64,000 nucleotides of DNA from Smithellaceae bacterium (GTDB taxonomy: Bacteria; Desulfobacterota; Syntrophia; Syntrophales; Smithellaceae). A program made the position numbers and the translations under genes. The stretch covers positions 1 to 64,000 of the forward strand of contig JAUYFM010000032.1 in assembly GCA_030690945.1 (NCBI GenBank), given 5' to 3'. Each line of letters starts with the position of its first letter. Positions within the stretch are counted from its first letter, which is position 1. Below are positions 1 through 64,000 of the stretch, in pieces. The notes beneath the pieces are model-generated. The model made no database searches. It saw only the letters and a list, made by a program, of their open reading frames with translations, and had not been told where the DNA came from.

Positions 1-136
1 TTGTGAAATGGGAGTCTGTAACGTTCTGCCAACCGTTTGTGAAGGCACTTTTGAAAACCTGTTTTTCAGGTCTTAAAAGCAGCCGTTGGGTGGGGGATTT
101 TCAAGTGGCCACAGGTGGGGGATTTTGGGTGGCCAC
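1..136. mobile_element. End of an IS21-like insertion sequence (partial)
   Basis: Two near-identical direct repeats, each a GTGGGGGATTTT core followed by GTGGCCAC, lie at 90-112 and 115-136. Repeated blocks of this wording are typical of the multiple terminal repeats of IS21-family elements, where transposase binds. The element itself would lie off the left edge; no istA or istB is in the window. The repeat block ends exactly where the group II intron reading frame breaks (about 138), so the IS probably truncated the intron. The long + strand reading frame across 3-788 is a shadow of the intron RNA and not a gene. The family call is from memory of IS21 ends. Confidence 0.5.
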
Positions 137-137
137 C

Positions 138-371
138 CGGGGCGCTGCCGCCGTTCCTCTTAACAGTCTGCCAAGCAGCATAAAGGGTTTTCGATCGGTA
201 AAGCTTATCAATCAGACTGAACCAAACTTCTCCTTTCACCCCCTTGTCGAGGGCTTCCAGCATGCGATCTGTCCACACAGAACGTTCCACCCAATCCATT
301 GCCCGGGTTTCTTCCGTTTGTTTAGTCCCGCAGGACACTTCCACGGTTTTGTTTTCGCTCTCTATAAACAT
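138..371 (-). pseudogene. ltrA: Truncated group II intron reverse transcriptase/maturase
   Basis: The first about 77 residues match the N-terminus of LtrA-type intron-encoded proteins: a lead segment with W-V-E-R-S-V-W-T-D-R-M, then KGEVWFSLIDKLY, then AAWQTVKRNGGSA. After that last motif (normally followed by GVDGQ and the RT domain) the frame runs into IS21-like terminal repeats and stops. RT motifs, the maturase X domain and the endonuclease domain are all absent, so it is a dead fragment. It sits inside the intron as expected for a domain IV ORF. Confidence 0.75.
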
Positions 372-830
372 CTTGCATCCACTTTCCTGCGTCCCTTTGC
401 TCCACAGGCATTACCCCGCTTCTTCGCTACTATGGACGCTCTGACTCCTGTCCGGCGGGCTCTTCGTATCCTTATCAGGGACAATGAACTACCGTCTCGA
501 TCCGGACAGGTCTCCCCGGTTCACCTGGCGCGACCTTCCAAACATTCCGTCACCAAACACCCGACGAGCCCTGCCATCGCTTCTTCGCTGCTCACCCAGC
601 GTGACAGGCTTCCCGGTCTCTTCATCTCTCCGGGTCTGGACTTCGCCTTGAATCCGCAGACTCATCGCTACGTAAGGCCGAATCGTGTTCGTCATCCTAC
701 GGACTGCTTATTCGCTTCCGGTTGCTCTCCACCCCGCCTCACGGCGACGCAGTTACCTTCAACTATCGGGGGTGAGCATCCCCCGTGAGAGGACTTTCAC
801 CTCTCTGGTCGCGCCCGCTTCCGGGCGCAC
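138..830 (-). mobile_element. 5' half of a group II intron, truncated
   Basis: Read on the minus strand, the segment starts at 830 with GTGCGCCCGG followed by AGCGGGCGCG, the canonical 5' end of a bacterial group II intron. It continues through a highly structured, GC-rich stretch expected for domains I-III and then enters the start of an intron-encoded reverse transcriptase at 371. The RT frame is cut at about 138 by IS21-like sequence, so domains V and VI and the 3' splice site are missing and the intron cannot splice or move on its own. The 5' exon side is 831-888. Confidence 0.75.
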
Positions 831-888
831 GGATTCCCGGTCACCCGGCATGCGCTGGGCAATGACAAATCAGGCGGCTTGAAGAACA

Positions 889-1485
889 TCATTTCATCTT
901 GTCGAGAAGATTACGGAAGACTTCAATCGGCTGGGCGCCGACGATTTTGTATTTGTTGTTGACGATAAACAAGGGCACACCCGTCAAGCCGATCAATTGC
1001 CCTTCCCTTCCGGCTTCATCCAAACGTGACGCATAGCGCCCGTCATTTACCACAGCAAGCGTCTCTTTTGCATCCAAGCCGCTTTTGGCGGCAATGGCGG
1101 CAATCACATCCTGGTTGCCGAGATCCTGGCCTTCTGTAAAATAAGCGTAAAAAATATCCTCATGAAAAGAATCATAGCGGCCTGCGTCGCGGGCATATTC
1201 GCTGGCCATCAGCGCCAATCTGGAATTGGAAAGAAGCGCCCGGTCGCCGAAAACAACGCCCACCTCTTTCCCCCGCGCCCGCAATTGCTCATAAAACGAA
1301 GAAAGGTCGTGACCTTTGAATCTCTCGGAGAGCAATACACCTTGGGGCGGCGTCTCCGGATGCAACTCGTAACTCACCCACGTCTCTTCGATTGCGTATT
1401 TTTTTTTCAGTTGGTCGACAAGGCCCTTGCCGATATAACAGAAGGGTCAGATGTAATCGGAAAAGATTTTGAAGTTGATCATCAT
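889..1485 (-). CDS. FrnE/DsbA-like oxidoreductase, predicted selenoprotein (UxxC)
   Basis: A 198-residue thioredoxin-fold protein of the DsbA/FrnE (2-hydroxychromene carboxylate isomerase-like) family. A plain ORF call starts only at an internal GTG (1377) and loses the active site. Reading upstream in the same frame to ATG 1485 (GAGG six bases before it) gives MMINFKIFSDYI, then UGA at 1449-1447, then PFCYIGKGL. The UGA stands exactly where family members carry the first Cys of the CPFC active site, so Sec13-Pro-Phe-Cys16 is predicted. A hairpin suited to a bacterial SECIS follows. The C-terminal part keeps the family's cis-Pro loop (TGVPLF). It lies 28 bases downstream of yetF. The alternative, a nonsense mutation, is less likely because the frame is intact on both sides. 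Function would be thiol/disulfide exchange in the cytoplasm; no signal peptide is seen. Confidence 0.8.
1415..1433 (-). promoter_or_regulatory. Candidate bacterial SECIS hairpin of the FrnE-like gene
   Basis: Just downstream of UGA 1449-1447 the mRNA reads UCGGCAAG-GGC-CUUGUCGA, an 8-bp stem (one G-U) with a GGC loop. The loop begins 22 nucleotides after the UGA and opens with G, which fits the known spacing and loop rule for bacterial SECIS elements that recruit SelB. SelA, SelB, SelD and tRNA-Sec are not in this window. Confidence 0.6.
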
Positions 1486-1513
1486 TTTATGCCTCAATTG
1501 TAAAAGTTTCGCA

Positions 1514-2038
1514 CTATTGCTGCTTAGAGATGATTTTATGAGCTTTCCTTCGCCTGGTCGTTTTCTTATGGAGCTCAGTAGAGAGGACACTAACATTGCC
1601 GTCAACCTCCAGCACCGCTAAATCTACCTCTGATACGGAGGCAACACCATGCTCCCGGATCACTTCCATCAGTTCATCCTCCGTGATCCCGGCGTTCTTC
1701 ATATGTGAAGATAATATTTTCCCCTGAAACACAAGCATGATGGCCTCACCCTGGATTGCCTTTTCGAACTTAGGAAAGCGGAGCTGTAATCGTTTGAGAA
1801 TGAAATTGACCACAAACAAAGAAGCCGCGGCGACGAGGCCCCCTGTGAGTGTTGAATCGGGACCTACCATGGCGTTTTGTACCGCATTGCTGATCAACAG
1901 AATAAACACCAGATCATAAACGGAAAGCTGAGCCAGTTCTTTCTTACCGAACAGACGAATGGCCAAGATGATAAAAAAGTAAACGGCAACAGAACTGAAG
2001 ATGATCCGGATATAGTTGTTTTGTAAAATGTCCATCAT
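1514..2038 (-). CDS. YetF-like membrane protein (DUF421)
   Basis: A 174-residue member of the DUF421/YetF family. Three hydrophobic helices occupy roughly residues 10-28, 38-58 and 65-82, with the family signature G-K-K-E-L-A-Q-L-S-V-Y-D-L between the first two. A soluble alpha/beta tail follows (residues 90-160) with the typical QGEAIMLVFQGKIL start and an E-D-E-L-M-E-V-I-R helix. The last 15 residues are very basic. The biochemical role of the family is not firmly known. The ATGATG start at 2038 has only a weak ribosome site. It is the likely first gene of a two-gene unit with the FrnE-like selenoprotein downstream. Confidence 0.8.
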   Translation of the reverse strand: MMDILQNNYIRIIFSSVAVYFFIILAIRLFGKKELAQLSVYDLVFILLISNAVQNAMVGPDSTLTGGLVAAASLFVVNFILKRLQLRFPKFEKAIQGEAIMLVFQGKILSSHMKNAGITEDELMEVIREHGVASVSEVDLAVLEVDGNVSVLSTELHKKTTRRRKAHKIISKQQ

Positions 2039-2161
2039 AGAAATCGTTTAATATTTATTTGTCCTGAAAATCAAGTTAATTGAGTCGATGTGCAAATAGT
2101 TAAATCAAGGACAGGGTTTTGCCCGAGTGTGCGACAAATTTATGGGTAGAGCAGTTTTTCA

Positions 2162-2387
2162 CCCCTCTTTAGCAAAGAGGGGTTGGGGGAGATTTGCGGG
2201 AGTAGAAATATTCTCATGCTTTTATTACAAATCCCCCCTACCCCCCCTTTTCCAATGGGGGGAATACGTCTCTGCAGGGAATATGGCGCCCAGAGACCTT
2301 TGAAAATTGTCATTTCGAGGAGCGAGAGCGACGAGAAATCTCAGATATTATGCACTGTTAAAGATTTCTCCCTACGGTCGAAATGAC
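2162..2387. repeat. Intergenic palindromic repeats between 2039 and 2456
   Basis: This 418-bp gap holds no gene. At 2162-2182 is a CCCCTCTTT/AAAGAGGGG hairpin, and at 2228-2261 a run of C followed by a matching G run; together they form the common CAAATCCCCC-type interspersed element. At 2309-2387 a second element has outer inverted ends GTCATTTCGA and TCGAAATGAC, with GAGAAATCT/AGATTTCTC inside. Similar ends recur near 49.4 kb and 63.5 kb. Confidence 0.65.
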
Positions 2388-2456
2388 AGAATTGGCGATT
2401 ATTCAAAGCTCTCGCCCATAAATTTGTCGCAGACCCGTTTTGCCCTTCCAGTCAAA

Positions 2457-3380
2457 TTATACCGCCCCGGTTTTTCGGTGGCGGTAGTAGCGCAAGGGGA
2501 TCACGATGACAAAGAAGGGGATCATATACATGGCGGCAACCATTGGTTCGACGGGACCGAAGAACTGGGACGAGAAAACGATCACCAGCACGTTATTGAT
2601 ATTCCCCACCATGACCGCGCCCGCCAGTTGATTTGCAAGCGTTCCTTTTCTGAAGAAAAGAATTCCAACCACGCAGTAAATCGTCGCAAGCACAAATACC
2701 ACAACCGTCGCCAGAATAATCACGGAAGGTTCCTTTTTGAAGAACGGCGCGTAGCGATAGAAGACGCCAAAATTGATCAGGACGAACAGGAGTAGTGAAA
2801 CAGGAAATTGGATTTTCAGAATCGGCGCGACAAGCTTCGGCATGAGGTATCTGATGATTTCAACAGCGATGATGGGTATGAACATTACCAATGCCAGCAT
2901 ACGCAACATGGCCAAAAAGGAAATCGTCAGTTCCCTTGCCGCGACAATCTTAATAAGCGCCGGCAGCGTAAACGGTACCAGTACCGATGTAATGACGACC
3001 ACAACCAGGACCAGAGAACTATTGCCTTTCACCATATTCGATATCATCGGAGCGACAACACCGGTAGAAACACCTGTCAGAAACAACGCGGACAAAGCAT
3101 AAGCCGGAGCAACAAAATAAAAAATGAAATAAATAATGACAGGCAGAACAGCAAGCTTCAAAACCGTAAACGCAAGAATCTGTCCAATGTGGCCTTTGAG
3201 CGCCTTCCAGACAGACTCCAAATCAATGGAGAGATAACTCAGGAAGAAATTAATCATCACGCAATACACGGGAAAAGCCTGAAATAAAGACCCGAAGTCA
3301 GGAAAAATAATGGCAATGATCATGGAAGAGATGACCGCAATGACGAGCATAACTTCATTCAGGTAAAATGGCATTTGCAT
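2457..3380 (-). CDS. Bile acid:sodium symporter-family transporter
   Basis: A 307-residue protein with about nine or ten hydrophobic segments over its whole length and a short basic tail (RYYRHRKTGAV). The overall pattern, with a conserved G-V-S-T-G-V-V-A-P helix near residue 105 and a polar break in the helix around G-N-I-N-N-V-L-V near residue 265, is that of the BASS (bile acid:Na+ symporter) superfamily, whose bacterial members carry organic anions. Substrate cannot be told from sequence. No clear Shine-Dalgarno precedes the start. It stands alone between repeat-rich gaps; 3381-3484 holds a short CCCCCTAAAGGGGG hairpin that may end transcription. Confidence 0.65.
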   Translation of the reverse strand: MQMPFYLNEVMLVIAVISSMIIAIIFPDFGSLFQAFPVYCVMINFFLSYLSIDLESVWKALKGHIGQILAFTVLKLAVLPVIIYFIFYFVAPAYALSALFLTGVSTGVVAPMISNMVKGNSSLVLVVVVITSVLVPFTLPALIKIVAARELTISFLAMLRMLALVMFIPIIAVEIIRYLMPKLVAPILKIQFPVSLLLFVLINFGVFYRYAPFFKKEPSVIILATVVVFVLATIYCVVGILFFRKGTLANQLAGAVMVGNINNVLVIVFSSQFFGPVEPMVAAMYMIPFFVIVIPLRYYRHRKTGAV

Positions 3381-3484
3381 GGATGTGAAATATCAGAGAG
3401 CGTTTATCTTATCAATATAAAAATAGGCGCAAGGCTGAAGACTGACCCCCTAAAGGGGGCGCGAGACTGAAGGAAAAAAGAAGA

Positions 3485-3631
3485 TTATGGCTTTACAATA
3501 CTATGATCAACATGGCGCATAAACAGCACGAAGGGCAGCAGACAGAGCATCAGAATGGCCAGAACAAAAAAAACATCATTGAAGGACATCATATACGCCT
3601 GCCTTAGAAGTTCATTATAAATAAGAATTGA
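3485..3631 (-). pseudogene. C-terminal remnant of an EmrB-type MFS exporter
   Basis: Directly after the stop of the emrA-like gene the minus strand holds an open frame whose last 38 codons read QAYMMSFNDVFFVLAILM and onward to a terminal VKP. This matches the last transmembrane helix and tail of DHA2-family drug exporters (EmrB), which normally follow emrA. Everything N-terminal of this helix is missing, so emrB has been deleted except for its 3' end. An internal ATG could give a short membrane peptide, but there is no reason to think it works. Confidence 0.65.
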
Positions 3632-4714
3632 TCACTCCACCGTGATAACCGGTTCTACAGACATGCCAATCCTTAAGAGCTTATCCGGATCGGTACCGGC
3701 ATCAAGAATAATCTTAACCGGAATTCGCTGCACGACTTTGACGTAATTTCCGGTGGCATTTTCCGGCGGAAAAAGCGAAAAAGCCGCCCCCGTCCCCGCC
3801 ATAAGGCTTTCAACTTTGCCGGAAAATTTCCTGCCGGGATAAGAATCAACTTTAATGACCACCTTCTGTCCTGGCTTGACTTTTTCGAGCTGAGTCTCTT
3901 TGTAATTGGCTATGATCCAGACATCATCCAGAGAAACTATCGCCATCAGGGGCTGACCAGCCTGAATCTGATTACCTGTCTCCACCGATTTCTTCGTTAC
4001 ATACCCCGAGGATGGCGCATAAATTGCCGTATAGCTTTTCTTCAAGCGGTCAGCCTCCAGTGTTTCCTGCTTTTGTCTCAAGGATGATTTTTGTGATACT
4101 TGCCCTGCCTCCATCTGTTTAATCAGCGCACGTTGGGTTTCCAGCGCAGCCTTGGCCTGGCTTACCTGTTCTTTTGCCGATTCCACAAGGGCAAGATTGC
4201 CTTCATAAGCCGTTTTTGCCTTTTCGTGTTGTTCTTCGGCAATGATCTTCTTGGCAAAGAGGCGTTCCATGCGTTGTAAATCCATTTCCGATTGCTTTAG
4301 ATTAACAACCTGAAGCCTGAGATTGGCTTTGACGGATTCCAACCGGAAATTAAATTCCGCAAGTTGTTTGCGGGCAACTTCTGCGCGCGAGCCTATCTCG
4401 TCAAGCCTTGCCTTTTCAGCTCCCACGGTCGATTCAGATTCCCTCACTTTTACACTGTAATCCTGATCATCAATTTCCAGCAATATGGCCTTCTCTTTAA
4501 CAAACTGGTTGTCTTTTACCAGCAGGGTTTTGACGGTCCCGGGCACTTTGGACGCCACCACATGTATTCTTCCCGTAACATAGGCGTCCTCTGTCGAAAT
4601 GTGTGTATTTCGATATTGTTGATAAATGTAAAATCCACCGACAATGATAACAATAACCACTACCAGAACAATTAGGCCAAGGCGGCCTCTAAGTTTATTA
4701 ATGATATCGTTCAT
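3632..4714 (-). CDS. emrA: EmrA/HlyD-family membrane fusion protein
   Basis: A 360-residue [11 protein letters not shown] adaptor. One N-terminal membrane anchor spans residues 13-33, then the EmrA hallmark THISTEDAYVTGRI. A lipoyl half (VKTLLVKDNQFVKEKAILLEID), a long helical hairpin (about 75-210, rich in Glu/Lys/Gln), the second lipoyl half (YAPSSGYVTKKSVETGNQI) and a beta-barrel domain follow. In the family this protein links an inner-membrane MFS exporter (EmrB) to an outer-membrane channel. Here the emrB gene downstream is reduced to a tail, so the adaptor is orphaned in this locus and may serve another pump or be decaying. The start at 4714 has a GGAG-type ribosome site. Confidence 0.85.
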   Translation of the reverse strand: MNDIINKLRGRLGLIVLVVVIVIIVGGFYIYQQYRNTHISTEDAYVTGRIHVVASKVPGTVKTLLVKDNQFVKEKAILLEIDDQDYSVKVRESESTVGAEKARLDEIGSRAEVARKQLAEFNFRLESVKANLRLQVVNLKQSEMDLQRMERLFAKKIIAEEQHEKAKTAYEGNLALVESAKEQVSQAKAALETQRALIKQMEAGQVSQKSSLRQKQETLEADRLKKSYTAIYAPSSGYVTKKSVETGNQIQAGQPLMAIVSLDDVWIIANYKETQLEKVKPGQKVVIKVDSYPGRKFSGKVESLMAGTGAAFSLFPPENATGNYVKVVQRIPVKIILDAGTDPDKLLRIGMSVEPVITVE

Positions 4715-4891
4715 ACACGCTCCGGATTTACCCTTGCAAGAGAACTGTATTTATTATGTTTATCACAAATATTTGTGGAGCATATTGGGGTTGCCAGTTA
4801 GTGTCAAGAAAATTACAATTTTACTGACAAATGGAATAAAATCACAATCAAAAAGCGCTTATCTAATTAAAATCTTTCACTTTGTAATATG

Positions 4892-4921
4892 TTGACTTAT
4901 GGTCAATTTTTTGCTTAGAAT
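4892..4921 (+). promoter_or_regulatory. Putative sigma-70 promoter of the acyl-CoA dehydrogenase gene
   Basis: TTGACT (4892-4897) and TAGAAT (4916-4921) are separated by 18 bases, about 50 bases before the chosen start codon at 4971. The surrounding 4715-4890 is AT-rich, as expected for a promoter region between divergent genes. Confidence 0.45.
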
Positions 4922-4970
4922 AACAGGCCCAAAAGCTTCTACTTTACTGGGTAAAAGGAGAACCAAAATT

Positions 4971-6803
4971 ATGGCATCAAATTTTTTGTATTCAACCCGC
5001 GAACACAAGTTTATTTTTAAAGAATGGCTCGACATGTCCAAGGTCTTTGAGGCCGGTCGTTTCAAAGGAGGCTATTCCGTTGACGACATCGATTCCATCC
5101 TGGAAAACGCAATGAAAATAGCCAAAGAAGTAGTTGCGCCCACCAACGAGGACGGCGATACAATTCACGCCGTGTATAAAAACGGCAAAGTTACTGTTCC
5201 CGAATCCTTCATGAAGCCTTACTGGACTGTCCAGGAAAGCGGCCTGGGCTCCAGCAATGCCGATCACAGTGACCCGAGTTCTCTGCCTTTGTGTATATTG
5301 GGCGCGACCAATGAATACATGGGCGCCGCTAATGCGGCCTCGGGTCCCTACGTCATGGCGACCACGGGCGCGGTCGGCCTGATCCGCGACTTCGGCAGCG
5401 ATAAGGTTAAAAATATATTCCTGGCCAAAATGTATTCCGGCCAGTGGGCCGGCACCATGGATCTGACCGAACCCAACAGCGGCTCGGATGTCGGCGATAT
5501 CGTCACCAAGGCCACCCCCACCAATGAACCCGGCATTTATAATATTGTCGGCACGAAATGCTTCATCACCGGCGGCGATCAAAATATTACCGAAAACATC
5601 ATCCACCTGACGCTGGCCCGCATTGAAGGCAGCGCCAAGGGCACCAAGGGAATATCCCTGTTTGTCGTTCCGAAATACTGGCACAATGAGGCCGGAGAAA
5701 TCGGTGAATTCAACGACGTCAACTGCGGCGGCGTCGAACACAAATTGGGTCTCCGGGGATCGGCCACCAGCATCATTAATTTTGGCGAAGAAAACAAGTG
5801 CCGGGGCTACCTCCTGGGTAATGCCCCAGTGGAAGGAAAAGGCGAAGGCATGGCCCAGATGTTCCAGATGATGAACGAAGAACGCACCATGACGGGACTG
5901 GCGGCTAATGCGGCAGCCACGGTATCCTACAACAATGCGGCCATGTACGCCGCCGGGCGTATTCAGGGACGTCAGCTCACCAACCCCAAAGCAGGCCGTG
6001 TTCCCATCATTAATCACGAAGATGTGCGCCGCATGCTGATGTATCAGAAGTCCATCACCGAGGCCAGCCGCGCGATGATATCCATGTCCTACTACTGTCT
6101 GGATATCGCGGAAAACACCGCCGATGAAAACGAACGAAAACGCGCCAAGGCTTTTGTGGAAGTCAACATACCGATCGTCAAAGCCTGGTGTTCGGATATG
6201 GCGTTCCTCAGCATTTCCGAAGCGATGCAGTGCTACGGCGGTTATGGCTTCTCCGAGGATTACCCGATCGCCCAACAGCTTCGGGACAGCCGGATTTACC
6301 CCATCTGGGAAGGCACCAACTTCATTCAGTCCATGGACCTCATCGGCCGCAAATGGATGATGGCCGGGGGACAGGTATTTGCCTTGTGGTTTGCAGAATT
6401 GGAAAAATTTGTCGCCGATAATAAAGATGATAAAAATTTAAGTGCGCAGGTCGCTCTGCTTGCCGAGGCCTTGAACCAGTACAAGGACATCCAGGGAACG
6501 ATGGCCGGATACCTGGGCCAGGGCAAGTTCGGCATGATCGGTTTCTTTGCCACACGAATCCTTCATGCTACCGGCTATATCTATGGAGCGAAGCTTCTGC
6601 TGGAACACGCCCTGATCGCTCAGAAGAAAATCGATGAGATCGGCAAGGAACATTTTGAATACCCTTACTACGCCGGGAAAGTAGCTTCGGCGAAGTTCTT
6701 CGCCCATAACATGCTTCCCAACGTGGGACTGATCCTGCGCGTCATCAAGGAAGGCGATAATTCCGTGATGGAAATCCCCGAAGCATCCTATCTGCTGGAA
6801 TAA
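4971..6803 (+). CDS. Acyl-CoA dehydrogenase, large DmdC-like subfamily
   Basis: A 610-residue FAD enzyme that oxidises an acyl-CoA to the 2,3-enoyl-CoA. Starting at ATG 4971 uses a perfect AAAGGAG at 4954-4960; an upstream in-frame ATG at 4899 lies inside the promoter and is not favoured. The N-terminal leader, central beta domain (MDLTEPNSGSDVGDI, then GTKCFITGGDQNI) and C-terminal helical domain with the catalytic Glu in IWEGTNFIQSMDLIGRK are clear. The extra about 130-residue C-terminal helical extension is that of the about 600-residue subfamily that includes 3-methylmercaptopropionyl-CoA dehydrogenase. The actual substrate is not shown; in a syntrophic organism fatty or aromatic-derived acyl-CoAs are likely. 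A strong hairpin terminator follows. Long frames on the opposite strand are codon-bias shadows. Confidence 0.9.
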   Translation: MASNFLYSTREHKFIFKEWLDMSKVFEAGRFKGGYSVDDIDSILENAMKIAKEVVAPTNEDGDTIHAVYKNGKVTVPESFMKPYWTVQESGLGSSNADHSDPSSLPLCILGATNEYMGAANAASGPYVMATTGAVGLIRDFGSDKVKNIFLAKMYSGQWAGTMDLTEPNSGSDVGDIVTKATPTNEPGIYNIVGTKCFITGGDQNITENIIHLTLARIEGSAKGTKGISLFVVPKYWHNEAGEIGEFNDVNCGGVEHKLGLRGSATSIINFGEENKCRGYLLGNAPVEGKGEGMAQMFQMMNEERTMTGLAANAAATVSYNNAAMYAAGRIQGRQLTNPKAGRVPIINHEDVRRMLMYQKSITEASRAMISMSYYCLDIAENTADENERKRAKAFVEVNIPIVKAWCSDMAFLSISEAMQCYGGYGFSEDYPIAQQLRDSRIYPIWEGTNFIQSMDLIGRKWMMAGGQVFALWFAELEKFVADNKDDKNLSAQVALLAEALNQYKDIQGTMAGYLGQGKFGMIGFFATRILHATGYIYGAKLLLEHALIAQKKIDEIGKEHFEYPYYAGKVASAKFFAHNMLPNVGLILRVIKEGDNSVMEIPEASYLLE

Positions 6804-6813
6804 CCATTTTTCT

Positions 6814-6841
6814 GGGGCGGGAGCAAATAGCCTCCCGCCCC
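6814..6841 (+). terminator. Rho-independent terminator after the acyl-CoA dehydrogenase
   Basis: A perfect 10-bp stem, GGGGCGGGAG with CTCCCGCCCC, has an 8-base loop and is followed by a T-rich tail (TCATTTCT). It starts 11 bases after the stop codon. Confidence 0.75.
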
Positions 6842-6938
6842 TCATTTCTGCAGAATACTTATTGATGCCCGTTGTGTTCTTTTTAATTTTATCTTTTAAT
6901 GCTAAGGTTCCGTTCGTACTCAGAAAGGAGTACCCAAC

Positions 6939-7331
6939 ATGATGAAGCCAGCAAAGAATTCTCTGGACATGGGCGTGATTGTCAGTGACATCAAGGCCAG
7001 CCTCAACTTTTATCAGAATATATTAGGGTTGGAATTTGTGGGCACATTTCCTTTATGGTTTGGCACTATGCACCGACTGCGATTCGGCACAAGCGATTTC
7101 AAACTGATTGACCCCAAAGTACTTCCTCCCCGCGGTGCGGTTGGATTGGAAAATCAACTCGGATTCCGTTATGTAACCTTCGTCATCGAGAATCTCTCTG
7201 AACTTTGTGCTGATCTTCAGAAAATCGGCATAGAATTTACTTTGCCGGAAAAAGAGCTTCGGCCCGGCGTGCGCATCGCAATGGTCAAAGATCCGGATGG
7301 CAATATCGTGGAATTTGTGGAACGAAGCTAG
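6939..7331 (+). CDS. VOC-family (glyoxalase/bleomycin-resistance fold) protein
   Basis: A 130-residue single VOC module with the beta-alpha-beta-beta-beta repeats of the fold: an N-terminal DMGVIVSDIKASLNFYQNILGLEF unit and a C-terminal MVKDPDGNIVEFVERS unit, the latter ending with the usual metal-site Glu. A His in the first half (about residue 48, M-H-R-L-R-F) could be another ligand. Members include glyoxalase I, methylmalonyl-CoA epimerase and dioxygenases; the substrate here cannot be assigned. AAAGGAG lies upstream of ATG 6939. The mtfA gene follows after 21 bases, so the two are probably cotranscribed. Confidence 0.8.
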   Translation: MMKPAKNSLDMGVIVSDIKASLNFYQNILGLEFVGTFPLWFGTMHRLRFGTSDFKLIDPKVLPPRGAVGLENQLGFRYVTFVIENLSELCADLQKIGIEFTLPEKELRPGVRIAMVKDPDGNIVEFVERS

Positions 7332-7352
7332 AACGATAAAAAGGGAATCCTT

Positions 7353-8150
7353 ATGTTTCGCTGGTGGACGAACCGCCGCCGCAAAAAGATTCTGCAAGAA
7401 TCGTTTCCTCCCGCCTGGGAGGATATTATCCGCCGGAATTTCGTTCACTACAGCATGCTGGATGATGATGAACGCAGGCGGCTGCACAAACTGATCCAGG
7501 TCTTCATCGTTGAAAAATCATGGGAGGGCTGCGGAGGACTGGCGCTCACGGATGAAATCCGCGTGACGATTTCCGCTCAGGCCTGCCTTCTTATTTTGAA
7601 CCTTCCCCACAACACTTACGAAAACGTTGAAACGATTATTGTCTATCCTTCCGACGTGGTCCTGCCTGAACGCAAACTTGGTTTTTTCGAAACCACGATG
7701 GAACCCATGGAACCCGAAGGCCCCGTTTCCGGCCAAGCATTCGAGCAGGGGCCGGTAATTTTGGCCTGGGATGCGGCCCTGCAAGGGGGACTCGAAAACG
7801 GTTCGGGCTTCAATGTGGTTTATCACGAATTTGCCCATAAATTGGATATACAGGACGGGAGAGCGGATGGTACGCCCCAACTGCGTGACAGCGCGAAATA
7901 CCGGGACTGGGTTGCGACCTGCTCTCGCGAATATCTGCGGTTACTCAAGGATATTGAAAAAGGCAAACGGACTTTCCTCGATGAATACGGCGCAACGGAT
8001 GAAGCGGAATTTTTCGCCGTGGCCACGGAGCACTTTTTTGATCAGCCGCTCCTGATGATTAAATCCGCGCCTGAACTTTACCGCGTTTTAAAAGAATTCT
8101 ATTGCCAGGATCCGGCAAAGCGTGCGGGAAAATATTTCTGCACTGTTTGA
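7353..8150 (+). CDS. mtfA: MtfA-like zinc peptidase (M90 family)
   Basis: A 265-residue member of the MtfA/M90 family. The zinc motif HEFAHKLD (about residue 157) and the downstream E-F-F-A-V-A-T-E-H-F-F segment with the third ligand are both present, as is the family N-terminus of basic residues, then SFPPAWEDIIRRNFVHY. In E. coli MtfA binds the Mlc repressor and so affects the glucose phosphotransferase gene; whether that applies here is unknown because no PTS gene is nearby. The start has AAGGGA seven bases upstream. The stop overlaps the start of a possible 39-codon ORF. Confidence 0.85.
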   Translation: MFRWWTNRRRKKILQESFPPAWEDIIRRNFVHYSMLDDDERRRLHKLIQVFIVEKSWEGCGGLALTDEIRVTISAQACLLILNLPHNTYENVETIIVYPSDVVLPERKLGFFETTMEPMEPEGPVSGQAFEQGPVILAWDAALQGGLENGSGFNVVYHEFAHKLDIQDGRADGTPQLRDSAKYRDWVATCSREYLRLLKDIEKGKRTFLDEYGATDEAEFFAVATEHFFDQPLLMIKSAPELYRVLKEFYCQDPAKRAGKYFCTV

Positions 8151-8269
8151 TGAATGTCATGGAATTAAAAGCAATAGGTGAACCGGAACGGAAAATGCGA
8201 CCGGGTAAAGACTTTTTTGATATAAAAAAGGACGCCAATGTTTTTTTCAAAAGCGTAATAAATTCTTAA
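8150..8269 (+). CDS. Possible 39-residue ORF coupled to mtfA
   Basis: The mtfA stop and an ATG overlap as TGATG at 8148-8152. The frame continues for 39 codons, is rich in Lys and Phe (FFDIKKDANVFFKSVINS at the end), and stops at 8267-8269. It fills the gap before the next gene almost entirely. No homologue is recognised, there is no separate ribosome site, and chance is a fair explanation for a frame this short. Confidence 0.25.
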   Translation: MNVMELKAIGEPERKMRPGKDFFDIKKDANVFFKSVINS

Positions 8270-8287
8270 AACACAGAGAGGCATCTT

Positions 8288-8635
8288 ATGATCGACTACA
8301 TCAAACGGCACGACCGCTATGTTTCAGATTTGCTGGAGACAAATCCGGGAGAAGAGGCACTCCGCGAGTTTCTTGCCTACCATGACAAACAGATTTCATG
8401 GATACAGCACGAACGGCTGGCCCATCTGATCACCATGATGTTTGTCTGCCTTTTCTTCCTCACGGCCTTTGGATTTACCATGGTCCATTTTGCTCTTCCC
8501 TATCTTCTTCTCACAGCGCTGCTGCTGATCCTGTCAGTCGTTTACATTCTCCACTATTACCGGCTCGAAAACAACGTGCAGCGATGGTATTCCTTATCCA
8601 ACCGAATCAGAATGAGCCTGTTTGAGGTAAAATAG
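8288..8635 (+). CDS. Small two-helix membrane protein, unknown function
   Basis: A 115-residue protein: a charged N-terminal half (residues 1-43) with several acidic and His residues, two closely spaced hydrophobic helices (about 44-67 and 69-91), then a basic, polar tail. GAGAGG precedes the ATG. No family is recognised. It closes the VOC-mtfA run and ends just before a strong bidirectional terminator. It could be a small inner-membrane accessory protein; nothing in the sequence says for what. Confidence 0.65.
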   Translation: MIDYIKRHDRYVSDLLETNPGEEALREFLAYHDKQISWIQHERLAHLITMMFVCLFFLTAFGFTMVHFALPYLLLTALLLILSVVYILHYYRLENNVQRWYSLSNRIRMSLFEVK

Positions 8636-8660
8636 CGTCTGTTGATGTCAATGAATTAGA

Positions 8661-8692
8661 AAAGCCCCTTGTCCATATGGACAAGGGGCTTT
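8661..8692. terminator. Bidirectional terminator between the + run and groEL
   Basis: A perfect 14-bp stem (AAAGCCCCTTGTCC with GGACAAGGGGCTTT) closes a 4-base ATAT loop. A T-rich tail follows on the + side and the AAA/TTT ends serve the other strand, so it can stop both the 8288-8635 gene and groEL. Confidence 0.85.
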
Positions 8693-8739
8693 AATCTTTT
8701 AACCTTTAGCCTTCAGTCTTCAACCTTCAGCCTTTTTTC

Positions 8740-10398
<1,659 letters not shown>

Positions 10399-10409
10399 TT
10401 ATTATTTTC

Positions 10410-10700
10410 TTATTTTTCAATAATGCCCAGAATGTCGTCTTCTCTCATGATCAGTAACTCTTCGCCATCGATCTTGACTTCGGTGCCGCCGTATTTGCTG
10501 AAAAGGACTTTGTCGCCAACTTTGACATCCATGGCGATCAGTTTGCCGTCGTCCGTCTTTTTACCCTTGCCGACTGCGACCACTTTACCCTCGATGGGTT
10601 TCTCCTTGGCTGAATCGGGAATGATGATGCCTCCCTTGGTTTTGGTTTCCTCTTCCAAACGTTTTACAATGATTCGATCCTGTAAAGGTCTGATTTTCAT
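10410..10700 (-). CDS. groES: Co-chaperonin GroES (10 kDa)
   Basis: The 96-residue lid of the GroEL chamber. It shows [16 protein letters not shown], the mobile loop with [27 protein letters not shown] and the terminal [25 protein letters not shown] precedes the ATG. It is the first gene of groES-groEL, the usual order. Confidence 0.98.
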
Positions 10701-10762
10701 GCTTTTTATTCTCCTTTCTCTCTTATTTATATTAACTTTATGAATGCTTCCTAAGCGGCGCT

Positions 10763-10790
10763 ATTTTATGCACTAATTCACCCGTGTCAA
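10763..10790 (-). promoter_or_regulatory. Putative groES-groEL promoter
   Basis: On the minus strand TTGACA (10790-10785) and TAAAAT (10768-10763) are separated by 16 bases, about 60 bases before the groES start. This reads as a good housekeeping-sigma promoter. No CIRCE inverted repeat (TTAGCACTC-N9-GAGTGCTAA) and no convincing heat-shock sigma-32 -10 element is seen, so how the operon responds to heat is open. Confidence 0.55.
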
Positions 10791-10830
10791 GGTTTTAGAA
10801 ATTTTTTTTCGGTATTTTTTACGATGTCGT

Positions 10831-12189
10831 TCAGAAGAGATTTTCCAGTAATTCCTTAAGCGAGCTAATCGCACTGATCTCCATATTTGCCACCTTGGAT
10901 AATTGAGCGGAACTTGTTTTGGGCACAATGCATCGGCTAAACCCCAGACGCGCAGCCTCTTTCACCCGAACTTCCATTTGTGAAACAGCCCGCACCTCTC
11001 CGGTGAGCCCCACTTCCCCCAAAATCACCGTTCGGGCATCGACTGGCCGGTCCAGAAAGCTTGATGCCATTGCCGCAACGACACCCAGATCAACCGCCGG
11101 TTCTTCCACCCGGACGCCGCCCGCCACATTAATAAAGATATCCGAACCGCCCAGATGCAGGCCGCAAATCTTATCAAGAACCGCCACAAGAAGCGACACG
11201 CGGTTATAATCCACGCCGATAGCCGTACGCCTCGGCATTCCTAAATTGGATTGACTGACCAGCGCCTGAATTTCAACTAAAATCGGCCTGGTGCCTTCCA
11301 GACTGGCTACAACCACGGAACCCGGGGCGTTTTGCGGCCGCTCGGCTAAAAAGAAAGCCGAAGGGTTGGGTACTTCTTTGAGCCCTTTATCCTGCATTTC
11401 AAAAACGCCGATTTCATTGGTGGGACCAAAGCGGTTTTTGATGCTGCGGATGATCCGGTAGGCATGCCCGGAATCCCCCTCAAAATACAAAACGGTATCC
11501 ACCATGTGCTCAAGTACCTTGGGACCGGCAATGGATCCGTCTTTGGTCACATGCCCGATCAGGAATACCGGAATCCCGTTTTTCTTAGCCGATAGAATGA
11601 GCCTTGAGGAGGCTTCGCGCACCTGACCCACGCTGCCGGGTGCCGACATTAAATCGCCCGAATAGACGGTCTGGATGGAATCAATCACCACAATGGCCGG
11701 TTGAACTTTTTTAATTTGCTCCAGGATTTTTTCGAGAGATACTTCTACCAGCACCAGTAAATCCCTGGCTGCCGCACCAATTCGGTTACTGCGCAACTTG
11801 ATCTGATGGGCGGATTCTTCGCCGGAAACATAAAGAACTTTTTGACCGTTTTGGGCCAGATTCTTCATCACCTGAAGCATGAGCGTCGATTTGCCGATTC
11901 CCGGTTCACCGCCGATCAAAATGGCCGACCCGCTCACAATGCCGCCCCCCAGCACCCGGTCAATTTCCGCAATACCCGTGAGCGTTCGCTCGCCCTCCTC
12001 GGCCGGAATTTCTTCAATGGGCATCGGCTTGCCGTCAAAGGCCCTATCAGCGTGGCTGCCGGAATCCGACTCGGAGACCAGTTCTTCGGCAAAACAATTC
12101 CAGCCATTGCACGACGGGCACTTGCCCAGCCACTTGGGCGACATGTATCCGCAATGCTGACAAAAGAAGCTTGTTTTGGCTTTTTTCAA
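10831..12189 (-). CDS. radA: DNA repair protein RadA (Sms)
   Basis: A 452-residue RecA-like ATPase that promotes branch migration in recombinational repair. In order: a four-Cys zinc finger (CQHCGYMSPKWLGKCPSC), Walker A GGEPGIGKST, Walker B VIDSIQTVYS, the RadA-specific KNRFGPTNEIGVF, and a C-terminal Lon-like domain (TAIGVDYNRVSLLVAVLDK). Length is normal. The start is a TTG at 12189 with GGGGAG seven bases upstream. It reads alone; 12190-12348 upstream holds nothing recognisable. Confidence 0.95.
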   Translation of the reverse strand: MKKAKTSFFCQHCGYMSPKWLGKCPSCNGWNCFAEELVSESDSGSHADRAFDGKPMPIEEIPAEEGERTLTGIAEIDRVLGGGIVSGSAILIGGEPGIGKSTLMLQVMKNLAQNGQKVLYVSGEESAHQIKLRSNRIGAAARDLLVLVEVSLEKILEQIKKVQPAIVVIDSIQTVYSGDLMSAPGSVGQVREASSRLILSAKKNGIPVFLIGHVTKDGSIAGPKVLEHMVDTVLYFEGDSGHAYRIIRSIKNRFGPTNEIGVFEMQDKGLKEVPNPSAFFLAERPQNAPGSVVVASLEGTRPILVEIQALVSQSNLGMPRRTAIGVDYNRVSLLVAVLDKICGLHLGGSDIFINVAGGVRVEEPAVDLGVVAAMASSFLDRPVDARTVILGEVGLTGEVRAVSQMEVRVKEAARLGFSRCIVPKTSSAQLSKVANMEISAISSLKELLENLF

Positions 12190-12348
12190 ATTATTTCTCC
12201 CCGGGTTTCAGTTACCAGAGCATAAACCCCTGCAGAATGTTAACACAAATGGTTTTAAGCTGAATAAGGTAACAGCCCCCTGTGTCCCAGTCCTTAAAAA
12301 CTTTAGGGCCCCACATCCACCCTTTGGAATAGGCACATGCCCGGTCCA

Positions 12349-13347
12349 TCAAGGCTTGAAGGCTTCGACCAGCGCGTCCATTTGATAGCCGGTTTGGAGT
12401 AACCGCACTTTCGTGAATCCCGCCTCCGCAAGCCAGGTTCTGATCTCATCGAAAGTGTAGGTAGAGCCTCCCTGCGTATTCACCAGCATGTTGACGGCAA
12501 AGATGGCCCCTGCTTCTGGTTTGATCCGATTGGGCTCCATGACGTGATCGCGGACAATCATCCGTCCACCGGATACCATCGCGCGTAGCACCTTGCGGAA
12601 CAGCTCGACGTTTTGTTCGGGGCTGTTCTGGTGGATGATGGCGGAAAGCATCGCCAGATCGTGTCCACCGGGCAGTTCATCTGCGTAAAAATCACCTGCC
12701 ACAAAATGGACCCGGTCTGCCATCCCCGCGTGAGTCAGGCGTTCGCGCGCTATGGGAATGACCGCGGGCCTGTCAAAAAGCGTTGCCTTCATTTTCGGCG
12801 CGGCGGAAAGAAAAGCAATTGTGTAGGTACCGGAAGCGCCGCCCACATCAATCAGGTTTCGGGCTTCGCCAGGCTTGACAGCCGTCACAATTTTCTCGGC
12901 CAGCGGCGCTCCGACCACATGCATAGCCCCGATAAAGGCGCGCATCTCATCGGTATTCCGGGCAGCGGATGCGGTAATTTCAGCCGGTTCTGAGCCTCTG
13001 ACTATGGATGTCAGGTTGGACCAGCTTGTCCACAGGTGGTTTGCGTGGTGGATCATCGGCAGAACCGAGTGAGGGCTACTATCGCTCAGGCAGGCTGCAA
13101 CATCGGGAGAGCATCGATACGTATCGTCCGGCTCTTTGATCATCAAACCCATCGCAGACAGAGCATCAAGGAGGATCGTCAAGCCCCGTAAATCGGCATG
13201 CAGCCGGCCCGCCAGATTTTCGGCGGTTGAGGGCGCCTCGTCCAGAAGTGTAAAGAGGTTCAACTCGGCTGCGGTGAGAAGTATCCGGCTTTCCATAAAC
13301 TGTCGGGCAAGCTTCAGAATGTTTTCCGGTTTATGATCGATCGTCAT
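12349..13347 (-). CDS. SAM-dependent O-methyltransferase family 2-like protein
   Basis: A 332-residue enzyme. Residues 1-100 form the dimerisation/winged-helix domain typical of plant-type O-methyltransferases and bacterial acetylserotonin- or CrtF-like enzymes. The SAM site is LIDVGGASGTYTIAFLSAAP (about residue 165), followed by acidic D-R-P-A-V and GDFYADELPGGHDLAMLS. The usual catalytic His region reads S-A-I-I-H-Q-N-S. The acceptor cannot be named. Gene context gives no pathway; an IS3 element lies just upstream. Confidence 0.75.
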   Translation of the reverse strand: MTIDHKPENILKLARQFMESRILLTAAELNLFTLLDEAPSTAENLAGRLHADLRGLTILLDALSAMGLMIKEPDDTYRCSPDVAACLSDSSPHSVLPMIHHANHLWTSWSNLTSIVRGSEPAEITASAARNTDEMRAFIGAMHVVGAPLAEKIVTAVKPGEARNLIDVGGASGTYTIAFLSAAPKMKATLFDRPAVIPIARERLTHAGMADRVHFVAGDFYADELPGGHDLAMLSAIIHQNSPEQNVELFRKVLRAMVSGGRMIVRDHVMEPNRIKPEAGAIFAVNMLVNTQGGSTYTFDEIRTWLAEAGFTKVRLLQTGYQMDALVEAFKP

Positions 13348-13625
13348 GGGCGTAGCATACCATGGTTAGCTATCCTTTGATAGGCAAAACCATAACCAGG
13401 TAAAAGTAATTTAGGGACAAACACAGGGACGGAGGCAACAGAGGACCTTCCATAAGTGGCGCATTGATCGGTCGCCATATTTTCATGAATAGGATAAATG
13501 AATGTCAACTTAAAACAGCACCTTAGAAATTTATCGATGTCGCCAAGTCAGAGCCGGTTCAGCAAAAATGGACAGTGACATAAGTGAAGAGCTGCTCTAT
13601 AATTACACAGAAAGGAGCAGTGACA

Positions 13626-13925
13626 ATGGCAAAAAGAACGAGAAGGAATCACGGAGGAGTATTCAAGGCAAAAGTGGCAGTGGAGGCTGTCAAGGGAGAG
13701 CAAACCCTTGCAGAACTATCGCAGCGCTTTCAGGTTCATCCCAACCAGATCACGCAATGGAAGACGCAGCTTTTAGACAGAGCGTCAGAGGTATTTGAGA
13801 AGGAGAAGAAATCCGGAGAACCAGACGCGAGACAACTCCATGCGAAGATCGGAGAACTCACGATGGAAAATGATTTTTTATCCGTCGCGCTCGGACGTAT
13901 CGGCGGGCCGAGCGCAAAGAAATGA
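13626..13925 (+). CDS. IS3-family transposase OrfA (helix-turn-helix subunit)
   Basis: A 99-residue protein from ATG 13626 (AAAGGAG upstream). It carries the IS3 OrfA helix-turn-helix (GEQTLAELSQRFQVHPNQI, then TQWKTQLLDRA) and a C-terminal leucine-zipper-like helix (LHAKIGELTMENDFL). An in-frame start at 13584 lies in the terminal repeat region and is less likely. It binds the element ends. The stop overlaps the start of OrfB as ATGA. In the family a -1 frameshift can join both into one transposase; no obvious slippery run is seen at the overlap. Confidence 0.88.
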   Translation: MAKRTRRNHGGVFKAKVAVEAVKGEQTLAELSQRFQVHPNQITQWKTQLLDRASEVFEKEKKSGEPDARQLHAKIGELTMENDFLSVALGRIGGPSAKK

Positions 13926-14752
13926 TCACCAGGGAGCATCCATTGTCACTCACCAGGCAGTGCCGTCTTTTGAATCTCTCCCGGTCAGGCATCTACTACA
14001 CTCCTGTGCCGGTAAGCGATAAAGATAGAGTGCTTATGCGCCTCATGGATGAGATGCATCTGAAGTACCCTTTTCAGGGCAGCAGAGGCATCAAGAATGA
14101 ACTCTGGAACAAGGGCTACAAGGTGGGGAGAAGTCATATTCGCACGCTCATGAAGAAGATGGGGATAGAGGCAATCTATAAGAAACCTCGCCTCTCGGCA
14201 CCTCATCCGGACCATAAGATCTACCCCTATCTTTTAAGAGGACTTTCGATCACGGAAGCCAATGCTGTCTGGACATCGGACATCACCTACATCCCTATGG
14301 CCAAAGGATTTTGCTATCTTGTGGCCGTGATGGACTGGGCAAGCAGAAAAGTCCTTTCCTGGAGGCTCTCGAACACCTTGGATACCTCATTCTGTACCGA
14401 GGCCCTGCAAGAGGCGATCACCCGATATGGTAGACCACAGATATTCAACACCGACCAGGGCAGCCAGTTTACCTCTGATGCCTTTACGAGCATTCTTACC
14501 ACACACGACATTAGGATCAGCATGGACGGACGGGGCCGATGGATGGACAATGTTTTCATCGAACGGCTCTGGAAGAGCGTCAAATATGAAGAAGTCTATA
14601 TAAAAGCATATGGTTCAATAGCTGAGGCCAGACAGGAGCTTACAAAGTATTTTGATCGATACAATAAAAGACGGCGCCATCAGGGGCTTGACAACATGAC
14701 TCCCGATGAGGTTTACTGCAGCACTCTACCGGAACTGCAGGAAGCAGTATGA
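13922..14752 (+). CDS. IS3-family transposase OrfB (DDE catalytic subunit)
   Basis: A 276-residue rve integrase-core protein. A helical HTH_21 region (SRGIKNELWNKGYKVGRSHI) precedes the DDE triad: Asp in VWTSDITYIP, Asp in IFNTDQGSQFTSDAF, and Glu in NVFIERLWKSVKYEEVY. The tail has the family YNKRRRHQGLDNMTPDE. The frame is full length and uninterrupted. It starts within the stop of OrfA (ATGA), which suggests coupled translation. Confidence 0.9.
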   Translation: MITREHPLSLTRQCRLLNLSRSGIYYTPVPVSDKDRVLMRLMDEMHLKYPFQGSRGIKNELWNKGYKVGRSHIRTLMKKMGIEAIYKKPRLSAPHPDHKIYPYLLRGLSITEANAVWTSDITYIPMAKGFCYLVAVMDWASRKVLSWRLSNTLDTSFCTEALQEAITRYGRPQIFNTDQGSQFTSDAFTSILTTHDIRISMDGRGRWMDNVFIERLWKSVKYEEVYIKAYGSIAEARQELTKYFDRYNKRRRHQGLDNMTPDEVYCSTLPELQEAV

Positions 14753-14919
14753 CCAACAGAGCAGCTATCCACTTAAGAACCACTCCGGGGTGTCTGAAGA
14801 ACCCGGACCGGCGCAGTCGCCCAACTGGTCAAGGAAACTTAAATACTTAAGGGATGTCCCATTGGGTTCACCATTGGTCCAGGGTAAAGAAGACAAAAGC
14901 TGGGTCCCCTCTGATCTCA

Positions 14920-15828
14920 CTACCTGAACACCGTTTCCAGAATTGCTGGAATTGGCGTTTCAAAATGCATACACTTGCCGGTTGCCGGATGGGTAAACTC
15001 CAGGATTCCCGCATGCAGCGCAAGACGACGAAGCGGATTGGTTGTCGCCCCGTATTTCTTATCACCGGCGATACTGTGACCTATGTCCTGAAGATGAACG
15101 CGTATCTGATTTTTTCTGCCCGTCTTTAATTCAACTTCCAGCATTGAATATCGGGAATTCCTTTTCAAAACACGGTAACGGGTAATCGCTTTTTGTCCAT
15201 CTCCCGGCGTTTTTGACGAATACACTTTCAATGATTTATTTTCTTTAAGAGAGGATACAATTTCACCTTTCATGTTTTTGACACATCCTTCGACGAGAGC
15301 ATAGTATATTCGCTTCGTAACGACGGCATCCCAATTGTCCTGCAATTTCTGCTGAATCTCTTTGCTTTTTGCAAACATCATGACGCCTGAGGTATCACGA
15401 TCAAGGCGATGAACGACATGCAGCTCGGCATTGGGATAGTTTTTTTTCACAGCGCTCTTTAAAATGCTGAAGGCGGTTTCGTCATTTCCCTTTTTACTGG
15501 CGACGGAAAGAAGCCCTGCCGACTTCTCAATGACGATAAGATGCTCGTCTTCATAGAGCAAATTCATTTTCCGGAGCGTCAGGCTCTGTGATGTTTTCTT
15601 TTTCAGGACGATGACATCCATCCCCGGCTCGAGTTGATAATTGAACCAGGTGACGAACTGATCGCGGATCATGATCTGCCTTAGTTCAACAAGCGCTTTT
15701 ACGGATTTCCGGCTCCGCTCAGGAAATGATTCGCAGAGAAACTCAAGAAGTCTGACCGGGCGCGTAACGCTTAGATTGAATATTCCATTCCTTCCAGGCA
15801 AGAGCTCCGGCTCCGAGAACTGCTGCAT
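14920..15828 (-). CDS. RluA-family pseudouridine synthase
   Basis: A 302-residue enzyme that isomerises uridine in rRNA or tRNA. It has an N-terminal S4-like RNA-binding part (LLEFLCESFPERSRKSVKAL), then the RluA catalytic core with Asp in VHRLDRDTSGVMMFAKS and the R-K-N-Q-I-R-V-H-L box. Which RNA site is modified is not clear. The chosen ATG has AAAGGGGG directly upstream but lies 86 bases inside the 3' end of the ROK gene, in another frame. The S4 part starts about 20 residues in, so a later start is possible. The IS3 element lies downstream. Confidence 0.88.
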   Translation of the reverse strand: MQQFSEPELLPGRNGIFNLSVTRPVRLLEFLCESFPERSRKSVKALVELRQIMIRDQFVTWFNYQLEPGMDVIVLKKKTSQSLTLRKMNLLYEDEHLIVIEKSAGLLSVASKKGNDETAFSILKSAVKKNYPNAELHVVHRLDRDTSGVMMFAKSKEIQQKLQDNWDAVVTKRIYYALVEGCVKNMKGEIVSSLKENKSLKVYSSKTPGDGQKAITRYRVLKRNSRYSMLEVELKTGRKNQIRVHLQDIGHSIAGDKKYGATTNPLRRLALHAGILEFTHPATGKCMHFETPIPAILETVFR

Positions 15829-16738
15829 TTTCCCCCTTTAACTGTGAAGGCAAAAGTTTTACTGTTCCCCGGAAGACAGGGAAAAGATTTTTTTCCATGG
15901 ATAGTTGAGTCGGCTTAAAGATAAGTTCGCCGGCTTTTGCAAGTCCACCCAAAATAAATATTGCTTCAGGATTTGTTATCGCAACCACATCGGATAATTT
16001 AACCCCCAATATTTCTCCAGTAATTTCAAAGGCCTCCCTTGCGATAGCATCACCTTTTGTTGCCGCCTCATAGATCATTTTTGAAGTAAGCTCACTAAAA
16101 CTTACATTCCGTAGATCACTTTTTTCGGATCTTGTACAAAGGATATTGAATAAGGTTCGTTTGATTCCTGTTGCCGAAACATATGCTTCCAGACAACCTT
16201 TATTGCCGCACCCGCAGATACGACCATTTTGTTCAACATTCACATGTCCCAGTTCGCCGGCAAATCCATCTTGTCCATAAACCAGATTGCCATCCACAAC
16301 AAAAGCACTCCCAAGACCTGTTCCCAAAGTGATGACAATAAAATTTTTCATGTTCTTCGCGCCCCCATAAACCATTTCGCCTATGGCAGCGGCATTGGCA
16401 TCATTGGTAAGCACAACAGGTAAGTCGGGGAAGTATTTTTTAAACTTTTCGACGAACGGCACAATCCCTTTCCATTTCAGATTTGGCGCATGCTCTATAG
16501 TACCCCGATAGTAATTTCCGTTGGGCGCACCGGCTCCGATGCCTTTAATATTTATTTCTTCACTCAGTGAATCACATTGACCCTGAATTTCTTTGTGCAA
16601 ATGTTCTGAAAATTCATCAAAATCAACGAATTGATCTGTTTTGATCAAATTCACTCTGAGACATTGCCCTTTTTTGTCAACAAGCCCATATTTTGTAAAG
16701 GTGCCTCCTATATCAATTCCAACTACTGCATCAATCAT
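15743..16738 (-). CDS. ROK-family sugar kinase (glucokinase-like)
   Basis: A 331-residue kinase with the ROK features in order: ATP loop GIDIGGTFTKYGLVD (7-21), catalytic Asp in LTNDANAAAIGE, G-T-G-L-G-S phosphate loop, and the zinc motif GELGHVNV with C-G-C-G-N-K-G-C-L-E. These fit bacterial glucokinase or other hexose kinases. Being next to the glycogen cluster, phosphorylation of glucose freed by the GH13 and MalQ enzymes is a sensible guess. AAGGGAATGAAAC precedes the start. Its last 29 codons overlap the pseudouridine synthase gene. Confidence 0.88.
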   Translation of the reverse strand: MIDAVVGIDIGGTFTKYGLVDKKGQCLRVNLIKTDQFVDFDEFSEHLHKEIQGQCDSLSEEINIKGIGAGAPNGNYYRGTIEHAPNLKWKGIVPFVEKFKKYFPDLPVVLTNDANAAAIGEMVYGGAKNMKNFIVITLGTGLGSAFVVDGNLVYGQDGFAGELGHVNVEQNGRICGCGNKGCLEAYVSATGIKRTLFNILCTRSEKSDLRNVSFSELTSKMIYEAATKGDAIAREAFEITGEILGVKLSDVVAITNPEAIFILGGLAKAGELIFKPTQLSMEKNLFPVFRGTVKLLPSQLKGENAAVLGAGALAWKEWNIQSKRYAPGQTS

Positions 16739-16929
16739 GTTTCATTCCCTTAATTTCCTCCATTGAGGCACACAATGATCTCCCCCCCGTCGTTTGAATA
16801 CATAATGATAGCATAATGTACAACATGATGGGACTCTATGACAAGAACTAAAACGCATTGACTGCTTGCTTATAAAAATGTTATCCATAAAATCCACTTG
16901 CTTATATTAAAAGGACCAGGGAGATGATT

Positions 16930-17148
16930 ATGCCCATAAAAAAAGAAACCACACGAAAAAGCACAGCAAAAAAAGTTGCGCCGGCCGCGAAGAGAACAAA
17001 AAAGCCTGACCTGAAAGCATTCCTGGAAGAGGTTGAAAAAAAGGCTTATGAACTCTATCAGAAGAGGATAGAATCAGGCGTTTCCAGCGATGAAATATCC
17101 GACTGGTTCCAGGCCGAAAAAGAAATTAAAGAAAAGTATAAATTATAG
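16930..17148 (+). CDS. Small DUF2934-like protein
   Basis: A 72-residue protein with a Lys/Ala-rich basic N-terminus (about 28 residues) followed by the DUF2934 pattern: a helix with KKAYELYQKRIESG, then I-S-D-W-F-Q-A-E-K-E-I. AGGGAG is placed correctly for ATG 16930 and touches the alternative ATG at 16924, so 16930 is preferred. The family function is unknown; small basic members often sit near glycogen or stress genes. It is transcribed divergently from the ROK kinase. Confidence 0.7.
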   Translation: MPIKKETTRKSTAKKVAPAAKRTKKPDLKAFLEEVEKKAYELYQKRIESGVSSDEISDWFQAEKEIKEKYKL

Positions 17149-17292
17149 TTCTTTGCTTATTTCCTGATCAGAATTAATTTTGTCTGCCTGTTTTTCCTGC
17201 GGCCTTCTTCCGTAATATCGTCCATGATCTCAAGTTTGCCATTACTGCGCAACTATTCTATCTTGTTATGCGGGTGAGTGCCCTATTTGTCC

Positions 17293-17322
17293 TTGACATA
17301 CAAAAATGGGTTCCTCTATACT
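17293..17322 (+). promoter_or_regulatory. Putative sigma-70 promoter of glgC
   Basis: TTGACA (17293-17298) and TATACT (17317-17322) are 18 bases apart, about 52 bases before the glgC start. This is the best-matching promoter seen in the window. Confidence 0.65.
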
Positions 17323-17374
17323 GACCCAGAATAAAAGCAGGCTCTTATCAAATCTTGCCAGGGGGTGAAGAATC

Positions 17375-18691
17375 ATGATCAACAGAAATGAAGGCCAGTC
17401 GAATCTCCTGAACATTTATAGTCCTATAGAAACCAAGATTTCGACCGAAGTGACACGCCAGACACTGGTGCTGGTGCTGGCCGGTGGCGAGGGTTCCCGC
17501 CTGGGAGAACTGACAAAATGGCGTGCCAAGCCGGCAGTCCCTTTCGCAGGCAAATACCGTATGATCGATTTCACTCTGTCGAACTGTGTCAACTCCGGCT
17601 TGCGCCGTGTTGGCGTGCTGACACAGTATAAATCGCATTCGCTGATCCGCCATTTACAGCACGCCTGGAGTTTCCTGCGCGCCGAGATCGGCGAGTTTGT
17701 AGAGATTATTCCGGCCCAACAGCGTATGAGCAAAGAATGGTACCGAGGAACGGCTGACGCCCTCTACCAGAACCTCGATATCATTCACCGCCACTCGCCG
17801 AAATATGTGCTGGTGCTTGGCGGCGATCATATCTACACCATGGATTATTCGAATATGCTGATGCAACACGTTAGATCGAAGGCGGACATGACGGTAGCCT
17901 GCATCGAAGTCCCGCGCGAGGAAGCGCGTGAGTTCGGCGTCATGTCGGTCGATGAAAACCTGAGCATCACCCGCTTCACCGAGAAACCATCCCATCCTGA
18001 AGCCATGCCCGACAAGCCCGATACAGCCCTGGCCTCCATGGGCATTTATGTCTTCTCGACCCGTTTCCTGTACGACACTTTGATCGAAGATGCCAAAGAT
18101 GAAATGTCTTCCCACGATTTTGGTAAGAACATCATCCCGCGAGCCATTCCCAACAGTCTGGCAAAAGCGTATCCTTACCGTAACGAGCAAGGCAAGATGG
18201 CCTATTGGCGCGACGTAGGCACTCTGGATGCCTACTGGGAGGCAAACATCGAACTCTGTTCCATCGAGCCGGAATTGAACCTGTATGATCAAAACTGGCC
18301 GATCTGGACTTACCAGGTGCAACTTCCGCCGGCGAAGTTTGTCTTTGATGATGAAGGCCGGCGCGGCGTAGCCATCGATTCACTGATCAGCGGCGGCTGT
18401 ATCATTGCCGGTGCGCATGTAAAGCGCTCTGTCATTTTTTCTGCAAGCCGTATCGAAACCGGCAGCCTGGTCAAGGACAGCGTCATATTGCCCGGGGTTT
18501 ACATCGGCAAAAACTGCCGAATTATCCACGCCATTATCGACAAGGGAACGCTCATTCCTGATAATACCGTCATTGGTGAAGACCATGCCGAGGATGCAAA
18601 GCGTTTTCATATCAGTGAAGGGGGTGTCGTTCTGGTGACACCGGAGATGATGGGACAGGATATCATGTTTGGCAGCACATCCATCTATTAG
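17375..18691 (+). CDS. glgC: Glucose-1-phosphate adenylyltransferase (ADP-glucose pyrophosphorylase)
   Basis: A 438-residue enzyme that makes ADP-glucose, the committed donor for glycogen synthesis. The nucleotidyltransferase domain shows [19 protein letters not shown] and [15 protein letters not shown], where the early Lys/Arg residues are the fructose-1,6-bisphosphate activator region in enterobacterial GlgC. Further on are [23 protein letters not shown] (Mg site), the glucose-1-P loop [15 protein letters not shown], and a C-terminal left-handed beta-helix of hexapeptide repeats (from about residue 330). A good promoter and AGGGGGTGA ribosome site precede it. It converges on and overlaps the phosphoglucomutase gene by four bases. 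Confidence 0.95.
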
Positions 18692-20382
18692 ATCTGCGGA
18701 AAGCCGGTTTCGATAAGCTGAAGCCGACTTTCCGCCGCTTCCCGTGTGGATTCACATACCGCATAGTAGATCTTGATCTTTGGTTCCGTCCCGGACGGAC
18801 GGATACAAATCCACGCAGATTGTTCCAGTATCAGTTTGACGGCGTCGGTTGCCGGAAGTTCAATATCCGACGCACGGCCGTCCGCATCGGTGCGAGTTCG
18901 CGAAAGATAGTCCTCGGTATATTTCACAGCCAGATCGCCGATGGCGGCAACTGGTTTTTCGTGCAACCGGGTCATGATCTCCTTCATTTTATCCATACCG
19001 TCGAAACCGGTAAACGCCAGATTCTTCACGCCCTCCAGGTAATAACCATGCGTCTTGTATAGCGTTTCCAGCACTTCAAGCAGGCTATGGCCCCGGCTCC
19101 TGTAATACTGAGCCGCCTTGCACAAAAGCAGCGCCGCAAGCACACCGTCTTTATCGCGGGCGAATGTGCCGGCCAGAAAACCAAAGCTTTCCTCAAAGCC
19201 AAAGATAAAATCAGCATCCGTCTGCTCATATTTTGTAATGAGCTCGGAAATAAAACGAAACCCCGTTAACACGGTATAAGAATGAACACCATAATGTCGC
19301 GCAATGGCGTCCGCCATATCGGTGGAGACAAACGACTTAATGATGTAATCGGACGAACGGAGCATGCCGGCTGCGCGGCGCTTTTCAAGCATATAGTTAA
19401 TCAATAGACATCCGATCTGATTGCCGGTCAACATAGTGTATGTGCCGTCGGGTCTGCGCACGGCCGCGCCCATCCGGTCTGCATCCGGGTCCGTGCCAAT
19501 CGCAAGTTCGGCCTCGAGGCGTGAGGCGAGCGCAATGGCCATCTCCATCGCGCCCGGATCTTCGGGATTAGGAGAATTCACTGTCGGGAAAAAGCCATCC
19601 GGCATTCTCTGCTCCTCGACAATAAAAAGATTCTTTATCCCGGCCGCCGGAAATACATGTTCGACCGTGCGCAGCCCCGTTCCGTGAAGCGGTGTATAGA
19701 CAACCTTCAGATCTTCGGCGCTCTGGGCACCGCACAGGGCAAGCATGCATTCATAATAAAGCCGGTCAATCTCTTCGCCGATTTCAAGGATAAGGCCTTT
19801 TGCAACACCCTCCCGATAACCGATCCTTTTAACATCCCTAAACGGATCCAGCTTTTGGATGCAGGCCATCACATCGAAGCTTTCCTCCGGACCGAGCTGC
19901 CCGCCGTAAGCGGCATAGACTTTGTATCCATTGTATTGGCGGGGATTGTGGCTGGCCGTGATTACGATGCCGCCGTCCGCTTTTAAATGCCGCACGGCGA
20001 AGGATAATTCGGGCACGCTCGTCAGTTGCTCGAATATGCAGGCCTTAATGCCATTGCCCGCAAATACGCATGCCGCTTCTTTGGCAAATTCGACGGAAAA
20101 CTGCCGGGAATCATACGCAATGACCATACACGTTGCAGCCTTACCGTCAGCTAACAGATAGTCCGTCAGCCCTTGCGTCGCACGACCAACAACGTAACGG
20201 TTCATCCGGGTAGTGCCTGCGCCGATGATACCGCGAAGCCCCGCCGTTCCAAATGGCAGATCACTGATGAAACGTTCTTTAATCTGAGCGTCGTCCCCTT
20301 TGATGGATTCCAGCTCGGACAACAGATTCTCTTCTTGGACGGATTCTCTCCAGTGTAAATAGGTTTCCTGGTATGTCATCAT
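18688..20382 (-). CDS. Phospho-sugar mutase (phosphoglucomutase)
   Basis: A 564-residue alpha-D-phosphohexomutase that interconverts glucose-1-P and glucose-6-P. It has FGTAGLRGIIGAGTTRMNRYVV, the phospho-Ser loop GIVITASHNPRQYNGYK, the metal loop GTDPDADRMG, the sugar loop FGFEESFGFLAG and the phosphate loop RPSGTEPKIKIY. Length and motifs are of the PgcA/PGM2-like group found in Firmicutes and many anaerobes. It is the last gene of the minus-strand glycogen run, linking GlgP product to glycolysis and GlgC substrate to hexose phosphate. The start has GGGAG upstream. Confidence 0.93.
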   Translation of the reverse strand: MMTYQETYLHWRESVQEENLLSELESIKGDDAQIKERFISDLPFGTAGLRGIIGAGTTRMNRYVVGRATQGLTDYLLADGKAATCMVIAYDSRQFSVEFAKEAACVFAGNGIKACIFEQLTSVPELSFAVRHLKADGGIVITASHNPRQYNGYKVYAAYGGQLGPEESFDVMACIQKLDPFRDVKRIGYREGVAKGLILEIGEEIDRLYYECMLALCGAQSAEDLKVVYTPLHGTGLRTVEHVFPAAGIKNLFIVEEQRMPDGFFPTVNSPNPEDPGAMEMAIALASRLEAELAIGTDPDADRMGAAVRRPDGTYTMLTGNQIGCLLINYMLEKRRAAGMLRSSDYIIKSFVSTDMADAIARHYGVHSYTVLTGFRFISELITKYEQTDADFIFGFEESFGFLAGTFARDKDGVLAALLLCKAAQYYRSRGHSLLEVLETLYKTHGYYLEGVKNLAFTGFDGMDKMKEIMTRLHEKPVAAIGDLAVKYTEDYLSRTRTDADGRASDIELPATDAVKLILEQSAWICIRPSGTEPKIKIYYAVCESTREAAESRLQLIETGFPQI

Positions 20383-20438
20383 GATCTCCCGGTATGGTTT
20401 TGCTCTGCTTTCCTAATCTGCGCGCTCATCCGTTTTTG

Positions 20439-22445
20439 TCAGCCTATCTTGAGCCACACGGCGCTCAAACCCTCCAGCGTAATTTCCAGCAGAGCATCGC
20501 GAAGCTCGTACTGCTGAAGGCTCAGTTGACAGGTGGACGAACCGTTGAACGCAGAGCGCAAGTTTCTTTGGTGTGCCTCGACAAAAAGTGAATTTTTGCT
20601 CAAATAATCGAACACGACAAGCCTGCGCGTTTCCGACCGATTGACCGCCACAAAATAAACGCCATCCGCAGCCTGCCGGCCCAGTGCATCACGGCCTCCG
20701 ACCACGTAGCGCAGGACGCCGAGACAATCGGCATCGGGGGCAAAGAACACAACATGACCCGTCATGAGCGCGTCCGCCGATTTGCGCAACCACGCCAATT
20801 GCCGGTAATCCGGTGTCAGATCATACGACGCTTCCGCAAAAGGCCCTCTGTTGAAGGGATCGAGAAAACCGTTCATGCCTCTTTCATCTCCGTAATAAAC
20901 GCAGGGCACGCCGGGAAGGCTGTATTGCAGAATCGCGGCCAGGCGCTGACGCCTGGCGCCTTTTTTATTCTGGCTGTCACTGATGATGAACGAGGCCTGC
21001 TGTTCCCGGGACATTTTATGCGGATCGATGCGCGCGCTCAAGGCGGTGCGCACGCGCTCCACGTCGTGGGACGAAAGCAGATTGGTCAGCGCGTAGTACA
21101 TGGGTCCGGGGTAATTCGCCGCCTGATCCACCAAAAAATATTTCAGGTCGCAGGCATCGGACATCCCCTTCAAAAAACCGATCACAGCGGAGCGCAGCGG
21201 ATAATTCATGACGGAATCGAGGATGCCCCCCAGCGCATAACGGCGCTTGACACCGTAACTGTATTTCGTTGTCGCGTCTTCCCAGACCTCGCCAATCACC
21301 ACGGCTTCGGGCTGTGTCTGTTTCGCAGCGGTATAGATCATCGCCAGCACGTCGTCCGGCAATTCGTCGGCCACATCGAGACGGTATCCTTTCGCGCCCG
21401 CTTTGAGCCAGTGCCGGATGACGCTGTCCTCGTCCGTAATGACAAAATGCTGCCAGCCCGGTTCGTCCTCATTGATCTCAGGCAGCGATTTGAATCCCCA
21501 CCAGCATTGGTATTGGTCGGGATAGTGTTTAAACATGTACCATGGGTAATAAGGCGAATCCGGAGTGTTTGCGGCGCCCTGGCTTTCATAAGCACCCTCC
21601 CGGTTAAAATAGATACTGTCGGAGCCGGTGTGTGAAAACACGCCGTCCAGTATGATGCGGATGTCCAGGTCATCCGCCTTTCGGCACAGTGACTCAAAAT
21701 CGGCCTCCGAGCCCAGCACCGGATCGATACTGAAGTAGTCGGCGGTGTTGTAACGATGGTTGGACGCCGCCTCAAATATCGGATTCAAATAGACCACATT
21801 CACACCAAGGCTTTGCAGATAGTCCAGAGACGCCTCGATGCCCCTGAGCGTGCCGCCAAAGTAATCGCATGGTTCATAGGTTGCTTCGCCGGGCAGCGGG
21901 GCGAAAAGCGGCGTTTCGTCCCACTTTTCATGATAATAGACGCGGCGGCCTTTGGAACGGTGATAGGCCATGCCTTTCTGCGCCGTCTGATCATCACTGC
22001 GCTGGAAACGATCAGGGAAGATCTGATACATTACGCTTTTTTGAAACCACTCAGGCACCTTAAAACCGGCATCGTAAACAGTGAGTTGATACGCAGGGGG
22101 GGGATCGGTATAGACACAACCGATGCCGCCGGTGCGTCTTCCCCCGGCGCCGTAATAGCAAAGTTTACCACCAAGATTGACCGTAAAATAATACCAGTAC
22201 ACATCGGAAACCGACGGCGCTGTGATGTCAATTTGCCAGTATTCGTCCGACCGCTGCATGAGATGGTCCTGGCGGAAGCCCTCGCTGAACAGGCACAGAT
22301 ACACGCTGTCCACATTCTCCAGGCTCGTCCGGATACGCAGGGTAACAGGGGTACAGGTGGCCAAAGCCCCCACAGGATCACGGAACCTGTACAGCGACGA
22401 GTCGTGCAGCATTTCATTTCTGTAATTGATCAGCATCGCCCCCAC
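20439..22445 (-). CDS. GH13 alpha-glucan hydrolase (neopullulanase/cyclomaltodextrinase-like)
   Basis: A 668-residue cytoplasmic enzyme (no signal peptide). Residues 1-125 form an N-terminal beta-sandwich as in neopullulanase-type enzymes, the barrel runs from about 135 to 560, and a C-terminal beta domain closes it. GH13 regions are clear: DGVFSHTG (267-274), GYRLDVADE with nucleophile Asp357, GEVWED with acid/base Glu386, and SSHDVERV with Asp461. It probably trims maltodextrins or glycogen branches released in glycogen turnover. The start may be GTG 22445 or ATG 22436. It ends 56 bases before the mutase gene. Confidence 0.88.
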   Translation of the reverse strand: MGAMLINYRNEMLHDSSLYRFRDPVGALATCTPVTLRIRTSLENVDSVYLCLFSEGFRQDHLMQRSDEYWQIDITAPSVSDVYWYYFTVNLGGKLCYYGAGGRRTGGIGCVYTDPPPAYQLTVYDAGFKVPEWFQKSVMYQIFPDRFQRSDDQTAQKGMAYHRSKGRRVYYHEKWDETPLFAPLPGEATYEPCDYFGGTLRGIEASLDYLQSLGVNVVYLNPIFEAASNHRYNTADYFSIDPVLGSEADFESLCRKADDLDIRIILDGVFSHTGSDSIYFNREGAYESQGAANTPDSPYYPWYMFKHYPDQYQCWWGFKSLPEINEDEPGWQHFVITDEDSVIRHWLKAGAKGYRLDVADELPDDVLAMIYTAAKQTQPEAVVIGEVWEDATTKYSYGVKRRYALGGILDSVMNYPLRSAVIGFLKGMSDACDLKYFLVDQAANYPGPMYYALTNLLSSHDVERVRTALSARIDPHKMSREQQASFIISDSQNKKGARRQRLAAILQYSLPGVPCVYYGDERGMNGFLDPFNRGPFAEASYDLTPDYRQLAWLRKSADALMTGHVVFFAPDADCLGVLRYVVGGRDALGRQAADGVYFVAVNRSETRRLVVFDYLSKNSLFVEAHQRNLRSAFNGSSTCQLSLQQYELRDALLEITLEGLSAVWLKIG

Positions 22446-22459
22446 AGACCTTTTAGATT

Positions 22460-24982
22460 TCAGATCGAATCCAGCCCCCAGATCATCCGGTTATAATCGT
22501 CTATCGTCCGGTCAACGCTGAAGTATCCCGCGCTTGCCGTGTTGACTGCGGCCTTTCTCGTCCAGGCGGGCGTATCGGCGTAGGCGGCCAGTATGCTTTC
22601 AAACGCGACGCGATAAGCGTCAAAATCATAGAGCAGAAAGTACTTGTCCGCACGGTCATAGTCTCCAAACAACAGCGATTGGTAAAGTTCCTGAAACTGG
22701 TCTTTGCCGACACCCGGCAGCGTTCCGTCCACCAGGCGTGAAACGGCGTCGCGAATATCCGCATTCCGGTCAAAATAATTTTTCGGGTGATAGAGGTTCT
22801 CCGTCTCCATCCAGGCAATCTCCTCCGCACGAGCGCCGAAGATAAAGATATTGTCTTCTCCCACCGCATCGAATATCTCTATGTTTGCGCCGTCCATCGT
22901 TCCAAGCGTCACGGCGCCGTTGAGCATGAATTTCATGTTGCCTGTTCCGGAGGCCTCGCAACCCGCCGTTGATATTTGTTCGCTGATGTCCGCCGCGGGA
23001 ATCAGCAATTCGGCCAGAGAGACATTGTAGTTCTCCAGAAAAGCAACCCGTATGCTGTCCCTGGTGCGCGGATGCGCTTCCACAAGAGCGGACACCGCGT
23101 TAATGAGACGGATGATGCTCTTGGCTCTCCGATACGCGGGCGAGGCCTTGGCGGCAAACAGGAACGTTACAGGCCGAAGTAAAGAATATCCTTCGTTTCC
23201 GGTAAAGCGATTGTACAGATATAAAATGTGCAACACTTTTAAAAGCTGACGCTTGTATTCATGCAACCGCTTGGCCTGCACATCAAAGACGGAGTCGGCG
23301 TCGAGTGTAATTCCTTGTTGCTTATAAACATATTCGGCGAGGCGTCGCTTGTTTTGCTGTTTGACACTCGCAAAATCGGCCAGAAATCGCTGATCATTCA
23401 CCAGCGGCTTCAGCCGCTCCAGTTCGTGATAGTCGCGGATGAATTTATCGCCGATATGATCGGCAATCAGCGTGCACAGGGCCGGATTGGCCGCTGCAAG
23501 CCAACGTCTCTGCGTAATGCCGTTGGTAATGGCCGTAAACTTCCCGGGGAACATCACATAGAAATCGCGGAAGGTGCGGGTCTTCAGGATTTTGCCGTGA
23601 AGCTGGGAAACGCCGTTGACAACATGACATACCGCGACACACATATTGGCCATGCGAATCTCATCGTAAGCCATAATGGACATATGAGATATTTTGTCAC
23701 GGTCTTCCGGAAATGCTTTGCTGAGTTTTTGGTTGAAGCGTTCGTTGATTTCGAAAATAATCGCGTACACACGCGGCAGCATAGACTTGAATAACTGCTC
23801 GGGCCAGGCCGCCAGGGCCTCCTGCATGACCGTGTGGTTGGTGTAGTTGAATACGCGACTCACGATACCGTATGCGTCGTCCCACCCGAGGCCTTCTTCG
23901 TCGATCAGGATGCGCATCAGATCCGGGATCGCCAGCGCCGGATGCATATCATTGATCTGGATCACGACTTTTTCGGGCAGCGTGCGTACATCACCATAGT
24001 TCTTCTTATGTTCGCGCACCATGCACTGCATCGTTGCGGAGGCCAGGAAATAATACTGTCTGAGGCGCAGCATTCTTCCGGTAATATGGTTGTCCTTGGG
24101 GTACAGCACTTTGGATATGGACTCGGCAAGCTCTTTCTGCTGCAACATGTAGACAAAGTCACCCTTGTTAAAAGAATGAAGATCAAATACGGTGGGACAT
24201 TCCGCACGCCATAGACGGAGCCTCGCCGGTGTATGACTGTCATAGCCGATGACCGGCATATCGTAAGGCACCGCAATCACCGTCTGATAGTTTTTATGCG
24301 CGACCGTCAAGCCGTCGTCCGTCCAGACTTCTTCAACCGTGCCCTCAAAACGGACTTCCATCTGTTCTTCGCGCCGCTCGATTTCCCAGATATCCCCTTT
24401 TGCCGTCCAGTCGTCCGGCACTTCCGTCTGTTCACCATCCACGATGCGCTGGCAGAACATGCCATATTCGTAGCGGATGCCATAGCCCGTCACAGGCAGG
24501 TTCAGCGTCGAAAGCGAATCAAGAAAGCAGGCGGCCAGCCGGCCGAGGCCCCCGTTGCCAAGAGCCGCTTCATTTTCCTGCTCTTCGAGCTTTTCAAAGG
24601 GATAACCGATCTCGGTCATGACGGCCCGGTAGTCTTCAAGTAAACCGAGATTGATCATGTTATTGACGAGCGCCCGGCCCATCAAAAATTCTGCCGAAAG
24701 ATAACAGAGTTTTTTGAGCCCCTTCTTCTCAATTTCGGCGTTGGCCTCGACGCCGCGCTCGAGGATGATGTCGCGCATACTCATCGCCACCGCCTGGAAC
24801 ATTTCCTCATCCGAGGCATTCTCGAGCGCGCGGCCGTAATACCGTTTTAATTTGCCTTCGATGATTCCCTTAATTTTTGAAATCCCGTTTTTCACACGTA
24901 TGCCTTTGATTGCAAAATTGGGAATATCCGAAGCTCCCGCTGCAATGGCTGACTCTTTATGTGACGACGAAACGCCTGTCAA
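22460..24982 (-). CDS. glgP: Glycogen/maltodextrin phosphorylase
   Basis: An about 840-residue GT35 enzyme that releases glucose-1-P from alpha-1,4-glucan ends. It shows AALGNGGLGRLAACFLDS, GYGIRYEYGMF, the D-D-W-T segment, VVIQINDMHPALAIPDLMRI, and the pyridoxal-phosphate Lys in EASGTGNMKFMLNGAVTLGT followed by DGANIEI. Length is normal. The annotated TTG 24982 has no ribosome site; a GTG at 24895 (residue 30) preceded by AAAGG is an alternative and still keeps the catalytic core. It lies between glgA and the GH13 gene with 14- to 15-base gaps, so one operon is likely. Confidence 0.94.
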   Translation of the reverse strand: MTGVSSSHKESAIAAGASDIPNFAIKGIRVKNGISKIKGIIEGKLKRYYGRALENASDEEMFQAVAMSMRDIILERGVEANAEIEKKGLKKLCYLSAEFLMGRALVNNMINLGLLEDYRAVMTEIGYPFEKLEEQENEAALGNGGLGRLAACFLDSLSTLNLPVTGYGIRYEYGMFCQRIVDGEQTEVPDDWTAKGDIWEIERREEQMEVRFEGTVEEVWTDDGLTVAHKNYQTVIAVPYDMPVIGYDSHTPARLRLWRAECPTVFDLHSFNKGDFVYMLQQKELAESISKVLYPKDNHITGRMLRLRQYYFLASATMQCMVREHKKNYGDVRTLPEKVVIQINDMHPALAIPDLMRILIDEEGLGWDDAYGIVSRVFNYTNHTVMQEALAAWPEQLFKSMLPRVYAIIFEINERFNQKLSKAFPEDRDKISHMSIMAYDEIRMANMCVAVCHVVNGVSQLHGKILKTRTFRDFYVMFPGKFTAITNGITQRRWLAAANPALCTLIADHIGDKFIRDYHELERLKPLVNDQRFLADFASVKQQNKRRLAEYVYKQQGITLDADSVFDVQAKRLHEYKRQLLKVLHILYLYNRFTGNEGYSLLRPVTFLFAAKASPAYRRAKSIIRLINAVSALVEAHPRTRDSIRVAFLENYNVSLAELLIPAADISEQISTAGCEASGTGNMKFMLNGAVTLGTMDGANIEIFDAVGEDNIFIFGARAEEIAWMETENLYHPKNYFDRNADIRDAVSRLVDGTLPGVGKDQFQELYQSLLFGDYDRADKYFLLYDFDAYRVAFESILAAYADTPAWTRKAAVNTASAGYFSVDRTIDDYNRMIWGLDSI

Positions 24983-24997
24983 CGAAAATCATGCTGG

Positions 24998-26479
24998 TTA
25001 TTGTCCGGCCGTCAAAAGATATAGTTTCGCGTAGGTCAGCGCGCTTTTTTGAAAACTCAAATCCTGGTTCATGGCCCGCTTTCGAAGCGAGTTCATGCGC
25101 TCTTTGTTCTGATAAATATTCAGTGCGTACCGCACGGTATGGAGCATATCGTGCGCGTTATAGTTTTCAAAAGAAAACCCGTTGCCTTCGTCCGTATATT
25201 CGTTATAGGGAACAACCGTATCCTTCAATCCGCCCGTCGCGCGGACAACAGGCAGCGTGCCGTAACGCAGAGCGATCATCTGCGAGAGGCCGCAAGGTTC
25301 AAACATGGAAGGCATCAGAAAGAAATCGCTTCCCGCATATATGCGATGAGCCAGCGGGTCGTTAAACTCCATCAGGCCTATCGCCCGGTTGCCCGTCCGA
25401 TGGGCAACCCCTTGGAAGAAATGTTCATATTCCTTATCCCCCGTCCCGATCAGCACAAAACCCGGACCCGCTTCCATGATCTCGTCGAATGCACTCAGCA
25501 CGAGATCAATCCCTTTTTGTTTCGTCAATCGGGTCACCATTCCGATTACCGGCATAGCAGGGCCGATCTTGAGCCCGAGTTCGGCAATCAGGGCCTGCTT
25601 GTTTTTCTGCTTTCCCGAAAACGATGCGGCGTCGAACGGATAGGGGATCAGCGGGTCGGCTGCCGGATTAAAGGCTATGGTGTCAATGCCGTTGAGGATG
25701 CCGATCAGGTCGTCCGCGCGTGTTTCCAGCATCCCGTCCAGCCCCTCACCATAATGCGGCGTCCGTATCTCCTGCGCGTATGTCGGGCTGACGGTGACCA
25801 GCTTATCGGCAAAAACGATGCCGCCCTTCAAAAAATTCGACCCGCCGTGAAATTCGATATAGTCCGAATGATCATATCGCTCCTCAATACCCAGCAGATG
25901 CGCTGTATAACCAAAGTCAAAGCGCCCCTGATAACCCAGGTTATGGATCGACAAAACGGTCTTGCACCGCCCCTGCGGATATGAATCATATTGGGTCTTT
26001 AACAACATGGGAATCATCGCCGTGTGCCAGTCGTTGACATGGATGATATCCGGCTCAAAGCCAATTACGGGTATCGCTTCGATAATCGCGCGGGAAAAGT
26101 AGGCATATTGTTCGCCCTCGAATTTTCCGCCACAGTAGATGGTGTGACCGAAGTAATGTTCATTGTCGATAAAGTAAACCGGTATGCCATCCCAGTCGTA
26201 CTGTTCAACACCCACGTATTCAGAATGCCGGCCGATATCCACGCTGAAGCTGACAATGTGCCGCACACGCTCCCGATATTGGTCCTTGATAACCCGATGA
26301 AACGGCAGCATCAGGCGGATATCGAATCCCAGTGTTTTCAGCTCTCTCGCCAACGTTCCGATCACATCCGCCAGACCTCCCGTTTTAGCGAACGGCGCGC
26401 ATTCCGCTCCGGTCATCAGGATCCCGGGCAGAACTTCCCTGTTTTTTGCAGCCATGATTCTTTGCAGTTCTTTGTTCAT
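24998..26479 (-). CDS. glgA: Glycogen synthase (ADP-glucose type)
   Basis: A 493-residue GT5 enzyme that extends alpha-1,4-glucan from ADP-glucose. The N-terminal acceptor domain has the KTGGLADV motif (residues 32-39), HVNDWHTAMIP and SIHNLGYQGRF. The C-terminal domain has GMVTRLTKQKGIDLVLSA and the retaining-GT active-site stretch MPSMFEPCGLSQMIALRYGT, then ATGGLKDTV. It begins almost at once after the stop of glgB (one base between) and is followed by glgP. Confidence 0.95.
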   Translation of the reverse strand: MNKELQRIMAAKNREVLPGILMTGAECAPFAKTGGLADVIGTLARELKTLGFDIRLMLPFHRVIKDQYRERVRHIVSFSVDIGRHSEYVGVEQYDWDGIPVYFIDNEHYFGHTIYCGGKFEGEQYAYFSRAIIEAIPVIGFEPDIIHVNDWHTAMIPMLLKTQYDSYPQGRCKTVLSIHNLGYQGRFDFGYTAHLLGIEERYDHSDYIEFHGGSNFLKGGIVFADKLVTVSPTYAQEIRTPHYGEGLDGMLETRADDLIGILNGIDTIAFNPAADPLIPYPFDAASFSGKQKNKQALIAELGLKIGPAMPVIGMVTRLTKQKGIDLVLSAFDEIMEAGPGFVLIGTGDKEYEHFFQGVAHRTGNRAIGLMEFNDPLAHRIYAGSDFFLMPSMFEPCGLSQMIALRYGTLPVVRATGGLKDTVVPYNEYTDEGNGFSFENYNAHDMLHTVRYALNIYQNKERMNSLRKRAMNQDLSFQKSALTYAKLYLLTAGQ

Positions 26480-26480
26480 A

Positions 26481-28391
26481 TCAGTCTACCGATCCCTTTT
26501 CATCATAATTAAAATATACGGCTGCAAGCGGAGGCAGATCAATCGCAGCTCTGTAGGGCTGTCCGGCAAATCCTTCGTGGGATGCCGTGATGGTCGCCTT
26601 GTGATGATGACCGCTTCCGCCAAACAACACATTATCGCTGCTGAACGTCTCTCGCAGCCGCCCATTGCCCGGCAACCCGATCACAAAATGTTCCACCGGC
26701 ACCGGCGTGAAGTTGAAAGCGCAAATACAGACGTCACCGGGCCCGTCGCCGCGGCGCATAAAGCTGATCGCGCTGTGCTGCGCTTCGTCCACATTCAGCC
26801 AGGTAAATCCCCCCCAATCATCTTCGATCTGATAAAGGGCAGGACATGCGGTGTAAAAAGCATTGAGCGCCTTCACATATTGTTGCATCTGGCGGTGCCT
26901 TTCATGCGTGAGCAGAAACCAGTCGAGCGGCTTTTGATGATCCCATTCGATGAACTGCCCGAACTCGCTGCCCATAAACAACAGTTTTTTCCCGGGGTGC
27001 GCATACATAAAACCGAGTAAGGCACGCATGGACGCGAACTTCTCATCATAAGTGCCATACATCTTATTGAGCAGAGATTTCTTACCGTGGACAACCTCGT
27101 CGTGGGAATACGGCAGAATAAAGTTTTCAGTAAAGGCATAGCACATCGAAAACGTCAGTTTGTCATGATGATCATGACGGAAAAAGGGATCCATCGACAT
27201 ATACTTGAGCGTATCATGCATAAAACCCATATTCCACTTGAATACAAAGCCGAGTCCCCCGTTATAGGGCGGCTTGGTCATCAGCGGATACGACGTCGAT
27301 TCTTCCGCAATGGTGAGAGTGCCGGGATACCGGGTCAATATCACGGAATTCAGCTTTTGCAGAAAAGCCACCGCGGAATGGTCAATATTGCCCCCGTCTT
27401 CGTTGGGCACATACTCGCCTTCATTGCGGGCATAATCCAGATAGAGCATCGACGTGACCGCATCGACGCGGATGCCGTCAATGTGGTAAACGTCAAAGAA
27501 ATACATAGCGCTGGAAACCAGAAAACTGACAACCTCGGGACGGCCATAGTTGAATATCAGCGTGCCCCATTGCGGGTGATTGGCCTGCATCGGGTTTTGA
27601 TGTTCATAAAGGCATGTACCGTCGAACCGGGCAAGGCCGTGCGCATCCTTGGGAAAATGGGCGGGCACCCAGTCCATAATGACCCCGATGCCTTTTGCGT
27701 GCATCGTATCCACAAAATACATAAAATCCTGCGGTGTGCCGAAACGGCTTGTCACCGCGTAATAACCGGTAACCTGATACCCCCATGAATCGTCTAACGG
27801 ATATTCGGTAACGGGCATGATCTCTACATGCGTAAATCCCATCTCAACAAGATATTCAGAAAGTTCATCGGCCACATCCCGCAGATTCGCAAAGTGATAC
27901 CCATCGCGCTTGCGCCATGAGCCGATGTGCATTTCGTAGATGGTCATGGGCCGGTTCAGCCTGTTTTGTTCCGGACGCCGCTGCAGAAATTCCGCATCGC
28001 GCCAATGGTACCCGCCCAAGCGCCAGACCTTCGAGGCGGTCGCCGGGCGAACCTCGGCATGAAAGGCGAACGGGTCCGCCTTGAGCACAATTCGGCCGTC
28101 GTAGCCTTTTATTTCATACTTATAACAGTCGCCGTCCCGAAGACCCGGCACAAACGCGACAAACACGCCGGTATTGAGCCGTTCCATCCGGTTTTTTGAA
28201 GCATCCCAGCCGTTGAAATCCCCCACAACGCTGACATCCCGCGCATTGGGCGCCCATACCAGAAAGCGATGCATGCCGAGTTCATCCACGCGGTGACAAC
28301 CGAAGGTGGCATAAGCCTGCTGCGCCTCTCCGATGTTGAACAGATAAATCTCATCAGTATTGATATATTGCTGATAGTCCTTCATTTGCAT
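26481..28391 (-). CDS. glgB: 1,4-alpha-glucan branching enzyme
   Basis: A 636-residue GH13 enzyme that makes alpha-1,6 branches. An N-terminal CBM48 sandwich (FLVWAPNARDVSVVGDFNGW, about 43-62) precedes the barrel. Catalytic features are GIRVDAVTSMLYLDY with nucleophile Asp310, TIAEESTS with Glu363, and YSHDEVVHGKKS. It lacks the long N1 domain of E. coli GlgB, so it is a short-type branching enzyme. No strong ribosome site is seen at ATG 28391. It is part of the minus-strand run malQ-glgB-glgA-glgP. Confidence 0.95.
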   Translation of the reverse strand: MQMKDYQQYINTDEIYLFNIGEAQQAYATFGCHRVDELGMHRFLVWAPNARDVSVVGDFNGWDASKNRMERLNTGVFVAFVPGLRDGDCYKYEIKGYDGRIVLKADPFAFHAEVRPATASKVWRLGGYHWRDAEFLQRRPEQNRLNRPMTIYEMHIGSWRKRDGYHFANLRDVADELSEYLVEMGFTHVEIMPVTEYPLDDSWGYQVTGYYAVTSRFGTPQDFMYFVDTMHAKGIGVIMDWVPAHFPKDAHGLARFDGTCLYEHQNPMQANHPQWGTLIFNYGRPEVVSFLVSSAMYFFDVYHIDGIRVDAVTSMLYLDYARNEGEYVPNEDGGNIDHSAVAFLQKLNSVILTRYPGTLTIAEESTSYPLMTKPPYNGGLGFVFKWNMGFMHDTLKYMSMDPFFRHDHHDKLTFSMCYAFTENFILPYSHDEVVHGKKSLLNKMYGTYDEKFASMRALLGFMYAHPGKKLLFMGSEFGQFIEWDHQKPLDWFLLTHERHRQMQQYVKALNAFYTACPALYQIEDDWGGFTWLNVDEAQHSAISFMRRGDGPGDVCICAFNFTPVPVEHFVIGLPGNGRLRETFSSDNVLFGGSGHHHKATITASHEGFAGQPYRAAIDLPPLAAVYFNYDEKGSVD

Positions 28392-28428
28392 ACATTCTTA
28401 ATTATTCGTAATATTGCCATTATCTTAC

Positions 28429-29901
28429 TCATCCCAAACGGCCAAACAGCTTGGTCACATTCGCCAACTTCTGCATGGCTCCGTCATCAAATTGGCCCGG
28501 CGACAGCCGCCACTGCCAGTTTCCCTGCGATGTCTGCGGCCGATTCATGCGCGCAGACGAGGGCAGCCCGAGGATATCCTGCATCGGGATGATACACACA
28601 TCCGCAACAGAACCCATGGCGAGCCGGATCAACTGCCAGTGTACACACTCCTCATTCATGCCGTCAAGGTACGCATTCAAAAAAGCACGCTCGGCAGGGC
28701 AAAGTCCGTTGTACCAGCCCATCGTAGTATCATTGTCATGCGTTCCTGTATAAACCACACAATTTTTCTCATAGCGGTGCGGCAGATAGATGCTGCTGCC
28801 ATCCGGAGCGAAAGCGAAATGAAGAACCTTCAAACCCGGGAAACCAGTCACGTAAAGCAGTTCAAAGACTTCCGGCGTCAGGTAGCCCAAATCCTCGGCA
28901 ATTAGCGGTAGTTCGCCCAGCGCATTTTTGATTTTGCAAAAAAAGTCCAGCCCCGGGCCGGGAATCCATTGCCCCGTAGCGGCGGTCTTTGCGTCAGCAG
29001 GTATTGCGTAGTAGGATTCGAATGCGCGGAAGTGGTCGATACGCAGGTAATCACACAGGGATATTTGATGAGCGATACGCTTAATCCACCACGCATAACC
29101 CGTTTGCTTCAGCACGTCCCAGTCATAGAGCGGGTTTCCCCAAAGCTGCCCCGTTTCCGAAAAGTAATCCGGTGGACAACCCGCAACGCGTCCTTGTTTA
29201 TCCAGTACGTCACGGCCCATCCAGGCATCCGCGCTGTCCGGCGCCATGTAGATGGGCATATCTCCAATAATACTTATCCCTTTTCCGTTTGCATACTTGC
29301 GTAACACGTCCCACTGCCTGAAAAAAAGGTATTGAACAAATATGTGATAATGGACCTCCTTTTCCAGGCGCAATGTGACAGCTTTAAGCGCGTCGCACCG
29401 CTGTTGTACGAGTTCTTCCGGCCATTCATAATAAGGCTTCATGTCATAAGTGCTTTTCAACGCCATATACAGCGCATAGTCATGTATCCAGACGGCCTGC
29501 CGTTGCTTAAATGCTTCGATTTGGTCAGCCAGACACGCGGCGCTGTGATGGTACGCAAGGCGCAGCACTTGCGACTTGCCGATATATTGTGCGTAATAAT
29601 CCACCGAACACGGATCGCCCGTGAAAAGATTGTCACACATATCCAGTGCATCTCGGGGGAGCAGCCCTTCATAATACAAATCGTCAAAATCGATAAAATA
29701 CGGGTTGCCCGCAAAGGTACTGAAAGTCTGATACGGTGAATCCCCAAATCCCGTTGGCGAAATGGGTAGAACCTGCCAGTAAGTCTGCGCGCTCATCTGC
29801 AGCCTGTCTACAAATTCACGCGAACCCTGCCCGAGTGTTCCGATGCCAAACCGACCGGGCAGCGAAGATATGCCCAGCAATATGCCGCTTCCTCTTTTCA
29901 T
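28429..29901 (-). CDS. malQ: 4-alpha-glucanotransferase (amylomaltase)
   Basis: A 490-residue GH77 enzyme that disproportionates maltodextrins. It opens with RGSGILLGISSLPGRFGIG and holds QVLPISPTGFGDSPYQ, IGDMPIYMAPDSADAW, LRIDHFRAFESYYAIP with the nucleophile Asp, IAEDLGYLTPEV with the acid/base Glu, and YTGTHDNDTTMGWY. Start ATG 29901 is chosen because the conserved N-terminus begins there; an ATG at 29913 is also in frame. Neither has a clear ribosome site. It is the first gene of the minus-strand glycogen run, and its 5' end abuts relics of other genes, which suggests a recombination junction. Confidence 0.93.
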   Translation of the reverse strand: MKRGSGILLGISSLPGRFGIGTLGQGSREFVDRLQMSAQTYWQVLPISPTGFGDSPYQTFSTFAGNPYFIDFDDLYYEGLLPRDALDMCDNLFTGDPCSVDYYAQYIGKSQVLRLAYHHSAACLADQIEAFKQRQAVWIHDYALYMALKSTYDMKPYYEWPEELVQQRCDALKAVTLRLEKEVHYHIFVQYLFFRQWDVLRKYANGKGISIIGDMPIYMAPDSADAWMGRDVLDKQGRVAGCPPDYFSETGQLWGNPLYDWDVLKQTGYAWWIKRIAHQISLCDYLRIDHFRAFESYYAIPADAKTAATGQWIPGPGLDFFCKIKNALGELPLIAEDLGYLTPEVFELLYVTGFPGLKVLHFAFAPDGSSIYLPHRYEKNCVVYTGTHDNDTTMGWYNGLCPAERAFLNAYLDGMNEECVHWQLIRLAMGSVADVCIIPMQDILGLPSSARMNRPQTSQGNWQWRLSPGQFDDGAMQKLANVTKLFGRLG

Positions 29902-29996
29902 GTATAATATCATACACGAGTTTGGTATTCATGACTATGCGATTTTCTACTTCCGCTTTATCTTTTATCATTAACATATGTCCGCCTTAGAAAAAA

Positions 29997-30047
29997 TCAA
30001 GAGGGAAACCGAATTGAACGGTCTATCGTCCCCATGTTCTTTTTCAT
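29997..30047 (-). pseudogene. N-terminal stub of a DUF2892-like inner-membrane protein
   Basis: After AAAGGAG, an ATG at 30047 opens a 16-codon frame reading MKKNMGTIDRSIRFPS and then UGA. M-x-K-N-M/V-G-x-I-D-R-x-I-R is the start of DUF2892 (YgaP C-terminal-like) small membrane proteins, which would normally continue with two hydrophobic helices. Here the match ends at once and the rest is not membrane-like, so the gene is truncated. The stop is unlikely to be selenocysteine because nothing conserved follows it. Confidence 0.45.
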
Positions 30048-30083
30048 CTGCTTCTCCTTTCAGCAATTTTCGTATTACAAAAA

Positions 30084-30245
30084 TTAGTTGCCCCTCTGAT
30101 CGCCTTCTACTTCAGTTTTCCCCTTCTTGTCCTGGACCGGACAAGCCTGCCGCACTCATGTAGAGATACCCATGCGAGGCAAAAGCCATGCCTGCACAAA
30201 TATCCATCCGCCCAGGATCAGAAGTAAAATCAATAAATCGTTCAT
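30084..30245 (-). CDS. Small membrane-anchored predicted selenoprotein (53 aa)
   Basis: A standard ORF call misses this gene. ATG 30245 has GAAAGG seven bases upstream and opens MNDLLILLLILGGWIFVQAW, one hydrophobic helix (residues 4-21). LLPRMGIST, then UGA (30158-30156, residue 30), then VRQACPVQDKKGKTEVEGD and so on to TAA at 30086-30084 follow. The frame is open on both sides of the UGA, the reading is protein-like, and a strong hairpin with a GGUC loop sits 18 nucleotides after the UGA. The predicted Sec30 and Cys35 form a U-x4-C pair just outside the helix. The gene directly follows thioredoxin trxA on the same strand, so a thiol/selenol redox partner is likely. I do not recognise a named family. 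The alternative is a nonsense-mutated small protein. Confidence 0.65.
30126..30145 (-). promoter_or_regulatory. Candidate bacterial SECIS hairpin of the 53-residue gene
   Basis: The mRNA reads CUUGUCC-GGUCCA-GGACAAG: a perfect 7-bp stem with a six-base loop beginning GGUC, much like the GGUCU loop of the E. coli fdhF SECIS. The loop starts 18 nucleotides after the UGA, in the range used by SelB. Confidence 0.65.
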
Positions 30246-30260
30246 TTTTGCCTTTCTTTT

Positions 30261-30297
30261 CTAATGGGGAAGACGGCAAGCCCGCCTTCCCCATTAG
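30261..30297 (-). other. Intercistronic stem-loop between trxA and the small selenoprotein gene
   Basis: A perfect 12-bp inverted repeat (CTAATGGGGAAG with CTTCCCCATTAG) has a 13-base loop and sits between the trxA stop and the next ribosome site. The mRNA after it is A-rich, not U-rich, so it is not an ordinary intrinsic terminator. It may stabilise or process the two-gene transcript. Confidence 0.55.
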
Positions 30298-30300
30298 CGA

Positions 30301-30636
30301 TTAATTCAGATATCTGTCAAACATCGCCGTCAATTGGTTTTTAGATAACAATCCGATCTGCGTTTCCTGCACTTGACCGTTTTTTACCAGAAGCAGCGTC
30401 GGTATGCTCCGGACCCCATACTGTAAAGCGGTTGCGGGATTATCATCCACATTCACCTTTACAATATTTATCCTCTCTCCATACTGGGTCGCCATTTCCT
30501 CCAGAACCGGGCCGATGGTTCTGCAGGGTCCGCACCAAGGCGCCCAGAAATCCACCAGTGTCGGCTTTTCTTCTTCTAACACTATCGTACTAAAATTACT
30601 ATCATCCGCATGTTTTACAAAATCTAGATTGCTCAT
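30301..30636 (-). CDS. trxA: Thioredoxin
   Basis: A 111-residue cytoplasmic thioredoxin with active site WAPWCGPCRTIG (Cys pair near residues 34 and 37), the buried Asp in LVDFWAPW, and the cis-Pro in RSIPTLLLVKNG. AAGGAG precedes the start. It heads a two-gene unit with the small membrane selenoprotein and is divergent from a Crp/Fnr-type regulator with a shared FNR-like site. A second thioredoxin lies at 52104-52433. Confidence 0.95.
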   Translation of the reverse strand: MSNLDFVKHADDSNFSTIVLEEEKPTLVDFWAPWCGPCRTIGPVLEEMATQYGERINIVKVNVDDNPATALQYGVRSIPTLLLVKNGQVQETQIGLLSKNQLTAMFDRYLN

Positions 30637-30740
30637 TTTGGTTTCTCCTTATCGGTAATTTATTTTGTTTCTCTTTTACGTCTGTGGTAAAAGTTATCTT
30701 CTTTTGGCTTTATCAATACACCCGAATCTTTATTGTTGCA

Positions 30741-30754
30741 TTGATCTAAATCAA
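30741..30754. promoter_or_regulatory. FNR-type operator palindrome
   Basis: TTGATCTAAATCAA matches the FNR consensus TTGAT-N4-ATCAA perfectly. It lies in the 134-base gap between trxA (minus) and the Crp/Fnr gene (plus), directly ahead of the latter's AGGAGG. The adjacent regulator has the E-x-x-S-R recognition pattern expected for this site, so autoregulation and control of trxA plus the selenoprotein are plausible. Confidence 0.65.
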
Positions 30755-30770
30755 CGTAGGAGGATATTTT

Positions 30771-31457
30771 TTGCGCATGGATATCACTAAGCAAATAAAG
30801 GATATTGGCCTGTTTGCGGGAATATCTGCAGAAAAATTAGACTTACTGGCAAGGCAGGCAACTTACAAAACATTTAAACCAGGTGAGATGGTCATCGGCG
30901 AGACCGATTCGATCCGGTCATTTTATGTGGTCGTCTCCGGACAGTTAAAACTCTATAGAAGTTCAGTGGAAGGCAAAGAACAGACGCTGCAACTGCTCGG
31001 ACCGGGAGATCCGTTTGGCCTTTGTACAGCTTTTGCAACGGAGTCCTTTCCGGCATCCGCGATGGCCATTGAAGAAAGTTCGGTTCTTTTAATTCCCGGC
31101 ACAGTAATGGAAACGGTAGCCAGACAAGAACCAGCACTGCTGTTCAACATCATTCAGATCTTATCCCAGCGCCTCAAGGATTCCATGACGCTCATCGAAT
31201 CCCTCGCTTTAAAAGAAATTCCAGGGCGGCTGGCATCTTTCCTGCGCCATGCGTTACCAAAAAATGCCGTGGATAAGAAATCTGCCGTGGAACTGACGAT
31301 TTCACAACGGGAACTGGCCAAGATTCTGGGTGCCACACCAGAATCACTTTCCCGCGCCCTAAGAAAAATGGCCAGTGACGGTATCCTAGCAACAGCAGGC
31401 CGTACAATCACCATTCTGGATCACAAAGCGTTAGAGCAACTGGCCGAAGGTGAGTAG
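30771..31457 (+). CDS. Crp/Fnr-family transcriptional regulator
   Basis: A 228-residue regulator with an N-terminal cyclic-nucleotide-binding fold (about 10-125), a long dimer helix (about 128-155), and a C-terminal winged helix. The recognition helix in QRELAKILGATPESLSRALR keeps the E-x-x-S-R pattern that reads TTGAT half-sites in FNR. The N-terminal Cys cluster of oxygen-sensing FNR is absent, and the cNMP phosphate cassette is not evident, so the signal is unknown; redox or NO sensors of the DNR type are possible. The start is probably TTG 30771, seven bases after AGGAGG, with ATG 30777 as the alternative. A perfect FNR palindrome lies just upstream. Confidence 0.88.
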   Translation: MRMDITKQIKDIGLFAGISAEKLDLLARQATYKTFKPGEMVIGETDSIRSFYVVVSGQLKLYRSSVEGKEQTLQLLGPGDPFGLCTAFATESFPASAMAIEESSVLLIPGTVMETVARQEPALLFNIIQILSQRLKDSMTLIESLALKEIPGRLASFLRHALPKNAVDKKSAVELTISQRELAKILGATPESLSRALRKMASDGILATAGRTITILDHKALEQLAEGE

Positions 31458-31487
31458 TTCATGTCGGTCAACTGAAGGAAGTTATTA

Positions 31488-32471
31488 TCACCTATCACTT
31501 TTCAGCAATCTTATAAAAGGTGGCGTTCCTGTGACCGGTAAATTGATGAACTTCAGAAATGCGGGTTGGAATTTTCGGAAATACTCGCCGCCCAGTTTTG
31601 GATCGGACGTGGGCAGCTCCAGCGTGAGCGTAAAAATATTGCGTTCATGTCCGGCATAGTTCCCCAGGGAGCCGGGATAGTAGCCGAACTTTTTCAGTGG
31701 ATGATTGGCTTCTTTGGATATTTTTTCCATCCACTGTTCAAAAGAATTCAGGTTGGACGAAGGCCCGTCATAATCAAAAAAATTCAGAGGGGAATGCGCG
31801 CTCAAAATTTTCTGCGGTTTAAATCGTTTGATGAGCGCAACCTGAAAGAGCGTTTCCTGCTCGGAGGCCGCTTTGGGCCCCGGGTAGTAACGCCGATTAT
31901 TTTTGCCTTTCTCCAGCCACTGGCGATGAGCGTCGGGATGCCAACGCTTTGTGGGGAAATTTCGATTGATGTCCACACCACCGGCATTAACTCTTGTGGG
32001 CGATGGGACCAAATATCCATCAGGATTCACGAGTGGTGCAATCACGATACATTTATCTTGGACAATTTCGGGATGATCTTTAATATAATGCGCCAACTTA
32101 AACATAAGATAAACCGCAGGCAATTCATCACCATGCACCCCGCCTAAAAATAAAATACAATTACCTGACGGTTTGCCAAAATTCGCAAAAATCAGGGGAT
32201 GATTGTTTTTTGATGTCCGGTGATATTCCCAGGGGATACTATCGGGTTTAATATCCTGCCAGCCATACCGCACGTTCTGTTGCTCCAGAATCCCGAGGAA
32301 TTTCCTCAACTCCTGCAACGATTGATCGGCAGCCCAAACCGCAGGAGACAAACATAAACCCCAAAAAACAGAAAAAGCCAGAAAAAAGCACAGAGCTGTT
32401 TCCTTGTTCCTGAATATCACCCTAAACAAAAAAAATTTACCAACGGCAAACAGGCTAATAGGCGTTTTCAT
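31488..32471 (-). CDS. M14-family zinc carboxypeptidase-like protein, exported
   Basis: A 327-residue protein beginning at ATG 32471, which overlaps the gltX stop as ATGA. A hydrophobic signal or anchor (about residues 20-45, ending P-A-V-W-A-A) leads to an M14 fold. The zinc site is LFLGGVHGDELPAVYL (His and Glu), with NPDGYLVPSPTR, GGVDINRNFP (substrate Arg) and a late AHSP His. The catalytic Glu is in TLELPT. It resembles murein-peptide amidases such as MpaA but is predicted [11 protein letters not shown]. Likely role: trimming of peptidoglycan or peptide substrates. Coupling to gltX is positional only. Confidence 0.82.
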   Translation of the reverse strand: MKTPISLFAVGKFFLFRVIFRNKETALCFFLAFSVFWGLCLSPAVWAADQSLQELRKFLGILEQQNVRYGWQDIKPDSIPWEYHRTSKNNHPLIFANFGKPSGNCILFLGGVHGDELPAVYLMFKLAHYIKDHPEIVQDKCIVIAPLVNPDGYLVPSPTRVNAGGVDINRNFPTKRWHPDAHRQWLEKGKNNRRYYPGPKAASEQETLFQVALIKRFKPQKILSAHSPLNFFDYDGPSSNLNSFEQWMEKISKEANHPLKKFGYYPGSLGNYAGHERNIFTLTLELPTSDPKLGGEYFRKFQPAFLKFINLPVTGTPPFIRLLKSDR

Positions 32472-33931
32472 CCCTTCATGTTTTTGGAAATCCACTGATT
32501 CGCCCGCCTCAACCTTTTACAAGCGGAATCCTTACCCAGGATTGCAAAGACCTTATCCAGTTCCGGGCCTTTGACTTTACCGGTGAGAGCTACCCGGACA
32601 GGCATAAACAAATTTCTGCCTTTGCCGCCGGATTTTTCTTTGGCGTGTTTTATCGCCGCGGCATAGATTTCCTGCGACGGACCTGAAGCATGCTCCAGAT
32701 ATTCGCCAAAAGACCTGATCACTTTCCGCGCGTTTTCGGCATCAAAAATCTGTTTTGCGTCAGACGTAATTTCATAACGGTCATCAAAAAACAAATCGAT
32801 GTGTTCGCCAATGTCAGCCAGTGTTGTCAATTCATCTTTAACTGTTTCGATCACATTCTTAAACCACTGAGGATCCAGTGTTTCCGGCAGATAACCAGAC
32901 TCGAGCAAAAACGGATGAAGCCTCATTATTAAATCATCGGTAGCCAGGCTTCTAATATAAATGGCGTTGAGCCAGCGGAGCTTTTCTTCATCAAAGACCG
33001 CGCCGCTTTTGGAAGCGCGTTCCAGTGAAAATGCTTCAACCATCTCGACCTGCGAGAGAACTTCCCGCCCGCCGGTAAAAGAGCTTCCCAGCAGCCCTAA
33101 ATAATTGATAAGAGCTTCGGGTAAAAATCCCTGCTTGCGGAATTCACCCACAGACACAGAACCGTGACGCTTGCTGAGCTTGGCGTGGTCTTTGCCCAGG
33201 ATCAGGCAATGGTGGGCGAAAGCCGGCGGCTCAAACCCGAAAGCCCGATAAAGCATAATCTGCAAGGCTGTGTTGGAAAGATGATCTTCGCCACGGACGA
33301 CATGCGTAATCGCCATCAGATGATCGTCAATCACCACTGCAAAATTGTAGGCGGGCATACCGTTGGAACGGACGATAATAAAATCGCCAATGGATTCACC
33401 CTCAAATTTGATCGTCCCGCGAATCAGATCGTTAAATTCGATAGGGACCTGCGGCACTTTAAAACGGTAGGATGGTTTTCGACCCTGCGCCGCAAGCGCC
33501 TCGCGCTGATTGTCGTTAAGATTGCGACATTTGCCCATGTAGCGCGGCATGCGTTTGCTCAGAATCAGCGCCTGACGTTCCTCTTCAAGCTCTTCCTCCG
33601 TGCAGTAGCAAGGATACACGAGATCCGCGGCAATCAGCTTTTTCAGATAATCCGCATATATACCCAGTCGCTCACTCTGCTTGTAGGACCCGTAAGCGCC
33701 GTCTTTTCCCGGCCCCTCATCCCAGGTAAGCCCCAGCCATTTCAAATCATCGAGCAGGTTGATCTGATAGGAAAGAGCACTGCGGGATTCGTCCGTATCT
33801 TCTATACGTAAAACAAAACTGCCACCGTGATGACGGGCAAACATCCAATTGAATAAAGCGGTGCGCGCATTGCCTACATGCAGTTCGCCAGTGGGTGACG
33901 GTGCGAATCGAACTCTTGGCTTGTCAACCAT
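32468..33931 (-). CDS. gltX: Glutamyl-tRNA synthetase
   Basis: A 487-residue class I synthetase. HIGH motif region [26 protein letters not shown], zinc-free catalytic core with [12 protein letters not shown], and the KMSKS-type loop [12 protein letters not shown] are all present, and the C-terminal anticodon-binding helical part follows. Start ATG 33931 has GGAAAGGA upstream and overlaps the ispDF end by eight bases; the longer frame start at 33958 is inside ispDF. The order ispDF-gltX is a common bacterial neighbourhood. Confidence 0.95.
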
Positions 33932-35111
33932 TCTTGATCCTTTCCATACCATTGGCAATGGCCAGCACGGCTACGCCTTCCTCGCGGCCAACAAAACCCA
34001 TGCCTTCATTTGTTTTGGCTTTGATGTTGACAGCTGTCTCTGAAATATTTAAAGCCATCGCAATATTGGCGGCTATCGCCCCGGCATAGGGCGCGAGCTT
34101 GGGCTTTTCCATCATGACCGTGACATCAATATTATGAATGCTCATCCCTTTGGCCTCGATGATTTGTTTCACCCGTTCTAAAAGAATGAGGCTGGATATG
34201 TTTTTGTAAACCTCGTCGTTGTCGGGAAAATGCCTGCCAATGTCTCCACAACCGGCCATGCCTAAAAGTGCGTCACAGACGGCGTGCAGGAGCGCATCGG
34301 CGTCGGAATGCCCCAGCAATCCCCGATCGAAGGGAATTTCAACGCCGCCCAGGATCAGTTTCCTGTCTGGAACGAATCGATGGCTGTCATAACCCAGCCC
34401 GCTCCGATAAATGATCTGTTCCTTCATTTTTTCTTTCATTAAAGCTTCTGCTATAACTAAATCTTCCGGGGTCGTAATTTTTATGTTTTCATATGAACCG
34501 GCAATCATCCGGACTTTCACACCTATTCGCTCAGCTAAAGACGCGTCATCGGTTCCATAATAATGGTCTTTTTCCGCTGCTGCATACGCCCGGCATAAAA
34601 AGTCATACCGAAAAGCCTGGGGCGTTTGCGTCTGCCATAAATTTTGGCGAGGCAATGTTGCCACCACGATGTTTTCACCGGTTGTTTCCTTGATGGTATC
34701 TTTAGCTGGAACCCCGATAGACGCGGCTCCCTCTTCGGCTGCCATTTTCACAACCCGAGCAATCATTTCTTCCGTTACAAACGGACGCACGCCGTCATGG
34801 ACGATCACAACATCGCATGGCTTCGCAATAGCTTCAAGACCATTACGAACCGAATCCTGACGCTGAGAGCCTCCTTTTACAACGGTGGATACTTTTGTCA
34901 AACCGTATTTTTCAACAATCTGTTCCCGGACGAATACCAAATCATCTTGCGGCACAACCAGGATAACATCATCAGTGATCCCGGATTTCTGAAATACATG
35001 GAGTGTATGAACCAGCACCGGCAGGGAGCTCAGGGAAAGGTATTGCTTGGCGACGTCGGCGCCCAATCTTTTGCCGGAACCACCGGCGGGAATGATCGCT
35101 ACTGTATTCAT
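33924..35111 (-). CDS. ispDF: Bifunctional IspD/IspF (MEP pathway)
   Basis: A 395-residue fusion of two isoprenoid-precursor enzymes. Residues 1-235 are IspD (CDP-ME synthase): [33 protein letters not shown], and the usual T-P-Q-A-F. Residues 240-395 are IspF (MECDP synthase): [19 protein letters not shown] with metal Asp/His, [19 protein letters not shown], and [17 protein letters not shown]. Such fusions are frequent in delta- and epsilonproteobacteria. Start ATG 35111 follows GGAG and matches the conserved N-terminus. An intrinsic terminator lies just upstream, so it may have its own promoter or be attenuated. Confidence 0.95.
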
Positions 35112-35130
35112 AACAACTCCAAAATAAAAA

Positions 35131-35160
35131 CGGGCCCGGAAAACTATTTTCCCGGGCCCG
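35131..35160 (-). terminator. Terminator between the yacL-like gene and ispDF
   Basis: On the minus strand a 9-bp GC stem (CGGGCCCGG with CCGGGCCCG) with an A/T-rich loop is followed by TTTTTATTTT. It can end the carD-yacL side or attenuate readthrough into ispDF. Confidence 0.75.
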
Positions 35161-35212
35161 TTCGCCAAAGGTATTTCTTTCCGGCCAAAAAAGACAACAG
35201 TGATATGTTTTA

Positions 35213-36229
35213 TTAATTAATACTCTTCTTTTCGGCGGCTTCTTTCAATTCCGTGAAAATCATCCGGCCGGCCGTTGTTTGCAGTACACTTGTGACAACA
35301 ACCTCAACATTCATATTAATCATTTTCTGCGCGCTATCCACGATAATCATGGTTCCGTCATCCAGGTAACCGACACCCTGCCCCTGCTCTTTACCTTCCC
35401 GGATAATCTTAACCAGCATTTGCTCTCCGGGTAAAACCACCGGTTTCATCGCATTGGCCAGTTCATTGACATTCAGCACCCGCACCCCCTGCAACTCTGC
35501 AACTTTATTAAGATTATAGTCGTTGGTCATGAGTTTGGCATTTATTTTCTGGGCCAGGGCCACGAGTTTACCGTCCACGCCTTTTATTTTCGGGAAATCC
35601 TGTTCAACGATTTCAATATTTATTGCGGAGCTTTTCTGCATGCGATTGAGAATATCCAATCCCCGCCGGCCTCTTGACCGCTTCATCGAATCAGACGAAT
35701 CAGCAATAAACTGTAATTCATTGAGAACAAAACGCGGAACAATCAGTTCTCCATCCATAAAACCGGTATCGCAAATATCTGCAATTCTTCCGTCAATGAT
35801 AACGCTGGTATCCAGCAAGCGGTTGTCAACACAATTCTTGCCTTCCGCACCACGAAAATTGAACTCTTCCACCTTTTTTGACCCGAGAACTAAACCAAGG
35901 TAACCTAATATACCAGTCAGAAGCAGATAAATCCAGGGAACAACCTGCTGATTCTGTGTGATCTTGATGACCATATTCAAGCCAAAACCAAGAATTAATG
36001 CAATCAGCAAACCGATGACCATACCGATAACACCGCCCGCGATTATTCTCAGAGATAACTTACGGATATCCTTTTCAACCCTGATGACCAGCAGCGCAAC
36101 TATTAAACCTATAATAAATCCGACAATTGCCTGAAAAATAGCATACGAGTTTGTCGCTGCCAGCATATAGTAAGTGATAAAATAACCGCTAATCGAACAG
36201 GCTAAAACTAATATTGCTCTTACGATCAA
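35213..36229 (-). CDS. PIN-TRAM domain integral membrane protein (YacL-like)
   Basis: A 338-residue protein: four hydrophobic helices in residues 1-115, a PIN nuclease domain ([15 protein letters not shown] with the first Asp, then [11 protein letters not shown], and MTNDYNL), and a C-terminal TRAM RNA-binding domain ([17 protein letters not shown]). It is the widespread YacL family; a membrane-tethered RNase role is inferred. The best start is TTG 36229, eight bases after AGGAGG; the GTG at 36238 overlaps that ribosome site. Position next to carD and ispD is conserved in many bacteria. Confidence 0.88.
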
Positions 36230-36404
36230 CTGCGTCACCTCCTTTCTATAAAATTATATAAATGTCATATATATACATCAATAAACACCTAAAATACTTC
36301 TTAAATAATATGGAGGCCTCATTTTTTCCATGATCAAGGAAAGCTGATCCCGTCCTATTTTTATTTTTCAAAGAGCATGATATTATTTAACAAATTATAG
36401 ACCG

Positions 36405-36890
36405 CTATTGTACCGTAAAAATCATCTGCAAATCGTGTTCGACTTTTGCTTCCTGCGCATTAGTGGCCACAGATATTTCTTTAACCAGCAAATTTTTAGC
36501 GGTATCCATCATCTTCCGCTCTCCGAAGGAAAGATTCTTATCACTTTTTAAGATAAACAAATCCCGCAAAACACTGGCAATTTCAAATACAGAACCGGTT
36601 TTGATCTTCTCCAGGTACTCACGATAGCGCTTATTCCAAGTTTGCTTATCGATGGTGACATCTTTATTACGCAAAATTTCATACACTCTGGGTATTTCCT
36701 TCTCCAGAATGACTTCGCGAAGCCCCACAGCCTTGGCCGATGTCGTCGGGATCATGATCTTCATGCCGTTACCCATAATTTTCATTACATAAAAAGGCTG
36801 CTTCTTTCCCATAACCTCTCTATTTTCAATAGCTTCAATGACACCGACACCTTGTGCCGGATATACCGCCAAATCCCCTACTTTAAACAT
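36405..36890 (-). CDS. carD: CarD-family transcription regulator
   Basis: A 161-residue RNA-polymerase-binding regulator. The N-terminal Tudor-like RID domain begins FKVGDLAVYPAQGVGVIEAI, followed by IPTTSAKAVGLRE and a helical C-terminal half (NKRYREYLEKIKTG). CarD stabilises open complexes at rRNA and other promoters in bacteria that have it. Start ATG 36890 fits the conserved N-terminus and has AGGGA upstream; a 21-residue longer frame is not homologous. 36239-36404 between it and the YacL-like gene shows no gene. Confidence 0.93.
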   Translation of the reverse strand: MFKVGDLAVYPAQGVGVIEAIENREVMGKKQPFYVMKIMGNGMKIMIPTTSAKAVGLREVILEKEIPRVYEILRNKDVTIDKQTWNKRYREYLEKIKTGSVFEIASVLRDLFILKSDKNLSFGERKMMDTAKNLLVKEISVATNAQEAKVEHDLQMIFTVQ

Positions 36891-37040
36891 TGTATATTTC
36901 CCTGCCTTTCTATAATAAGGTGTCAAGATAGCACTTATTATGCATTTAGTCAATGATTAATGCAATTTACTGAAATGCTTAGGAAATACAAAATCAATGT
37001 TCACGCGTGCAAATTTATTTGTCGGCAAGGAGACAGTTAA

Positions 37041-37967
37041 TTATGGCAGGTAAAATAAGGGATTGCGCGGTTTATTACCTTTGAGGCGGATTTCAAAATT
37101 GATATACGTATCTCCAATGTCGTCTTTTTCTCCGGCTAAAGCAATGACTTCGCCTCTTTTAATATTCTGATCCGCCTTGACGGATCTTTTCTTGAGGTGG
37201 GTATATACTGTCGCAAAATCAGTCGGATGACGAATAATGATCGTTTCCCCGAAGGGTGGTAAGCTTGAAGAAAAAATGACGGTTCCGGAGGCTGCAGCCT
37301 TAACCTGTGTTCCCGCGGGGCACACAATTTTAATCCAGTTGTGGTATGTTTTGTTTGGCTGAATCCCGAAAGGGGTTTTCACGGTTCCCTTGACGGGCCA
37401 GATAAACATGCTTTTCCCCAGCCTTATTTCATCTTTCTTTTCCGCTATCGGCAGTTTTTCTTCTATTCCCGGTTTATTTTTTTCAGCCGCAGCCTTAGGC
37501 ATGCCAGCGGCTGCGGCAACTACTTCGGAAGATAACGGTTGGAAAAGAGGTGCTTTCTCTGCAGCGGGCGGCAGATCAACCGATTTAGACGGTTTTGCAA
37601 GTTCAGGAAGCTTCTCATCCGTTGAGCCGTTTTCTCGTTTTGCATCAGCGCGGGGCGTCTTGGCGTGAGCCATCACGTCGTCGATTGCCTGATCTGCCTC
37701 CGGGATAAAGATGACTGAACCTTCTTGGATACTGGAAACATCCATGATGTTATTGACTTCTGCCAAATCCTGCAAACTGATCGAATAAGCACGGGCAATC
37801 TTGTAAGCCGTTTCACCCTTCTTCACGATATGATAAACACCCTTTGCCTGGCTTTTTTTCTGCACCTGAGGCCCGGAGCAGGAAATCATCAAAAGCAAAG
37901 TAACGAGTATCAGGAGAAAGCTCGTAAAAATATATCGGCCTCTACGAAAACCGGCATGCCGGATCAT
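37041..37967 (-). CDS. nlpD: NlpD-like lipoprotein (LysM + degenerate LytM)
   Basis: A 308-residue protein starting at ATG 37967, which overlaps the pcm stop as ATGA. A basic N-terminus and hydrophobic stretch end in lipobox L-M-I-S-C near residue 30. A LysM domain follows (YHIVKKGETAYKIARAY, about 45-90), then a low-complexity Pro/Ala/Lys linker, then an M23 fold (FIWPVKGTVKTPFGI to the end). Zinc ligands of active LytM enzymes are missing: the H-x-H region reads Y-T-H-L but the final L-H-F-E is I-N-F-E, and the first metal His/Asp pair is not seen. As in E. coli NlpD it is therefore likely an amidase activator in cell separation. Confidence 0.88.
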   Translation of the reverse strand: MIRHAGFRRGRYIFTSFLLILVTLLLMISCSGPQVQKKSQAKGVYHIVKKGETAYKIARAYSISLQDLAEVNNIMDVSSIQEGSVIFIPEADQAIDDVMAHAKTPRADAKRENGSTDEKLPELAKPSKSVDLPPAAEKAPLFQPLSSEVVAAAAGMPKAAAEKNKPGIEEKLPIAEKKDEIRLGKSMFIWPVKGTVKTPFGIQPNKTYHNWIKIVCPAGTQVKAAASGTVIFSSSLPPFGETIIIRHPTDFATVYTHLKKRSVKADQNIKRGEVIALAGEKDDIGDTYINFEIRLKGNKPRNPLFYLP

Positions 37968-38617
37968 TCTTTCCATCCACTCTCCCCAATCAGACTGACA
38001 AAGCGGCAGCCACCCAGGTCTTCTTTCTTTATTTCAGCCGGATTTTCCACAGAGCGGGCTAATTTATACAAAGTCTGCACCTCGCGGCTGCCAACCGGAA
38101 CAACAAGTCTGCCTCCCGGGGCAAGCTGTTCGACCAAATATTGTGGAATCCGCGGAGCGGCGGCTGTCGTAATAATCGCATCGAACGGCGCTTCCTCTTT
38201 CCAGCCGTAAGAGCCGTCGCCGACACGAATGGCAACATTATAACAGTTAAGCCTGTCCAAAATCTTTCGCGCACGTGTTGCGAGGGTGGCCACCCGTTCG
38301 ATAGAAAAAACTCGATCAGCCAGCTTAGCTAAAATCGCTGTCTGATAACCCGATCCTGTACCGATTTCCAGGATACGCTCGCCGCCCTTTAATTCCAGAG
38401 CCTGTGTCATCAAAGCAACAATATACGGTTGAGATATGGTTTGTTTTTCTCCGATGGGCAAGGGGTTGTCGCTGTATGCCTGATCAATCAAACCTTCATC
38501 CACAAAAAGATGACGCGGGATAGTTTCCATCACTTTCAATACGTGGGCATCGCTGATTGAACGGGCCCGAATCTGCGTCTCCACCATCCGTGTGCGCTGC
38601 TTTTTGTATCTGTCCAT
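37964..38617 (-). CDS. pcm: Protein-L-isoaspartate O-methyltransferase
   Basis: A 217-residue repair enzyme that methylates isoaspartyl residues in aged proteins using SAM. It shows the family start (M-V-x-x-Q-I-R-A-R-S-I-S-D), FVDEGLIDQAYSDNPLPIG, the substrate loop QTISQPYIVALM, and SAM motif VLEIGTGSGYQ-type (RILEIGTGSGYQTAILA). The ATG 38617 overlaps the stop of the upstream gene (TGATG), and the gene stop overlaps nlpD (ATGA). pcm-nlpD is a classic pair. Confidence 0.95.
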   Translation of the reverse strand: MDRYKKQRTRMVETQIRARSISDAHVLKVMETIPRHLFVDEGLIDQAYSDNPLPIGEKQTISQPYIVALMTQALELKGGERILEIGTGSGYQTAILAKLADRVFSIERVATLATRARKILDRLNCYNVAIRVGDGSYGWKEEAPFDAIITTAAAPRIPQYLVEQLAPGGRLVVPVGSREVQTLYKLARSVENPAEIKKEDLGGCRFVSLIGESGWKE

Positions 38618-39009
38618 CAAATAGCCTGCATCTTTTTCCTTTTCGGAGGAATCTTGTAGAGTTGCCGAACCGTTTCATGCCTTCTGAGCCCCAGGGCTTC
38701 ACGAGTCACAATCAAATAATAATATTGGATTTCGGCTTTTTGACATGCTGTATTGAATTGATCAATGATCACATTAATTTCTTCAAATATAGACTGTTTA
38801 TTATTCATGTTTCCCTGACCGGAACCATGGTTTTGAACTATTCGCAGATGCTCGATCTTTTGTTCAATCTGCCGGTTGATCTTCATGAGCACTTCCAGCG
38901 CATCTTCCACGGCAAAGCCAGCCCGGCTCAAAACAGCCGCTCGTTCCCGCAATAGTTCTTCACACAAACTCTCGTGCTTATTTTCTTTTCCCGGTAGCAT
39001 AGCCTGCAT
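38617..39009 (-). CDS. Unknown helical protein upstream of pcm
   Basis: A 130-residue (from ATG 39009) mostly helical, charged protein with no signal and no recognised family. A coiled-coil-like stretch covers about residues 10-60 (ELLRERAAVLSRAGFAVEDA, then LMKINRQIEQKIEHL). The second half has AEIQYYYLIVTREALGLRRH and a very basic end (PPKRKKMQAI). It is translationally coupled to pcm by a TGATG overlap. A longer frame to 39042 lacks a ribosome site. Function unknown. Confidence 0.6.
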   Translation of the reverse strand: MQAMLPGKENKHESLCEELLRERAAVLSRAGFAVEDALEVLMKINRQIEQKIEHLRIVQNHGSGQGNMNNKQSIFEEINVIIDQFNTACQKAEIQYYYLIVTREALGLRRHETVRQLYKIPPKRKKMQAI

Positions 39010-39176
39010 AATAAAACCTGCCCTTGAATTCTTTTGCGGCATTTATCATTTAAGCGCTTAATTTTCAAGTTAAAAAGGCTTTGCAAACAGGGCGAAATTT
39101 TTTCCTTTACAGCTTGGGATTATTTCGTTAAATAGTCACATCTATTAACATCTCCAATAAATAAGCTGGTATCTCC

Positions 39177-40760
39177 ATGTGCCCTGAAGTCAAATTCCCC
39201 ATGTCCAAAGCAGTCCGCAAAGCCTATGGTCAGGGTGAGGAAGACGAAACCCTTGTCCCGCTGGTCTTGGTCAACCATCAAAATGAACCCGTAGGAAGAA
39301 TCCATGCGGGCGATTCGGTTATTTTCTATAATATCCGCGGTGAACGCGAGATTGAATTAACTCGCAGTTTTACGGAACAAAGTTTCCGTGAATTCCCGAT
39401 CGATAAAAATATCAACGTCAACTTTGCAACCATGATTGAGTATCAGAAAGGGTTAAACGTTGAGGTCGCTTTTAAGCCCCAGGGCGTTCTTTCCGACACA
39501 TTAAGTGATGTCATCGCCATGCAGGGCTTAACCCAGGCCAAAATAACGGAAGCAGAAAAAGCCGTTCATGTCAGCTTCTTTTTCAACGGCAAGAAATCCG
39601 ACCCGCTGCCGGGCGAAGAAAGAGTCGTCATCCCGACACGCAAAGATGTCAGGCTGTTTGATGAAGCCCCGGAAATGTCCATCGGGGAAATCACTGACGC
39701 GGCCCTCGCCAAGATTAAAGATCCATGCTGCAATTTTATCGTTGTGAATTATCCGAATGTGGATGTTGTCGGTCATATCGAAAATGAGCCGGCTGTGCTC
39801 CGTGCGATTCAGGCGGTAGATCAAAACGCGGGCCTTCTCATTGAGGAAGCGCTACGACAGGAAATCGCCGTGATGGTCACAGCCGATCACGGCACGGTTG
39901 AAAAATGGCTTTACCCCGACGGCGGAGTTGATACTGGTCATACGAATAGCCCCGTGCCTTTTATCTTACTGCACGCGGATCAAACATTGACACTGAAACC
40001 CCAGGGAACGCTGACCGACATCGCGCCGACGGCACTGGATATCCTCGGCTTGCCTGTACCCGCCTCCATGACCGGGATTTCGCTCATCGAACAAAACAGA
40101 CATTCCTTCGCACCCGTTAAACGCTTATTGCTGATGATACTGGACGGCTGGGGACTGAGCGATGCCGAAAACGGCAATCTGATCGCGCGCGCCGTAACGC
40201 CGGTTATGGACAGATTGATCAAGACCTGTCCCCTGGCAAAGCTTGCCGCATCAGGCGTCGCCGTGGGACTGCCGCCACAAACCGTGGGCAATTCCGAGGC
40301 TGGGCATTTACACATTGGCGCGGGCCGCCGGATTTATTCCGACCGCCTCAGTATTGACCAGTCCATCATAAGTCATGACTTTTACAAAAACCAGGCTTTC
40401 ATCAACGTCATGAGGATGGCTAAACAAAACGGCACGGCGCTGCACGTGATGGGTATTGTCTCTTTTTTCAGCTCCCATGGTTCCATTGAACACCTTTTCG
40501 CCTTAATGGACATGGCCAGAGAACAAGGCATTCCCCACCTCTTTATTCATGGAATGCTGGGCAGACGCGGCGAACAAGTGGAAAGCGGCGCCCGCTATAT
40601 TCAACAGGTGGAAGAAAAATGTCTGGCTTTGCGACTGGGACAGGTGGTATCCGTCATCGGCCGCTACTGGTCGATGGATCGCGAAGAAAACTGGGACCGG
40701 ATTGAAAAAACCTACCGGATGCTGGTTTATGGAGAAGGAGATAAAATCTCCGCGGAGTAA
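39177..40760 (+). CDS. Circularly permuted cofactor-independent phosphoglycerate mutase
   Basis: A 527-residue iPGM (3-PG to 2-PG) whose halves are in swapped order. Residues 11-120 correspond to the middle and end of the normal phosphotransferase domain and following metal domain (KAYGQGEEDE, VIFYNIRGERE, EKAVHVSFFFNG). 165-305 is the normal C-terminus (VVNYPNVDVVGH, VTADHGTVEKW, DTGHTNSPVPF). After a short linker (about 306-316) the normal N-terminus begins at RLLLMILDGWG (Asp323), runs through the phospho-Ser loop GNSEAGHLHIGAGR (Ser373) and GRYWSMDRE, and ends MLVYGEGD at the point where the first segment starts. Nearly all domain parts occur once. The usual D-G-R-D-T-P-P loop is changed to L-G-R-R-G-E-Q-V, so activity should be tested. 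ATG 39201 is an alternative start; neither start has a clear ribosome site. The macrodomain gene follows after five bases. Confidence 0.85.
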   Translation: MCPEVKFPMSKAVRKAYGQGEEDETLVPLVLVNHQNEPVGRIHAGDSVIFYNIRGEREIELTRSFTEQSFREFPIDKNINVNFATMIEYQKGLNVEVAFKPQGVLSDTLSDVIAMQGLTQAKITEAEKAVHVSFFFNGKKSDPLPGEERVVIPTRKDVRLFDEAPEMSIGEITDAALAKIKDPCCNFIVVNYPNVDVVGHIENEPAVLRAIQAVDQNAGLLIEEALRQEIAVMVTADHGTVEKWLYPDGGVDTGHTNSPVPFILLHADQTLTLKPQGTLTDIAPTALDILGLPVPASMTGISLIEQNRHSFAPVKRLLLMILDGWGLSDAENGNLIARAVTPVMDRLIKTCPLAKLAASGVAVGLPPQTVGNSEAGHLHIGAGRRIYSDRLSIDQSIISHDFYKNQAFINVMRMAKQNGTALHVMGIVSFFSSHGSIEHLFALMDMAREQGIPHLFIHGMLGRRGEQVESGARYIQQVEEKCLALRLGQVVSVIGRYWSMDREENWDRIEKTYRMLVYGEGDKISAE

Positions 40761-40765
40761 GGAAA

Positions 40766-41350
40766 ATGCAGGCCACGTTTAATCAAACACTCATCGAGCT
40801 TGTCTGTGGAGACATCACCCAGGAAAACACGGATGCCATTGTCAACGCCGCCAATAGCCGTCTCGCGGGCGGCGCCGGCGTAGATGGCGCCATTCACCAT
40901 GCCGGCGGGCCTGCCATTATGGCCGAATGCCGTCAAATCGGAGGCTGCCCGACAGGCCAGGCCGTCATCACAACGGGCGGCAACCTCAAAGCTCGATATG
41001 TCATCCATACCGTTGGACCCATCTATCGCGACGGCACACAGGGCGAAGCACAACTTTTGGCCGCCGCTTATCAGAATAGCCTGAAGCTGGCCGTAGAGAA
41101 TGGCGTGCAAAGCATCTCCTTTCCGGCTATCAGCTGCGGCGTTTATGGTTATCCGATCCAGGAAGCCGCTTATTTGGCGCTGAAGTCCTGCGTTGAATTT
41201 GTTCTGGAGAATAAAGAAATTCAGATCATCCGCCACGTTCTATTTAATCAACGGATATTTGACATTTTTGCGCAAGAAATCAATCACCTCGCGAGCTCGC
41301 TGCGGAGAATTGACGCTCGTCCCGCAACAGCGGGATTAAAAAAAGAATAA
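40766..41350 (+). CDS. Macrodomain protein (O-acetyl-ADP-ribose deacetylase type)
   Basis: A 194-residue MacroD/YmdB-type protein that binds and probably hydrolyses ADP-ribose derivatives. Key parts are VCGDITQENTDAIVNAANSR, the catalytic loop LAGGAGVDGAIHHAGG, H-T-V-G-P-I-Y, and FPAISCGVYGYPIQEAA. AAGGAAA precedes the start, five bases after the permuted iPGM, so both are likely one transcript. The last about 19 residues (from LASSLRRIDARPATAG) are encoded by an interspersed repeat that is found again at 61037-61092 outside any gene, so the tail is recent and probably not functional. Confidence 0.9.
   Translation: MQATFNQTLIELVCGDITQENTDAIVNAANSRLAGGAGVDGAIHHAGGPAIMAECRQIGGCPTGQAVITTGGNLKARYVIHTVGPIYRDGTQGEAQLLAAAYQNSLKLAVENGVQSISFPAISCGVYGYPIQEAAYLALKSCVEFVLENKEIQIIRHVLFNQRIFDIFAQEINHLASSLRRIDARPATAGLKKE
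41285..41340. repeat. 56-bp interspersed repeat, copy 1 (inside the macrodomain gene)
   Basis: Starts CACCTCGCGAGCTCGCTGCG and ends with the CCCGCAACAGCGGGATTAAA hairpin region. It differs from copy 2 (61037-61092) at three of 56 positions. Here it is translated as the C-terminal tail of the macrodomain protein. Confidence 0.85.
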
Positions 41351-41420
41351 TCCGCGCAAGTGCCTCTGCCGATTTTTGATTCACCTTGATCATCCCGTCA
41401 AATTGTGTCACATTAAAGCC

Positions 41421-41921
41421 ATGAGAAAAAAACACTTCCAGGCACGTTTACAATCCATTGGTGAAATTTTGTTTTCCACTTTTAAAAAAAGAGGCATGGC
41501 CGCCAAACTGGAAGAAAACGTCCTGTTCAAACTCTGGCCGAAAGCAGTGGGCGCGCAAATTGCCGCGCAAACCCAACCCGACGGCTGGCGTGCGGGAACC
41601 CTGTTCGTTAAAACAACCTCCTCCGTCTGGGTGCAACAGTTGCATTTCATGAAAGAAGACATCCGGCAAAAAATCAACGAGCTTGCCGGAAAGACACCGG
41701 TCAAGGAAATTCACTTTACCGTCGGATACAGACCTGCTCCCAAAGATTCCGGGCACAATGCCGCAGCCATAGAAAAGATCGTCCTCAAGGAAAGAGATAA
41801 AAAGATGATTGCCGAATGTACGGAAGCGCTGGCGGATCGGGAATTAGCCGAGATAGTGAAGCGGGTCATGAAAACGGAAATCAGCCGCCGCAGGCTTCGG
41901 GAGGAGAAGCCAGCTCGCTGA
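41421..41921 (+). CDS. DUF721 (DciA-like) protein
   Basis: A 166-residue protein from ATG 41421. Residues 10-95 match DUF721: IGEILFSTFKKRGMAAKLEE, then LWPKAVGAQIAAQTQPDGWR, then GTLFVKTTSSVWVQQLHFMK and a terminal IRQKINE helix. DciA, a bacterial helicase-loader-like protein, belongs to this family, so a link to DnaB loading is possible but not shown. The C-terminal third is charged and helical. Its last 41 bases overlap the convergent trmN6-like gene. No strong ribosome site is seen. Confidence 0.78.
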   Translation: MRKKHFQARLQSIGEILFSTFKKRGMAAKLEENVLFKLWPKAVGAQIAAQTQPDGWRAGTLFVKTTSSVWVQQLHFMKEDIRQKINELAGKTPVKEIHFTVGYRPAPKDSGHNAAAIEKIVLKERDKKMIAECTEALADRELAEIVKRVMKTEISRRRLREEKPAR

Positions 41922-42636
41922 AAATGTTTTTCATATCTTGCGTGTATTTTTTGGGTTCTTCGTAAATATAAAGCGGCGGCTCTATTTTCAGTTCTTCGCG
42001 CGATCCGCTTCGTCCCTCCACCAGAGCAAACTCCGCAGGGGATACGGCATCGGAAAAGACCAGCTTCATTCTTTTGGGTTCAATATTGTTTTTACGAAAC
42101 AACACAACCAATTCAACCAAACGCTTCGCCGGATAAATGGTGAAAACCCGGCCTGAGGGCTTGAGAAGATATTTAGACGCCGCCAGAAAATCCGCAAGCG
42201 ATCCTTTGATCTCATGACGTGCGACCGCTTTTTCCAAAAGAGGATTAATCCGGCCGGACGACAATTTCCGATAGGGCGGGTTGAAGATAACATTATCAAA
42301 CGAATTTGCCGTAAAATTTCTTTTGACCTCCCTTGCATCGCCCAGAACAATACGGACTCTTTTTTCCAAACCATTGAGCTCAGCATTCTGACATGCTAGC
42401 GTGGCCTGCCCTTCCTGAATTTCCAGGCCTGTCCAGTGCGTTGAGGGATAGCGTCTGGCCAAAACCAGCGCGATGACGCCGTTACCGCAACCCAAATCCA
42501 TATTGACGGAACGAGACTTCAAGGAAACAAAATGTGCCAGAATGAGCGAATCCAGATTAAAACGGTAGCCGCGCTTGCTCTGGCGGATTTTCAGACTTCC
42601 TTCCAAAATTTCATCAATTGTTTCTTCGTCTATCAA
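41881..42636 (-). CDS. trmN6: tRNA1(Val) adenine-N6 methyltransferase-like protein
   Basis: A 251-residue class I methyltransferase of the TrmN6/YfiC group. It begins LEGSLKIRQSKRGYRFNLDS, the family signature, then has SAM motif NMDLGCGNGVIALVLARRYP and the catalytic N-P-P-Y in NVIFNPPYRKLSSGR. E. coli TrmN6 methylates A37 of tRNA-Val. Its C-terminal 13 codons overlap DUF721 in antisense, and both tails are poorly conserved regions. It is downstream of mltA by 48 bases on the same strand. Confidence 0.88.
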   Translation of the reverse strand: MIDEETIDEILEGSLKIRQSKRGYRFNLDSLILAHFVSLKSRSVNMDLGCGNGVIALVLARRYPSTHWTGLEIQEGQATLACQNAELNGLEKRVRIVLGDAREVKRNFTANSFDNVIFNPPYRKLSSGRINPLLEKAVARHEIKGSLADFLAASKYLLKPSGRVFTIYPAKRLVELVVLFRKNNIEPKRMKLVFSDAVSPAEFALVEGRSGSREELKIEPPLYIYEEPKKYTQDMKNIFSELASPPEACGG

Positions 42637-42684
42637 TATCTGGCCCTTTGTATAAGATGATTCGACGAATTCAAATCCAAAAGA

Positions 42685-43872
42685 CTATTTGCTGATCAGA
42701 AAATACAGTTCCCCTTTTTCCTTCAGGCTGCCTGCGGTGGCCTGCGCTTTCGGGCCGAAACCGCAGAACAGATCGACCCGGCCGGGACCTTTGATAGCCG
42801 AGCCTTTGTCCTGATTCAGAACAAAACGCGAAAAACTAATTCGTTTTGTCGCATTATTTTCATCATCCAGGACAGGTTTACGCAAACGGATATACGCCAG
42901 CGCGCCCTCAGGAAAATAATCCGGATCGGTGGCAATCGACCGGTCCGGTGTGACCGGCTGGCCAAGCGATCCAACCGGTTCGCTGTCCACAAATCGGAAG
43001 AATATATATCGCTCATTGTAACTGAGAATCTCAAAAAGCTCCTGCTCGTTTTTGCCTTTTAACCAGGTTTTAAAATTGCGGTAGGACGAATCGCTCCGTT
43101 CGATTTTGTTTTGATCCAACATATTCCTGGTGATGGAGCGGAAAGGCCAACCATTGTTCTGCGCATAACTTACCGAAAGCATTTTCCCGTCTTCCAGCTC
43201 GATTTTTCCCGAACCCTGAATGTGCAGAGAATTCAATTCGACGGGATCCGACACCCAGATCAGTTCGAGGCCTTTGCCCCGCAGCACACCATCCACATCG
43301 ATTTCGCGGCGCGTGTAATAGGGAACAGTCAGGCCGTTTGCCTTCCGGCTAATCTTCGTTTCGTTTTTGGATACTTTTTCCGTCACAATGTCCGGCGGCG
43401 GCCGGTAAAGAGGATATTGATATTTATCTGTCCGAGTCAGCGACCCTGCAAGCAATGGTTCATAATAGCCGGTAAACAGGATTGCGCCATCGCCATTTTC
43501 TCCCGGCGCACGGAGCACCAGAAATTCCGCGGCAATCTGTTTTTTCTTCTGTTCAAGACTTGTGTTGGACTGAAGGATTTTGCGAAAAGCCATCAGCGAT
43601 TCCTTCATCTGTTTTGCGCCGACCAGTCTGTCCGCGATGGGGAACATCTGATCGCGTCCGGCGCCGTCGTAATAGTTAAGACTGCGGTCAATGGCCAGAA
43701 CGAGCGACGCGGTATCCAGATCATCATCAAAGTCCAGGCTCTCCGCATCCACTTCTGTAAGCGCGCGGGCGGGCGGCGGTGCTCCGGGCTTATGCGTTGC
43801 TTTTGGCGTACAACCATTTAAAGCGACAACGACCATCAACAGCAGGAGGAAAACGTTTAGCGCGTATTTCAT
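42685..43872 (-). CDS. mltA: Membrane-bound lytic murein transglycosylase A
   Basis: A 395-residue outer-membrane lipoprotein. A signal peptide ends in lipobox V-A-L-N-G-C (Cys near 21). The MltA domain (FTGYYEPLLAGSLTRTDKYQYPLYR, then R-R-E-I-D-V-D) is followed by the 3D domain with its Asp triad (SYAQNNGWPFRSI; SRFVLNQDKGSAIKGPGRVD; C-G-F-G-P-K-A). It cleaves peptidoglycan strands to anhydromuropeptides. Its ATG overlaps the stop of the upstream GNAT gene (ATGA). Confidence 0.93.
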   Translation of the reverse strand: MKYALNVFLLLLMVVVALNGCTPKATHKPGAPPPARALTEVDAESLDFDDDLDTASLVLAIDRSLNYYDGAGRDQMFPIADRLVGAKQMKESLMAFRKILQSNTSLEQKKKQIAAEFLVLRAPGENGDGAILFTGYYEPLLAGSLTRTDKYQYPLYRPPPDIVTEKVSKNETKISRKANGLTVPYYTRREIDVDGVLRGKGLELIWVSDPVELNSLHIQGSGKIELEDGKMLSVSYAQNNGWPFRSITRNMLDQNKIERSDSSYRNFKTWLKGKNEQELFEILSYNERYIFFRFVDSEPVGSLGQPVTPDRSIATDPDYFPEGALAYIRLRKPVLDDENNATKRISFSRFVLNQDKGSAIKGPGRVDLFCGFGPKAQATAGSLKEKGELYFLISK

Positions 43873-44327
43873 AGTTCTATAATCATCGCGACTTCATCGC
43901 AGTAATCGGGATATTTGGAGCAGCGGAAACAGTCCGCCCAGATTTTTTCCGGCAGGGTCGAACGGTCCACCTCCTTGAAATTGAGTCGGGCGAAAAATTC
44001 CTTCTTATAGGTGAGGGAAAATATTCGAAACAGCTCTAATGTAATAGCCTCGGAGATACAAAATTCAACCAGTTTTCGACCGATGCCTTTTTTCCGGTAA
44101 GCGTCGTCCACATAAAGAGAACGGATTTCGGCCAGATTTTCCCAGATAATGTTCATGGCGCAAACGCCGACAATTCGCTGTTCATCCTCATCGAAATAGA
44201 CAATAAAATCCCGCACGGAATTATATATATCCATCAAGGAACGCGGCAGCATCTCCCCCTTCCCCGCCGACAAATTGATTAAACGGTGAATGGTCTTGAC
44301 ATCACCGATGCGCGCTTTTCTTAGCAT
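43869..44327 (-). CDS. GNAT acetyltransferase, ArgA-like
   Basis: A 152-residue single-domain acetyltransferase. Start ATG 44327 has AAGGAG nine bases upstream and lies 26 bases inside recN. The acetyl-CoA loop is YVDDAYRKKGIGRKLVEFC, preceded by AEIRSLYVD. The opening (RKARIGDVKTIHRLINLSAGKGEMLPRS) and the end (DCFRCSKYPDYCDEVAMI) match short stand-alone N-acetylglutamate synthases of deltaproteobacteria. If so it catalyses the first arginine-pathway step; no other arg gene is near, so the substrate call is tentative. Confidence 0.78.
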   Translation of the reverse strand: MLRKARIGDVKTIHRLINLSAGKGEMLPRSLMDIYNSVRDFIVYFDEDEQRIVGVCAMNIIWENLAEIRSLYVDDAYRKKGIGRKLVEFCISEAITLELFRIFSLTYKKEFFARLNFKEVDRSTLPEKIWADCFRCSKYPDYCDEVAMIIEL

Positions 44328-46038
44328 GCTTGCTCCTTCCCGTATCAGCCGCAACAAGCGCCTTGCTTGCGGCGCTGAGCATCTCGCGGGCATGGTCTCG
44401 CGCCGTTTCGGTCACATCCACGCCACCCAGCATCCGGCTGATCTCTTCTATCTTTTGTTGCCGATCAAGTTGTTCCACCATCGTCTTGGTCCGGCCTTCG
44501 GCCACTTTTTTGGCCACGCGTAGATGATGACCGCCGAAACTGGCAATTTGCGGCAGATGCGTAATACAGATGACCTGGTGATGGACCGATACTTCCTTTA
44601 ACTTTCGCCCGACGATTTCCGCCGTGGCGCCGCCAATGCCGCTGTCCACTTCATCAAACACCACTGTGGCCACCGATCCGGTCTGCGATAAAACATTTTT
44701 CAGCGCCAGAACAATCCGGGATAATTCGCCGCCGGAAGCGATTTTATTTAAGGGCTTCGGCTCTTCTCCAGCGTTCGATGCCAGATAGAATTCCAGGTCA
44801 TCGCCGCCTTTCGGGCCGTACTCTTTATCTGTTTCGGAACAACGCCTCAGGAACTCAACGAAGAAGTAAGCGTGCGGCATGTTTAAATCATGCATTGCCG
44901 CATCGACCGCTTCTTTCAACAAGACGGCTGCCTGTTGTCTCAGCGCCGAGAGCGCCAGCGCTTTTTCATGCAGATCGTCCGCGATTACGATTTTTTCTTT
45001 TGTCAGCTTATCCAGCTCTTCTTCCACGCTTTCGACGCGCTGTAACTCTTCCTCCATCTCCTGTTTTCTAACCAGCACTGCGTCAAGGGATGCGCCGTAT
45101 TTCCGTTTGAGCCGGCTGATTGCATCCAGACGCTCGTCAATCGTCGCGAGCTTTTCCGGATCAAAAACCAGTGTTTTGCCGTAATCGCGCAACGTGCGCG
45201 CCGCTTCCTGCAAAACGATGAAACTGCCCTCCACATCGGCTTGCGACAGATTCAAGCCCGGATCAATCTTCTGTATTTCCTTAATCTGCGTAAGAACCTC
45301 TTTGAGCTGGTCGCTTACGCAACGGTTCTCGGCGTAAAGCAACGCGTAGGCCCGGTTGGCATAATCCGCAAGCTTTTGGGCGTTAACTATTAGTTTCTTT
45401 TCATCGGCCAGCGCCGCGTCTTCTCCCGCGCGGGGATTGAGGTCTGCTATTTCTTTGAGATGAAACTGTATCAGGTCTATTTTTTCCGCGCGATGACGGC
45501 GCATATTTTCCAGTTTTTCTATCCGGTTCAGCATTTGCTGATACCGGGAATAGACGTTTTCATACGTCTTGCGCGCCGTGAGGCAGCCGCCAAATTCATC
45601 GAGAATATCGATGTGGTTTTCGGCGCATAGAATAAGCTGATGTTCATGCTGTCCGCATACATTGATAAGAGATTCACTGATCGTAGCCAGATTCGCCAGT
45701 GTGGCCATCTGCCCGTTGATTTGCGCCCTGTTTTTACCGGTGCGCGAAATCACCCGGCGGATGACCAGTTCCTCGTTGGCTGCAAATCCCATTCCGGCCA
45801 GTTTTTCCTGAAGCAGGCTATCGTTCCTGATGTTAAAGAGCGCTTCCACTGTGGCGGTATCCGTCTGCGTCCGAATCATTTCCGCCGTGGCTCGATCACC
45901 CAGAAGCAGGCTGACCGCGCCGATTAGAATGGACTTTCCGGCGCCGGTTTCTCCCGAAATGATATTCAAGCCTTCATCAAATGAAACATGAAGCTCGTCA
46001 ATGATGGCAAAATTGGTAATGCTCAGTTCATGAAGCAT
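44302..46038 (-). CDS. recN: DNA repair protein RecN
   Basis: A 578-residue SMC-like ATPase for double-strand break repair. Walker A is SGETGAGKSILIGAVSLLLG near the N-terminus, two coiled-coil arms span about 150-360, and the C-terminal head has IASGGELSRIVLALKN (signature) and VVFDEVDSGIGGATAE (Walker B), then ITHLPQIASFGGHH. Length is normal. It begins 11 bases inside the end of nadK; nadK-recN is a common bacterial pair. Confidence 0.96.
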   Translation of the reverse strand: MLHELSITNFAIIDELHVSFDEGLNIISGETGAGKSILIGAVSLLLGDRATAEMIRTQTDTATVEALFNIRNDSLLQEKLAGMGFAANEELVIRRVISRTGKNRAQINGQMATLANLATISESLINVCGQHEHQLILCAENHIDILDEFGGCLTARKTYENVYSRYQQMLNRIEKLENMRRHRAEKIDLIQFHLKEIADLNPRAGEDAALADEKKLIVNAQKLADYANRAYALLYAENRCVSDQLKEVLTQIKEIQKIDPGLNLSQADVEGSFIVLQEAARTLRDYGKTLVFDPEKLATIDERLDAISRLKRKYGASLDAVLVRKQEMEEELQRVESVEEELDKLTKEKIVIADDLHEKALALSALRQQAAVLLKEAVDAAMHDLNMPHAYFFVEFLRRCSETDKEYGPKGGDDLEFYLASNAGEEPKPLNKIASGGELSRIVLALKNVLSQTGSVATVVFDEVDSGIGGATAEIVGRKLKEVSVHHQVICITHLPQIASFGGHHLRVAKKVAEGRTKTMVEQLDRQQKIEEISRMLGGVDVTETARDHAREMLSAASKALVAADTGRSKHAKKSAHR

Positions 46039-46921
46039 TTTTTCTTTTTCCAGTCCCTGTTGGTAAACTGCCCCAACCCAGTTTGGAACGCAATATCTCT
46101 CCGTAGCTTCGGTGCGGTGAAAGAACCAGTCTTGTATAATGTTTTGATTTTCGTATCGTCATGACATCGCCGGAACTGATCCGGTAGGATTCCTGGCCGT
46201 CCAGGGTAACCGTCGCGCCGCTTTCCTTCGACCACAACGTGATTTGCAAGTCGGAATTTTCGGGGAAAATAATCGGCCGGTTCGTCAGCGTGTGTGGACA
46301 GATCGGATTGATAATGATCAAATCTTTGCCCGGGAAAACAATCGGGCCGCCGGCTGAAAGCGAATATGCCGTCGATCCTGTGGGCGTGGAAATAATGAGA
46401 CCGTCGGATTTATAGGTGGTCAGATATTGATTATTAATGACCGTTTCCAGCTCCACAATGCGGGAGAGATTGCCACGGTTGATGACCACGTCGTTCAATA
46501 CAATGCCCGAACCGATGATTTTTTTGCCCCGGCGGATTTTCACATCCAGCATCATCCTTTTTTCCGTCAGAAAATCGCCTTTTAGAATCAGGTCAAGGGC
46601 CACATAGGTTTCGTTTAAATTGACTTCCGTGAGATAGCCAAACGTCCCCATATTGATGCCGACAATGGGCACCGGGTGCTGGGCGACATAGCGGGCGGTG
46701 CGCAGCATCGTGCCGTCTCCGCCGAGGACGGCAATCAAATCCACTTTGGACGCCAGGTCTTCGAGTTTAAATCCTCCGCTGCCGCCGATGGCGGCGGCGA
46801 TGTTCGCCTCCAGCGAAACTTTAATGCCCCTGTCTTCCAGCCATTTTTTTAACGCACCGGCAAATCCGGCAATATTTTCTTTTTCAATGTTGGCAATAAT
46901 GCCGACTTTCTTAATTTTCAT
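46028..46921 (-). CDS. nadK: NAD kinase
   Basis: A 297-residue enzyme that phosphorylates NAD to NADP. It has VDLIAVLGGDGTMLRTARY with the G-G-D-G motif, VPIVGINMGTFGYLTE, LNDVVINRGN, and the SDGLIISTPTGSTAYSLSAGGP region. Start ATG 46921 fits the conserved N-terminus (KKVGIIANIEKENIAGF) and has a GGAG upstream. It heads the run nadK-recN-GNAT-mltA-trmN6 and is divergent from rdgC. Confidence 0.96.
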   Translation of the reverse strand: MKIKKVGIIANIEKENIAGFAGALKKWLEDRGIKVSLEANIAAAIGGSGGFKLEDLASKVDLIAVLGGDGTMLRTARYVAQHPVPIVGINMGTFGYLTEVNLNETYVALDLILKGDFLTEKRMMLDVKIRRGKKIIGSGIVLNDVVINRGNLSRIVELETVINNQYLTTYKSDGLIISTPTGSTAYSLSAGGPIVFPGKDLIIINPICPHTLTNRPIIFPENSDLQITLWSKESGATVTLDGQESYRISSGDVMTIRKSKHYTRLVLSPHRSYGEILRSKLGWGSLPTGTGKRKNAS

Positions 46922-47097
46922 GATGATTAGCTCCAAAAGGACGTCGTTTCGTAACATAAAAAAAAGACGCTGTCTATGGATAAATATTTTCCGGACACCA
47001 TTGAAAACTCTATGATTTATAAAGGCATTTTAAGAACATAAATCCTTGACAGGATCGCTTCCGATAAGATACGGTGCGCGCCTGTGAGGTGATTAAT

Positions 47098-48174
47098 ATG
47101 GGTTTGATCAAGGGCAATTTCTCTTTTATGCAGTTTTCAGTGGAAGGCCAGTTGCCGCAGGCTTTTACCACTTTTATCAACAACCGGATCAAAGGCAACT
47201 CGTTTCGGGAGGCGCGCAATTCCACGGAAGAAAAGCGCATGGGCTGGGTATCACTTACGGATATACTGGATGCCGACTTTGAAAAGGCCAACTATGCGCT
47301 GGGCGATTATCTGATTTTTTCTTTGCGGATCGACCGCAAATTGATTTCCCCCAAACTGATGAAAATTCGTTTCATGGAAGAGCAGAGAAGATTTCTGGCT
47401 GAACACGGACAAACCCGTATCGGCAAGGCCATGAATGAAGGACTCAAAGACAAGGTCAAGCTAGAGCTTATGACCAAAAGCGATCCCGTACCTTCTTTTT
47501 ATGACGTCTTATGGGCGGTGGGACAAAACAGAGTTTATTTTTCATCTCTATCCGACAAAGTCGCGGATGATTTTGTAGATTTATTCAAAAAGACTTTTTC
47601 GCTGGGTCTGAAACGCATCCTGCCGCAGGAGCATCCGCTGGCGCTGAAAAACAAAACCGAAGGCGATGTCGCCGCTGAGGACATTTCATTGATCGGACGC
47701 GAGTTCCTTACCTGGCTGTGGTTTAAATCCGAAGAACGAAACGGCCGCATTGCGCTCACCAAAACGGAAGAAGTCGAATTACATCTGCTCAAACGGATCG
47801 CACTGGAAGCGGGAGAAGGAGAATATTCGCAGGGCGTGGTCTGTTCCGGACTGCACGCCGAGCTTAAAGAAGGCAAGGAAGCCATTCGGCAGGGGAAAAA
47901 AGTAAAAGAGACGGGCATGAAACTTCACCGCGATCAAAACGAATGGGAGTTTAATTTTAAAGCCGACACATTCTACTTTCAATCTCTGAAAATGCCGGTG
48001 GTGGACTGGCAGGAAACCCCGGAAGACCCGTCCGCAAGCCTTTTGGAACGCATTTATCTGATAGAAAACGCCGTCAAGACTATCGATGACCTCTTCAAAT
48101 CTTTCCTGGCGATTCGTTTTTCCACGGACTGGGCGGAAAAGGAAAAGCCGGCGCTTATGAAGTGGTTGAAGTAG
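47098..48174 (+). CDS. rdgC: RdgC-family recombination-associated protein
   Basis: A 358-residue protein from ATG 47098 (GAGGTGATT upstream). It opens with KGNFSFMQFSVEGQLPQAF and has the family MGWVSLTDILDADFEKANYA-type segment, R-I-D-R-K-L-I-S, and a long charged middle. RdgC of gammaproteobacteria forms a DNA-encircling ring that limits RecA; the delta-type members are more distant, so the role is inferred. It is transcribed away from nadK-recN, which keeps repair genes together. Confidence 0.82.
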   Translation: MGLIKGNFSFMQFSVEGQLPQAFTTFINNRIKGNSFREARNSTEEKRMGWVSLTDILDADFEKANYALGDYLIFSLRIDRKLISPKLMKIRFMEEQRRFLAEHGQTRIGKAMNEGLKDKVKLELMTKSDPVPSFYDVLWAVGQNRVYFSSLSDKVADDFVDLFKKTFSLGLKRILPQEHPLALKNKTEGDVAAEDISLIGREFLTWLWFKSEERNGRIALTKTEEVELHLLKRIALEAGEGEYSQGVVCSGLHAELKEGKEAIRQGKKVKETGMKLHRDQNEWEFNFKADTFYFQSLKMPVVDWQETPEDPSASLLERIYLIENAVKTIDDLFKSFLAIRFSTDWAEKEKPALMKWLK

Positions 48175-48340
48175 GCTGACCCCCTGTAAGGGGGCGCAAG
48201 GCTGAACCGACTGAAGGCTGAATATCAAAGACTGATGGTCTTGTAAAAAGTCCATCAACCTGTCATTCCCGCCTAATTCCAAGTTGTATTCAAGGTAGAG
48301 ACATTGAATACAATGGCTCTACATGGTGGATCGCCATTGA

Positions 48341-48452
48341 TACCAAGTTGCATTCAAATGTTAACAGTAGTTCGGGTCTTTAGACCCGTTGAACACGCGA
48401 ACCTAAAGGTTCGGACTACGTTGGTTCGTTATCCTTTGAATGCGACTTGGTA
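48341..48452. repeat. 112-bp MITE-like palindromic element
   Basis: Terminal inverted repeats of 18 bases (TACCAAGTTGCATTCAAA and, on the other strand, the same with one change) enclose an internal palindrome (TTCGGGTCTTTAGACCCG, then the GAACCTAAAGGTTC hairpin). A partial copy of the left end (CCAAGTTGTATTCAA) lies near 48280-48295. The gap 48175-48497 otherwise holds a CCCCCTGTAAGGGGG hairpin at its start that may terminate rdgC. Confidence 0.75.
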
Positions 48453-48497
48453 TGACAAACCCTCGAGAATTTGTTACACGTAAACACGTGATAGATT

Positions 48498-48665
48498 TAT
48501 GCCTATGATGTTTCATCCGGCAGCAAACATGACGTTGCCAGAAACATTGTGGCCGATTTATGGAATTTCCGCACAGGCGTTCTCAGCATCCAGGTCTTGC
48601 AAGAACTGTATATCAACGGTCAGATCATCGAAGGGGTCATACTTAAAAATCATTTTGTAACCTGA
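48498..48665 (+). pseudogene. PIN-domain (VapC-like) relic with internal deletion
   Basis: The + frame reads YAYDVSSGSKHDVARNIVAD, then LWNFRTGVLSIQVLQELYIN, and then jumps to GQIIEGVILKNHFVT and a stop. The first part matches the N-terminal third of a PIN nuclease (after the missing first Asp strand) and the last 15 residues match the very C-terminus, so about 70 codons in the middle are gone in frame. The start is also lost: a TAG precedes the Tyr codon. No antitoxin partner is seen. Confidence 0.6.
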
Positions 48666-48706
48666 AGAACAGACGTTACCTGCATGTAATCTTAGAGGAT
48701 TTGCGC

Positions 48707-49357
48707 TTAACGTTTCAGATGCGGCTGGAGCGTATTTTCCAGTAGCTGCCTTTGCTCCTCAAAATCTTGATTGTCTTTGTTTGGCGGTAATTTCATCAGT
48801 GGACAGAAAGTTACGGTAACGCAGGCAAACGGTTTGGGTACCATATATTTATCCCAGCTCCTCGCATACCAGGCACGATTGGCGGTTACGTAGACAGGCG
48901 CGATGGCGGCATCCGCGCCGGAAGCGATCGCGATGACGCCTGCTTTGACAATACCGGCCGGACCGCGCGGACCGTCCAGTAAATGCCCCGCTATACAGCC
49001 CTGCTGCAACCGGGAAATCATTTTTTTCAAGGCTGGCCCCCCGTTGCGCGACGATGAACCTCTGACCGGAAAAACATGCGCCGCCTCGGCTACGCGCGAC
49101 ACGATATCCCCATCCGTGCTTTTGGAAATCATGACACAGGTGGGGTATTTCCGATAGCGGAGAAACAGCCTCAGGCCAATAAAAAACTGCTGATGCCAAC
49201 AACCAATCAGAACTCTGCCCCCCTGCTCCAGATGATTGATCCACTCGACATCATTAATCACTTTTAGACGAAACGTCATTGAATAGATCAGGGCCAGATA
49301 ATAAATCATGCTTCCACCCAATCTAACGGTTGCAATCCTGCGCAGCTTCTTGAACAT
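48707..49357 (-). CDS. DUF374 lysophospholipid acyltransferase-like protein
   Basis: A 216-residue protein from ATG 49357. It has one N-terminal hydrophobic segment, then GRVLIGCWHQQFF (the His of the usual HxxxxD-like region), STDGDIVSRVAEA and the conserved LDGPRGPAGIVKAGVIAIA. These are the DUF374 / LPLAT marks of small acyltransferases near lipid A or phospholipid biosynthesis genes. The exact acceptor is unknown. It is minus strand and alone between repeat-rich gaps. Confidence 0.8.
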   Translation of the reverse strand: MFKKLRRIATVRLGGSMIYYLALIYSMTFRLKVINDVEWINHLEQGGRVLIGCWHQQFFIGLRLFLRYRKYPTCVMISKSTDGDIVSRVAEAAHVFPVRGSSSRNGGPALKKMISRLQQGCIAGHLLDGPRGPAGIVKAGVIAIASGADAAIAPVYVTANRAWYARSWDKYMVPKPFACVTVTFCPLMKLPPNKDNQDFEEQRQLLENTLQPHLKR

Positions 49358-49374
49358 GTCAAACTCCCTCATTA

Positions 49375-49525
49375 GGGACTGTGTCACAATTCATTTTCAT
49401 GTCATAACCTTTCAGGTCACGCGTTTCGAAGCAAAGCGAGAAATCTTGTTTTTAATAAATTCAAGGTATTAAGATTCCTCACATACGTTCGGAATGACAA
49501 TTGTTATAATTACGACACAGTCTCC
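49375..49525. repeat. Nested palindromic repeat upstream of the APH-AAA gene
   Basis: Outer ends GGGACTGTGTCACAATT (49375-49391) and, on the other strand, GGAGACTGTGTCGTAATT (49508-49525) enclose inner sequence with CGAGAAATCTT, AAGATTCCTC and GGAATGAC. The same outer-plus-inner architecture recurs at 63468-63625. No gene is seen in 49388-49671. Confidence 0.65.
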
Positions 49526-49671
49526 TAGCGGAGACAAAATAATCACGGATGACGTTTCCATGCAAGGACAAATTAACATTTGACCTTGATTATCGGCCGG
49601 CGATTGTTTAAAGAATCTGTCAGTTACTGATCGGACGCATCACAAAAAGACAAACACGCGAGGCATGATTC

Positions 49672-51258
49672 ATGAGCCACAACCACATCATTGAAAGCAT
49701 GAGCCAGACTGATTTTTACCCACACTGTCCTGAAAAGGTTGAACTGGTGCAAACGCATATTTCCTACGTCTTCATTGCCGGCGATTTCGTGTATAAAGTA
49801 AAAAAACCGGTAAATTTCGGTTTTCTTGATTTTACCACACTCGAAAAAAGAGAATTCTACTGTGAAGAAGAACTGCGCTTGAATAAACGCCTTGCCCCCA
49901 GTATCTATCTTGATGTTGTGCCGATTGTGCAGGATGATCTGGGGCGCCTGTCGCCCGGCGGCGATGGAAAAACCGTCGAATACGCCGTCCGCATGAAGAA
50001 GCTGCCCCTGGACAAGATGCTCAAAATCTTACTTGCTAAGGGTCAGGCTGATGCAAAAATCATGGATGCCGTGGCCGGAAAAATCGCCCGGTTTCACGCG
50101 GCCGCGCAGACCGGCGGCGCCATTGACGAGATGGGGTCCACCAAGACCATCCGCCGCAATCACGAAGAAAATTTTACGGAAATTGAAAAGTATATCGATG
50201 TCACCATCCCTGCCTACCAATACCAGTTCATCAAAGAATATGTGGAAAGATTCCTGGCCGTCAACAAACATCTTCTGGAAAAAAGAGTCGCGGAACATAA
50301 AATCCGGGAATGCCACGGCGACCTGCACCTGGAACATATCTGCATTGCCGATGAAATTATTATTTTTGACTGCATTGAGTTCAATGAGCGATTCCGGTTC
50401 AGCGATGTGGCGGCCGAGGTGGCTTTCCTGACGATGGACCTTGATTATAACGGTTACTTCAGCCAGGCTGAAGACTTTGCGCTCTCGTATCTGAAATACT
50501 CCGGCGACACGGATATGCACGCTCTTTTAAATTTTTACCGCTGTTACTATGCTTACGTTCGCGGAAAAGTCATCAGTTTTCGCCTGGATCAAAAAGAAAT
50601 ACCAGCAGCCCTGCGTGCTGAAATAAAACAGACCGCCTTGAAATATTTTGATCTGGCTTATGCTTACGCAGCGCACCTGGAAAGACCGGTTTTGATTCTT
50701 ACCGCGGGACTGATCGGCTCCGGCAAAAGTTACCAGGCGCGGCACCTGGCGGGGCGACTCGGCGCAGACGTGATCCGCACGGATGTTCTGCGCAAAGAAC
50801 TGCTGCGGATCGCGCCTGCCGAAAAGCATCATGAATCGTTCGGGCAGGGCATTTACGCCAGTGATATTTCCCGGAAAACCTATGAAAAAGCCATCGATCT
50901 GGCCGCTGAAATAATTGAGCAGGGCAAGCCGGTTATTATCGACGCCTCTTTTAAAAACCGCTCTGATCGCAAAGGGGCCGTCGATCTGGCCCAACGGCTT
51001 CATGTGCCTTTTTATGTCATTGAATGCACCTGTCCCGATGACCTTGTTAAAATACGCCTGAAAAAAAGAATGCTGGATAATGACAATTCATCCGACGGCC
51101 GCTGGGAAATCCTGCAGGAGCAGAAAAAACAATACGAAGAAATAAGCGAAATTCCCGAAGGCTTCTACTTTAAAGTTGATACGTCGGGCAATCCGGAAAT
51201 TGCCCGACAGAATATTATTCGCACGATCAAAATGGCTGAATTACAGATTAGAAAATAA
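49672..51258 (+). CDS. APH-like kinase fused to AAA/P-loop kinase
   Basis: A 528-residue two-domain protein. Residues 1-330 resemble an aminoglycoside-phosphotransferase fold (VYKVKKPVNFGFLDFTTLEKR; catalytic ECHGDLHLEHICI; IIFDCIEFNERFRFSDVAAE with the Mg Asp). Residues 340-528 are a P-loop kinase (LTAGLIGSGKSYQARHLAGR, DVIRTDVLRKELL, PVIIDASFKNRSDR). Such fusions are common in proteobacteria but have no established substrate; they are not true drug-resistance genes. GAGGCATGATTC precedes the start. The convergent bamD ends five bases after it. Confidence 0.8.
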   Translation: MSHNHIIESMSQTDFYPHCPEKVELVQTHISYVFIAGDFVYKVKKPVNFGFLDFTTLEKREFYCEEELRLNKRLAPSIYLDVVPIVQDDLGRLSPGGDGKTVEYAVRMKKLPLDKMLKILLAKGQADAKIMDAVAGKIARFHAAAQTGGAIDEMGSTKTIRRNHEENFTEIEKYIDVTIPAYQYQFIKEYVERFLAVNKHLLEKRVAEHKIRECHGDLHLEHICIADEIIIFDCIEFNERFRFSDVAAEVAFLTMDLDYNGYFSQAEDFALSYLKYSGDTDMHALLNFYRCYYAYVRGKVISFRLDQKEIPAALRAEIKQTALKYFDLAYAYAAHLERPVLILTAGLIGSGKSYQARHLAGRLGADVIRTDVLRKELLRIAPAEKHHESFGQGIYASDISRKTYEKAIDLAAEIIEQGKPVIIDASFKNRSDRKGAVDLAQRLHVPFYVIECTCPDDLVKIRLKKRMLDNDNSSDGRWEILQEQKKQYEEISEIPEGFYFKVDTSGNPEIARQNIIRTIKMAELQIRK

Positions 51259-51263
51259 ATTGT

Positions 51264-52040
51264 TTACGGTTTGGAAGCTTCTTTGTCTTTTGTTTTTGCT
51301 TCAAGTTTTGCTTTAGCTTTTTCTTCTTTTAGTTTTTTTGATTTTGCTTCTTCGGCAAGCCGTGCCTTCGTTTCCACAATGTATGCTTCTACCTTCAAAT
51401 CCAGGCCCACGCCGGCATAATCGCGTGCGATGGCTTCAAAACGTTTCAGGGCGGCGTCATACTTTTTCTGTTTGAAATAAAAATTACCCACATAAAACTC
51501 ATGCTCAGCAAATTTTGACTTGCATTCCCGAATCATTTTTTCGGCCAGGATGGAAAATTTGCTTTGCGGAAAACGGGCAACCAGTTTTTCAAACTCTCTT
51601 CTGGCTTTTATGGTTTCCGTCTGGTCACGGTCAATCGCTCCAATTTGCACGTAGTGGCACATCCCCATTTGATAAAACGCATAGGGGACATTTTCATTCG
51701 TCGGATAAAACGCTGTAAAATCACGATAGGCTATTTCCGCCTCCACGTATTCCTTATCACTGTAAAAAGAATCCGCGATGCCCAGCTCGGCTAAGATGGC
51801 CAGTTCGTGAAGTGGATATTCTTCCTTGAGGCGAACATAGAATCCCCTCGCTTTTTTATAGCTGCCGTTCTGATATTCAGTAGTGCCACGCGAGTAAAGA
51901 GCTTCCGGCGTTGACCGGACCGGTTCGTTCTTACGAAAAAAATCAAAAATATTGCCTTTCAACAGGCTCGATTTGTCAAATGAGCAACCGCTGCAAAGCA
52001 ACATAAAGACGATGATCATACTGATGTTTTTTAATTTCAC
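51264..52040 (-). CDS. bamD: Outer-membrane assembly lipoprotein BamD
   Basis: A 258-residue lipoprotein with TPR repeats. The signal peptide ends in lipobox L-L-C-S-G-C (Cys near 19). Tandem TPR helices follow (ALYSRGTTEYQNGSYKKARG; LAILAELGIADSFYSDKEY; FAEHEFYVGNFYFKQKKYDA). The tail is almost all Lys/Glu/Ala. BamD is part of the complex that inserts outer-membrane beta-barrel proteins and supports a diderm cell plan. The start is a GTG at 52040 after AGGAATTCTT. The thioredoxin gene lies 63 bases upstream on the same strand. Confidence 0.88.
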   Translation of the reverse strand: MKLKNISMIIVFMLLCSGCSFDKSSLLKGNIFDFFRKNEPVRSTPEALYSRGTTEYQNGSYKKARGFYVRLKEEYPLHELAILAELGIADSFYSDKEYVEAEIAYRDFTAFYPTNENVPYAFYQMGMCHYVQIGAIDRDQTETIKARREFEKLVARFPQSKFSILAEKMIRECKSKFAEHEFYVGNFYFKQKKYDAALKRFEAIARDYAGVGLDLKVEAYIVETKARLAEEAKSKKLKEEKAKAKLEAKTKDKEASKP

Positions 52041-52103
52041 AAGAATTCCTAATCAGAATTTACTAAAAACACGTTATTCCTGTTGTATTCGTCAGAACGG
52101 ATA

Positions 52104-52433
52104 TCACAGGCTTTTATTAATAAACGCTTCGAGTTTATCTTTCGGCGCAAGACCAATGAGGGTGTCCGATACTTTTCCATCTTTAAATATAATCAAGGTC
52201 GGAATACTGCGAACACCATACGCAACCGCCGACTTCTGAGAGTCGTCAACATTCAGTTTCATGACTTTAATTTTGTCTTGATACTGAACGGCGATCTCTT
52301 CCACAAGCGGTCCGATGGCCTTGCAAGGCCCGCACCAGGGCGCCCAGAAATCAATGAGTACCGGTTTGTCGCTTTTCAGGACTTCTCCCTCAAAATTGCC
52401 GTCGGTGGCCACACCAAGAAATTGGCTACTCAT
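52104..52433 (-). CDS. trxA: Thioredoxin (second copy)
   Basis: A 109-residue thioredoxin with active site FWAPWCGPCKAIGP and cis-Pro segment RSIPTLIIFKDGKV. It differs from the copy at 30301-30636 (about half the residues are shared by eye), so it is not a recent duplicate. AAAGGAGGGCGTGTTTC precedes the start. No selenoprotein-like gene follows this copy; bamD is next. Confidence 0.95.
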   Translation of the reverse strand: MSSQFLGVATDGNFEGEVLKSDKPVLIDFWAPWCGPCKAIGPLVEEIAVQYQDKIKVMKLNVDDSQKSAVAYGVRSIPTLIIFKDGKVSDTLIGLAPKDKLEAFINKSL

Positions 52434-52511
52434 GAAACACGCCCTCCTTTTTTATTTGCCGACTATATGTCACAGCGCAGTAAAAAAAGTCAAATGCTAT
52501 TTAACCTATTC

Positions 52512-52639
52512 TATTCCAGTTCTAAATCGAAGATGATATCGCGGCGGCAAGGAGGAGGCAACGAGACGTATCTTTACATACGTTGAGGAAGCCGACGACG
52601 CTGCCAACAAAGATAGCGCTTTGATTTAGGGCTGGAATA
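52512..52639. repeat. 128-bp palindromic element between the thioredoxin and phosphorylase genes
   Basis: The ends are inverted repeats TATTCCAGTTCTAAATC and, on the other strand, TATTCCAGCCCTAAATC. Inside are a second arm pair around the GGCGGCAAGG / GACGACGCTGCC region and a central ACGTAT-CTTTAC-ATACGT hairpin, so almost the whole element can fold on itself. It is not coding. MITE or structured RNA are both possible. Confidence 0.65.
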
Positions 52640-52700
52640 CCCTTTCTTTTTTGACTGTACCCTCTTTATCTGCTATAAATCAAAGCATAAGGAGGTTGAT

Positions 52701-53411
52701 ATGGGACGAGTCGGTGTATTAGCGGGCACGATTATGATGGAAAGAAGCCATCTGATTCAAAAAGGCAGCAAGCAACGGATCAAAAATCAACATGGTGAAG
52801 CGCTGGCCGTTTTGACGGATAAGATGGTCTTTATTGTCCGGCACGGCGATGACCCCGCCGAATATATTCTACCGCACAAGATCAACCATCACGCCAATCT
52901 TCAGGCGCTGAAAGATCTCGGCGTTACCGACGTGGTCGGCATCAACTCAACCGGATCATTGAAGATAAGTTTGCGTCCGGGCATAATCGTTATTCCCGAT
53001 GATTTTATCACCCTCACGGCGACGCCCACCATTCATCAGAATAAAGCCGTCCACATCACGCCTTCCTTAGATGAATCCGTGCGCCAAAAACTGATCGCGG
53101 CGGCGCGGAATTGTGATCTGGAGGTTGTGGAAACCGGAACCTACTGGCAGGTTACAGGCCCCCGCCTGGAAACCCGGGCGGAAATCCGGATGATGGCGAA
53201 TTTTGCCGACATTGTCGGTATGACGATGGCCAATGAAGCGGTGATTGCCCTGGAAATGGGTTTGTCTTACGCCTCGGCCTGTTCCGTTGATAATTTCGGC
53301 AACGGGCTTATGGAAAAGCCGCTCAGCCTGGAGGAAATCATAACAGGAACTCGCAAAAACGCGGACATGATGATGAAGCTACTGGAAAACTATGTTGGTT
53401 CAAATCTCTGA
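52701..53411 (+). CDS. MTAP/PNP-family nucleoside phosphorylase
   Basis: A 236-residue family-1 nucleoside phosphorylase (phosphorolysis of purine nucleosides or methylthioadenosine). Conserved parts are VGINSTGSLKISLRPGIIVIPDDFI, the YWQVTGPRLETRAEIRM segment and DIVGMTMANEAVIALEMGLSYA, where M-T/S-M-x-x-E binds the ribose. The usual N-terminal G-x-G-S phosphate loop is replaced by VGVLAGTIMM and the protein is about 20 residues shorter than typical, so the substrate is uncertain. AAGGAGG with a seven-base spacer gives a strong start. Confidence 0.82.
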   Translation: MGRVGVLAGTIMMERSHLIQKGSKQRIKNQHGEALAVLTDKMVFIVRHGDDPAEYILPHKINHHANLQALKDLGVTDVVGINSTGSLKISLRPGIIVIPDDFITLTATPTIHQNKAVHITPSLDESVRQKLIAAARNCDLEVVETGTYWQVTGPRLETRAEIRMMANFADIVGMTMANEAVIALEMGLSYASACSVDNFGNGLMEKPLSLEEIITGTRKNADMMMKLLENYVGSNL

Positions 53412-53426
53412 ACTTTAGGGTGAGCC

Positions 53427-54731
53427 TTATCCTTTTGCTTCAGGGGCAACCACGCGAACGAGTAGTTTATCAACCCGGTTGCCGTCCATATCGACAATTT
53501 CAAAAAGATAGCCACTGGCGGTAAATTTTTCGCCGATTTTCGGAATGCGGTTCAATTGATACATAGCCAGACCGCCCAGGGTATTAACATCCGGCCTTTC
53601 GTCTTCTTCTTCAAACAGCGAATGAACTTTCAATAAATCTTCAACATCTTCCACTTTCATTGAGCCGTCCATCAGATAGGAGCCGTCTTCCCGCTGAAAC
53701 ACTTCCGGTTCGTCAATATCGCCCAGAGCGGGCAGATCACCCATAATATTCTCAGTCAGATCGTGAAGAGTGATAATCCCTTCCACGGATCCGTATTCGT
53801 TGATGACGATCCCAAAATGCTTCTTTGTTTTGCGGAACATCTCCAGCACTTTCAGAGCCGGCGCCTGTTCAGCAATATACAGAGGCTCCAACAGGATCTC
53901 CTCCAAACGCAGTGTTTGATGCTTGATATAGTAGGCCAGTATGTCCTTGACATTCACCACACCCTTGACGTAATCGACTTCATCTTCACACACCAGCAAT
54001 CGCGGGAAGGATGAATTCAAAGACTCCGACAATATTTCATCAGGGGTTTGGTGAATATCAAGCCAGGTGACATCCACGCGGGGAGTCATGAGCGCGCTCG
54101 CCCGCTTGTCCCCGAAACGGATGACTTCATTAATCATGTCGGATTCCTCTTTTTCAATGACGCCGTGCTCGGAACCCTTTTTTAAAAACATGCGCAGTTC
54201 TTCTTCCGTGACGGGGGCTTCAATGCGGTTTTGAACACCAAATAATTTCAGGACCAGTTTTGTGGAAATACTTAAAATCCATACGACGGGGTAAGTGACC
54301 GAACTGAATACTTTCATAGCCGGAGAAAGGAAGATGGCTATCGGTTCGGCATGATTCAGCGCGATGGTTTTCGGCACCAGTTCTCCAACGATCAGGGAAA
54401 GGTATGTAATGATACCGACGACGACAACGACAGAGAGAGTGTGGGCGTAAGGAGCCAGCCAGCCGACATTTTTCAACAGGGGAGCAACATCTTCCGCCAG
54501 AGCCAACCCGGCATAGGCGCCGGACACAATCCCGATGAGCGTAATGCCTACCTGGATGGCGGAAAGAACCTTTTCAGGCTCGGCCAGAAGGGCAAGCGCC
54601 GTTTTGGCTCCCAGCCGTCCGAATTTTGCTTCTTCTTCCAGACTGGAGCGACGCGCGGAAATCAAAGCGATCTCATACATGGCAAAAATGCCATTGATGA
54701 TCAGCAACAGGGCAACAACGAGCAATTCCAT
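53427..54731 (-). CDS. CNNM/CBS-domain membrane protein (HlyC/CorC family)
   Basis: A 434-residue protein of the UPF0053 group. The N-terminal CNNM (DUF21) domain has four hydrophobic segments in about residues 1-180 (with LVPKTIALNHAEPIAIFLS). Two CBS domains follow (MTPRVDVTWLDIHQTPDEIL; FGIVINEYGSVEGIITLHDL), then the CorC_HlyC domain (DVNTLGGLAMYQLNRIPKIGE). Homologues are linked to magnesium or other divalent-ion efflux. No good ribosome site is seen. It converges with the nucleoside phosphorylase gene. Confidence 0.88.
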   Translation of the reverse strand: MELLVVALLLIINGIFAMYEIALISARRSSLEEEAKFGRLGAKTALALLAEPEKVLSAIQVGITLIGIVSGAYAGLALAEDVAPLLKNVGWLAPYAHTLSVVVVVGIITYLSLIVGELVPKTIALNHAEPIAIFLSPAMKVFSSVTYPVVWILSISTKLVLKLFGVQNRIEAPVTEEELRMFLKKGSEHGVIEKEESDMINEVIRFGDKRASALMTPRVDVTWLDIHQTPDEILSESLNSSFPRLLVCEDEVDYVKGVVNVKDILAYYIKHQTLRLEEILLEPLYIAEQAPALKVLEMFRKTKKHFGIVINEYGSVEGIITLHDLTENIMGDLPALGDIDEPEVFQREDGSYLMDGSMKVEDVEDLLKVHSLFEEEDERPDVNTLGGLAMYQLNRIPKIGEKFTASGYLFEIVDMDGNRVDKLLVRVVAPEAKG

Positions 54732-54834
54732 TATATTTTATTCCTGGAAATATTTTACTTTCGCACGCATGTCTTTGCGTATCGTTATGTTCTCTATCTT
54801 AATTGATTTTTAAAGTCAGTCAAGCGGTATATAA

Positions 54835-55782
54835 TCAAAGGCTGCAAGTCTGGAATTCCGTTGGCTCCAGAATGTTTAATTTCTTGCGCCTGAGGTATTC
54901 CGGAAAACCGTACAAACGCTTTCCCCGATATTCCATGACCACGGCGTCCGCCGGACAGTTATTCAGACAACCGAAGCAGGCCAGACATTTATCGCGATCC
55001 ACAAATTGTTTCTCCGGATGGATAGCGGCTACCGGACATTTTTTCACGCAGGTCCGACAGTTGATGCATTGGGCGGCATCGACGGTGTGAAGGCTTATCG
55101 CTTTCTTGTTGAGCCAGACCAAAGGCAGCATCCGCGCCATTTCCCGGAGCGCGATTTCGGAGGCATAGGAAACCGGTTGGCCTTGCTTGACTCTCTCCAG
55201 AACCTGCCTGGTGAAGTTCCGCACCTGGTTATAAGTGGCCTCATTGGGCAGATGTTCGCCCGATCGCTGGTTGGCGCTGTCCCAGTCTGGCGTGGGATAG
55301 GCTGGAATACTGCGAAAGGCACCCATGCTCACAGGAACCCCTTCCTTTTCCGCTAAAAGATGAAGGATATGACACAGGGCGTTATGCTGATTGCCTTCCG
55401 GCCCGCCGAAAGACACAAACGCCGCCACAGGCGTTCCCGTAATTTTCGGCATCGCAGCCAGCCAGTCGCTGACATTAGAAGGAATATCGTAATAAAAAAC
55501 CGGCGAGCCGATCAGGATCAGATCATAATCCGCCAGGCGTCTTTTATCGAAACTCCGCATGTCGGCCAGATCCACCGTTAATCCCCTGTCTTTCAGGATA
55601 CAGGCCATCAGTCTTCCATAGCGACTGGTAAATCCCGACTGACTGTAACACAAAACAAGCGCGCTTTTCGGATTACGGGTTTTCAATTCCCGCTGGACTG
55701 CCCGCGCCTGTGCGGGAAGCGACAGGCTTAAAGCGGCGCAGAGCATGGCGCTTTTTTTAATAAAGTTGCGTCTGTTTTCCAT
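54835..55782 (-). CDS. Flavodoxin-ferredoxin fusion with Tat-like signal (EFR1-type)
   Basis: A 315-residue protein. The N-terminus ENRRNFIKKSAMLCAALS has the twin-arginine R-R-x-F-I-K pattern and a hydrophobic stretch ending in A-Q-A-R-A, so export by Tat is predicted. Residues 38-180 are a flavodoxin-like fold (ALVLCYSQSGFTSRYG phosphate loop; LILIGSPVFYYDIPS). Residues 235-290 hold two [4Fe-4S] motifs (CINCRTCVKKCP; CLACFGCLNNCP). EFR1-type fusions are normally cytoplasmic, so export is unusual. The electron partner is unknown. AAGGAG precedes the start. Confidence 0.82.
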   Translation of the reverse strand: MENRRNFIKKSAMLCAALSLSLPAQARAVQRELKTRNPKSALVLCYSQSGFTSRYGRLMACILKDRGLTVDLADMRSFDKRRLADYDLILIGSPVFYYDIPSNVSDWLAAMPKITGTPVAAFVSFGGPEGNQHNALCHILHLLAEKEGVPVSMGAFRSIPAYPTPDWDSANQRSGEHLPNEATYNQVRNFTRQVLERVKQGQPVSYASEIALREMARMLPLVWLNKKAISLHTVDAAQCINCRTCVKKCPVAAIHPEKQFVDRDKCLACFGCLNNCPADAVVMEYRGKRLYGFPEYLRRKKLNILEPTEFQTCSL

Positions 55783-55826
55783 GTGGCTCCTTGCCGGGCA
55801 TCTTTCAATTGTTTACCGGTCAATGT

Positions 55827-57695
55827 TTATTTTTCTCCACGGCTGAAGTCTATTTTCAATTCATAAACATCCGCGTCCAGGTGTGTCGTTAGCGGATAGC
55901 CGGATTTGGAAAACACCTGCATCATCGGTTTATTCCGGGACAACACATCCGCCGTGAATCCTGCGATATTTTTCTCGCGGGCGATGCGGATTAAATACCT
56001 CAGCAGAAATGTGCCGATGCCCCGCGCCTGCCAATCATGATGGGTCGTGAAAGCGACTTCGGCATAGTGGGAATTCGGATCATTGATATAATGTCCGATG
56101 GCCACGATCTTCTCGCGGCCTTCCGGCTCCTCCTTGCCGATAACTGCGGCAATGGCCATCTTGTCATTGTAATCAATGGCGGCAAACGGCATGGCCACCT
56201 TATGGGGAAAAGACTTGAGGCTGTGGAAAAACCGGGTAAAGATATCCTGTTCCGGCAAATCATAAATCAGATCCTGAATGGCCCGCTCATCCGTAGCTTT
56301 CACCGGACGGAAAAAGAGAGACGTACCCTTGTTGTCAACCCAGTTGACTTCGTATTCCTTCGGATACAGCACCACCGGAAGCGTCTGGTCCTGAAAAATG
56401 TAACGCTGATTCTTGGCGGCGGCAAGCAGTTCGCCACGGAAATCAGGATGGGCGATGTTCATCAGCATCATGGCCCGATCCCGGATGGACTTTCCATGCA
56501 CGTAGGCAATCCCGTATTCCGTCACCACATAGTGAATGTCCCCCCGCGTTACAACCACCCCGCTACCCGGAGAAAGATAAGGCACAATCCTGGAAATCTT
56601 TCCGTCATCCGTTGTGGAGGGCAGCACCATGATCGATTTGCCGCGCCTGGACATGGCCGACCCGCGCACAAAATCCACCTGCCCGCCGATGCCGCTGTAA
56701 AATTCAAAGCCCAGCGAATCAGAACAGACCTGCCCGGTCAGATCGACCGTGAGCGCGGAATTGATGGACACCATCCGCTCATTTTGTGCAATCACATACG
56801 GATCGTTGACATACAGGCAGGGACGAAACTCAAACAGCGGATTGTCGTGCACATAGTCGTAAAGTCGTTTGGTGCCCATGCAGAAAGCCGTAACGATTTT
56901 TCCGGGATGCAATGATTTCTTTTTACAGGTGACAACGCCGCTTTCAATCAGATCGATGAGACCATCGGAAAAAGCTTCCGTATGAATGCCTAAGTCTTTT
57001 TTGTTGGTCAGGTAGGGAAATACCGAATTCGGAATCTTCCCCACACCCGTCTGAAGCGTTGATTCGTTATCGATCAGGTCAGCGATCAGTTGGCCGATCG
57101 CCTTGGCAATATTGTCCGGTGATTTCTGAATAAATTCGAGGAGTGGCGTATCGTTTTCCACAAAAGCGGAAATTTCGCTGACATGCAGAAAGCTGTCGCC
57201 CAGCGTTCTGGGCATATTCGGATTAACTTCCGCCACCACATATCGCGCCACTTCCGCGGCCGTCTTGGTAATATCCACCGAAATGCCCAGGCTGACATAT
57301 CCGTTATTGTCGGGCGGTGATACCGTAATGAGTGCGACATCAATAGGCATAGAGCCTCTTTGAATCAGGAGAGGAATCTCCGACAGAAAGATGGGCGTAT
57401 AGTCGGCGCTGCCTTCCTTGATGGCGGCCCTGGAATTTGAGCCGATAAACAAGGCGTTGTGCCGGAAAGCCTCATTATACTTATCCGTTGTATAAGGGGT
57501 GACTCCGATATCCAGGAAGTGAATCACCTCGGCATCGGCAAGATTCTGCGATGAATCGATCAGCGCCTTGAAGAGCCCTTGAGGCTCCCCGCAGGCGGAG
57601 CCGATAAATATCCGCGCCCCGCGCCGGATTCGCGATAAAGCGCTTTTCGCGTCGGTCAGTCTTTCCTGATAAGTCTCTTTCCAGTTGAATATCAT
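55827..57695 (-). CDS. Acetyl-CoA hydrolase/CoA-transferase fused to GNAT domain
   Basis: A 622-residue fusion. Residues about 1-430 are a class I CoA-transferase of the acetyl-CoA hydrolase / 4-hydroxybutyrate CoA-transferase family (IFIGSACGEPQGL; GTKRLYDYVHDNP; FYSGIGGQVDFVRGSA; VVTEYGIAYVHGKS). Residues about 465-622 are a GNAT acetyltransferase (DWQARGIGTFLLRYLIRIAR). The fusion type is known and may acetylate proteins or link acyl exchange to regulation. The catalytic Glu expected in N-S-A-x-E-V-D is Thr here (INSALTVDLTGQV). ATG 57695 has AAGGATG upstream and is preferred to 57704. Confidence 0.85.
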   Translation of the reverse strand: MIFNWKETYQERLTDAKSALSRIRRGARIFIGSACGEPQGLFKALIDSSQNLADAEVIHFLDIGVTPYTTDKYNEAFRHNALFIGSNSRAAIKEGSADYTPIFLSEIPLLIQRGSMPIDVALITVSPPDNNGYVSLGISVDITKTAAEVARYVVAEVNPNMPRTLGDSFLHVSEISAFVENDTPLLEFIQKSPDNIAKAIGQLIADLIDNESTLQTGVGKIPNSVFPYLTNKKDLGIHTEAFSDGLIDLIESGVVTCKKKSLHPGKIVTAFCMGTKRLYDYVHDNPLFEFRPCLYVNDPYVIAQNERMVSINSALTVDLTGQVCSDSLGFEFYSGIGGQVDFVRGSAMSRRGKSIMVLPSTTDDGKISRIVPYLSPGSGVVVTRGDIHYVVTEYGIAYVHGKSIRDRAMMLMNIAHPDFRGELLAAAKNQRYIFQDQTLPVVLYPKEYEVNWVDNKGTSLFFRPVKATDERAIQDLIYDLPEQDIFTRFFHSLKSFPHKVAMPFAAIDYNDKMAIAAVIGKEEPEGREKIVAIGHYINDPNSHYAEVAFTTHHDWQARGIGTFLLRYLIRIAREKNIAGFTADVLSRNKPMMQVFSKSGYPLTTHLDADVYELKIDFSRGEK

Positions 57696-57742
57696 ATCGT
57701 TCATCCTTCATGAAAGTCCGGACCGTGAATTTTCTCGTAAAT

Positions 57743-58177
57743 TCAGAAAGCGCCGAGCTGACAGGGTTTGACTTTAATTTTCAGTTTCTCACAGGCGGCG
57801 CATACATCCAGACGCTTGATCTTCAGTTTGTCCGCAATATTCCAGGCCGCCGTGCAGGAAAGCCTGTTATTCACCAGCGCCGCTGTAATGTTTGATTCCA
57901 GATCAGGTGAAACAGACTCGGCTTCGGAAACGAGCTTTTTCTTTCCATCATAACCGAAAAGCCCCAGTTGGCATTGGGCAATGTTGATATTGAGTATGTC
58001 AATGGCCACGCCGATTTCGCTCATGGATATGTTCCTCTTTTGAGATATTTTTTCCGCCGCTTTGCAGGCAATGTTGTCATCCTTGGACTGCTTGAGAATT
58101 TCCTGTTTCAGGTCCTCATCAATTTTCGTCTGTTTCGGATGCTTTTCAAAATATTTGCCTTTGTCCAGATGGGTCAT
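57743..58177 (-). CDS. Unknown protein with tandem internal duplication (CQLG motifs)
   Basis: A 144-residue soluble protein, unrecognised. It holds two related about 45-residue units: NIACKAAEKISQKRN, then IGVAIDILNINIAQCQLGLF; and RLSCTAAWNIADKLK, then VCAACEKLKIKVKPCQLGAF. Each has a Cys near the start of a helix and a conserved C-Q-L-G end, like a repeated winged-helix or helical hairpin. Cys content might mean metal or redox chemistry. AAAGGGGATTAAGTC precedes the start, 16 bases after the ACT gene, so paaK-ACT-this gene may be cotranscribed despite a palindrome after paaK. Confidence 0.6.
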   Translation of the reverse strand: MTHLDKGKYFEKHPKQTKIDEDLKQEILKQSKDDNIACKAAEKISQKRNISMSEIGVAIDILNINIAQCQLGLFGYDGKKKLVSEAESVSPDLESNITAALVNNRLSCTAAWNIADKLKIKRLDVCAACEKLKIKVKPCQLGAF

Positions 58178-58193
58178 GACTTAATCCCCTTTC

Positions 58194-58625
58194 TTATAAG
58201 CGTGATAATGCGTCCGTATCCAGTGTTTTAAATCCATTCTTTTCCACGAGCTTTTCCGTTTTTTCGATTTGATCCACATCCACGACAAATACAGCTTTGG
58301 CCGAGCTTTCAAGCACAAAACCATAAGCGTTGTTGATATTGATCCCTTCCCCAAACAAAAGCTGCATTAACTTATCCAATCCGCCCGGCTTATCGGGAAT
58401 CAGCACGGCCAAAACGCTCTTCAGATGCACCGTCATGCCTGTATCCGTCAGCGCTTTTTCCGCGCGCTGCGGGTCATCGACGATCAAATTGATCACCCCG
58501 AACGTATCGGAAGTCGATATGGTTGTCGCCCGGATGCTGATTTTGGCCTTGGCCAGAACGCTCGTGACGTGAGCCAATTTCCCCGGTTTATCTTCCGCAA
58601 AAACAGAAAGCTGATAAGCAATCAT
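58194..58625 (-). CDS. Tandem ACT-domain protein
   Basis: A 143-residue protein made of two ACT modules (AYQLSVFAEDKPGKLAHVTS and AVLIPDKPGGLDKLMQLLFG), each with the Pro-Gly-x-L loop that binds amino acids or similar ligands. Such small ACT proteins often sit next to phenylacetate-CoA ligase genes in anaerobes and archaea, so a regulatory role with PaaK is likely. GAGGAG precedes the start. It is 80 bases downstream of paaK. Confidence 0.85.
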   Translation of the reverse strand: MIAYQLSVFAEDKPGKLAHVTSVLAKAKISIRATTISTSDTFGVINLIVDDPQRAEKALTDTGMTVHLKSVLAVLIPDKPGGLDKLMQLLFGEGININNAYGFVLESSAKAVFVVDVDQIEKTEKLVEKNGFKTLDTDALSRL

Positions 58626-58675
58626 AATTTTCTCCTCGGGTTGTTCATCAAATTAGGACACAAACACATAAACAC

Positions 58676-58703
58676 GTAGGGAACGGTCGCGACCGTTCCC
58701 TAC
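58676..58703. repeat. Perfect 28-bp palindrome between paaK and the ACT gene
   Basis: GTAGGGAACGGTCG followed by its exact reverse complement. The paaK transcript side has a T-rich run after it (GTGTTTATGTGTTTGTG), so it could act as a weak terminator; it also looks like a short interspersed palindrome. Confidence 0.7.
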
Positions 58704-58704
58704 A

Positions 58705-60003
58705 TTAATCTTTGCGGTTGTCGATCACCCTAACCGCCTTCCCCTCCCCTTTCGGAATGCTGTCGGGTTCGACCAGTTCGACTTTCGGCGTAATTAAGAT
58801 TTCGCCTTTTAATTCCTCAATAATTTTCTTTTTTAACTTTTCCAGCTGTTTCAAATCACCGGAAAAATATTGTTTGCCCACTTCCACCTTCACCGTCATA
58901 TCGTCATTGTACCCTTCCCTGGTCAAAATAATCAGGAAGTTTGTGCCGACACCCGGAATGTCCATCAGCTTCTTTTCAATCTGCATCGGGAAAATGTTCA
59001 CGCCCTTGAGGATCAGCATATCGTCCGATCTGCCCTTGATCCTTTCGATCCGGCGATGCGTCCGTCCGCAGGCACAGGGTTCCGGGATAATCCGGGTCAA
59101 ATCCTTGGTGCGGTAACGGATGAGCGGCATACCCTCTTTCTGCAAAGACGTCATAACCAGTTCACCTTCCTCGCCGTCGGGAACCGGTTGCAACGTTTTC
59201 GAATCAATAATCTCCACCAGGAAACTGTCTTCCCAGATATGCATGCCGTCCTGGTAGGGGCATTCAAAGGCCACACCCGGGCCGTTCATTTCGGAAAGGC
59301 CGTAGGAGTTGAATGCCTTGTAGCCGTATATTTCTTCAATCTTTTTGCGCATCTTTTCCGTGTGCGGCTCCGCGCCCAGGAAAGCGATTTTTACGGACGT
59401 GTCCTTGCGCGGATCAAGCTTCAGGTCATCAAAAACCGTGGACAGATGCAGCGCGTAGCTGGGGATGACATGAACAGCCGTGGTGGCGAAATCGCGCATT
59501 AACTGAATCTGGCGTTTGGAGTTGCCGGCGCCCGCCGGAATAACCAGAGCACCAATTTTTTCAGCGCCGTAGTGAAATCCCAGACCACCCGTAAAAAGTC
59601 CATAGGTCATCATGTTTTGAAAGACATCGCCTTTGCGCATACCGGCCATGTACAGGCATCGCGCCAACAAATTCGTCCAGACGGCGATATCTTTGGCGGT
59701 GTGAAAGACGACCGTCGCCCGACCGGTCGTTCCTGATGACGAGTGCATCCGCACCAGTTCGTCTTTCGGCACGGCGGTAAAACCGTACGGCCAGTGTTCG
59801 CGCAAATCGTCCTTGGTCGTAAACGGAAACTTGCTGATATCCGAAAGGGATTTCACCGAACTGACACCAATCCCCTTTTCCTGGAACGTTTTGCCATAAT
59901 AATAAGATTTTTCCGCTTTGATGAGCGTATCCTGAAGCGCAATCAGTTGCGCCGCTTCCAGCTTGGAACGATCCATGGTCTCTACTTCTTTTTCCCAGTA
60001 CAT
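58705..60003 (-). CDS. paaK: Phenylacetate-CoA ligase-type AMP-forming ligase
   Basis: A 432-residue adenylating enzyme that makes aryl-acetyl-CoA or a related acyl-CoA. The P-loop is HSSSGTTGRATVVFHT, with the further motifs FNSYGLSEMNGPGVAFECP, RYRTKDLTRIIPEPCACGRTH and GRSDDMLILKGVNIFP, and the C-terminal AMP-binding extension. The length is that of the PaaK family, which often works in anaerobic aromatic or indole-acetate breakdown. Substrate cannot be fixed. GGAGGGTTAA precedes the start. Confidence 0.9.
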   Translation of the reverse strand: MYWEKEVETMDRSKLEAAQLIALQDTLIKAEKSYYYGKTFQEKGIGVSSVKSLSDISKFPFTTKDDLREHWPYGFTAVPKDELVRMHSSSGTTGRATVVFHTAKDIAVWTNLLARCLYMAGMRKGDVFQNMMTYGLFTGGLGFHYGAEKIGALVIPAGAGNSKRQIQLMRDFATTAVHVIPSYALHLSTVFDDLKLDPRKDTSVKIAFLGAEPHTEKMRKKIEEIYGYKAFNSYGLSEMNGPGVAFECPYQDGMHIWEDSFLVEIIDSKTLQPVPDGEEGELVMTSLQKEGMPLIRYRTKDLTRIIPEPCACGRTHRRIERIKGRSDDMLILKGVNIFPMQIEKKLMDIPGVGTNFLIILTREGYNDDMTVKVEVGKQYFSGDLKQLEKLKKKIIEELKGEILITPKVELVEPDSIPKGEGKAVRVIDNRKD

Positions 60004-60076
60004 TTAACCCTCCGGAAAGAAATCATTTGCATCTTTTCTACAATGATGACGTCCTTTTATCAAGTCAAATCTCGGG

Positions 60077-60964
60077 TTAGGCTTTTGCGTAAAGGTCGTT
60101 TTCCAATACAATCCGACCTTGCCGAATCAAATACTCCAAGTGCTTCAGTATTAGCACTTTTTCATTAAACTCATATAACTCTTTGGGTTCCCTCGACCGG
60201 CCATAAATCAGCCAGGCGGATAGAATTTGCGTAAGCTTCTTCGGTCGAGCAAGATAGTTCAGTATTTTTTCATCACGTTCATAAATAATGCTTTCGTAGG
60301 CATCCCAGAGCGGGCCGGGATTTTCTTCATAAACTCCCGTATTGTGCGCGGCCACCCATCTCCGGGCAGGAATTGCTTTGAGTTTACGGATAGAGGCAAT
60401 GGTCTCTTCAATACTGGAGGCCACATCCCCATACCAGGGACCAAACGACGTCAGATCGTAATCTCCAAGGAAAAGGATTTCTTCCTCGGGAAAAAAGAAG
60501 GACAGGTGTCCAGGGGTATGCCCCGGTGTGGCAATGATCTGGACGGAAAGCCCCCCCAGATCAATCGTTTCATCATCCGCAAGAAAACGCGCTTGGGATA
60601 TTGGCTGATAGTTAAACTCTTCGATCATGATTTTTTCCCAATAGCCGCGCTGATCGGGACTTTGTAAACCATACCAGTCTAAAAAAATACGAATGTCCGT
60701 CAGCGGCGGAAAATCACGCCCGGACATCCATAACGGACAGTTTTCAAAAAGATTCAGATAGCGGATGTGATCTTCATGCCAGTGCGAAAGCCAGACCCAA
60801 TCGACGCCTTCATCCCTCAGCTGCGTGAGCTTTTCCAGAGAGCAGGCGGGATCGATAATCACACTCGCCTTGTCCCCTTTCAGATACAGAGAATGATTAA
60901 AAGGGTACTTTCCCCCGTTTTCACCGTAAACAAAACGAATCCGCCCAAACTGACGATCCTGCAT
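60077..60964 (-). CDS. MBL-fold metallohydrolase
   Basis: A 295-residue metallo-beta-lactamase-fold enzyme. Metal motif LSHWHEDHIRYL (H-x-H-x-D-H), later His in ATPGHTPGHLSFFFP, and Asp in LFLGDYDL are all present. A C-terminal winged-helix-like tail follows (from about residue 225). Members cleave glutathione thioesters, lactones or CoA esters; the nearby CoA enzymes make a thioester substrate possible. GGGAGG precedes the start. Confidence 0.82.
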   Translation of the reverse strand: MQDRQFGRIRFVYGENGGKYPFNHSLYLKGDKASVIIDPACSLEKLTQLRDEGVDWVWLSHWHEDHIRYLNLFENCPLWMSGRDFPPLTDIRIFLDWYGLQSPDQRGYWEKIMIEEFNYQPISQARFLADDETIDLGGLSVQIIATPGHTPGHLSFFFPEEEILFLGDYDLTSFGPWYGDVASSIEETIASIRKLKAIPARRWVAAHNTGVYEENPGPLWDAYESIIYERDEKILNYLARPKKLTQILSAWLIYGRSREPKELYEFNEKVLILKHLEYLIRQGRIVLENDLYAKA

Positions 60965-61036
60965 CTTATGACCTCCCGCAAAAATTATTCGGCACTATAG
61001 AAAATTCTCCATCCAATTTCCATCATTAATTAAAGC

Positions 61037-61092
61037 CACCGCGCGAGCTCGCTACGGAGAATTAACGCTCGTCCCGCAACAGCGGGATTAAA
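61037..61092. repeat. 56-bp interspersed repeat, copy 2, in the gap before kaiC
   Basis: Nearly identical (53 of 56) to the sequence encoding the tail of the macrodomain gene at 41285-41340. Here it is intergenic. The rest of the 376-bp gap 60965-61340 is AT-rich with no ORF; it must hold the kaiC promoter, but no -35/-10 pair stands out. Confidence 0.8.
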
Positions 61093-61340
61093 GTCGTATT
61101 TCTGCCTGTTGCATTTTAGCTATGGCAAATTAATATATTTTTTGATAAGTTAATATCCGTGCAAAAAATGAAATGACATCATTTTCCATGAACCACCCTC
61201 CATCGATGATGATTTAATGCACGTAAGCACGCGGCCTCCATAGCATTCTATTCTGATAAGTATTACTTCACTTCAAACGAGTTTACCCTTTTGGAAAGTG
61301 TTCGACTTTTTAACGAGATTAAAGATTCCGGGAGATAACC

Positions 61341-63080
61341 ATGGTTAAGAAAAAACATAACACTGTTGTTCTTGAAAAATGCCCGACAGGCATCAAGGGG
61401 CTCGATGAGATCACGAAGGGAGGGCTTCCTAAAGGCAGGCCAACCCTGATCTGCGGCTCTGCAGGCTGCGGCAAAACACTTTTCGCCATGGAGTTTCTCC
61501 TGCGCGGCGCCCTGGATTTCGGAGAACCCGGGGTCTTCATGACCTTCGAGGAGACGCCGGACGATCTCGCGAAAAACTTCATCTCTCTGGGTTTTGATAT
61601 CAACGACATGATGTTGCGCGGTCTCATCGCCATGGACCACGTTTACATCGAACGAAGCGAAATTGAAGAAACAGGCGAGTATGATCTGGAAGGATTGTTC
61701 ATCCGCCTGGGAAGTGCCATTGATTCCGTCGGCGCAAAGCGGGTTGTCCTGGATACCATTGAAGCGCTTTTCTCCGGACTGACGAATGCCGCGATCATCC
61801 GGGCAGAGCTTCGAAGGCTTTTTCACTGGTTGAAAGAACGCGGCGTGACGGCTATCGTTACCGGCGAAAGCGGCGACAAAATGCTCACCCGCTACGGGCT
61901 GGAAGAATACGTGGCTGATTGCGTGATCCTGCTGGACTTCCGCATCGACGAGCAAATTTCCACCCGCCGCCTGCGTATTATCAAGTACCGCGGCTCATCT
62001 CACGGCGCCGACGAATATCCCTTCCTGATTGACGAGGGCGGCCTCTCTATTCTGCCCATCACGTCCCTGGGGCTCGACTACCCTGTTTCGTCACAGCGTG
62101 TCTCCACGGGCGTTCCCAAACTGGATGCCATGCTGGAAGGGAAAGGGTTCTACCGGGGCAGCACCATTCTCATCTCCGGCACGGCGGGCACGGGCAAAAC
62201 AAGTTTGGCGGCTACCTTTGCCGACGCCGCCTGCAGGCGAGGCGAGCGCTGTCTGTATGCCGCCTTTGAGGAATCGCCCAGCCAGATCATCCGCAACATG
62301 GCCTCCATCGGCATCGATCTCGCCCCATGGGTGAATAAAGGGCTTCTCCGATTTCACTCCGCCAGACCTTCGCTTTACGGCCTGGAGATGCATCTTCTCA
62401 CCTTCCACAAGATAATCAATGAGTTCCATCCCCAGATTTTCATTGTGGATCCGATCAGCAACTTAAACGCCGCGGGATCGGCAACGGAGGTCAAATCCAT
62501 CTTAACGCGCCTGATCGATTATTTGAAGATGTCCAATATCACGACCTTCCTGACGGACCTCACCCATTTTGAAGGCGTCCTTGAACGCACCAGTGAAGAG
62601 ATATCTTCTCTGATCGATACGTGGATACTCCTTAGGGACATCGAACTCAACGGGGAACGCAACCGGGGCCTCTACATTTTGAAGTCCCGCGGCATGTCCC
62701 ACTCTAATCAGATTCAGGAGTTCCTGCTTACCAACCGGGGCATTGGCCTGATCGACATCTATACCGGTTCAGGCGAGGTATTAACCGGCAGCGCCCGGGC
62801 GGCTCAGGAAGCCGGGGAAAAGGCCATTGATTTGGTGCGTCGGCGTGAGGCGGAGCGCAAACTCCGCGCGCAGGAGCGCAAGAGAAACGCCCTGGAAGCA
62901 AACATAACTGCGCTGCGCGCCGAGTTTGATGTAGAAACACTAGAGGTGCAGTTGATGGCGGAAGAGGAACAAAAAAGACAAGCTGTCCAGGCGGAAGACC
63001 GTCTGGATATGGCGCATCTGCGCAGGGGGAAACCTTTAGATATACAGGCGTTGCGCTCGAAAAAAAAGACGAAAGGATAG
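61341..63080 (+). CDS. kaiC: KaiC-like circadian/timing ATPase with coiled-coil tail
   Basis: A 579-residue double RecA-like ATPase. CI has Walker A GSAGCGKT (39-46) and catalytic Glu pair FEE (70-71). CII has GTAGTGKT (280-287) and FEE (310-311). The autophosphorylation loop [13 protein letters not shown] aligns with the cyanobacterial T-D-S-H-I-S-T site and gives Thr417, Ser422, Ser423, so the Thr of the cyanobacterial Ser-Thr pair is Ser. After about residue 484 comes a roughly 95-residue charged coiled coil instead of the short KaiA-binding loop. Such long tails are known from KaiA-less KaiC such as that of Rhodobacter. GGGAG precedes ATG 61341. kaiB follows after four bases. Confidence 0.9.
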
Positions 63081-63084
63081 GAAG

Positions 63085-63411
63085 ATGAAAGCTGTTTCAA
63101 AAGGTAAGAGCAAAAAAACAAAGAGCGATGCAACGGAAGAAGTCTGGAATCTAAGGTTGTATGTAGCCGGTCAGACCGCGAAATCGATTTCGGCCTTTAC
63201 TAACTTAAAGAAGATCTGTGAAGAGCACCTCGCGGGGAAATACCAAATTGAAGTGATCGACCTTTTAAAAAATCCTCAGCTGGCCAAAGGGGACCAGATT
63301 ATTGCCCTGCCGACACTGGTCCGGAAGCTTCCCGAGCCGATTAAAAAGATTATCGGCAATCTGGCAAACACAGAGCGCGTACTGGTGGGGTTGGATATTA
63401 GATCAGTTTGA
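63085..63411 (+). CDS. kaiB: KaiB
   Basis: A 108-residue fold-switching thioredoxin-like partner of KaiC. A basic 20-residue lead ([14 protein letters not shown]) comes before the core [20 protein letters not shown]. The core goes on with [20 protein letters not shown], then [19 protein letters not shown] and VLVGLDI. These are the marks of KaiB. It starts four bases after kaiC, with AGGATAGGAAG as ribosome site, so they are one operon. No KaiA and no SasA/RpaA-like kinase is in the window, so this is a KaiBC-only system, perhaps an hourglass or stress module, not a clock. Confidence 0.93.
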
Positions 63412-63467
63412 GAAGACAGAAGGCAGGAGTCAGAATATAGAAGATATGAAGATAGAAGTTAGGAATT

Positions 63468-63625
63468 CCCTCTCCCTTCAGAGAGTGTGTCGCAATGTCA
63501 TTGCGAGGGAGAGAAGCGACCGAAGCAATCTCATAAGTTACCGAATACATGAGATTGCCACGACGCCTGAGAGGCGTCTCGCAATGACAAATGAGAATTG
63601 CGACACACTCTCTCAGGGGAGAGGG
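63468..63625. repeat. Nested palindromic element after kaiB
   Basis: Outer arms run from CCCTCTCCC through GAGAGTGTGTCGCAAT (63468-63496) and are matched by ATTGCGACACACTCTCTC onward to GGGGAGAGGG (63597-63625). Inside is a second element with ends GTCATTGCGAG (63497-63507) and CTCGCAATGAC (63578-63588) and inner arms CAATCTCAT / ATGAGATTG. The inner repeat appears to have inserted into the loop of the outer one. The kaiB operon probably ends here. Confidence 0.75.
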
Positions 63626-63825
63626 TTAGGGTGAGGGTGAAAACCAGCAAATAACCTGATAACCTGATAACCTGAAGGTTACACGAGGTTACACGAGGTC
63701 ACGCGTGCCATCACAAACAAAGAGCCCCCCTCCCCTCAATCCCCTCCCTCAAGGGGAGGGGAAGTTTCTTAGGAGCAACTTACCCGATGGTGCGCATCGG
63801 GTTATAAATGGAAGAAACACAAGCT

Positions 63826-63916
63826 GTCATTGCGAGCAGACCCTTGGTCTGCGTGGCAATCTAACCACATGAGATTGCTTCGCTTTGCTACCCTGAAGGG
63901 CACGCGTCGCAATGAC
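63826..63916. repeat. Second CATTGCGA-type palindromic element
   Basis: Ends GTCATTGCGAGC and CGTCGCAATGAC enclose CAATCTAACC and GAGATTGC arms and a CAGACCCTTGGTCTG hairpin. It is a relative of the inner element at 63497-63588. The rest of 63412-64000 has simple repeats (CTGATAAC units at about 63654-63675, AGGTTACACG units after it, and a CCTCCC/GGGAGG hairpin near 63745) and no gene. Confidence 0.7.
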
Positions 63917-64000
63917 CCGTTCATGTTTCTTAGGAGACAACCCTCTAGTGCCGTGGGCCCCTGTATTCTGGCTACTAACTTCTGAACCGTAACTTTTTGG

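Follow-up and report, generated by a model that had tools for sequence, protein, structure and literature searches.

The permuted gene and its neighborhood

The window analyzed here, a stretch of 64,000 nucleotides from a Smithellaceae bacterium, carries on its forward strand, at 39177-40760, a circularly permuted gene resembling that of the cofactor-independent phosphoglycerate mutase (iPGM). It is one intact open reading frame of 527 amino acids with an ATG start and no internal stop. In phmmer searches against the PDB, residues 11-304 (39207-40088) matched residues 218-509 of the ordinary iPGM 1ejj at 205.6 bits, and residues 315-522 (40119-40742) matched its residues 4-211 at 177.1 bits. 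Both halves are therefore matched over the whole length of the enzyme, yet the collinear order of N-terminal metal part, transferase domain, and C-terminal metal part is permuted. The Pfam profile iPGM_N (217 positions) is split accordingly, with profile positions 136-217 at 39201-39449 and positions 1-131 at 40353-40745, i.e., its C-terminal piece precedes its N-terminal piece in the protein. Metalloenzyme (PF01676; 185.7 bits) and iPGM_N (180.2 bits) each hit the protein in two stretches, as did the NCBIfam model TIGR01307, with 464.9 bits against a cut-off of 330.65. The motifs follow the same order, with NVDVVGH (194-200), TADHG (235-239), and GHTNSP in the first piece and LDGWG (322-326), GNSEAGH (371-377), and GRYWSMDR (495-502) in the second.

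The swapped motif order put forward in the original prediction is thus borne out by the split iPGM_N profile, the two phmmer pieces, and the presence of every named motif; aligned separately to iPGM, each half finds its counterpart. The old C- and N-termini are joined by residues 305-314 (40089-40118), a linker of about 10 residues where about 11 had been predicted. It is variable among orthologues, the region from SL to LDGWG measuring 15-22 residues in 34 of 36 (the pattern was unmatched in the other two). Approximately six residues (1ejj 212-217) between the two matched pieces fall at the cut site. The new chain ends lie inside the phosphotransferase domain, as had been proposed. Judged by its sequence, the gene is a true circular permutation of iPGM within one intact gene.

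Five bp downstream, on the same strand, lies a MacroD-type macro-domain gene (40766-41350), which is kept in many Syntrophales loci and is the next same-strand gene in 32 of 81 stretches (80 loci plus the window), in 75 of which the permuted gene was placed by script. A divergent gene on the reverse strand (38617-39042) adjoins the permuted gene on the other side, and its cluster, whose representative has no Pfam match, occurs in 37 of the 81 stretches. On the other strand, Syntrophales loci carry PCMT, an M23/LysM peptidase, and a further gene, the representative of which lacks a Pfam match; in Aminicenantes loci, the neighbors are ABC-type genes. Directly downstream in Chloroflexota, a His_Phos_1 protein was found in three loci and an inositol-phosphatase-family protein (Inositol_P) in one, and a fifth locus gave only a weak match to SepP (E 0.00065). 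The four phosphatase-family genes (L088:7563-8186, L089:7554-8177, L102:7491-8183, and L107:7518-8372) overlap the permuted gene or lie 2 bp away. They may hint at a dephosphorylation of the product. In genome G723, an open reading frame that resembles a histidine phosphatase by eye (RHG motif) adjoins the permuted gene divergently. As a guide to the substrate we consider the neighborhood weak, since the neighbors are mostly non-metabolic and the phosphatase cases too few.

Predicted structure

The full-length model of the permuted protein reached a pLDDT of 93.4 and a pTM of 0.89. Its residues 7-305 align with residues 214-510 of 1o98 (Z 22.9, rmsd 6.9, 295 residues), and its residues 7-306 with residues 214-505 of 4nwj (Z 22.6, rmsd 1.7, 292 residues). 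When the C-terminal residues 308-527 (220 residues) were modeled alone, the pLDDT was 72.8 and the model aligned with residues 2-252 of 1o98 (Z 12.2, 198 residues, rmsd 4.5). Sequential aligners match only one half at a time, as expected for a permutant, and the structural comparison that had been suggested as a check gave this outcome, each half aligning separately with 1o98.

Active site and conserved residues

To locate the differences in the active site, 102 permuted rows were set against 32 ordinary ones from the same phylum in 1ejj numbering, carried over through the phmmer alignment. The permuted rows represent 92 distinct N-terminal halves, as ten genomes were entered twice, and the ordinary rows combine 14 loci from the phylum scan with 18 of 20 chosen loci, the other two yielding no open reading frame under the filter; the divergent ordinary sequences L001, L216, and L217, which have Asp154 and carry Gln at position 335, were kept apart. 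Of 16 sites, most of which we take to have the catalytic and ligand roles assigned to them in iPGM, 15 are identical in all 102 permuted and 32 ordinary rows, i.e., D12, S62, H123, R153, R185, R191, R261, R264, E335, K336, D403, H407, D444, H445, and H462. The Ser62 nucleophile and the ligand set for two Mn ions are among these and are identical in 102 of 102 permuted rows. In the window's protein, the first piece (residues 11-304) holds R54, R57, E127, K128, D196, H200, D237, H238, and H255, and the second (residues 315-522) holds D323, S373, H434, R464, R496, and R502.

The sixteenth site is Asp154, presumably a substrate-site residue of the DGRD loop of iPGM, which is Asp in 32 of 32 ordinary rows and Gly in 102 of 102 permuted rows, so that the full substrate-binding set of iPGM is not present. 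The altered substrate loop noticed in the original prediction is therefore real: DGRD is changed to GRRG, followed by an invariant Glu, giving a GRRGE signature at residues 462-466 (40560-40574, forward strand) in place of DGRD(T), with Gly465 at the position of Asp154. The loop equivalent to that of His123 is rebuilt as well, reading FFSSHG at residues 430-435 (40464-40481, forward strand) where ordinary iPGM has mostly DGGVHS. Altogether, 22 positions differ between the permuted and ordinary rows, a differing position being one with a single residue in at least 93% of permuted rows and another in at least 85% of ordinary rows. Many of them adjoin catalytic motifs, and they include S432, S433, G435, G462, R463, G465, and E466, as well as E56, E58, A129, E202, T240, and W244. 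The loop signature tracks the chain order in all 26 loci compared, 11 permuted with GRRGE and 15 ordinary with DGRD. An ordinary-order protein with GRRGE, a possible pre-permutation step, was not seen among these 15 and the 32 ordinary proteins (14 shared).

Distribution and origin of the permuted family

In the window's order, the permuted gene was found in 53 of 108 genomes at ≥90% completeness, being split or partial in three of them (G398, G1135, and G1152). In G398 (contig C36, L167), the frame of the permuted protein measures 685 aa, and an insertion separates its two halves and splits the match. A search of 59 genomes, comprising that of the window and 58 relatives, gave 35 in which a single frame holds a full-length permuted match and two more (G042 and G017) with contig-end fragments only, making 37 carriers. 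A scan of named genomes with an alignment query returned 151 relatives, of which the best 80 loci were kept. In each of these 80, the swapped order lies within a single frame; 79 passed the order filter, and L109, missed by one regular expression, proved to be swapped on inspection. The titles of these best 80 of 151 span Smithella, Syntrophus, Syntrophaceae, Aminicenantes, Chloroflexota/Anaerolineae, Stahlbacteria/WOR-3, Eisenbacteria, and B38; every one of the 80 is a MAG or an uncultured record. Among the matches listed for the window's phylum, at least 16 of 395 genomes have the permuted order, G126 and G252 contribute fragments (45-51% identity), and the remaining matches correspond to parts of ordinary iPGM, with identities of about 36-45%. 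The gene occurs in 12 of 247 genomes of the phylum of an Aminicenantes genome and in 2 of 400 of that of a Chloroflexota genome. Common within Syntrophales, the family occurs only patchily in other groups, and this distribution suggests transfer between lineages.

These distributions bear on whether the gene could be an artefact of assembly or a pair of adjacent ordinary genes, a question for which the search for the same order in related genomes had been proposed as a check. The order recurs across several phyla, in about half of the genomes of the order and in every kept named locus. It is also present in a genome assembled as a single contig (G1125, 3,179,300 bp), where the gene has the same neighbors as in the window, in the order M23/LysM, PCMT, small unknown gene, permuted gene, macro domain, DciA-like, and methyltransferase (named by comparison with the window). 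We regard an artefact as practically inconceivable, and assembly error is ruled out by the order shared with relatives of several phyla and by the single-contig genome.

The tree was built from 64 rows (60 different), with 49 permuted rows thinned from 102 and 15 ordinary rows; it was rooted by midpoint alone, and this root falls on the very long branch leading to L001. The 49 permuted rows form one clade with 100/100 support and a stem of 1.46 changes per site; permutation and active-site rebuilding share this one long branch. The fork that joins this clade to two ordinary rows is weakly supported (85/59), and all ordinary rows belong to a single phylum. We saw no intermediate of the duplication-then-end-loss route. 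Compared with six relatives, the permuted gene has dN/dS values of 0.13-0.23, which indicate that it is under purifying selection; together with the swapped loci and the frequency in the order, these values rule out chance.

Other phosphoglycerate mutases in the carrier genomes

We took inventory of other phosphoglycerate mutases (PGMs), i.e., ordinary iPGM, PRK04135-type ApgM, or dPGM, in genomes that are largely MAGs, so that an absence may be a gap. Another PGM is present in 31 of 37 carriers versus 20 of 22 non-carriers (59 genomes; Fisher p 0.70), and at ≥90% completeness in 29 of 31 versus 16 of 16 (p 0.54). With another PGM about as frequent in carriers as in non-carriers, a role of the permuted enzyme as a routine replacement of the housekeeping PGM is unsupported. 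Of the 47 genomes at ≥90% completeness, a single one (G052) combines two of the three types. In 30 chosen carrier genomes from other groups, we found no full-length match to ordinary iPGM; 29 of them have PRK04135-type ApgM or dPGM, and G085 has neither. The PRK04135-type ApgM of G069, G071, and G080 consists of fragments only, assigned by score. The ApgM types were separated by TIGR00306 score per position, with 11 proteins checked against NCBIfam and all concordant; intermediate scores (G016, G040, and G052) and several fragments fall outside these 11. For comparison, PMC2964296 reports that 115 of 410 genomes with dPGM also have iPGM, two PGM types being not rare in bacteria, and that Syntrophus aciditrophicus SB has three archaeal-type iPGMs.

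The window's own genome (69 contigs) has an ordinary-order iPGM of 548 aa on contig C54, scoring 424.3 bits with TIGR01307. This protein (L001:1219-2865 in G000) is very divergent, with an end branch of 4.2 and Gln at the position of Glu335. Another protein of this genome, L156 (G000:C24:5352-6542), exceeds the cut-off of two NCBIfam models whose names disagree, 'cofactor-independent phosphoglycerate mutase' and 'proposed homoserine kinase'.

Seven carriers have no ordinary iPGM, PRK04135-type ApgM, or dPGM over the cut-off, i.e., G002, G005, G012, G036, G042, G044, and G085. Only G012 (95%) and G044 (92%) are known to be ≥90% complete, the others for which we have values being G036 and G005 (88% each), G042 (85%), and G002 (69%); G036 has one dPGM match, below the cut-off. 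Enolase was found in six of the seven but not in G042. A PRK04200/TIGR02535-type protein, whole or partial and identified by score except in G085, is likewise present in six, not in G042. The permuted enzyme could be the PGM of these seven carriers. The PRK04200/TIGR02535-type protein, for which NCBIfam holds the conflicting names of mutase and proposed homoserine kinase, might also fill this role and, if it is a mutase, the carriers would depend even less on the permuted gene.

Proposed function and alternatives

Based on the conserved residues, we propose that the permuted protein is probably an active phosphomutase-type enzyme with Mn and Ser at its center, with a changed substrate site, working alongside the housekeeping PGM. 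As read from the sequence, the chain starts inside the phosphotransferase domain, traverses the C-terminal portion of the metal (phosphatase) domain, and reaches the N-terminal half by way of the linker. Two Mn ions, whose ligands we take from the iPGM assignment to be D196, H200, and H255 for one and D323, D237, and H238 for the other, would activate Ser373. This serine may take over the phosphoryl group of a small phosphorylated acid, whose binding would fall to R464, R496, R502, R54, R57, and K128, and the group would be returned to another hydroxyl of the same molecule, while the invariant Glu466 together with Arg463 may assume the binding of the acceptor hydroxyl and of an extra charge. 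The residue equivalent to K128 is Lys336 of iPGM, which PMC3145672 places at the phosphate.

Two findings speak for a substrate other than, or in addition to, 3-/2-phosphoglycerate: the rebuilding of the acceptor-side loop (Asp154 to Gly, DGRD to GRRGE, and the changed His123 loop) and the presence of another PGM in nearly all carriers. We therefore lean, by a modest degree, towards a permuted iPGM-fold subfamily with predicted mutase chemistry that most likely acts on something else than 3-/2-phosphoglycerate, or on more than this pair. The gene had originally been read as encoding one working permuted enzyme, and this stands as far as the intact gene, the retained Ser and Mn ligands, and purifying selection go. 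The phosphoglycerate-mutase part of that reading fares less well, in view of the Asp154-to-Gly change in all permuted rows, the 22 differing positions, and the separate PGM in carriers.

A plain permuted isozyme converting 3-PG to 2-PG, in which Glu466 replaces Asp154 and the loop changes adjust the same chemistry, would agree with the 15 of 16 catalytic or ligand residues that are kept, with the TIGR01307 cut-off being passed, and with the six enolase-bearing genomes without clear PGM types over the cut-off, although only two of them are known to be ≥90% complete. The uniform loss of Asp154, the similar frequency of another PGM in carriers and non-carriers, and the near absence of genomes with two clear PGM types speak against it, and we consider it a rather unlikely reading, though one to be taken seriously. 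The same change in the Asp154 loop, with metal and nucleophile residues kept, could also fit a phosphatase or an intermolecular phosphotransferase, in which the phosphoenzyme forms and water or a second molecule is the acceptor; related ApgM-type proteins are named phosphonoformyl transferase or proposed homoserine kinase in NCBIfam. Since all the Arg and Lys residues that we take to be the substrate ligands of iPGM are kept, this option seems improbable to us. We see evenly balanced chances that the family is an undescribed enzyme, i.e., a natural iPGM permutant of single origin in several phyla with a new phosphomutase or phosphotransfer reaction.

Relation to known systems

The original prediction knew of no description of such a form, and we likewise found no permuted iPGM described in the literature searched; the main texts of PMC2964296, PMC5382265, and PMC3145672 do not mention a permutation. 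The family is a natural permutation of a two-domain enzyme of central metabolism across several phyla that is tied to a changed catalytic loop in every row compared, and thus a well-defined case in which to ask whether permuting the chain helps enzymes to acquire a new function. At the same time, it is a trap for annotation: because the two halves together exceed the TIGR01307 cut-off, pipelines are likely to call the protein a phosphoglycerate mutase, which may be wrong. The carrier genome in a single contig would make the enzyme testable.

Among known systems, bacterial iPGM (GpmI/GpmM; TIGR01307; 1ejj and 1o98 of Bacillus stearothermophilus; 4nwj) is homologous to the permuted protein in both halves and shares its Ser nucleophile, two-metal ligand set, and Arg/Lys substrate ligands. 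It differs in having an ordinary chain, Asp154, DGRD instead of GRRGE, an unmodified His123 loop, and other residues at the 22 differing positions. The archaeal-type ApgM and its relatives (TIGR00306, PRK04135, and PRK04200/TIGR02535) have a related metal domain, residues 174-268 of the permuted protein matching TIGR00306 weakly (39.6 bits), but, unlike the permuted protein, they have about 400 residues in ordinary order and are encoded by separate genes in carriers. The wider alkaline phosphatase superfamily shares the metal-domain fold and the Asp/His metal ligands, as found with PF01676, the model alignments, and the residue comparison. Over parts of residues 100-311, the model aligns with phosphopentomutase 4n7t (Z 11.3), with ENPP1 6ael (Z 10.5), and with alkaline phosphatase 2iuc (Z 10.6), these alignments covering the metal domain only. 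Overall, the permuted protein is homologous to iPGM, yet it departs from it in two defining features, its chain order and Asp154.
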